A stretch of DNA of 64,000 bases from Bolinopsis microptera (Eukaryota > Ctenophora > Tentaculata > Lobata > Bolinopsidae). The notes under the pieces are model-generated. The model was not told the origin of the DNA, did not search any database, and was given only the letters and a program-made list of their open reading frames with translations. The stretch covers positions 18,070,837-18,134,836 of the forward strand of contig NC_087073.1 of the NCBI RefSeq assembly GCF_026151205.1, written 5' to 3'. The position numbers and the translations under genes are program-made. Each line of letters begins with the position of its first letter. Within the stretch, counting starts at the first letter, position 1. This document shows, in pieces, positions 1 through 64,000 of this stretch.

Positions 1-1287
1 AACTTTAACATTGCACGACGACATCAAGCGAAGTCATAATCTATAAGTAACAGTAATATCTCTCGAAATTTCCAAAAAATGCAGACCTTATTCTCGACAT
101 ATTCGCTTCGCGATGTAATTGTTTGTAGAGAAATGCAACGTAATCGTCGGGGAATAAAATGAAAAGCAATCTAATTATCAGCCATGATCTCATCGTAATA
201 GCTGGTAACGGCCACAGAATTTGATGTCTTGTCTTACTGTGTATCCACGAAAACAGGCATTAGTTCTACACGCGCTCATTACATGCTCGACATTCTTCCA
301 CGTAATCTATACGTAGGATGATACACACTCATCAGTCAGGCACAGGTAGATGTAGAGGTATCAGGAAGATAATTCGCAGATGAAATCGTTTAGAAAATTT
401 TAGAAATGTCTGAGTGAAATCATCAGGAATGTTATCCTTTGGCGCGTCAAGTTTTTCTTGTGTTTCAGTACTCAGAAAATACATCAATTAAAGGAAACAC
501 TCAGTAACAGTGTAGTATATTAACTCTCAACATCCTCCGCCATGAAGGATAAATCCTCTTTCATTTATCAGATATCTCATCTGAAAGCTATAGTGACATG
601 CGTAGAGGTAGCGCTGGATTCGATTGTAGGCTTCAAAAACTAGTACACACTACACTGGCCACCTTGTCAACAGCATCTTGTCCAATACGTAGCACTGCTG
701 CTATGTGCTTGTTGAGCCCGTGAGTGCAGGACTACGCTCCGCGATATCATTAACACATCGTATATTGTATCACATTAATATCGGAGATGATATTAATAAT
801 GCCATTTGTTAAACAGGAGATGCTTTCTCAATTCAATCACTGCACTGGTGTAGTGCTGTAGCGATGCAAGGTATTCATTTTGTGTTCCACTATGGCATGG
901 CTTCAAATATCCGCCCACTGTAGCGATGCGAGGAATCTGGAATAGTAATAACATTTACGAGAATTCTCTACCCATCAGTATCGACCGTACAGTTAATTGG
1001 CCGATTTGAAGCGGATCAACTGTCAAACCTAAAATCATTTTCCACCGTCACAACACCATTTAGTGGGATAAGTATTCACCACGTTTTTGCTTCATCGTCT
1101 AGTCGTAACATTTCCTTCCAGACTTAACAGGCATATTGTCAGAGACACACAAAACCATTTACCATTACTGTGTTGTGTATCATTAATTATCACTGACCTG
1201 TCTCAATGTGTCACAGTTATTTTAATTCTACCCAGTCTTACAACCAGTCTGCTATCTCCCTGGCCACTGACTCTCAACTCGTTTCAG
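1..1287. other. Non-coding, 5' flank or intron of KANSL1
   Basis: No convincing exon, repeat or RNA gene seen. The open frame running into 1288 from the left lacks family similarity and crosses a good acceptor, so it is read as intron. Confidence 0.4.
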
Positions 1288-22404
<21,117 letters not shown>

Positions 22405-22720
22405 AGTTTTATAACCAACATTTTAGCTATTTTAACGTTAAACCTATCGAAATTAAATGATTAGCATCTGGAATGCCAGTTTGAAGGTGGGGCTATGTCT
22501 TAAAGTTGTTTGGAAATATTTGGTGGTTCTGTGGTCACTGTTCTCCATTTTATAACAAGCCGGCTCGGTTTTTCATCCTAATCTATGTGCTGTAGAGTTT
22601 CCATCAGTTTCTGTTGCCATCAGCTCGAGTATGTCACGTCATTTCGACGATCATACGATATCATTTCTCAAAATGGGCTAGTATCTATAACTTTGATATC
22701 CTTATGCATAGTGAACGGTC

Positions 22721-22726
22721 AATAAA
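22721..22726 (+). terminator. AATAAA polyadenylation signal of KANSL1
   Basis: Canonical AATAAA about 320 bases after the KANSL1 stop, the first on this strand that I see in the 3' flank. It suggests a 3' UTR of about 340 bases. Position and motif only. Confidence 0.5.
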
Positions 22727-23693
22727 TCTAGATTACTACCTAATTCGTCGTCGTCTCGCCATTTATCCTTTCTAGGAAATACGGAATATTGGTTTTGTTG
22801 GTCAAACAGACTTTATTCCTTCGGCATTTTAAATTGGGTAATAAGGGGTCGGACAGCTGTAGGGTTCGGGTCACGGGTGCGGGTGGTGATAGGGTTATGG
22901 CCTGGACTAGAATTAATTGTGTGCGGTAAGTAAAAGTTAACATTTCAAATCAAGGCATAAAACTCTATTTGTGAAATATGACCCGTCTGTGTGATAGATA
23001 ACATAGAGTGCATGATTTACCAAATTAACAATTTATTCTCCGCGAGTGGTCATAGAAATAAAATTGCCGCATTACGTACTGTCTAGGTAGGTCACCGCTC
23101 CCTCAACAGAACTGGGACAAAATGTAACGCTTTAAACAGTCTTGGGAGACCATGTCCTTCAGATTATGAAAAGTTTGGGGAATGGGACCATGTTAAGTAG
23201 CCATAGAAATGGGTCGTTGTAGTTCCCTGTAGTTAATGTTCATTGTTGCAATTGTTAGGAATATCTCCATCTAAAATATTGTGTGAAGTTCGGTTTAATA
23301 CCTTTCGAAATGTTTTGTTACTGTTAGAATTTTGCTATGGCAACGAGAATGCAATTACTGTTTGTTATTCAGTGCTAAGTTATGTATTTAAATAGCAAGA
23401 TGTTGGTTTTACTTTGCAATTAGATGACAAATTTGTCCAGTAATCTGTCCGGACAAGTTTCGGATCGGGACCGGACTTGGCTGACTTAATAAACGAGAGG
23501 GTTTAGCATCGCCATATCCAATATCCCTGCACGCATTCGTTGCTACACCATACACGTTGTATCAGTATACCAGATACCTCTTATCTTACCTCTTATTTTC
23601 GGCCTGCTTCGCGCGTGAAAACAGAAAAGGGGTTTACATAACAACGTGTATCAACGCATTAGCGAACTAAATATCTTCACTTCTAAATCACAC
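22727..23693. other. Intergenic, no feature seen
   Basis: Sequence between the KANSL1 polyadenylation signal and the first transposon of the convergent intergenic region. No gene, RNA or repeat supported. Confidence 0.4.
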
Positions 23694-24800
23694 TACAGCA
23701 GGGTGTCATAATTATTGGCGCGCAGACAATTTTGCTTAAAATTTTAGCTTACGCAAGCTTTTAGAAACGATCATTACTTGACTTCTGAGGGTCAGTTCAC
23801 TATGGAGTCTTAATCATTCGAGAGATAATCCTTCATACTACACACTACAGTTCAGTCTAAAAACAAAGTCCGAAAGAAGTTAAATTTCGTCGATAATTAC
23901 GACGAAAGAGAAAAATTTGGATTATTGGACTTGAAGCCTTCGGCTGCTTCCCCTGAATTCCGGGATGAGTCCGCCTGACTATATTTTATTGCGTCAGTAA
24001 GAAGAGAAAGAGAGCTTTTATAAAATCTATAGTTTTCTATATGTTTCGCTATCGCCTGAAGAGCTGTGCACTTTAGTCTAAAGGATAATTTCAGAAAAAA
24101 TTCACCAATAAAAAATTACACATAAATCCAGAGTTGAAAAATACGTGAGATATTTTTTAAATACGCCGTATTTTGCGTATTTTTGCTTAGAAATAAAATA
24201 CGTCAAAAATACGTTAAAATACGTTTTTCTTGAAATTTCATTCAAAGATTAAAGTTATGTCATTCGTTTGCATTTTTTCAGACACATTTCTATTTAACTT
24301 CAACGCTTTAATGCTTTGGTATAGCACGTGCCCAGTACTCTGAAGTCATATGCGAGGTGAAAAACGACAGAGCTACGCGAGTTTTGATAAAATCGTAAAT
24401 TTATATAAAGCAATAGTACTTATTACTTTATTGGAGCTATCAGTATCAATGGTACAATAACACTTATTACGTATTTTATTCAACGAAAATAAAATACGCC
24501 GTATTTAACGTATTTTTGATATTTTATAAAATACGTATTTTTCAACTCTGCATAAATCCCTTACTCCTTCGTAAATCTAACCAAGTATGGAATCGACCCT
24601 TTAAACAACGGCCTAGATTATGGGTTTTGAGGTACATCAACACAAAATTCTGAATTTAAGAAAAAATTCAGACGATTGTCTACAGACTAGTTTTTGAATT
24701 TTGTAATTTCGATATTCAGAAGTAAAGTTATGACCCGTCGAAAAATATTGATTTCATCATAAAATTTCAAACACGCCAATAATTCTGACACCCTGCTGTA
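23694..24800. mobile_element. Tc1/mariner-like non-autonomous element
   Basis: Terminal inverted repeats TACAGCAGGGTGTCATAATT at 23694 and complement ending 24800, matching over about 27 of 29 bases (ending ATTGGCG), with TA at both ends. Length 1,107 bp including a second element nested at 24129-24550. No intact transposase is visible. Confidence 0.75.
24129..24550. mobile_element. hAT-type MITE, 422 bp, with 8-bp target duplication
   Basis: Ends CAGAGTTGAAAAATACGT ... ACGTATTTTTCAACTCTG are inverted repeats; the flanks cataaatc (24121-24128 and 24551-24558) are a perfect 8-bp direct duplication, the size typical of hAT elements. The interior is rich in acgtattt motifs. It inserted into the surrounding mariner-like element, so it is the younger of the two. 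Confidence 0.88.
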
Positions 24801-24905
24801 TATAACGAGAAATTAGACCAACGGTCATACATAATATCAGTGATCGAGACAGTTTTTCGCCAGCGGAGCATTTTAACTTTGTGTCTTGATTGACGACGTC
24901 AATCC

Positions 24906-26748
24906 TTCGCAGCTTTACCTGGGGATCCCAGGCTATTTGATGTTTAATTATGTTCATAAACAAATGAATAGAGATTCGGCGGAGTGACAGGCTGGGCGCG
25001 GCCCAGTAAATTTTGGGTCGATCAAAAGTTTGCAACTTTAACTTTGCGGATTCCTGTCGTCTGATTGGCTGAATTGTGTCACGTGCTGGCTGCTTGAAGA
25101 TTTAACGGGTGATACTCGTAAAATATCTGTTCCATATATAGACCGTCGACGAGTCCAACTCGGCGCGCGTCCTGGTAGGTTGTAAATCTACAAAATGTGC
25201 CACGCGGGCAAATTACTTAATGTCGCACGCGAGGCCAATACAAGCCATTTGTTTAAATTAAACCACCTCTAGTAACACGGCCAGCCAGTAAGGTATTCTG
25301 GGTTCCAAGACGCGCGCCGAGTTGGACTCGTCGACGGTCTATCATCTATATTTGAAACAAATATTTTTACGAGTATTTTTATGAGTATCAATTCATGGCG
25401 CCGAGCTGCCATGAATTGAGATCGTCAATTAAGTAAATTGATTGTAGAGTGATTTTTGAGCACGTTCGTTCAATAACAAATAAACATTGCGCTATTTTTA
25501 ATTAACGATGTCAATTTATCGCAGTTCGGCGAGGCACAGTACACAGTAGTGCATTTCGCCGATCTAGCGATGTTGCTGTGAGCTGTGATGTGTGAAAATG
25601 GAAAATAAACATGCCAATAAAAGCTGCGGCGGAATTTGACAAGCTGAGCGCCGCCCAGTAGTATAGAAAAAACGACCCCTAATATAATTTTGCATTGTGG
25701 CAATGCCCATTCTCCGAGCATCGTGGTGCTGAGAGACATTTAATTGGCAATCCAACTTGACAAATGTTACTCGTCTAAATTTCTTCGAAGTAGCGCGCGA
25801 CGCTTTCTTCTCGATGGCACGTGCTACGAAGTGGCGCTCGCCGGGCCAGACAATTAACAATGGTCAACAATCCAACACGTCCGGTAATTCCAAATTGTAC
25901 CTCCGCAATTTCAAATTTAATTGACCATGTCCAATGTCAATTCATCGCAGCTCGGCGCGGCACAGTAGCTGGTACATCATACATGGTAGCGCATCTCGCC
26001 GATCTAGCTGTGAGAAGCCTCATTGAGTGCGCGGCGCAGCACAGTAACGCATCACGCTACAACTCCGCAATTAACGGTGATATAATACTGATACATGAAA
26101 GTTAATAATCAACCAAAACGCGCGCCGAGTCCAACCCGACACTTGTTTTGATACTATACTAATATGTTATTAATCTACAATGCACAAATAATAATGCGAG
26201 TCGAAGGGATACAAAACTGGAAACTTTTTAAAAGACCGAATGTTAGCGGTGAAACTGAAAGACTGAAGATGAAAAACAAATTGTAGGTTTATAGCCTATC
26301 AAGACGCGCGCCGAGTTGGACTCGTTTAATAATTGGAACAAATAATAATATTTTACGAGTATTACCCGCGTTAAAAGATAAAGCTTTCACTTAATAGTAA
26401 TACCAAATATTTATTGCCCAGGTAATATTGGTTTCTGGTGTTGGGTTTGCTTCTCTCATTGCTCATGTCTCAAAAGTAACTTATTTTACTTTTGTACTTT
26501 ATTGCCACACGCATTTTCACTTTTCTTTCATGTTTCACACAACAAACAACAACAACATTTATTTTATTTGTGATATAGCTCACCAGTTTTCCCAATGCGC
26601 GGCGCGCGCGCTCTTTTCGAGCTTCTCGCATATATGATATACTACGAGAGAGTTACTGGGCGGCGCTTAGCCTGTCACTCCGACGAATCTCTATTCGGCA
26701 TTCATTTGTTTATGAACATTTACTTTTAGCCTGGGGTTCCCAGGTAAA
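24906..26748. mobile_element. Large inverted-repeat element with GC-rich palindromic modules
   Basis: Arms at about 24906-25000 and 26653-26748 are diverged inverted copies sharing tgttcataaacaaatga and ggagtgacaggct. Inside, gacgcgcgccgagttggact and its complement recur near 25145, 25305, 26115 and 26303, and 25137-25173 pairs with 25308-25342. A cgccgatctagc motif also recurs near 25560 and 25995. No transposase frame, so probably non-autonomous. Confidence 0.55.
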
Positions 26749-26936
26749 CGTGAGAGGAGCAAACAATAGACTAGCAAGCTAGTTAAAACTTTACTTTCAG
26801 CAATACCTGTGACCTGAGCACTGAGGACCTCTTTGCTCTTCATGTCGGCTCTAAGTCTAACTAATTCGCTCGCCCAAAAATTTCACATGACTTTGGTTTT
26901 TATGGTTTTGCAGCCGTACAAAACGGTTTTACATAA

Positions 26937-27022
26937 ACCCTAATCCCAACCCTAACCCTAACCATAACCCCGAAGCTATCCATAACCCTTACCACAACCC
27001 TAACCCTAACCCGAGCCCTAAA
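26937..27022 (+). repeat. Degenerate telomere-like tract (CCCTAA)
   Basis: About a dozen C-rich hexamer-like units, several exact (aaccctaaccctaacc), others diverged (aaccataacc, aacccttacc). It matches the metazoan telomere repeat TTAGGG on the opposite strand. It sits at the edge of mobile DNA. Confidence 0.7.
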
Positions 27023-27268
27023 CAATCGAATTCATGTTTTACTAGCCTGTCACGTGACCAAAACGGTTTTTTTGCCCATAACTCTCCAGGGAAGCATTTT
27101 TACCCTACGTCATGGGGGGTGATTCGGAATCAGCGTCCAAAAATAAACCGAATCAGATCAATTTCATACTCAAAGGGCCTTTTCACAAGAATTTTCTTAA
27201 AATTTGGGCGAGCGATTTAATAGGAGCGCTTCATGTCTCACCTCGCGATCCTCATTTCATTTAATGAA

Positions 27269-27597
27269 ATTTGACCAAAACCCATAATCATGGGTAGAGT
27301 GTACCGCTGCCAGTGTCTCTCTTTTCCAAACAAAAGGAAATGATATTAATTTGAGGAACCGTCCGCTAATGCAAAATGATACCGAGAATGAAATCGGTCG
27401 CTCGCTTTTCCCATTCATTCACGGCTTACGAATTGTAATAAAATTTATTAAATGGGAAAAGCGAGCGACCGATTTCATTCTCGGTATCATTTTGCATTAG
27501 CGGACGGTTCCTCAAATTAATATCATTTCCTTTTGTTTGGAAAAGAGAGACACTGGCAGCGGTACACTCTACCCATGATTATGGGTTTTGGTCAAAT
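27269..27597. repeat. Perfect 147-bp inverted repeat with 35-bp loop
   Basis: Left arm 27269-27415 and right arm 27451-27597 are exact reverse complements by eye with no gaps (paired positions always sum to 54866). The arms begin atttgaccaaaacccataat. No coding content. Perfect identity means it is recent or kept by gene conversion. Confidence 0.92.
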
Positions 27598-27599
27598 AT

Positions 27600-30390
27600 C
27601 ATCTCTTTTTGATTATAATGTCAGGATAATTTACACAGTCGAAACTTCATTAACATAATTATAAATAAGGAGATAATTTCAACGATTTCGATATTCTGCC
27701 TTTGAAAAATTTTCCTTGTGTTTAGGTAGGTATATCTGTCGATAACCGACTGAATATGGCACTTTTTACTCATTTAGGTTGGCATTAAATTCATATATAA
27801 TGCCATTTAAATATCGTGGAAAGCAGAATATATTCGAAATCACGAATGAGCAAAATTCTCACCTTTCGCACGTGCAAACTTTGAGCGGACGTTGCGTGCG
27901 CATACAATATTGAATCACCGTAAATTTTTGCATAGTGGTATTTAATATATAGTTTGATAAGCATGCAAAGTTTCAGAAGATTTCAAAAAGAACTTGGATC
28001 ACAACGGGACTCCAAAGTTGATAAAAATCGTGAAAATAACAATTTTTAGTGATTTTAGCTATTTTAAATCAATTTGGGCGTGTCCCCACGTGTGCAACTT
28101 TTCGATTTTCAACTTTAAAACTAGCCTATAACACAATTTAGACCTTTAAGAAGCAAAATTGAGCTCCACAACCCAAGGGATGGCCCAACACCAGAGAATA
28201 CTAATTCACAACTTTTGTGTTTTTATAAAATTATTCTTCAAAAAAGCACTAACTTCAATAGCAAATATCTTTATGAAGGAGCAAGGTAGGAAACTTTTCC
28301 GGTAGATTTTCGGAATGCTTGAACAATTATCTAAGATGAAAATGTCCTCAGATTTTGAATAAAATTACTTCTTAATGGTGTAAAATCGATTTGAAAAGTT
28401 GTTACTTTGTCAAAAATTAAGTTTTAAAAACACTTAATTTGATGACGTCATCAAGTGATGATGATGACGTTAAATTATTTTTCAATACAATGTAAACTAA
28501 AGCTTAAACGATTATCTTTAAAACCTGTGGTTCGAGATGACTGTATCGTTTATACTTTTGGATCTACGGACACTTAAATGTAGGCTACAATTGACTGCCA
28601 AAAGCGTCTATACATACATATATACATATATACATATATATACTTCACGACAATCTGTTGTAAAACAGAGGTTCCAGAAAACCCACTTGCCGATACTGCT
28701 GAAACATGAAATTTTGTTTACAATCGATTTGGACAAGGTCTAGACGCCCTGCAAAGTTTCAGATCTCTTACTCAATTTTAACATGGTTTTTAAGGCACCT
28801 GAATATGGCGATTTTGGGTTTTTTACCTAATTTCGTATAACATGCTGGCGCGTATTTTGCGCAAATTTCTTAAAAACCTTCATATAACTATTTCTTATTC
28901 CTGTCATCTTTAACATTGAATTAGAATGTTTTGAGCTTAAATATACCTGCTGAACTACTTTCGATGAGTCTTAATGCCTGGAAAACAAAAAAGGGGATAT
29001 AATAGTATAGGGGGTAAATAGTATTGTGAATATAAGGGCGACGGTAATGCTTGCCAGCATTGTGATACCGTGGCGAAAGCCACGATGTGGCCGTGCACTT
29101 GTATTGGGCAGTGTGTAGGACATGGACTTGGAGACCTCAGGCTTTTGTGTCCACAATCATAAACACATATGACAGAATGACAGACTTAGTGCCACCCAGT
29201 AACCCTCAGCCTCAATGCTCAAGGGATCGTTTATATTAAAGTCACTATTGTGACGGTACACTAGAACTAGACAGAAACAAAATGTGAAGGGCCTGAACGG
29301 AACCCCTCGGTTTCAGTTCCTTGTTTAACACTGCCGTACAGCAAGGACATCCACCGGGTTCTCCAAGGATGGGCACATAGCTCACTCCACACTATGGTCT
29401 GTCAAATGTTGCTTATATACCAAGGATCTACACTCTACAGGCAATATTTCCTTGTCGGCAAGTACAAAGTACACATGTTGCTATTGTTGGTTTAATGCCA
29501 TCAAATTCCACCTGCAAGTTGGTGCTCTTAGTAATAGTACAGAAACTATCGTGTGAAATATCTTCAGCGTCATCATATTGACCCGTTCCTCTGCTGTCTA
29601 ATTCTAATACATGACGGTAACCCATTCTTCTGACCTTCGCTTATTTAATGCGATAGAGGCGAAACAGATGGGTGCATAGGACATTGCCGCATCAGGTCTA
29701 TCATATTGTAAGAAGTAGTTCTTACTAATACTATACACTACAACTCCGATCTTAGCCCCAATTCATTTCACCATGACAAACGTCGGAGCCAAGTCAGTCA
29801 CGCGGGCTTAACGCTACACTCAAATTTGTTATTGGAGCTTATACTCCAGAGAACCCTAGAAGATACCTATATTAATATAATGTTACTGGAGTTAGTGGAT
29901 TTTGTGGAGTTAGTGGATTTAAGGATTTTCATACTATATAAAGCAGTGCATTTCACTTTAAGAAGTGTCCAGTCTTGTTTGAACGGAATTCATAATGTTT
30001 TATGATACGATTTGTACGCGTACCATATTATCATTAACTGGCCTTGTGCTGTATTACTTTAAGTTTACTGACGTTAGCAGTTAGCTTCTCAGATTACGTT
30101 GTGTCGGGAACAGAGTCTGACTCTGAGTAGTAAATGATTCCCGAAATAGCTTGACCATTAAAATTAAAAGGAAAAGTTAAGCTACGGCTCGGTTTCAAGT
30201 CGTAGGCGAGACTGGTAGTGGTAGGGGTGGTAGAGTTTATTATAGTTGACAAATCCAGCACTGTACAACCACTTACTTCAAAACTGAGATTCCATTTTCA
30301 TCTTTCAGAAAAAAAAAAAGTTTCATTAAGTAACTGTTAGTATAGGTGATAGGACAACTATTCTCTTCCACACGAAATTAGCAGCTTTCA
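27600..30390. other. Intergenic, old repeats only
   Basis: AT-rich intergenic sequence between the hairpin and the 3' end of HECTD4. A ta-rich microsatellite lies near 28610-28650. No gene could be supported. Confidence 0.35.
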
Positions 30391-30612
30391 TCAAAGTTTT
30401 TGCTTATTATCAGGAGATGTACTATTAGTAAAATTCAGATTTTTGATCCATGAAAACTGAAAAGGTTCTGGACGACTTTCTGCACAAAATTTTGGCCATG
30501 ATAAATCAATACAATTGTTACCAGTATCTGTACATAGTGAATTAATAATAGCTTGACAAATAATTTTATACATTTCAAAAAGACCGTTACAGTTTCGCTG
30601 ACAAATTTGCAA
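30391..30612 (-). other. Cys-rich coding-like open frame, unidentified
   Basis: A 73-codon frame with regularly spaced Cys (CQRNCNGLFEMYKIICQ, then SLCTD, NNCIDLSWPKFCAES) and a stop after PDNKQKL. The pattern looks like a secreted Cys-rich domain exon, but no good start and no partner exon were found. It may be a fragment of a dead gene downstream of HECTD4. Confidence 0.25.
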
Positions 30613-31412
30613 AGCTTGATATCATAATCAAATGTTTCAAAAGTGATCTTCAAAAATTAATTAATAACTAGCCATTCAACTACGAGAATGAACAGATAAC
30701 AGCAAATCTACAATCGCATTTAGCGATGGGAAAGCACCTTCAACATGAAATAATTGCAACTTAGGTCATTGATCAACATTTAAATCACTAATTTGTCAAA
30801 CTAGATCACATTCACAAGCTCTTTCATTAAAGGATATCAATATATGAGCGAACTGTGATAAAAAAACCATAATTCGTTTTAGTTGTAAAACAACTGAATC
30901 AAACAATCTTTTCCGAATTCTTTCCGCCAGCCAAATGATCGAGTATTAATTATGTATTACTTAACAAAACTTAAATCATGCTAGAAAATACAAAGGAGCC
31001 TCTTGAAGTTCCATAATAAACATTCCCGAAGTCGTTAAACTCATGACTCAGGGTCACCTTTTACAAAATGAATCAGCTCTTTCATCTTATCACATGAGTC
31101 AGAAGATAGAAAATCATATCGTTCCTAAGATAAATATCACCAGTGGTGGCGGCACGTTCGTTTTGACAGGCGAGTTTGAAAGCTCCGAATCGATTAGAAA
31201 TATAAACAAACGTGCATCGCCCCGTTTCCAGTTGCAACATTTAGTGTCCCATACCAGGCCCGCTGATGGACAATTCAAGACATTAATCGACAGTAAAACG
31301 TGTACAAAATAGTTTACCCGCTATTGACAATCCACCTTTAAATCGTCTCAAGTAAATTATTGCAAGCTAATATTTAATCTTATCACAATCCTCATGCGGA
31401 TAAAATCTATTT

Positions 31413-31607
31413 CTACCCACTCAAAGGATCGTCCCTACAGTTAATAGCCTGTAAAATCCGTTCCCTCATAACCGCCTCGCTACTGTACTGCGGTAGTTTT
31501 ATCATGAACATGCATGTTTCGCTCCTGATCAGCCTGTCGTCTCGGCCCTCAGCCGGAGCTATCTTCATTGGATAGGGGGGAACGTGCGACGCTTCCGGGC
31601 CACTCTC
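31413..31607 (-). CDS. HECTD4: HECTD4 terminal exon with catalytic cysteine
   Basis: A 65-codon exon after acceptor cccccctag. It encodes SHVPPYPMKIAPAEGRDD, then SETCMFMIKLPQYSSEAVMR and CRDDPLSG before TAG. The Cys of TCMF (codon 31514-31512) is the expected thioester-forming residue of the HECT C-lobe, and the LPQYSS that follows is the usual C-lobe motif. It is short and easy to miss because it has no internal start. Both lobes are intact, so the ligase should be active. Confidence 0.94.
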   Translation of the reverse strand, partial: ESGPEASHVPPYPMKIAPAEGRDDRLIRSETCMFMIKLPQYSSEAVMRERILQAINCRDDPLSG

Positions 31608-34600
31608 CTAGGGGGGCAAAGTGGTGATTTGATTTGAAACTTTCATCAAATGATGAACGACAAAAGCATTCAAATGTATTGGAATCGTGGCGTGGAGTAT
31701 GTTTAGGCTGCTAAAATGCTCAAGTGGTTGGGTTGTTAAAAGACATGAAAGTATTTTCGGCATTGAAGAGGTTTATAAAGCCGAACACCAGCGCTTCCAA
31801 TACCAGTGCGCAAAACAATCAATTAAACTTAAAATGATAAGGAGAAGTAAAAACAAATATTTTAGCAGGCGCTTTAAAAGTACCTGACAAGGACAGGAGA
31901 AAGGTATTCTCTCCTGGTTACACGCGAACTTTATCAGTTTCCGGAGGTCCTCCTGCGACAGACTTTCTACCACGTTCCAGAAATACTCAATGTGTTTGTC
32001 ACTCTGTGATATACCCACTTGGTAGATGGTGTGAAGTTTTATAAACCCAATGTCGATATTCTGCTGCCCACAAATTCTGAGCTGCAGATCGTCAGGTCCC
32101 ATTAGTCGGAGCGGCTCGAGTGGTACGACAGCTTCCAGTCCGCACTGTATCAAGGGGATCATGTTCTCAGCGGAGAGCTCACAGTTTCTCAACTCCCTGG
32201 TACACTCTATGAACTGAGACAGGTTAGACCACGTGATTCTGGGACTACCAGCTCGTAGCTCAACATCTCTACCGTCTAGGGAAGAATAGCTGAACTTGTA
32301 GGGGCATCCCGGACAGCACTCCTCATTCGAAAAGTGGGTAGGACACATCTTTGAAACTAGCTCCTTGAATTCTGCTTCCGACGTTATGGAATTCAGTCCT
32401 TTCAAGAAATTGTAAGTAATAATGTCAGACTGTCGAAGATCAGTATCGAAGTCAATTTGTTCGCCCAATATTCTTGTCCAGAACGGTCTCAAACAGTCCA
32501 CAGCGAACGGAACATCACTTCTCATTGCCACTCCGAGAAGATTCCCAAAGAAGAGAAGAAGAGCTTCGTCGTGGTAATCAATGTTCTTGGGAGCAAGGAG
32601 GAACTTGCCTTTGTTCTCACCAGCACTGGCGGACGGACACTCGATCAGGACAGGTAGACTAGAGCTCTGAAGCTCCTGAGCTACTAACCAGATAAAGTAC
32701 CTGAAACTACCACTGGTTCCCGCTACGTTCTCTCCAGTCAGTTTCACATTGAAGGGGAATATGGGATCTCCTCCGGCCGCTAACTTGACACAAAGTTCAG
32801 TAGAGGGGGTGCGACTGAGCTGCTGTTTAGCCAACATTATGATAGTGTTGCCGATCTCCCTTTCCGTCTGATAAACGAACGTCAGAGGATCGAATATGAT
32901 CTCCGGGGGTACACTGTCCCCTGATCTTCTGTCCGTGCTGTTTATCACAAAGTTAAGGTACCCCAGTTTCACGTCGTAGAACAGAAAGTTCCTGCCTCGG
33001 AGGAGCACGGAGCCGATGGAGTGAGGAGCCAGGTCGACAGTACTGAGGGATACAGCAGGGAGGAGATGTTTGGAGACAGATGTGTTGATGACTTGTAAGA
33101 AGGCAAACCTCAGTCTTAAGTACTCTATAGGTACATTAAACAAGGCCACCAACTCAGGGTCAGATCTATCTGATATCGTCATCAGGATCTCCTGGGGGAA
33201 TATCCTGTTGGAGGAAACACCCCGGCTCCTGCACAGCCTGTTAACATATCTTACAATGGTCTTGTCAACCTCGGGGTGACAACACTTGTTGAGCTTGTTG
33301 AGGTAATCAGAGTCCACAGGATACAACAAGTTGTACTGGAGATCGTGTCCAGTAGCCAGGATACACCTCAAGAGGAGAACAGGACGGCTGGTGGCCAGGT
33401 CTGTGGCCCAGGTCAGGAACCCAGAGTTGGAGAGGTACAGTTCCTCTGATTCTGGGTTTGCTTTCTCGCCGTGTTCTTTGTAGATGGAGTTGATGGTGGA
33501 GAGCAGATCGTCCTCGTAGTGGGACGTGAAGGGACACAACATGTTCTCTTCTGATGTGTTGCTGTACGCAGCCTAGTGGGGGGAAGATGTTTATTACCTT
33601 GGGTTATCTTTTATCAGTCAATATCATTGACCCGTTGAAAGTTAGTAATTTAATCGACTTAAATCGGATATTAAAGTCGAGCCGAGATTTTAAGTTGAAT
33701 GATAGTTTAATAAATGATAAACAGTCTGAGTCACAGGATCTAAATAGCTAACCTTGCTGAGGGGAGATTTGCCGGGACACGAGGAGAAGACATTAGCTAG
33801 CAGAGCTTCAGTAGCTGAGTTCAGATCACCTTCATGGGTGAGGAGTTTGTGAGTAGCATAAAGTTCCACAGCACTGGAGATCAGGGCAGAGTTGTCCGAA
33901 CTGAAACACGTGATTGTTTTAAGGGGAGGGAACTGGCAAGATGATTCACTGTCCAATGTTAGGTGACCTTGAAAACAGCACGCTTATCAGGCATTGCGAT
34001 CTATGGGTGCTTTATTGAGCCCAAAAAACATCTGGACACTTTATTTGATTATTTGGTAATAATGTGTTGTCCTTCAGTTAACATATAAGTACTATACCAG
34101 CCGAATAGCCTATGATGTATGATGCACTTTTAAATTGTTTCGACATTTGTTATTACGTTCAAGATCCTTACACAAAAGATGTGCAAAACATCTTCTTCTC
34201 TGTTATAAATGAAAACACAGACCAAATGCAAAACGCAATAGTTTCACGGTTGTCTGGAAGATCGATAAAAATTAGGTTAGCGAATTGCTAAGAAAAAAGG
34301 AAGTAAATTGTAGTTTGCCTATCCATTTGCTATTATATTATACGGTTTCTATAATAATAATTTTATGTACGCGATACCTGATCAGAATTGGTTATTAACG
34401 TAGCGTATAAAGTTTGTTAGTAATAATTTATCCTTTTTATCGTCTTATGTTTGTATCAGCAAATTTTCTAATCCTTAGACCTGCTCCTATCACCTGATTA
34501 CATTCAAAATATTATGTACGATAAGCATTGTAAAATTTACTGTACTAATCTTTAGGTTCAAGTTCACTAAGATTGATAGATGAGCGAGGAGGATAGCGGT

Positions 34601-37600
34601 AATCACTCTGAAACCTCTGGTCCATTCATAGCTTACTTCTTGAAAAAGCTTGGCTGTGACATTGACCTATACGATGAAGATCCAATTCTATCCCCGGTTG
34701 ACATAGATAGGTATCGGAGTACAATAGCAAGCGGCCTGTATGTGTTCTACATGAAATCAAGCACAGGCATAGGTGCAGATTTCGTTTTGAGGTGAACTTT
34801 TAAGTTCCCGAGAAATTTTCTTAAGTTTGCTTTTTTTTCCTCCTCGGGCACATTCCTAACCTACGGGCCAGGTAAACCTAAACTACATATTGACCGTTAT
34901 GTACGTCGGTATCTGTTGAGGAGCCAAATCATCTGAAAAGCCCTAAACCTAAAATTTTGCGAAATATGGTGTTTTAGGCTAAATTAAAAGTTTAATGAAT
35001 TTACAAAAATGTATGGTTTGGCATAATCATTGCCTACAATCCTGACCTGAGTAATTTACCCCTTTGAGACTTTATTTTGGGTTGAAAATTGAGTTTATCG
35101 AGAGGAAGTGAAAAATCTCTGGTTCAAATTTGGATTTGAAGCCATGTTTAAATTTCTGTTGAAGTCAATTTTTTGCGCAAAAAGCGTTCGATTTTAGGGG
35201 AAAAAATGTATGTTTGCTTTTTATGGTGCCGACGGCACCTGAAATCGACGAAATCTGCAGGGGTGAGCACAGGATCGTCAAAACGTTACCCAATATACGT
35301 GGGCGTTACTGGTAGATCATTCTACCAGCGATTTTATGAGCATGCCACTAAAGATACAGGTCAGATAATGAAGGTACTGGATGGAAAATTTCCTAAAAAT
35401 GTGGAAGGCTTTGAGCTCTATATCTGGACCTTGAAGACCACTTTCATTATCGCGAAATACCTGGAATCCGTTCTTTTAGAGGTCTGGGACTTCCCTCTCA
35501 ACAAAAGTGAGAATGGAACGGAGAGAATCGACTTGGACACCTCCACTCAGCGTCCTCCAGAGGACGACAAAGCTGATTTTAATATTTCCTGGCAGAACTA
35601 TTTTAAAGAAATCAAATCGATTAATACTGATTATGAAGATTAAATGGTGTTAGTTATGCCGCAAAAAAATGTTAATTAATGATGGATTTGGAATGAATTT
35701 ATAACAACTCACTTTCACTGTTTAGATTTTAGAATGGTGTTTCTTTGAGTATACCTTATCACTATCAACGGCTACCGGACAACTGAACCCAATTTGGACT
35801 TTTCCTAGACAGGGTAGCTTGGGAAATTAATTATAAACCCAATCAGACTACCTAATTTACTTTGAAACGACAACTGAACCCAATCGTCACTAGAAATCTC
35901 TAACAGTTTAACAGGTTTCCAAATACCGTTCTAGTTTAGCTGCTGCCTGGTTTCTAGCGCTATAATTTCGGTCTGTTGAGGTTGGTGCTTCGGAGTTGTT
36001 GGCAGATCCGGACTTATCTGCTCGTGATCGTTGGAAAATTCTCGCGAGGGATTCTAGTTTAGGTAGTACCACGTTGATTTCGGATGGGCATGTAGTCGTA
36101 GATAAGCTCCTAAGTTGAGCTCCTCTTTGTCCGCTGATGTACTTGCTGAAGACAACCATGATTCGATACTGTGACCACCATCTCTCTTCCTTATGTATTG
36201 ATCCGATCTGTATAACAAGCGTACTAATAGATGACAAGGCCTTGCAAGGTCTCAGGTGCCTTTCGATCGCGAGATCTGATCTAACAAGCTTAAGTGTTCA
36301 CGAAGCGTGCCGAAAAGGATACGATCCACTGCTCCTCAAGCATCGAGATCCGACCCAGGGCTCGAGATCTGAACCATGGCAGGCCCTCCCAAAGCATCAG
36401 GAGTCACGAGATCTGAGTCAAGTAACCTGAGCCAAGTATCCAGCGTGCTAATGGTGAGTTCCATCAGCTTTGGAAGACATGAAACAGTGGAACTATAAGA
36501 ACGCCCGTCAAGATCCGTATCTACAAGGTTAACTTTCAAAGCTAGACGGACACGTTGTCAGAATGCCATAGACACAGTTTCCCAATTTTTCACTGGATTA
36601 GAAACCAAACTATGGGAAGAGACTGAGAGGACGACTCCGTAAAGGCTGGATGGCCTGTGTTCTCGAGGATGCGGCTGACAGGTGTCGATAACATCAGCAG
36701 AGACGCAGTAAAACAGTTAGCTCTAAAACGAGTGGAACACCGTAGAAGAGATGTGTGTGATATGATGCAGGCCACTCCAACGACTAGGAGGAGACCTCTT
36801 CAATCTTCATGTAGCATGTATGTATTAATATTTTACCGGGGTAAGCACAGGGCTCCAATGCTCTAAATTACAGTGGTCATAATCTATCCTATAGTGATAA
36901 TGACCACAGTCCCCTGCGAAGAAGGAGATCCTGAAAATCCGATCGTTGGGTTCAGTTGTCGTATTTCCTTGGGTTCAGTTGTCGTATTTCCAATTTGGAT
37001 GCAGTTGTGATATGACCTGGGTTCAGTTGTCGTTTTGGGATTTAAGCTGATTGGTCACCCAATTAAGCTGATTGGGTGCCTGTTAACTGCGTGGGAACTA
37101 GGTTCAATTGGGTTCAGTTGTCTGCCACCCCTATCAACCAAAAATAAATTAGGGTCGAACCAATTAGGGCCAATGAGGTACATAGTAACAAGGATAGTAA
37201 AATCAACAAAGAATGGTTGAAACTCCGACTTTAAATAGTCGATCTTCGGCAACTCAGATTTGACGAGGAGCGTTTTAAAACAAGACGTTTGCACGAGTGA
37301 GAGTACTATTACTACTACTAGGCCGGAACTAAGTCCAATCTACGCCAGATAACCCCCTCCATATATCCCTGTCCCACATCAGGGTTCATAGTTCCTCTTA
37401 AAATTTGTTCCAACTTCCTTCAGTAACATAAACAAATACCTTTGTCTCGGTCGGCCTTGCTGTGCTCTACCATGCAAAGGTTTCCATAAGATCACTGAAT
37501 CACTGGCCAAAAGGTGCTGTATTACGTCCCTCAAAACATCTGGAAACTTCATCAGACCATCCAGTTACTTCTATTGTTTATAATTGCTGTAATTAACAAC

Positions 37601-40600
37601 AAAAATAATTACCATGCCATAAATTGAGGTGCACTGCCAAAGTATTTTGACAGATGCTCCAATGTCCAGAAATTTACAAAAGGAGTTAAAATTTTACAGC
37701 GACTAGTCCCATATTCCCCCTCGACTATAAATAAAGAACACATCTAAATTCAATACAAATTTTACAGTTGTCAACAAGTTTGGAGTTTATCAGAGCTATA
37801 AAATGCAGTTTTGTTGGCTAGTTGTTCTGATCGCTTTGGCAGGAGCTGACATTACAATATTGAACGGAGAAGAAGAGAACGGTCCGGCACCCTGTGCTAA
37901 AGTATGCTCTGGAACTACTGGTACATACATATTAACGTCTTTTGGCCTATTTTCAACTCCTAAACCTTTAAAATAACTTTGATTTATATTCACTTTGTTA
38001 TCACAACTCAACCCTTATCAGTCTTATAAACTTAACCTGTTCCTCTAACTGATATTAATATGGCTTCATGCCATACCATTACACACCAATTAAAGCACCC
38101 ACCAAGTTCCGACTAATGAAGCTGTATATTTCCAGGGAGAACGACTACTCAGTGGGTTAAAACACCATTTGATCTGGGAGGAATGTACACGGATGTAGAT
38201 ATCTCCAGGTGTGGGTTCGTCAGAATCCCCTCTGTGACTACATCTCTGGAGGGAATCGGAGATCAATGGAGAGTAGTCGGGATAACTTCTGTATACAGCA
38301 CTACCCTGACAGATTTCAGGGTTTTTGTTATGCCTCAACATGGCCACATAGATGAACAGCATGCTCGACAGGGACAGTGGAATGTGGATTGGATTGCAGT
38401 TGGTTTCATATGCTAATTAGATACAACTTTTGTTTTGACCGATGGTTTGAATTTTGTAAATTGACCAACCGATCCAGTAGTTTATCTCGATGTAAATAAC
38501 ATTTTAGGCCTGTAAATACAAGTGTTGTACCCAAAAAAAGTCACTAATTTTACGGTTGTCTTTGATTTTGGAGTCTTTAGGAGCTATAAAATGCAGTATT
38601 TTTGTCTAGTTGTTCTGTTCACTTTGACAGGAGCTGACATTACAATATTGAACGGATAAGAACAGAACGGTCCGGCACCCTGTGCTAAAGTATGCTCTGG
38701 AACTACTGGTATGTCACGAATTTTGGATATCTTTTTCTGACATTTTATCTCATGACGCGACGTGTTTGAGAGGGATAGTGGTGGTTGGTAAGTTTATAGT
38801 CAACCAGTAACCACGAATAACATAACTGGTAACTGGTAGGCCACCTTGACATAAGAAGACTTAAATACCACTTATGTCATGTTACTGCGTTGTGCTGCAA
38901 AAGGTTCATGGATGCTTATGATTACATCCCTAAAAGTCAGAACATCTGGACACTTCATCAGTTCATCCAGTTACTTCTATTGTTTATTGCTGTAACCAAC
39001 AACACAAATATTTACCAGACCATAAACTGAGGTGCACTGTCACACTATTTTGACAGATGTTCTTATGTCTAGAAATTTACAAAACGAGTTAAAAGTTTAC
39101 AGCGACTAGTCCCAACTATAAATAACGAACAGTAACCAAAATTCAATAATAATTTTACGCTTGTCTACGAGTTAGGAGTTTATCAGAGCTAGAAAATGGA
39201 GTTTTGTTGGCTAGTTGTTCTGTTCGCTTTGGCTGGAGCTGAAATTACAATATTGAACGGAGAAGAAGAGAACGGTCCGGCACCCTGTGCTAAAGTATGC
39301 TCTGGAACTACTGGTAGGTCACCACTCAAATTTTGGGCCAGTTTCTGAAATCCTACGAGATTTATGTTCACAAATTTTAAACTTACCATAACTCAACCCT
39401 TATCAGTTTTTCAGAAATTTAGATTCTCATCAAATATTAGTTCAAGCAAACGTTGCTAAATAAGATAGCTAGGTATTCTCACGACAGTAGGATCAACATC
39501 CACTCCGATTCCTAAAGTAATAACCCCCAGGGAGGAGAGCTACGAACTGGATTAATACCCCGTATGAGCTGGACGGTATGTATACGGACGTAGATATCTC
39601 AGGATGTGGATTCAGCAGAACCCCCTCCATAACCACCTCTCTTGAGGGTACAGGGAATCATTGGAAAACTGTGGGGATAACTTCTATATACAACACATCC
39701 CTCTCCGGATTTAGAGTGTTTGTAATTACTCAGAGTAAGGACCAGGATGCTAACTTTGCTCGACAAAAACAGTGGAATGTGGATTGGATTGCAGTTGGTT
39801 TCATATGCTAATTCAATGAAACTTTGTGTAAAATTTTGCAAATCGAAAAAACCAATCTTGCAGTTTATCTCGATTTAAATAACCAAAAAGCAAACCGTGA
39901 CAATAATTGTAGTAAAGTGTGGGTGTTTGAGAGGTAATACCTGCAGAGTAAGTCAGGACCGAGAGTAACGACACAGTACGCTCTATTGTTATCTGCGTTA
40001 CTTCCGCTCACATCACCCTTCAGGAACTTGTTCTCCTGCAGTACTTCTACCACCTGGTTGGAAACAGGGTTAGAATAGAGACCAGAGTTGACTTGTCACA
40101 GTTACTAAATCCAATCTACCTGGAATACCAGGCATATTTAATGTAAATACATACCACGCATATCCTAACCCATTTCTTTGAAACGGAGGTAAATTTAGCG
40201 CGTAGTTACTAAAATGTCAGACAAATTCGCACCAATAACCTAAATAGCCTTTCAATTTCAAATCTCAAACTATTAAATTAAATTGAATAATTTGAGATTT
40301 CCTTTACATTTTATATTTATCCATGTGCGTGCCCCACGGGGATGAATTTCTTATTACCATTGATATTATATATATTTTTTGAGTAAACATTGGCTGGTAC
40401 CACGGGCCAGTCCCCAACAAAAAAAAAACAAAAAAAAATTTAAATAGCCTTTGAGCACAAACCTCCTTGATCTTCTCAAAACAGTTGAGTTGAAGAACAG
40501 CAACTCCTTTACAGAGCTGTTCGTCTTTAGAGGAGGGTGGTAGAGGGAAATGGTGAGAGGGTACGAATATCTCCCCTTCAACTACCCCACCGTAGGGGCA

Positions 40601-43600
40601 ACACAGCCTGTTTATTGTTGTCTCTACTCGCTCTGTCACCATTTGATAGTCAGTTTTAATATATTTCGCCATGCGCCAGCGGCCAGATCATTCATCATAC
40701 CACATCAAATCTCTTTTTTACCGGCCAACGCTGGCAATCCATGTAGCGTGGCTACTGGTTAAATTATTCTAAATTTGACAAATAAAGAAATATTACATTG
40801 CGTTGACAGAAAATAGCTAGGCATGTGCCGTAAATTTACCTCTGCTGTAGAAGGTAGGTAGCCCACATATCACGATGAGCCGCGCAGTAGGAGTGCACGT
40901 GGCGAGAGATTCTCTCAGCTGGCATAGCGACTGTTTTACACCTTCATTCCCACGGGGGTGTTTATCAACTAGGTTACGGAGGATGAGATTGCACGTGAGC
41001 GCCATCTCAAACCAGGGTTGGACTTGTCCTGGTTCAGAGTCTGGGTCTGGTGGTGACTTGGTGCTGTCTCTCCCTGGAAGGGTGGTTGTATCAATAGCTA
41101 TCTGCATCATGGGATATTACTTTATACTAAATCATTCTTTTCAAGGAACACAAACTTCTTAAAATGTTCATCAATGAAATTCGGTGTGTCTTGATTTGTA
41201 TTTGTTTATAAAAAGTAAAACAGAAGTATCTTGGGTAATAACACTGGAAAACTCTGTTTCAATAAATGTTCCACGACAAACAAATGGTCTCTGGTCCTCA
41301 CCACGTTGTTTAACCCGGAGTTTTCTCCGCTTAGTCAACCCGGCCCTGTCTCCGCCGGATTTAGATCTCTTAACCAGAGGAGAACTCTTAGTTTCCTCCG
41401 CCTCCTTGCTCTCCTCATCGGCTCCTTGCTCCGATTTAGGGGATGTCAGCGGTTCAGCGACAATCTCTCGCAGGGCAAATACCAACTCCACTAGTCCTGG
41501 AGAAGAGACAGTGTTTGGTTTAGAATTTGTTTCTTTAACATTTTAAATCGAGCTACTTATCTAAATAGCGGTTTAAGACATGAATCTTGAGAATATTGAT
41601 ATGCAAGAATATTGTGAGTTTTGTGACTAACCACTACTATGCATGTTTATGAAAGTATAATGCTAGAAACACCACAGATTTAAACAGATCATTCGTCACT
41701 TTATCCTCAGTTATCATTGTATAATGTTATTATTAACCCTGGAAGTAGGTAGAAACTCTGAGGTCCTTGAGAGAACTGACTTCTTTCTTCTTACTGACTC
41801 CATTAGCTTTAAGCTCGTGGGAGAAGAGTGAGAGTAGTTCAGATAGGAAGGGTTTGAGTTTAGTGTTAGGGAACACAAGAGCAGGAGTGTTGGTAGGGAT
41901 GAGACGGATCAGTTCTGCAAGACAATGGAACAGCAACTCCTGGAATAGTGGGACCATACATTTATAAACTTTAAGATGTTCCTGTGAGGTAATTTAAAGA
42001 ACGTGTAAAAGTGTAAAGGCGAGAAACGCTGAGTTCATGAATTATTGAACGGGGCATTGGATGTTGTATAATATAGAGCGTTTAATACCACACTGTACCT
42101 TGATGGGAGGCACAAGATCGACACGTAACAGCACTTTGCACATTGCTTCAGCACAGTACAGTAGGATAGATGTAGGACACTGGTCTGTGTTGGCCACTTC
42201 TATCAGAGTCTCAATGTAGGACATAGCTAGACAGAACTCTGCAGGGACGCTGTGTAGGTGGACCTGAGCAAATTGTAGTTAGTAATTAAAATATAAGCAG
42301 GAGATTATAACTTAATGATAATCAATTATAATTAACATAATATTAATTGGATAAGTAATTGAATTTAATTGACAATTGCCACAATACATAATATTGTTTA
42401 CAGAATGAGAGTTGTCTAGTGAACTAACCTGTACTGGTGGAGAAGGAGTACTGGAAATAGTTCTGACATGGACCCTATCAAAGGGTATCATAACAGTAGG
42501 GAACCTGGCGATACTCTGAACTGAGACGGCAGCTGGTTCTTGGTAGGCGGTACTGTATGTGGTACTGTTATAGGGGTAGTGTACCACTTCTTGTCGGAGC
42601 GGCTGACCGTCCCTAGCTAAACCTTGTATACCGTTATGTGCAAACACTCTGCAGAAAAATGGGGGATGAGTTACAGGTTGGATTATGTGGTCAGGTCGTG
42701 ATTATAAAATTAATTTCCTTTCTTCAATCGTTCTAACCACGTATACGACTTTATGCAGGTTTTAGTTTAACACGTACGTTGTGCTGTAATTTGATATCGT
42801 AGAAGAGAAATGACGCAGTAAGTGTTGAAATGACAAATTAACCTGATCCATGGACACTTGGGGTAGTTGTCACTGCTCTTCTCATCAAGAGACGTTATCC
42901 TGCAGGAAACGTATATGTACGCCGCGTTAGTGAAATTAACGTCGTAGCTCGCCTTCATGTCTGTTAATCTGACTGTATCCATCGTAAACTTGTTCGGAGA
43001 ATCCTATGAGTAGAAAATGTTAGGTTTCGTTTAATTTTAGCTGTAAAATTTCAAACACAAGGAAATATTTTTAAAGCTAGGTACTGTACTGTTCTAAACG
43101 TATAAACGATTGAACAATTCAAAATAGCAACTTAGTTCTGACGCCTCAATTAAGGAGGACGTCAGCGTTCCCGTTGCAAACACCAAATGTCGTCCTTTCT
43201 ATCCACACGGGCTGTTTACTGCTTGGGTGGACGCTAAGGTACGTACAGGTCTTAAAACAAAAAATTGAAAAAGATATGAGAATATATATATTATACTCCA
43301 TGACGCATACACGAAGACACTACCATAGTAACTAAAACATCAACGCCAAGATGTAAAATAATATCACCATACTATACACTCTATACGCTGTAAACGCTGT
43401 TATTCACTCATCACTGTCAATAGCAAGGTGATGCTTACGTTAAGAACTTTGCAGAATCTGGCAGTAAGCGACATCAAGGAGCACTCCTCGGTCACAGAAT
43501 TACTGATCATCTTATGTAAAGCGTCCTTTAGTCTACTGCTATTGCTGTAGAAAAGTCTGGAAGGAATGAGACTGTTGTAATCGAGGACTTGTCGAGACCC

Positions 43601-46600
43601 TCTGGAGCATGACTCGGTTAGAGGCGGGACGGTGCCGTTTGGTTGAGGACCTCTGAGGAGCTCTTTGGAAAGCATATTAACGTATTCCGTGTTAGGGGGC
43701 TCGAGATTGTCTGAGGTCTGAAAGAGAAGAATCAGTGGTTAAAGTCAAATTATTTTAAAAATACATGAACATTTAATGACTTTAATCTTGTGAAGTCACC
43801 AATAATGAACAAAAAGGCACAAAATAGGAAACGTGACAACAAATTGCTGACAAACAAGACTCACAAATCCAGAGAGAGGAAGGCTGATGGAGGAGGAACT
43901 ACAAGACTCCTGATCGTCAGTTGGGGAGGTGGTGTGACTGGTGGCCCGGGAGCTCAGCTGTCGAGGCAGTCTAAAGAAAGGTCGCGGGTTCTCCACCAGA
44001 GCCAGCAGAGCCGACCGACAGTACAGGTTTGCTAGAATGTTCTCGTGGTACAACATTTGCCTGATGGAGGTGCGTTTTGTAACAATTGTAGTGAAGTGTT
44101 TACTATAATTTTCACTACAATTCGTTAATTTATCTGCCAAATATGTGGATTACAGTATAAGAGTAGAAAAATGTTTTGAAAGACAGGTGATTTCAAGAGT
44201 GTAAAGTCAGCACAAATTTATTAATTGTTATCTGTCCCTACTGTTCGATAAGATTGAGTTTACAAAGTCTAGGATCGCATTTATCAGGTCCAGTAAAGTC
44301 GGATGAACTGTCAGTCACACTAATGGATCCATTGGACACTTGTCTGGAAACATTGGAACTCGAAGAAGTTGTTCGAGTATCGAGATTGAAGAAATTATAC
44401 ATCGAGGAGGACGAGCTCGACGAGCTGGCCCTTCTGGACTCTTCTTCCCCGGACTCCAGAATCATCAAATTTTCTGGAGGGTATTCGGAACTTGGGATCA
44501 GATTTGGGGTTGGATCGAGGAGTCCTGCTAGAAAGTGAACTGAAGGTGACCCCTCATCCAGCAACAAGCGAGTGTTCCTATTCCTGGTTCTCATGCCCCT
44601 CCCCCGGCCACCTGCACCTCGAGGGGGAGGGCCCAGGGTGGGTGTTGTCGTGGGTGTTGTCGTGGTTGTTGTTGTGGTTGTTAAGGGACTGTATTTATTT
44701 CTTGTAGTCGGTATGTTAAATCTGGAGTTTGTTTGTCGTTGTCGTCTCTTGTTCCTGCTACTAAAAATTCATCATCAGATTTCCGAATGTCAAATACGTG
44801 TTCGTAGTCAGATAAATGTAAAATACCTTATCACATGAAATTTAAACCTCACTTATATCGTCCGATAGTAAATTTATGCCAATTTTATTTGCACTATTTT
44901 TCCCATTTTCTTATAGAAGGAAGTGCGATTTGATGTCTATTTTTAACATAGAATTTGGACCAGTATGTGGATTGGTGAAAAGCAGTAGAACGAATCCAAG
45001 TCCAAAGAAATATTGGAGGATTTGAAAGGATTGCTCGAAAGATTACACTAGTCAGGAAGTGATGATCAACTGGAAGCGGAAGGCACTGACATAGTGATGT
45101 TAGAAGATGAGTGATCGATTTAATAAGACCTATCATCGCTATGTTTCATTTTCAACTTGAATTCAGTTAAAATGTGTTATACAGTGGATATGTTTAAAAT
45201 TGGTTTAAAGACATGCTTATTCATTTTGTCAAAATATGATTCGGAGAAGCTTTATTCTTATAAAACTGGTAGTTTTTTTCTTGGTCTTACAGCTTCATTG
45301 AATCTTATTATTTAATTGTGTTCTTTATATATAGTAAATTACATTCATCGTATCGTATGATGCAAAATATACGGCCGTAAATCTAAGTATGCGAACTTTA
45401 TAAGCACATTAAATATGCGTCACTTAATGTTTGCTCAATTAATTTGTGTGATTTTGACGAAACTCGCACAATTAAGTGTCGCAAAAATTTCATGTAATAA
45501 AGTATGTTGATTCATAGTCGAATTATAATTTAATTTGGCGGCAATAAAAAAGGACTTCTCTACGAACAGTATTGAGAGTTTTATAAGTGTTCCACAGGTT
45601 GCAGTTACCAACCTGTGCACGCAGTTACCAACCTGTGCACGCAGTTACCAACCTGTGCACGACGCAGTCCTTGACGTCCACATTGCACGTGCTAGCAGCG
45701 CTCATCTGATGGTGTATGGGTCGCTCCAACACAGCTAGAGGGTACCAGTACCTTACCAGAATACCTTCCTGTCTCAGGTAGGTCTCCACTTGCACCAACT
45801 CGTTAGACTGAGGGGTAATGAGGGGTTAGAGCTGGAGGGCCTTCAGGGGCAGGGGAAATTGAGGGGTTAAAGTAGATAATCATATCATACCGGTGTGGTG
45901 TATGATTTGATTTTTTTTGTGTCAGAATATGTATCGTTAACAATCCACAGTTAATAATATAATCACTGTCGACTCAACATCAGCTAACGCTCATCATAAC
46001 TGTTATAAACAATCCACAGCAATAATAAAGGCCCTCTGAAGCTATATCCTAAATCTCACAATGAAATTTAATATTGAACGCTGGAAGATACCTATACTAT
46101 CATCATTAGCGATCAGTGCTCTATACATATCCCGAGAATATAATCTACGGTAGTACGGTATCCACGTAAACTTATTAGTATATGAATCATGTTGAAAGTT
46201 ATACCGGAAATAGAAATGATGTAAATGTTTTTCATAATTTGATTGAAAGTTAAAGCCTCGTTAAATTATGATGCTAGTACAGCGAACTTTTTGTGGATCA
46301 TTTATAAACTTATTTGAACTAATTTTAAAACTCTAAGACTTGTACTTGACAAAAGAATAAAAATGAGGTGATATAGCGAGATTATCTGAAGTTGTAACTT
46401 GTATGAGGCGATGTAACAGATATGACCGGTTAAGGGCTGAGTTTTGCACAAACATGAGACCACAGTCCACATAATCAATCAATTTGATTAGAAAGTTTTG
46501 ATAAATGTTTGGCAAAGGATTTTACAGAATGTCATCATCATCATCAGTTTCTTTTGCTCTTTAGTATCTTGAGGATACTACGATTACTAAATAACAACAC

Positions 46601-49600
46601 AAAACTCTGTGACGGGCTACAAGTAAAATTTGTGCACTAAAGTAAATTGTATCAAAGGCCATAAAAATTTTATTTCCACCTAACTTTTGATGATATTCCT
46701 AATACTTGTCCATAATGCCTGAACCGATGTAGATGATAGAAGTGCATAACTTTGATATTTCCATACTAAGTCTCGCTTGAACGACTTTATTGTTCGTCTT
46801 CGTTGGGTATATTTTAATGTCGGAGCGTGTAATAATTGTTAGAATTTATTTATTTATCATTATGACAAGTTATATCATAATTACAAGCTACAGTCTACAC
46901 TCACATAATCAACAGCAAGGACGATGCCATGAAGACCGTACGTGTAGTGCATTCCTCTGACACTAAACTTGTTGCCCTCGTTAGGATCCGGTTTAATTAC
47001 CACCGTCATCCCTGTCCTTATCCGATCTGAAAGTAACATTCGTTAAATATATTGACACGTTTTTCTGCTACACGGAGTTAATCCATCGTTAATAAAAGCT
47101 GTTTCATAATTCCTGTGTGGACTTTGAAATTAGAAGGAGCAATTTCATTGTTTCTTGTCATAACAATCACAGAACTGTTGGTAGATTTAAAACACGTTGT
47201 TACTTGTCATTGTATTTTATCACAGACCACTGACCTATAGTAAATTTAGCGAGGTCCTCCTTGATATCATCTAGAGTAGGCAGGACCAGATCCTTGGGTC
47301 TCCCACCGTTATCTTCATACAGGAAGTCTACGGTTTGACAAGCGATCTCAGTCATACCCAAGAGCAGGGCTCCTTTGATCTGTTCCAGACCTGATCGTCT
47401 CTCTTGTTCGTTCCGGAACCTTCTTCTGATTACAGGAAACACCTGTGAAATGATTTACAAATAAATGAGATAAAGACTAATGAGTCTGTTTAGTATTTAG
47501 AGTAGAAGAAGAAGAAGAAGTGAAAAGAGAAGAGGCGACAAGAGTGGCCCTGAGAAGCTGCACTTACATGAATAATTTGAATACGTACCACAATCATATC
47601 CCTAAATATATGATCTGCGGTGGGTAGTTGGTCATGGTAAATTTCAAATCAAATGATCCACACAGAAAGTCAGTAATGTTGTGCATCTGTGAGGCGACAC
47701 AGCGAATTAGACGGCGACACGACAAGTATGAAAACAGACACTACTGTACACTTCACCAAGTTTTCGTATTTGACATCTGATCCAACTCGTATATGGTATT
47801 TAAGCGTGTAACGACAAGTACACTAAACGTTAAAGTTAGATCCCGTTTATATCAACGACTCCTTTACCATTTGCATATAATGTTTAACTTTCCACTTCTT
47901 TTGAGACGCTGTAACATGAACTTTCTTTTCTCTCCACTGAACGTTTATTCTTAATGTAATCGGAAATTTAATATGAAGATCTGAATATAGAGTTAGCAAC
48001 CATACTACAGAATTAGGATTAGGTTCGAAATATTAACTCTGAAGAGATTAGATCATTCTGAAAGCCAATATCACGGTGCATTTCGCCCAATCAGAATTGG
48101 TTTTGTTAATTCTTATAACATCTGTTTACCCGGCGTGTGTGAGGTCAGAAACAGTTCCAACAGTTAAATTTGTGATCATGTGCTCACTACTCTAAGTTTC
48201 ACATTTCTGTTTTGTTTTAATTGCTAATTGCTTCCTCTTACTCCTAAATTCAAATCTTCGTGGTAGGTTTATTCTTCAACGTTTGTTGGCAACGTGGCCC
48301 CAACTCAAACTAAGAATATGATTTGAGTAGGAGAGTCCACGGAGCTAAGTGTTTCTAGATTTGTGTGTTTCAGTTAGTGATCCGTAATTGGGAAATGAGC
48401 CAACTCAGTTTTGACTTTTGAGTGTAGCTACGCTGTTGCATTACATGTTTTTAAATGTGCATTGCATGAGATCACGGAGCTGCTGTAAATCGTGAAGTGT
48501 AAACTTACACTTCCTCTTGGTAATTACCGGTTTAAACCTTGTTCGATATAGCTAATAGCCAATCACATTCTGTTGAATCGTGTCGTGTTTTTAAATCTGG
48601 TAGTAATCTAGCATTTCAAGGGATGATCTTATAGCTTAGCTCAAGCTACCTCCCATTCAGGGAAACTGGATAGTAACGACATAAATGTCTCTTTAATGTT
48701 GATGTCTCTTTATTTGCATGTTGAATTTTGTTAGGTTTGCATGCTGCATTAATAAATGTCCACATGTACATTTGACATTAAGAATATCCAATCCACATAG
48801 AACAAATGGTGCCTGTTATACATTAGGTATATTGTAAATTAGGCATTTCCCTCATTATCAGGACGATCTTTCTTATTATAAGAGACATGGTTCTACACAC
48901 ACAGGTGTTATTTTTACTGTTTGAAGTTCCTTTTGTTTGTTTTCTCCTAATACAAAGAATTCCTAATATAAAAAATTCCACTTCAAATGAAGATGAGAGT
49001 TCCTTTTGTTTGTTTTCTCCTAATACAAAGAATTCCTAATATAAAAAATTCCACTTCAAATGAAGATGAGAGTTCCTTTTGTTTGTTTTCTCCTAATACA
49101 AAGAATTCCTAATATAAAAAATTCCACTTCAAATGAAGATGAGAGTTCCTTTTGTTTATTTTCTCCTAATACAAAGAATTCCTAATATAAAAAATTCCAC
49201 TTCAAATGAAGACGGATACATATTACATCAGTTAAGGAGCCTTATTTGTGGTACATACATTATCAGCTTGTTTCTGAAGTTTTGCTGGGCAACTATAATA
49301 GCTTTTAACAAGTTTAATGAGTTTAATGGAGGTCTTTGCACATAACCAATTTAATGGCCACCACTTCTGTTTGTTGTACAATACACCACACAATACCACA
49401 GTTACGTCAGTATTACATTGCCTGATCTCATTACCACAATGATTGATTAAATAACAACCGTTATAGAGAAACACGAGCAGGCAGAGCTGATACCCTGGTG
49501 TACACAGCAGAGAGAACACCACAATATATACCAGTACACTGCAGCAAGACACGCCACACTAAAACCTGTTACCACTTCCTCTAAAATACTATCAAAACAG

Positions 49601-52600
49601 ATACTCCTCTGTACTCCTCTGTATATGTCCTTTCACATAGCGAACATTCTAGAACTGTGTGTAAACATTCTTCAGCACAAAGACTCTCCAATGATCTCGC
49701 CAGTTACAAGTGAGTGCGTTGCATTAAGTTTTCATCTTTTATATCTCCAGTTGGCGGATATTCTACCCAGATGTGATGTAACCCGGTTTTTTTAAAGAAT
49801 GAATTTTGTTGCTACATATCTCTTAACGCATTCTTCCTGGCAGTGGTATTAAATATCTAGTCTAACAATCTCCCACCTCCCCAGACCGACGTCTTCCTTC
49901 ACCCACCCTGCTACAGATGCTGCTGGTAACCTTCATCTACCTCACCATCATAACCCTGGCTCTTCACTACGAAATATACGTGTTACTCGTGGGCACTACA
50001 CCAGCTCTCGCATACTTGTGGTGTAACGTGGTTTGCACACGAGGCATTGCCTGGGACTCTTGGAGCTTATCTGAATTCGTGTGGAAATAATGGTCTGTTT
50101 GATGAAGTTCTCTAGAGTTTTTATTATTTGGATTTGTAGATTGGTTAAAAAGCTAGGCAGTTTTTGAGCTTTTTTTCACGTTCATTTGTATTTATTCTGT
50201 TTATGCTATTTTTTTTCAAATAAAAATATTTTTTCTGGTGCAAATATGTTTTTCAAATAAAAAAAAGGTTTTCAAGTTTATGTTGGTTTTGTTAACTTTA
50301 GTGTTGCTAAGTTTGAAATTTGTATTACAATAAAAGAATTATCTAATGAAAGTTTGAAAAACGTTCACGTTTTTTACACAAATACACTTGTTTCAATGAG
50401 AACCAGCACATAGGGCACATATACTCGGACATAACTTGATTTGGAGGGTGCTTCCCAGTATTTTCAGTGAAATATTTGATAAGTTAAGAATTCCAATAAT
50501 ACTGACGAGACATCTAAAAAGCGCCCTACAAGCTACACCTCAATACAGTCTCTACACATTTCCTTGTTCCATAATGTAACCAGTATTGTACACGAAATAA
50601 AGCACAGACCCTCCAGCTTGTTACCATGTTGCTAGTGTTGTTAATCTCAGTGTTGTTAGTTAGTGTTGTTAGTGGGAGCAGTTCCTCCTTCAAGGACAAG
50701 ACTAATAAGGACCTACATTGTCGCCTGGGGAACAAGGAGAAGCTGAAGGAGCTGTCCATTACTCCAGGCAAACACATCTACAATGACGCGGCAGGTAGAG
50801 AATATAGGGGCCCAGCATATTGTACAATGTACATTGTACATGTATTATTAACAGTAAAACAGTGCAACCAGCTAAACGTACAGATTGTAAATATAGGACC
50901 TATAAATATTGTTTGTTATTTGTTAACTAATTCATCGAAGAGTGCAAAGAAATTTCTCCCATCCTCAGTCCAATGTGTCGAGGCTTTTAACCTCACATTT
51001 CATGATTCATCAGGTGACACATACGTTTACAACGGAGCTAGCATTGAAGTAAGGTGCGTCAATCCTAAAGAAACATTCACTAACGGAGTCGTCAAAATAG
51101 TTGGTGCGTTATGCTTCCCTGCTCTTTCAAATGTAAATTATAGGTGCCTTTTGAGAGCAAAACACAAATTCCTCCAATCAATATCATTCTAAAACCAAAT
51201 CTCCCTCTGTCAACAATCTGCCTTCCCCAGGAGATAGAAACGACTACAAGCTGTATAAATACACGATAGTACAATGTATGTACAGCACAGTCATAGTACC
51301 GGACATGTTCAGTGTGGAGAAGTTCTGTGCTCTTGGATGTCCGGATCCGGATCTCAGTGCTACCCACTATAAGATAGATCCGGAGAAGAATGGAGAAGAT
51401 GAGGAGGACAAGGCTCCGTTTGATGAACGTAATAATAACCTGGTTTAGTTTGGATATCAACTCTTGTTCTTAATTTTACACTTTTAAATTCCCCCAATAT
51501 TGTACATTTGAATTTTGTAGGTGTTCACTGTTCAGTGCATATCAAAACCCCGTGAAGATTTGTATTTTCTTATTTGTTAGAAGTTAACTGAACGGGGGTT
51601 TGAACTTATCAATATAAGGTTTAGTAATAATCACTAAACCTCTGACAGGGGATATTATTACTAACAATAATTATACATAATTAATTATTAGTAATAATAT
51701 CCTCTGTCAGAAGAGTACACAGTGACGTGTAGGAATGGTTACGTGAGAGCGTACAAAGATGACGGAGACAACACTTTCACCTGTAAAAACAGCAAGTTTG
51801 ACAAAACACAAGCTCAGCTGGTAACCTGTGCTCCAGGCTGTAAGGATCTGGCTAACGACATTCTACCTTACAGGTTACACAATAAATGTGCTTCAAGTTC
51901 CTATTTACGATTCAGTTTCATTGTTTTGTAGGAGCCTGGAGTAAAATTAAAAATCTTATTTTGTTTAAAAGCTTGTCCTACAACTTCCATCTTCCAGGAG
52001 AGCACTAGCGATAGTACCCTACAAAAGTGGAAGTAAGATCTCCACGCCACTAAACATGGTGTGGCCGGGTGCCCCCTACCCTCACGGAGCTAAACTCTAC
52101 TTCGACTGCTACGGAGGCAGTGCCAACAGTGTTTCTTCAAGTGGGCCCTTGTATTGCTATACGACCGAGGATGGAGAAGGTTTAAAGATCATGTACCATT
52201 TATTTAAGTTATTTGAAAATTTAAACAGTTTTCTGTATAATTGATGTGCTCATTGTACTCAGTGTATGGCGTATGCAGTCACGAATTAAATTGTGATTTC
52301 CATTTCAGCGTGTGACAGTTGTACGGAAGAACTCGGATGGTGGAATAAAAAAGTACCAGAGTGCAAATGGAAAAGTGCAGATTTATAATCTCATCCTGAT
52401 TTCTTTATTAATTACAATAGGAAAATGAAAAATGCTATTTAAGACTTGACAAAAGATATTCAACAGACTTTTTACAGTGGACTTAATGGTTCTTAATATT
52501 ATCGGACTCACAGACTAACAGTGCTGGTTAAGCACGACCATCAGCCTTTATATCCCCTTTACTTCAAAATTTTTTTCATTTAGACTCTTCAAAAGTCGTT

Positions 52601-55600
52601 CGGCAGGTTTATTTCTAGTTCAAAATATTCCAATTCAATTTTAACCATGGATAAAACGGGCTAAAAAAAACGCGTTGTACTACAGAGCTACAGCTAGGGG
52701 TACTTTAAGTTTATAAAATATGATAGGAGGGGAGTATAACGGGTGGTACCAGTTCCATATTTTTATTTGAAATAAAACATCGCCGATGAGTTGCGAACGT
52801 GAACGTTTTTATATTAAACTCTACTAGACAGCGCCAGCTTCTCACTTGTCTATGAACTTTATAAAACAATGGACAGTCTGAGGTCCCCGTGTGAGTTAGA
52901 TTCAAGCCGGATCAAGTTTGATCAATATAATACTTTTTTTTTTCTTCTTTTTTTTTAAAGAGAGGCTGGGCCTGGTTGGCCCACGAGAGGATAGCATATG
53001 GATGCTTTGCCTACCTCTGGGGTATGGCAGTCCTGTGGGAGGATGCCAGTGGAATCAAGATGTGTAATCACGGATGATGGTAAGTTTTGTGGGGTGTGTT
53101 ATAGATAAACGCTTAAGTGGTGGTTGAGTGTGGAAGAGAGGGGCGAAACAAGACGGCGTTAAAGTAGTCGCTATGTTACACCTGTCTGGTCCAACTCCTC
53201 CGGCACCACTAAGCGTTTAGTGTGGTTTGTAAAGTTGACAATGGTGGAGATGTGTTGGTTGTCGAATATGTCATTGACAGAGAGGTAGTAGTCCCGGAAA
53301 TATTGACCTCTTATTTGGGCAATAGCCGGGCACTGTCCGAGAAAGTGTGAGACAGTCTCCTCTCCGTCGCCGCATTTAGGACAAGCACTTGTGTCTGATT
53401 TGTGAATGGTGTGTAGGTGTTTGTTGAGGCCACAATGTCCCGTGATGAGGTGCACTGCAGTTCTGTAATTTTGTCTGTTGTTACTGAGTGTAGTGTTGAG
53501 ATTTTTGATGATGTTGATGTTTTTATGTCCAAGTGTCAGTTTAGTGTGTCTGGGACCATTAGTAATCCATGATTCTTGATTAAGTTTTGTGACTTTGTCG
53601 TTGATCAGGCGTTTGATGTAAGATTGTGGAATTGGGCAATTCAAAGTGGATTCACTGGTTGTGCCATTTTTGGCCAGCTCGTCTGCTTTTTCATTACCCC
53701 ACAATCCGATGTGTGCTGCTATCCATCTGATCTCTAAGGTGTTAGTGGATCCGAGTGTATTGAGGGTGTCGTAGCAGTCTCTAGTAGTTCTACTCCTCGT
53801 TGAAGGTGAGGATATAGCTTGAATAGAGGAGAGACTGTCTGACCATATGATGATATGTGTGTTTGTGTAAGTTGATAGATATTTACAATATAATACTTAC
53901 ATTAACAGTAAACACAACATGAAATTTCGTTCTAAGTCTGTTTTATTGTCCCAAACTGGTCGAAGTTTCATTGTCATCTGGATTGTGGATCGGAACAGCA
54001 AAGAGAAAGATTTGGCAACATCAAAACATGTCACTTTATATTTTGTTGCTGGTCTGCAACGAGTTGTGGACTCTCTTCATTATCGTTATTTCTCATTACT
54101 CAATCTAATCTCTTAAACTGTTAACGATGAAGTGCTTCAGCGTAGTATTCTTCACGGTACTTCTCACCGCGGTGACTGGAGGATCTAAGATAAAGAACCT
54201 CAAAAATGATATTGCAACTCTAGAAGGCGCTTTTTCCTCAGTCCTTGAAGAAACAGAGTCGGCGATCGCAAACATGACAGCCCGAATAGACAAAATGGAG
54301 GCAGAACGAGTGAAACTGGATCAAGCACACGCCTGGCAAGCTCTCCACATGGCAGCAGCTGCTGCTTGCAGAGGAAGCACAGCTACTGGAGGCAGCGGAC
54401 CTTGGGGAAACGCTGTCATCGCTAAAGAAAACACGAGAAGTTGTACCGCTGTCTGCGGAGATACCGTGTTCAACCTGTGTGACGCTGACATCTCCGTCAG
54501 TGGTTACATTGGAAAAGCTCAGTCCTACTCACAGAGACTGGGACACTTCTTCAACTACGGGTGTGGAACTCCTGGGAACACGAACGAGAAGTTTGACGAG
54601 GTGAAAGCGGGAGGAGATGACGTGTTCAAAAATATCGACACCGGTAATTGGTACTACCGCTTTTGTTGCTGCAGGAAAGCTTAATGGCAATGAAATGTTA
54701 GCGCCGATAGATTGAACACTAGTTAATCAGATCATAGATGGTAGCCTTTTGATCGCTTCATTTTTGTGAAATAGTAGACATTTTTTGACAACAAATTGTT
54801 ATACAAATTTTCATTATACCGATACATTTGTTTTATTTCTCGTAATATAATGTAGACAAGAATGGAAAAACAACAAATTATACAAATGAGTCTAGCTAGT
54901 CACGATCCAAAGGAGATCACAATAAAAGGGTAATCATACAGCATACTCCAGCAGGGACTGACCTTGGCTTCCCATGCTCGTACCAAGAGAGCATAATGGT
55001 CTTGTCTCTGTTCCTCCACCTCTTCTTCTAGCACTGCCTCCTCGTCATCCACTATACTCCCTGTAACGGATATATATATATATATATAGGGGGGGATCAT
55101 GTTATTTTTTGTCCGTTTTTGTCCGTTAATTTTTGTCCGTTTTGAAAATATAGCTGCCAAACGGACAAAAACGGACAAAAACGGACAAAAATTGTAACTT
55201 TTGATTTAAATTTTCTCCACAATTTGTAACAGGCTATCTGCAGAAATGGGTAGCCCGGTTAATGACCAAGGTCCTTCCTCAAACTTTTAATCTTCAATTA
55301 GGCACAAAGAATAGTCTACACATTTTTTAATAACATAAAAAGGGATGAAAAGTTTTATTACTGGAGAGTAAAACTTTGTTAAACACAAAGATTCTTGAGC
55401 ACATTTTGAGTCAGACTCAAATGCGCTTAAAAACATTTTAGTATATAACAATAAATTATGTTAACAATAACACCAACAATAATTATAAATTGAACAAATT
55501 ATTGAGAGATGAAAGAGAGGAAAAGGAGGAGGGGGGACTGAGGAGGGGGACTGAGGAGGGAGAGGAGGGGGGCTGAGGAGGAGTGAGACTGAGAAGGAGA

Positions 55601-58600
55601 ACTGAGGAGGAGGAATGAATAGGAGGAGGAGGAGAAGAAGGACTCAAGAGGAAGAGGACCCAAGAGGAGGAGGACCCAGGAGGAGGACCCAGGAAAAGGC
55701 CCCATGAGGAGGACTGGGGAGGAGGAGGACCGATGAGGACTGATGAGGACTGATAAAGAGGACTAAGGACGAGGAGGAGGAGGAGGAGGAGAAGGACTGA
55801 GGAGTGAGGAGGAGGACTGATGAGGAGAAGGAGGTGTATGAGGAGGATGAGGAGAAAGGAGATGAAGGATGAGGATAAGGAGGACTGAGGAGGAGGACTG
55901 GTGAAGAGGACTGATGAGGAGGAGGACTGAGAAGGGGAGGACTTAGGAGGACTGAGGAGGGGAGGACTTAGGAGGAAGAGGAGGATTGAGGAGGAGGAGG
56001 ACTGAGGAGTAGAAGGAGGAAGAAGACTGAGGAGGATCAGGAGGACCCAGGAGGAGGAAGAGGAGGAGGACTGAGGAGGAGAAGGAGGACCCAGGAGGAG
56101 GAACCAGGAAGAAGAGGAGGACTGAGAAGGAGGACTGAGAAGGAGAAGGAGGACTGATGAGGAGGATGAGGATGAGGAGGAGGGTGACTGGGGAAAGGAT
56201 TGAGGAGGAGGAGGAAGACTGAGGAGGAGGAAGAGGAGAAGGACTGAGGAGGAGAAGGACTGAGGAGAAGGAAGAGGAGGACTGAGGAGGAGGACCCAGG
56301 AGGATGAGGACACAGGAAAAGGCCCCAGAAGGAGGAGGAGGACTGAGGAGGACTGAGGAGGAGGACTGGTGAGGAAAAAGAGGAGGACCCAGGAGGAGAA
56401 GGAGGAGGAGGAGGATAACTGAGGAGGAGGAGAAGGACTGAGGAGGAGAAGAGGGATCCAGGAGGAGAACCCAGGAGGAGGAGGAGGAGGACTGAGGAGG
56501 AGGACTAAGGAGAAGGAGGACTGAGGAGGAGGATGAGGAGGAGGGTGACTGGGGAAAGGACTGAGAAGGACTGAGGAGGAGAATGCGGACTGAGGAGGAG
56601 GAACCAGGAAAAGGAGGAGGAGGAGGAGGAGAAGGACTGAGGAGTGAGGAGGAGGACTGATGAGGAGGATGAGGATGAGGAGGAGGGTGACTGGGGGAGG
56701 ACTAAGGAATATGAGGAAGACTGAGGAGGAGGAGGAAGAGGAGAAGGACTGAGGAGGAGAAGGACTGAGGAGGAGAAGGACTGAGGAGGAGAAGCAGGAG
56801 GAGGAGGACCCAGGAGGATGAGGACCCAGGAGGAGGACCCAGGAAACGGCCCCAGGAGGAGGAGGAGGAGGACTGGGGAGAAGGAGGACTGTTGAGGACG
56901 AGGAGGAGTAAAAGAAGGACTGAGGAGGGGAGGAGGAAGAGGACTGAGGATGATCAGGAAGACCCAGGAGGAGGAGGACCCAGGAGGAGAGGAGGAGGAG
57001 GACTGAGGAGGATGACTGAGGAGGAGGAGGACTGAGGAGGAGGAGGAGGACTGAGAAGGAGGAGGACTGAGGAGGAGGAGGACTGAGGAGGAGAAGCAGG
57101 AGGAGGAGGACCCAGGAGGATGAGGACCCAGGAGGAGGACCCAGGAAACGGCCCCAGGAGGAGGAGGAGGAGGACTGGGGAGAAGGAGGACTGTTGAGGA
57201 CGAGGAGGAGTAAAAGAAGGACTGAGGAGGGGAGGAGGAAGAGGACTGAGGAGGATCAGGAAGACCCAGGAGGAGAAGGACCCAGGAGGAGGACCCAGGA
57301 GGAGGAGGAGGAGGACTGAAGAGGATGACTGAGGAGGAGGACTGAGGAGGAGGAGGAGGACTGAGAAGGAGGAGGACTGAGGAGGAGGAGGACTGAGGAG
57401 GAGGAGGACTGAGGAGGAGGAGGAGGAGTGAATAGGAGGAGGGGGACTGGGCAGGACTGAGGAGGAGGAGGACTGAGGAAAAGGATGAGGAGGACTGAGA
57501 AGGAGGACTGAGCTGAGGAGGAGGACTGAGGACTGAGGAGGAAGAGGAGGAGGATGAAGAGGAGGTGGACCCAAGAGGAGGAGGTCCCAGGAGGAGGACC
57601 CAGGAGGAGGACTCAGGAGGAGGAGGAGGATGACTGAGGAAGACTGAGGAGGAGGAGGAGGAGGAGGAGGAGGAAGCTTATAAATATTATTTCCATTTTT
57701 GTTATTTTTTGTCCGTTTTTGTCCCCCCAGGAGGAGGAGGAGGAGAAGGATGACTGAGGAGGAGGACTGAGGAGGACTGAGAAGGAGGAGGACTGAGGAG
57801 TACTGAGGAGGATCGCTGAGGAGGATCGCTGAGGAGGATGGCTGAGGAGGATGGCTGAGGAGGATGACTGAGGAGGATGACTGAGAGGGAGGAGGAGGAG
57901 AACTGAGGAGGAGGAGGAGAAAGAGGACCCAGGAGAAGGACTCAGGAGAAAGAGGAGGAGGAGGACTAAGAAGGAGGAATGAGGAGGACTCAGAAGGAGG
58001 AATGAGAAGGAGGAGAACTGAGGAGGAGGAGGAGGAGGACTGAATAGGAGGAGGAGGGGGACTGGGGGAGGACTGAGGAGGAGGAGGACTGACGTGAAGG
58101 ATGAGGAGGAGGACTAAGGAGAAGGACTGAGGACTGAGGAGGAAGAGGAGGAGGATGAAGAGGAGGAGGAGGACCCAGGAGGACGAGGACTGAGGAGGAT
58201 GATGAGGACTGCAGAGGAGGAGGACTGAGGAGGACTGAGGAGGACTGAGGAGGACTGAGGAGGACTGAGGAGGATGGCTGAGGAGGATGACTGAGAGGGA
58301 GGGGGAGGAGGAGGAGGAGGACTCAGGAAGAGGACTCAGGAGGAGGACTCAGGAGCAGGACTCAGGAGCAGGACTCAGGAGGACTGAGAAGGAGGAGGAC
58401 TGAAGAGAACTGAGGAGGATGAGGAGGAGGACTGAATAGAAGGAGGAGGAGGGCGACTGGGGGAGGACTGAGGAGGAGGACTGAAGAGGACTGAGGAGAA
58501 GGATGAGGAGGAGGACTGAGGAGAAGGACTGAGGACTGAGGAGGAAGAGGAGGAGGATGAAGAGGAGGAGGAGGAGGACTGAGGAGGAGGACCCAGGAGG

Positions 58601-58708
58601 AGGACTCAGGAGGAGGAGGACTGAGGAGGAGGACTGAGGAGGATGACTGAGGAGGTGGAGGAGGAGGAGGAGGAGGAGGAGGAGGAGGAGGAGGAGGAGG
58701 AGGAGGAG

Positions 58709-58740
<32 letters not shown>

Positions 58741-59760
58741 TAAATGTTATTTCAATTTTTGTTATTTTTTGTCCGTTTTTGTCCGCTTTATTTTTTGTCC
58801 GTTTTGAAAATATAGCTGCCAAACGGACAAAAAACATGATCCCCCCCCCCCATATATATCACACATGACACACCTCACAGCTTGTATCACAAGAGCGGAG
58901 AATCCACTGATGTATGTATGTATGATTATGTCAATTTACAGGTGAGTTAAGTTACATTTAGGTGGTGACCGGAGACAAACCTTTGGTATTAGGACCAGTC
59001 TCTACCAGGGCAGTGTAACCAGCAGGAAGTTTACACTTGGAGCTGGAACTGGTGTTGTACTCTGCAGATTTGTGTGTTCTTTTAATATATTGTTTCAACT
59101 TTACATCGACAAATTCCGTGTGTTATTTATGTAAATGAGTATTTAAGTATTTCTATATTCCATTTCTATTGGAAACTATAAACGAAGGAGTTAGCGAGAA
59201 GTACCGAAAGAATAATTCTGATGTAAAATTTACCTGGCATGGGTAGCTGTTGTGGGGCGTCATGAACTGGGATCTTAGCGGCACTCCCAGCTCGTGATGA
59301 CGTCACACCTCCACCAACACTTTCGCTTTCACTTTCAGTCTCACTGAAAGCACCAATGGGGAGGATCTCGCTGAGCCGTTCCTCACTAGCAGCAGGGCTC
59401 ACAGCCGGTGTTCCTTCGTTGGGGGTCTCGCAAGGTGTGTATTTAAAGGGCTGGGTTCCGAAATTAGCTCTTACTCTAACGCCCTGAGTTGATGATTGTT
59501 AGTTATATAATAATCCGCTATTTTCTAAAAATTGCCCCAAAATACGTCCAACAACTCGTTTGATTAGCGTTGTTTTAATTTTTTAATCCATCAAATCTTC
59601 GTTGAATAACCGCTAATCTTGGGGTAACCTACCTTTCTGTGGACATGTATGACAGGGAAGAGACCAGCAGGAACGTCTTGCTGCTCCCCTTGTAGGACAG
59701 CACCGTTTAGGGTGAAGTAAACACGACCAACAGCTGGGTTTGCAGCTGTCCAGCCGATAC
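31413..59760 (-). CDS. HECTD4: HECTD4-type HECT E3 ubiquitin ligase (C-terminal part)
   Basis: Ubiquitin-protein ligase. I read 21 exons in transcription order: 59760-59633, 59483-59234, 59061-58981, 55060-54963, 47442-47235, 47026-46905, 45807-45653, 44688-44242, 44060-43865, 43717-43439, 43003-42843, 42648-42429, 42263-42099, 41981-41738, 41496-41302, 41073-40840, 40632-40463, 40053-39941, 33900-33753, 33572-31884, 31607-31413. Every junction keeps phase, giving about 1,831 codons and a TAG stop. Landmarks match vertebrate HECTD4: a SPRY-like segment, IRRRFRNEQERRSGLEQIKG, ELVQVETYLRQEGILVRYWY, IKFACNQERIPFSCPC, and a C-terminus with TCMFMIKLPQYSS and DPLSG. Human HECTD4 exceeds 4,000 residues, so the 5' part lies beyond the right edge. 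Confidence 0.92.
31884..33572 (-). CDS. HECTD4: HECTD4 large exon with most of the HECT domain
   Basis: A 563-codon exon, phase 0 both ends. It carries a helical pre-HECT region (LCPFTSHYEDDLLSTINSIY, LATSRPVLLLRCILATGHDL) and the HECT N-lobe with LLLFFGNLLGVAMRSDVPFA and FWTRILGEQIDFDTDLRQSD, equivalent to the family's glycine-Leu-Leu-Gly core. It ends in the C-lobe start FWNVVESLSQEDLRKLIKFA and SCPCQ at donor gtactt. The catalytic Cys is not here but in the last exon. Confidence 0.94.
33753..33900 (-). CDS. HECTD4: HECTD4 exon between host intron and HECT exon
   Basis: Acceptor gtgtttcag, donor gttagc. Encodes SDNSALISSAVELYATHKLL, then TEALLANVFSSCPGKSPLSK. Phase 2 in, phase 0 out. Confidence 0.88.
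34580..35643 (+). CDS. GIY-YIG-fold nuclease-like protein nested in HECTD4 intron
   Basis: Two exons, 34580-34772 and 35261-35643, joined at ATA G|GG to give a 191-residue protein. The joined frame has the GIY-YIG order: GLY (52-54), then YVG (77-79), then R88, H92, E133 and N145 (RSFYQRFYEH; YLESVLLEVWDFPLN). These are the residues that bind DNA and metal in GIY-YIG endonucleases, so the fold may be active. The donor (gtgcag) is weak; gtgaac 18 bases later breaks the frame. No partner domain or signal peptide is seen. The function is unknown; GIY-YIG proteins include homing, repair and restriction enzymes. It lies antisense within the host intron. Confidence 0.55.
35778..37122. mobile_element. 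Inverted-repeat element with GTTCAGTTGTC ends
   Basis: Ends gacaactgaacccaatt at 35778 and complement aattgggttcagttgtc ending 37122. The same motif repeats subterminally (near 35870 on the left and at 36950, 36970 and 37020 on the right). About 1.35 kb, containing a decayed LINE-like fragment. No transposase; family unknown. Confidence 0.5.
36602..36790 (+). pseudogene. Decayed LINE-like C-terminal fragment
   Basis: Reads GKRLRGRLRKGWMACVLEDA then a stop, and in the next frame VDNISRDAVKQLALKRVEHR. Basic Gly-Lys-Arg then Trp-Met-x-Cys-Val motifs are typical of the C-terminal tail of non-LTR retrotransposon polyproteins. The frameshift shows it is dead. Confidence 0.35.
37726..37733 (+). promoter_or_regulatory. 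TATA-box-like element of lectin gene A
   Basis: TATAAATA 70 bases before the start codon of the first lectin-like gene. The same element, with the same flank (agcgactagtccc), precedes the third copy at 39117-39124, so promoter and gene were duplicated together. Confidence 0.45.
37803..38416 (+). CDS. H-type-lectin-like secreted protein A
   Basis: Two exons, 37803-37920 and 38136-38416, 132 residues. Residues 1-16 (MQFCWLVVLIALAGAD) are a signal peptide. Then a Cys pair (CAKVCSGTTG) and a lectin-like domain: MYTDVDISRCGF, TSLEGIGDQWRVVGITSVYS, FRVFV, and WNVDWIAVGFIC at the end. The layout (Asp-Val-Asp, SLEG..W...G, F.V, W.V.WIA.G) resembles the H-type lectin fold known in secreted invertebrate recognition proteins; carbohydrate binding is inferred. 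It is a tandem paralogue of the gene at 39196-39811 and lies antisense in a HECTD4 intron. Confidence 0.75.
38591..38708 (+). pseudogene. Broken lectin-like copy B (first exon only)
   Basis: Homologous to the first exon of the flanking lectin genes (MQYFCLVVLFTLTGADITIL) with a premature TAA at 38657-38659, followed by the same CAKVCSGTTG and a donor. No second exon follows before copy C. It is a dead duplicate. Confidence 0.8.
39117..39124 (+). promoter_or_regulatory. TATA-box-like element of lectin gene C
   Basis: TATAAATA 72 bases before the start of copy C, in a duplicated flank. Motif and conserved spacing relative to copy A. Confidence 0.45.
39196..39811 (+). CDS. H-type-lectin-like secreted protein C
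   Basis: Exons 39196-39313 and 39531-39811, 132 residues, same architecture and splice phase as copy A. Signal peptide MEFCWLVVLFALAGAE, then CAKVCSGTTG, and the domain MYTDVDISGCGF, TSLEGTGNHWKTVGITSIYN, FRVFVIT and WNVDWIAVGFIC. First exons of A and C are almost identical while the second exons differ at many positions, suggesting gene conversion or selection on the binding domain. The intron-exon layout also matches. Confidence 0.78.
39941..41073 (-). CDS. HECTD4: HECTD4 exons before the 6-kb host intron
   Basis: Exons 41073-40840 (QPWFEMALTCNLILRNLVDK, RLIVICGLPTFYSR), 40632-40463 (INRLCCPYGGVVEGEIFVPS) and 40053-39941 (VVEVLQENKFLKGDVSGSNA, YCVVTLGPDLLC). The last carries AG into 33900, giving Ser, across a 6,040-bp intron that holds four other genes or pseudogenes. 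Confidence 0.9.
41302..43003 (-). CDS. HECTD4: HECTD4 exon cluster, central region
   Basis: Five exons: 43003-42843 (SPNKFTMDTVRLTDMKASYD, CPWI), 42648-42429 (VFAHNGIQGLARDGQPLRQ), 42263-42099 (YIETLIEVANTDQCPTSILL), 41981-41738 (MVPLFQELLFHCLAELIRLI) and 41496-41302 (basic, KRSKSGGDRAGLTKRRKLRV). Introns are 100-400 bp and all phases agree. The Cys/Leu-rich helical exons look like armadillo/HEAT-type repeats, which is inference. Confidence 0.88.
43439..44060 (-). CDS. HECTD4: HECTD4 exons, helical region
   Basis: Exons 44060-43865 and 43717-43439. The first encodes QMLYHENILANLYCRSALLA and ends at a strong gtgagt donor after LPLSGF; an open frame continues past it but breaks phase, so the gtgagt donor is chosen. 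The second encodes TEYVNMLSKELLRG and LKDALHKMISNSVTEECSLM. Confidence 0.82.
44242..44688 (-). CDS. HECTD4: HECTD4 exon, Thr-rich and Arg/Gly-rich linker
   Basis: Acceptor aaatacag, donor gtaggg; one base in to complete a codon and two out. It encodes a Thr/Pro run, PPPRGAGGRGRGMRTRNR, then NLIPSSEYPPENLMILE and a Ser homopolymer, ending DPRLCKLNLIEQ. Low complexity, assigned by phase and position between strongly conserved exons. Confidence 0.75.
45601..45660. repeat. 20-bp triplet repeat at a HECTD4 splice donor
   Basis: Three exact copies of gcagttaccaacctgtgcac. The first copy in transcription order holds the exon end and its donor; the others duplicate it inside the intron. Confidence 0.95.
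45653..45807 (-). CDS. HECTD4: HECTD4 exon with triplicated splice donor
   Basis: Acceptor cccctcag, phase 0 in, two bases (AG) out. Encodes SNELVQVETYLRQEGILVRY then WYPLAVLERPIHHQMSA, a highly conserved HECTD4 stretch. The donor cacag|gttggt is inside a 20-bp unit repeated three times (45601-45660), so three equivalent donors exist at 45653, 45633 and 45613. Only the first keeps phase with the next exon. Confidence 0.88.
46905..47442 (-). CDS. HECTD4: HECTD4 exons after the 7.5-kb host intron
   Basis: Exons 47442-47235 and 47026-46905. They encode VFPVIRRRFRNEQERRSG, IACQTVDFLYEDNGG, LPTLDDIKEDLAKFTI, and across the junction DRIRTGMTVVIKP to YGLHGIVLAVDY, all in the order known for HECTD4. 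Donor gtcagt (47234) and donor gtgagt (46904). Confidence 0.9.
47443..49600. other. Start of the 7.5-kb HECTD4 host intron
   Basis: No supported gene to about 48920. It holds a gaagaagaagaag run near 47510 and then the 73-bp minisatellite. Confidence 0.4.
48926..49210. repeat. 73-bp minisatellite, about 3.9 copies
   Basis: Copies begin at 48926, 48999, 49072 and 49145 with gttccttttgttt and share aatacaaagaattcctaat and ccacttcaaatgaag. Near-identical, within a HECTD4 intron. Two short homologous tails of the array feed misleading open frames. Confidence 0.92.
49625..50090 (+). CDS. Small membrane protein, 96 residues, nested gene
   Basis: Two exons, 49625-49709 and 49885-50090, donor gtgagt and acceptor cacctccccag, one base carried. 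The N-terminus is MSFHIANILELCVNILQHKD; exon 2 gives RRLPSPTLLQMLLVTFIYLT, a long hydrophobic segment and a second (HYEIYVLLVGTTPALAYLW), then a TRGIAWDSWSLSEFVWK tail. So there are one or two membrane helices. I do not recognise the family. An AATAAA follows at 50219-50224. It lies antisense in a HECTD4 intron and was not visible as a single open frame because of its intron. Confidence 0.6.
50219..50224 (+). terminator. AATAAA polyadenylation signal of nested membrane protein
   Basis: AATAAA about 130 bases after the stop at 50090. Motif and distance only. Confidence 0.4.
50626..52388 (+). CDS. Secreted sushi/CCP-like protein, 308 residues, nested gene
   Basis: Six exons: 50626-50794, 50969-51103, 51231-51428, 51711-51873, 51998-52179, 52309-52388; all phases agree. 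Signal peptide MLLVLLISVLLVSVVSGS. The body has Cys-rich modules with sushi-like signs: NGASIEVRCVNP, EYTVTCRNGYVRAYKDDGDN then FTCKN, and GAKLYFDCYGGSAN, ending WWNKKVPECKW. In complement control modules a Tyr/Val-x-Cys, a Gly-Tyr and a Trp before the last Cys recur in this way. The introns are mostly phase 1, the phase typical of shuffled extracellular modules. Possibly an immune or adhesion factor; that is inference. Confidence 0.65.
52936..53885 (-). mobile_element. 5'-truncated LINE with RNase H and target duplication
   Basis: Minus-strand LINE end of 950 bp flanked by a 13-bp duplication caatataatactt (52923-52935 and 53886-53898). The frame from the truncated end to the stop at 53171 has RNase H motifs (IIIWSDSLSSIQAI; WIAAHIGLWGNEKADELAKN) and a C-terminal Cys/His knuckle (CPKCGDGEETVSHFLGQC). 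A 3' UTR and an impure A-rich tail (poly-T on + strand at about 52936-52962) follow. The truncation and single long frame point to a fairly young but inactive insertion in a HECTD4 intron. Confidence 0.85.
54127..54687 (+). CDS. Secreted coiled-coil and Cys-rich protein, nested gene
   Basis: Single-exon gene of 185 residues from ATG 54127 to TAA 54685-54687. A signal peptide (MKCFSVVFFTVLLTAVTGG) is followed by a Leu/Glu heptad-like coiled coil (residues about 22-72, KIKNLKNDIATLEGAF) and a compact Cys-rich domain: RSCTAVCGDTVFNLCDAD, SGYIGKAQSYSQRLGHFFN, YGCG, and WYYRFCCCRKA at the end. A coiled coil leading to a compact extracellular domain suggests an oligomeric secreted lectin-type or defence protein; I do not recognise the family. 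It lies antisense in a HECTD4 intron just past the LINE insertion. Confidence 0.7.
54963..55060 (-). CDS. HECTD4: HECTD4 exon, acidic helix
   Basis: Acceptor cgttacag and donor gtcagt on the minus strand; needs one carried base, ends phase 0. Encodes SIVDDEEAVLEEEVEEQRQD then HYALLVRAWEAK, which joins VFPVIRRRF of the next exon 7.5 kb away, as in vertebrate HECTD4. Its acceptor is only 29 bases from the edge of the inserted GGA-carrying element. Confidence 0.88.
55089..58851. mobile_element. GTCCG-ended element carrying a GGA minisatellite
   Basis: Ends are poly-G/C plus GGGGGATCATGTT and multiple tttttgtccgt motifs in opposite orientation at 55089-55190 and about 58745-58851, each also enclosing a palindrome around gaaaatatagctgccaaac. 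The flanks are tatata repeats. The inside (55500-58740) is almost entirely G and A on the + strand with repeated gactgaggagga and ggacccaggagga motifs. It fills a HECTD4 intron. No transposase; origin unknown. Confidence 0.7.
55505..58736 (+). repeat. 3.2-kb polypurine GGA minisatellite
   Basis: Irregular GGA-based array with ct or ccc interruptions. A block of about 170 bp near 56785-56950 recurs almost unchanged near 57080-57260. A tttttgtccg fragment sits inside at about 57690-57725. Apparent Ser/Pro/Leu-rich reading frames on the minus strand are low-complexity artefacts. Confidence 0.93.
59234..59760 (-). CDS. HECTD4: HECTD4 exons, SPRY-like segment
   Basis: Exons 59760-59633 and 59483-59234 joined in phase 0. 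They read GIGWTAANPAVGRVYFTLNG, LFPVIHVHRK, then VRANFGTQPFKYTPCETPNE, the closing strands of a SPRY/B30.2-like fold, followed by an acidic Ser-rich linker (SETESESESVGGG). The first exon needs one carried base, so another exon lies upstream; I did not find it within the window. Confidence 0.85.
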
Positions 59761-60280
59761 CTGGGAGGAGGAGGAGGGGTTAACATGTGGTGCGGGGGCA
59801 AATGAGGCACGTTCAAAACCGAAACATATAATGCGCAATAATTGCACGTGCATAATAATCATATTATAATAATATTTACTATATTATATTATTATAATAT
59901 TATAATTCAATAGTGACGGTAGGAATGACTCTGATGTACGGCACGATATAAAGACATCAGACTATCACTGGCTAGTGATAAAATATGATATAATTATATG
60001 CATAGGTCACTTTTGCTTAATTTGCCGACGAATACTTGATGGTTTGAGCTGCATAATCATTAATCATGTGTGAATCACAGTTTTTGGCAAAATTCTAACA
60101 ATATTTGCCGTTCAGAATTCAGATCAGCAATTTCAAAACTGGCGTGATGAACATTTACCAACAGGCAACAAATCTGATTGTTTTGTTCTTATTGGCTTCT
60201 AGGATTAGGAGGGGACCAATTTTATGATTATTGAAGTAGTAGCAAGGTATTCTGTCAACAGTTCGTAATTATGTCATTAT
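59761..60280 (-). other. HECTD4 intron, right side, no feature
   Basis: Intron sequence upstream (minus strand) of the first visible HECTD4 exon; contains an AT-rich palindromic tata/ata stretch near 59850-59905. No exon supported here. Confidence 0.4.
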
Positions 60281-60479
60281 GATGGCCCAAAAGTAACTAC
60301 CCACACGCAACTCTTTAATAACTCACGTAATTGGTGTCAGAATTGCTTAAAAATTTCAGAAAATATAGATATGGGTCAAACTTAGATTTCCTGAAATTTT
60401 CGTGAAATTTTATCAATTACAGAGGGTGTGGCACACCACTCACCACTCCCTTCCACACAACTAAACCGAGATATGACCT

Positions 60480-60700
60480 TTTTATTTATTTTAAAGATCT
60501 GGCGGATACATGATCTCGGCACTTAATCTGAGATTTCTTCTCTCAATAATAATAATAATAATGTCATAAACACATGTCATAAATTTATCAAGGTATGCTT
60601 TTTTGTCACCAAACATGATACGAACACACTTTTTCTGGGCTACAAATAGTGGTTGAAGTTTATTATTACATGCACCTAGCCTCCCCAAACGGTAATGCCA
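60480..60700 (-). pseudogene. LINE reverse transcriptase C-terminal fragment
   Basis: Reads LGACNNKLQPLFVAQKKCVR then IMFGDKKAYLDKF on the minus strand, the tail region typical of non-LTR reverse transcriptases, then an (ATT)n tract of five units. Truncated at both sides. Confidence 0.5.
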
Positions 60701-61309
60701 TAAGATAGGTGACTTTCAAACAGTGTGTGGTACAGGTCCTTAAATTATGGATAGATGATGGAATTTTATCCTTAATCATGTACAGCCTCCCAGAACAGGA
60801 CGAGAGTTTTCTAACTAGTTTGTCTCTATGACTAAAGGGATTGAACTAACTAAGGGGTATACATGTGTTGGAGTTTTTCTCTTATTTTTCTTCTCTTGCT
60901 CTGCATGCCCTGATTCTTGTATAAACATGATGTTTGTTATATTGTATATTCTTGTATTGATTGTGGTATTTTGTGGGTCAGATTCAGCAATACCCAATGG
61001 GTACTTGCTGAATCACTGTTTTATACACTCTGTAGCCAGTCCCTGTGTTCCGTCCCTTGCCCTGCAAGCCCTGTTTCTTGATTATACAGCATTTATTTAT
61101 CGTGTATTACATTGTAGTATTACATTATATGTAATAAACATTTGTAGTAGTGTAGGATTGTTTGAATTTCTTTTTGCTAGGTTTTATAATATTTATTTGT
61201 ATATTTTGTAATTGTTTCTCCCGGTTTCCTTCCCTTGCGTAGCAAGCCCTGTCTCTTGTAAAAACAACCTCGAAAGATTTGTAGATACACATAGTCTCTA
61301 CACCTTTAC

Positions 61310-61425
61310 CCTCTGGTCCCTAGGGTCAGCTGATCCCGGGCCAGAGGGAAACTACCGACTGCCAAGGTTTGACGCCTAGGCAGTCGAGACCTCTTATTGA
61401 GACCCTTTATAATAATAATAAATTA
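61310..61425 (+). mobile_element. Possible LINE 3' end with (TAA)n tail
   Basis: gtcagctgatcccgggccag then a GC-rich stretch ending tataataataataa. Non-LTR elements of the CR1/L2 or RTE kind often end in short tandem repeats. Upstream, ttccttccctt...agcaagccctgt-type units recur near 60895, 61055 and 61235. Weak evidence. Confidence 0.3.
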
Positions 61426-62689
61426 ATGTTATTTTTATACAGCACCAAAAGGTTAAATAATTTAAATTTAACCCTTATGCACAGCTGTAAATGACACTTA
61501 AATTAACGAGAGTGTGCATCTTTGCCTTAGACGGAGGTGGAACAAGAAACTGTTCAGAAAACAGGCGATAAAAACTGTAAAATACAACGTGACTAAATAA
61601 GGCAGATGCACCTAACAAGCAGATATCCAAGAAGGGTTAGCAGGTTTTCTAACAGAGGACTAGAGGAAAGGATAATGACTACAAGAAATTGCAGTATGAA
61701 ACTCAACAGCCTAACAAATTTAAAAATCAGGTTTATAAAAATGAAATTCCCTGATATATTAAAAATTCTATAAAAACTCAATAAAAATTCCTTAAAAAAT
61801 CCATAGAAATTCTATAGACTCCAAATATACAAACAATCTGAAGTTTCCAATATACAATAAAAATTGATTGAAAAAGTTTACTGCAGAACAGTAACTGATG
61901 ATAAAGATTATATCTGAAAATCCAATACAGTCATACCAAACAATGATCTGATTGGTTAGAACCTGCTCATAGGAGTCTAGGACAGCAACCGAAGCGCTAT
62001 AACGTGACTTTCTTTGATTTTAAGGAAAATCACTACCAGTATTCACTTTAAGTGATCAGATCGTCATCCCCCAACATGCTCGGTACCGCCTAATGAGGCT
62101 CATTATTGCCCGCTACTGAATAGCTCCCGATAAGATCACTGATCGGGTGACGAAATCATTGATTAAGTGCCGAGATCACGTATCCTAAACAAGGAAAAAA
62201 GAAAATCGCGATTATTTAGACCAAAAATGCCAAACTAGGCAAAATTGCGGCGAAAATCTCGAAAATCGCAGCGAAAGATAATTTATTTGCAGAGCAAAGT
62301 TAGATGTCATATATTCGTTAACTAGCTCGTTAGTCTAGTTAGATTTGCTATTAATTTTAATTGAAAGTTTTTGTTATCTTTAAATTAACTATATATCTAA
62401 ATATCAAATTAATAAAATATGTAATGAAAAAAATATGTTTTATACATTGTGTTTATAATTACATTGCTATTATATTTATATTTTAGGCTGTAAACTTTTT
62501 AGTCCAATGGAATAAACCTAGCATGTCTTGGTTGCAGCGTCGCTTCACTTATAGGTGCATATAGGGCCCGATGTAATTGCTATGACCAGTTTACTGGTCA
62601 ACTGGTGTTTTGGTGTCCCTAATTTTGTTTACACTCGATCACTTGTCAAGGCATGGAAGGTTATTCGGCGAATTTTTTTTGAAATAAAA

Positions 62690-63081
62690 TGCCGTTTTTG
62701 TCCTTTAATTTTTGTCCGTTTGGTACCTATATTTTCAAAACGGACAAAAATTAACGGACAAAAACGGACAAAAATTGTAACTTTTTATTTAAATTTTCTC
62801 CACAATTTGTAACAGGCTATCTGCAGAAATGGGTAGCCCGGTTAATGACCATGGTCCTTTCTCAAATTGTTAATCCTCAATTAGGTACTAAGAATAGTCT
62901 ACACATTTTTTGGAGGAGGAGGAAGACTGAGGAGGAGAAGGAGGACTTATGAAGAGGAGGAGGATGACTGAGGAGGAGGACTGATGAGGAGGACCCAGGA
63001 GGAGGAGGACTGAGGAGGATGACTAATATAAGGAGGAAGAGGTACCAAACGGACAAAAACGGACAAAAAACATGATCCCCC
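62690..63081. mobile_element. Small relative of the GTCCG/GGA element
   Basis: Ends carry tttttgtccg motifs at 62690-62785 and 63045-63081 and finish in catgatccccct, as in the large copy. The 130 bp after the left end (caatttgtaacaggctatct onward) match 55190-55330 closely, and a short GGA array of about 125 bp follows. So one family exists in two sizes. Confidence 0.7.
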
Positions 63082-64000
63082 TACTTTACCATACTACACG
63101 TAATCAAACAAATAAACCCAGTTTACAATGAGATACCATCACGTGATCGAATCACGTGTTTTGATAACAAAGCTAGAAACTAAGGGGTAAGGAGAAACAC
63201 TGCTTTTCATGTGTTTTATAGATTGACCATGAGTTCATTTTCACAAATTGTACTACTAGTTTTAACTATAATTCTATAGATTATCTTATTGTGGGGACCG
63301 AGGGCTCATCATCCGAGTATAAGGCAGAAACTCCTGAATTAGGGGTAGACACTAGACTGGTTCGTAGGGTAATGACTTGCTAGTTGGTTTGTACTGTGTG
63401 TATAACATAGTAGGTCTGTGCGGCTTCTAGTGATAATACCACTGGGAGACTTTGGGTCAGGAAACTGATCCGGCCCCCAAGAGGGGTCAGATCACGTCAC
63501 CAATTAGTGACGTATAATCTATAATAAGTCATGTGATCCATGGATTGAATATAATTGACATAGAAATGAGCTAGATCTGGGGTAGAGTGGTGTGTCACAC
63601 CCTCTGTGATTGATGAAAGTTATTACGAAAATTTCAGGAAATCTAAGTTTGGCCCATATCTATATTCTCTGAAATTTTAAAGCAATTCTGATGCCAATTA
63701 CGTGAGTTATTTTTAAGGGTTGCGTGTGGGTAGTCACTTTTGGGTCACCCTGTATAATACATATGGCAGATGGACATGGTAACACCGTGCAGCACATTGT
63801 GATCTTAACCTTAACAGCTGTGAGTTCAACAGTGAGTTTATTGCCAACTCACCCAGTAGCTAGTTCCCTAGCCGTGATGCCATACACCTTAATAAGTATC
63901 CAAGCCACACACAAACGTTTTGGCTTCCACCTTTAATCACATAATCGTCCATAGAACAATGGGCGAAACAATACAGTAGTTTGAGGACTGTAAAAATTAG
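63082..64000. other. Right edge, no supported exon
   Basis: Contains the right inverted repeat (63588-63748). Open frames near 63750-63930 on both strands are plausible-looking but could not be tied to HECTD4 by phase, so none is called. Confidence 0.3.

Follow-up and report, generated by a model that had tools for sequence, protein, structure and literature searches.

Probable non-autonomous DNA transposons with G-run termini carrying a GGA-type array in the ctenophore Bolinopsis microptera

The Y element and its truncated relative

The window analysed here is a stretch of 64,000 nucleotides of the Bolinopsis microptera genome (C2:18070837-18134836), and searches covered the whole assembly of 264.65 Mb in 232 contigs, where eleven contigs among C1 to C13 are 15-26 Mb each. 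The window contains an element, termed Y, with the following features; a relative of it lies downstream.

55089..58851, + strand: Y element, both ends present, 3763 bp, inverted G-run/C-run termini
55082..55088, no strand: left target duplication ATATATA
58852..58858, no strand: right target duplication ATATATA
55089..55200, + strand: Y left end, G7-ATCATGTT, with subterminal GTCCG / CGGAC hairpin
55191..55519, + strand: unique core of Y (median of 0.6% substitutions in 27 copies compared)
55520..57671, + strand: array A, GGAGGACT-type repeats, about 84.5% purine
57672..57728, + strand: degenerate internal right end (GGAAGCTTATAAATATTATTTCC...GTCCCCCC), which divides the array
57729..58731, + strand: array B, GGAGGACT-type repeats
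58732..58851, + strand: Y right-end module, GGAAGCATCTAAATG...CATGATC(11)
62692..63081, + strand: truncated Y relative, no left terminus, right end CATGATCCCCC

The left terminus of Y reads G7-ATCATGTTATTTTTTGTCCG and the right terminus, as its reverse complement, G11-ATCATGTTTTTTGTCCG, the final letters of the element being CGGACAAAAAACATGATC11. A hairpin of GTCCG/CGGAC repeats lies inside each end. The sequence-only reading had placed an element with terminal motifs in opposite orientation at 55089-58851, and the inverted G-run termini bear out both the coordinates and the orientation. The array, about 3.2 kb in total, is a degenerate, CT-rich repeat of the GGAGGACT type; at about 84.5% purine, and with CT dinucleotides numbering 82 in one block and 53 in the other, it is not the purine-only sequence that had been described. 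The only open reading frames of at least 150 aa in this copy are repeat-derived. An internal right end followed by further array, as seen here, also occurs at two other loci (L018 and L040). The flanking ATATATA duplication is weak taken alone because it is sited in an AT repeat.

The truncated relative matches Y over 220 bp at 90%, subterminal hairpin included, and has the right end and core together with an array of about 133 bp (62912-63044). It was previously given the same ends as Y; it begins within the GTCCG part (the span having been given as 62690-63081) without the G-run and ATCATG, so that only its right end is shared. The proposed 130 bp or so of common internal sequence holds when counted beyond the hairpin, and the array had been put at about 125 bp, slightly below the measured length. 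Elsewhere in the window are two nearly pure dinucleotide repeats, GT x 221 at 7791-8232 and AG x 180 at 9243-9603.

Dispersed copies, target duplications and array variation

The terminal motif GGGGATCATGTT-N0-20-TTTTGTCCG has 244+265 matches in the genome (509), against 0+0 for the reversed pattern, which disposes of the possibility that only the two copies in the window exist. GGGGGATCATG has 383+333 matches against 83+73 for its reversed pattern. The exact left core of Y is found in 35+27 copies, and a 22-bp marker of the right end, GGAAGCATCTAAATGTTATTTC, in 252+242 exact copies (494). At the first eight places of GGGGGATCATG an array adjoins in five; of the array-free places (L002, L006 and L008), one resembles a chance match and the other two consist of a minimal G-run unit. 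The minimal unit, around position 1500 of L002 and L008, has the form G(n)ATTACTCATGATC(n) with AGTATAT on both sides and almost no interior, and sits in a larger repeat common to both loci.

Thirty Y loci around the core (L009-L038) were read; of 250 candidates 40 were scored, and these are the 30 that scored best. Having been chosen as best matches, they are biased to copies near the window Y, and older copies are unrepresented. Their left flanks appear unrelated by eye. In these thirty the left G-run varies between 4 and 32 nucleotides, with a median of 11.5 (n=30), and ATCATG comes next. One locus, L032, also holds a 136-bp solo hairpin (1176-1311) in which a Y left end is joined to its reverse complement, between GTA/TAC repeats that resemble inverted copies of one another.

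Target duplications were assessed in 16 elements with both flanks in hand: eight Y, seven X (a second family, described below) and one unrelated G-run element in the window. Identical repeats of 5-7 bp lie directly outside the G-run and C-run in 14 of the 16, and in 13 of the 15 X and Y copies, compared with one repeat of at least 5 bp in 240 mismatched flank pairings. The two exceptions are L039, with no duplication, and L047, with one mismatch in six; L045, in which the left end was not found, and L028, which has lost its right terminus, were omitted from the count. Further 6-bp duplications were read by eye at L064 (TGTTAT), L065 (TACATA), L071 (GATATA) and L074 (ACTATT). The duplication length, often 6 bp, is not constant. 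Where a seventh base fails to match it is frequently a C on the left side, which could hide within the right C-run; 6 and 7 bp are therefore not always separable, and the variable length is partly accounted for. At L029 a Y copy flanked by GATTTA on either side lies inside what appears by eye to be a coding repeat of zinc-finger-like type, and the copy at L037 sits in a local satellite.

The unrelated G-run element, at 14025-14413 of the window, runs from G18-CCAAGTGGATATTTG... to ...ATATCTATCCCCC and has a 7-bp duplication, TAAAACA, and an internal 134-bp tandem repeat. Its presence suggests that several families of this genome have G-run termini in common. Two further termini adjoin X and Y insertions, a G-run followed by TGACATGTCTCC... 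at about 299-401 of L041 and ...GTCTCTTTTGT-C28 on the other strand at about 45-72 of L055; these are perhaps two more related families.

Among the best 30 of 40 scored, the Y arrays are collinear with that of the window in 30 of 30 loci, over lengths from 0.65 kb (L036) to about 2 kb. Divergence was compared in 27 of these copies, three having been dropped since the boundary string was absent. Substitutions have a median of 0.6% in the core. In the first 250 bp of array they amount to 2.1%, with gaps opening 1.3 times per 100 bp; across the first 900 bp the median is 7.3% and gaps open 1.7 times per 100 bp, to which misaligned repeats may contribute. Copies with both ends measure 1377 bp (L029), 1545 bp (L014), 3763 bp (window) and about 4.3 kb (L030 and L041). 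The short copies at L014 and L029 look like products of internal deletion, and some copies duplicate a block of about 1 kb of array, so that array lengths have changed through deletion as well as duplication. Since the arrays are collinear among copies whose cores differ by a median of 0.6%, the array was already in the progenitor of the Y copies compared, varying thereafter by small and large indels. The suggestion that it expands after insertion is not supported by an inherited, collinear array altered in both directions.

Some copies are rearranged further. At L025 and L036 the array continues into unrelated sequence within the 1.5 kb examined, and at C1:310909-315004 five right modules stand in tandem, a local amplification. 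By eye, a 397-aa reverse-transcriptase-like open reading frame lies within the GGA array of L039 (1218-2411; no Pfam match), and an RNase-H-like one is embedded in that of L048 (reverse complement, about 1600-2720). GGA arrays may serve as landing sites for such retrotransposon-like pieces.

A second carrier of the array

A second family, X, accounts for most of the surplus of right ends. Its order is G(n)-TGTCATGTCCGTCTATGTCCG, GGA array, the Y right end CATGATCCCCC, TATAACAGCAAAAATTG... and an outer right end, CGTGACAC(n). Exact X left ends number 153+160 (313), exact right ends 181+164 (345), exact inner segments 155+158 and left ends of an X0 type 30+14 (44), with zero matches for the control in each case.

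Pairing was scored for the places listed on C1 and C2, the input for modules being 95 marker places and 6 ends from the end-motif listings. On these contigs, 53 of 57 X left ends are followed on their own strand, no more than 12 kb away, by a right module that abuts an array (distance 301-3980 bp, median 2141), against 2/57 and 0/57 in the controls; three of the four unpaired left ends were read (L063-L065), and all three have the array. Viewed from the other side, an exact X left end precedes 59 of the 95 right modules; for the remaining 36, among which are Y copies, there is none within 12 kb. When X and X0-type left ends are taken together, 58 of 65 have an outer right end in inverted orientation no more than 12 kb away (2/65 for the wrong orientation), giving element lengths of 1.2-6.5 kb. 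Terminal inverted repeats (TIRs) are thus seen at both outer ends of the window Y, L014 and L029 and for these 58 of 65. By eye, 50 of 57 X inner segments listed on C1 and C2 adjoin a Y right end or marker. Among the others, L064-L067, L069 and L070 carry the array, with a mutated Y end in L066, L067, L069 and L070, and L068 is array-free. That the array is cargo of these ends, as had been proposed, is upheld by the 53 of 57 pairings; ends without arrays do occur, as a minority: three of the first eight places of GGGGGATCATG are array-free, and the X0 copies have no array.

X0 is an array-less element. One copy (L071, the same as L068 and L072) is 1317 bp long with the duplication GATATA, and another lies at L074, with the 6-bp duplication ACTATT. 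Compared with an array-bearing X (L049), X0 is 89% identical in its left 245 bp and 87% identical in its right 196 bp. A search with the X0 interior listed 43 matches, many of them partial, with 40 of 85 candidates scored.

The empty site of X0, GGGAATATAACAGC, is unbroken at three places (L071, L074 and L077). At L073 it is filled, reading GGGAATATAAC / TTAT...array...CATGATCCCCCC / TATAACAGC, with TATAAC on both sides. L075 and L079 have the identical left junction, GGGAATATAAC / TTAT...ATCACAC..., and then array. One additional base is retained in L066, L069 and L070 (CC-ATATAACAGC), so the duplication at the X0 site would be 7 bp. The array-less X0 copies, and the copy interrupted at this point between TATAAC repeats, establish X0 as the target of a Y-type insertion; a rearranged derivative went on to spread. 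The commonest form of X has lost the X0 interior left of the insertion point and any Y left end, so that the array begins right after ...ACAAACATTTTGAG of X0, and retains the array and Y's right end. In L073, L075 and L079 the insert opens at its left junction with sequence other than the G-run ATCATG end, so Y's own left terminus is not seen at the X0 site. Identity between X and Y arrays is no more than about 70-79% in alignment, which suggests that the hand-over predates the recent Y copies.

Interpretation and relation to known systems

Taken together, these results are best read as Y and X being non-autonomous DNA transposons of the cut-and-paste type, with the GGA array as internal cargo, a reading to which we give a probability of about 0.88. 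That the family is mobile, as the sequence-only reading had it, is borne out by hundreds of dispersed ends, by the 5-7 bp repeats flanking 13 of 15 X and Y copies and by the site found both filled and empty; target duplications and empty sites are what that reading had proposed to look for. Elements with G-run TIRs, GTCCG-rich subterminal hairpins and 6-7 bp target duplications would presumably be mobilised by a transposase encoded elsewhere, through cut-and-paste chemistry. The array would be copied along at each transposition, and its length would afterwards shift by deletion and duplication, with slippage or recombination probably behind the changes in both array and G-run length. The likely sequence of steps for X is that a Y-type element enters an array-less X0, one end is lost and the composite X multiplies. 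Neither a transposase nor an autonomous copy was found in L063-L065, L062, the X0 interiors or, by eye, locus open reading frames of at least 150 aa, and a 110-aa open reading frame of the X0 interior has no Pfam match. In L062, where the Y end lies 3 kb from the core, another inverted-repeat element appears to have inserted, and no autonomous partner was found in that region.

Three other explanations deserve consideration. The array could arise de novo and grow after every insertion, which would suit its widely varying lengths (301-3980 bp from left end to right module in X, 1377 bp to about 4.3 kb for Y copies with both ends) and the divergence of its first 900 bp far above that of the core; against this, all 30 Y loci read (the best of 40 scored) have an array start collinear with that of the window, substitutions in its first 250 bp reach just 2.1% and the short copies resemble internal deletions. 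Because the arrays are collinear we reject a purely de novo origin for these Y copies and regard it as very unlikely overall. A conventional satellite dispersed through unequal exchange or ectopic recombination, with the ends as passive flanks, would produce copies that run into unrelated sequence or appear chimeric, such as L036, L025 and L039, and local tandem amplification like that on C1. It would not be expected to yield the precise termini, the flanking repeats or the contrast of filled and empty sites, and we consider it very unlikely; the target duplications refute satellite-type exchange as the main mode, and it may account for single rearranged copies.

Rolling-circle elements (Helitrons or Helentrons) with central repeats are not expected to make TIR-type target duplications, and since such duplications were found, together with inverted termini at both outer ends, we reject this origin as extremely unlikely. 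What the two have in common is central tandem repeats between flank modules that bear hairpins, as described in part of the account of the oyster element Cg_HINE (PMC7492417). According to the same passages, Cg_HINE likewise occurs as dispersed combinations of flank module and array, some copies having two arrays, and is placed in the Helentron superfamily; X and Y instead have inverted termini and target duplications.

The arrangement had been called undescribed, which is wrong: MITEs and Helentrons carrying tandem repeats are published, as the relevant passages of three sources make plain (PMC9659126, PMC7492417, PMC4596501), and the first of these reviews MITEs, among other elements, as carriers or seeds of tandem repeats. 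It includes the Xenopus Xmix MITE with Xstir repeats and the satellite of the miDNA4 MITE, likewise cases of a non-autonomous TIR element spreading a tandem repeat. The sequences and hosts differ from ours, and in B. microptera the array is of GGA type and reaches about 4 kb, the termini are G-runs and one kind of array is common to two TIR families. Simple repeats, of a different type, are also found inside lepidopteran MITEs, whose (GTCY)n microsatellites the same review describes as hitchhiking. BrickBuilt of Porphyromonas gingivalis, as portrayed in a portion of PMC4596501, is similarly a MITE with an internal minisatellite (23 bp), and differs in being bacterial, with 19 copies in strain ATCC 33277.

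In the sections concerned of PMC3573991, Galileo, a foldback element of the P superfamily, has 7-bp duplications, internally repetitive ends, a variable number of tandem repeats and chimeric copies without matching duplications; its likeness to Y and X is one of features. Membership of the P superfamily is defined by a P-type transposase together with the duplication length. Duplications in the P superfamily are about 8 bp in general, according to a part of PMC3706591, against 7 bp in Galileo (PMC3573991, in part) and 5-7 bp, often 6, in X and Y. The Dada superfamily, as characterised in part of PMC3706591, has no TIRs, inserts into small RNA genes and makes 6-7 bp duplications; membership was considered and rejected, since X and Y have TIRs; the 6-7 bp length would fit. 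No description of poly-G transposon termini (4-32 G) was found in the literature searched, which implies nothing about other literature. Satellite-carrying elements were already known, and the case described here adds the same kind of array in a second TIR family, apparently handed over by Y insertion. A speculative extension, which we hold to be doubtful as a whole, is that the GGA array is a transferable, recombination-prone module allowing end swaps between unrelated TIR families, and that the G-runs are functional and grow longer in the course of transposition or afterwards, with cutting always at the border of G-run and target.

These families provide a fairly well-resolved case of satellite spread within a single genome, with an array-less host element, a nested insertion, the loss of an end and hundreds of composites. 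G-run termini of 4-32 nucleotides have a bearing on how a transposase locates its cut site, and the Y/X system on the dispersal of GGA-rich DNA.
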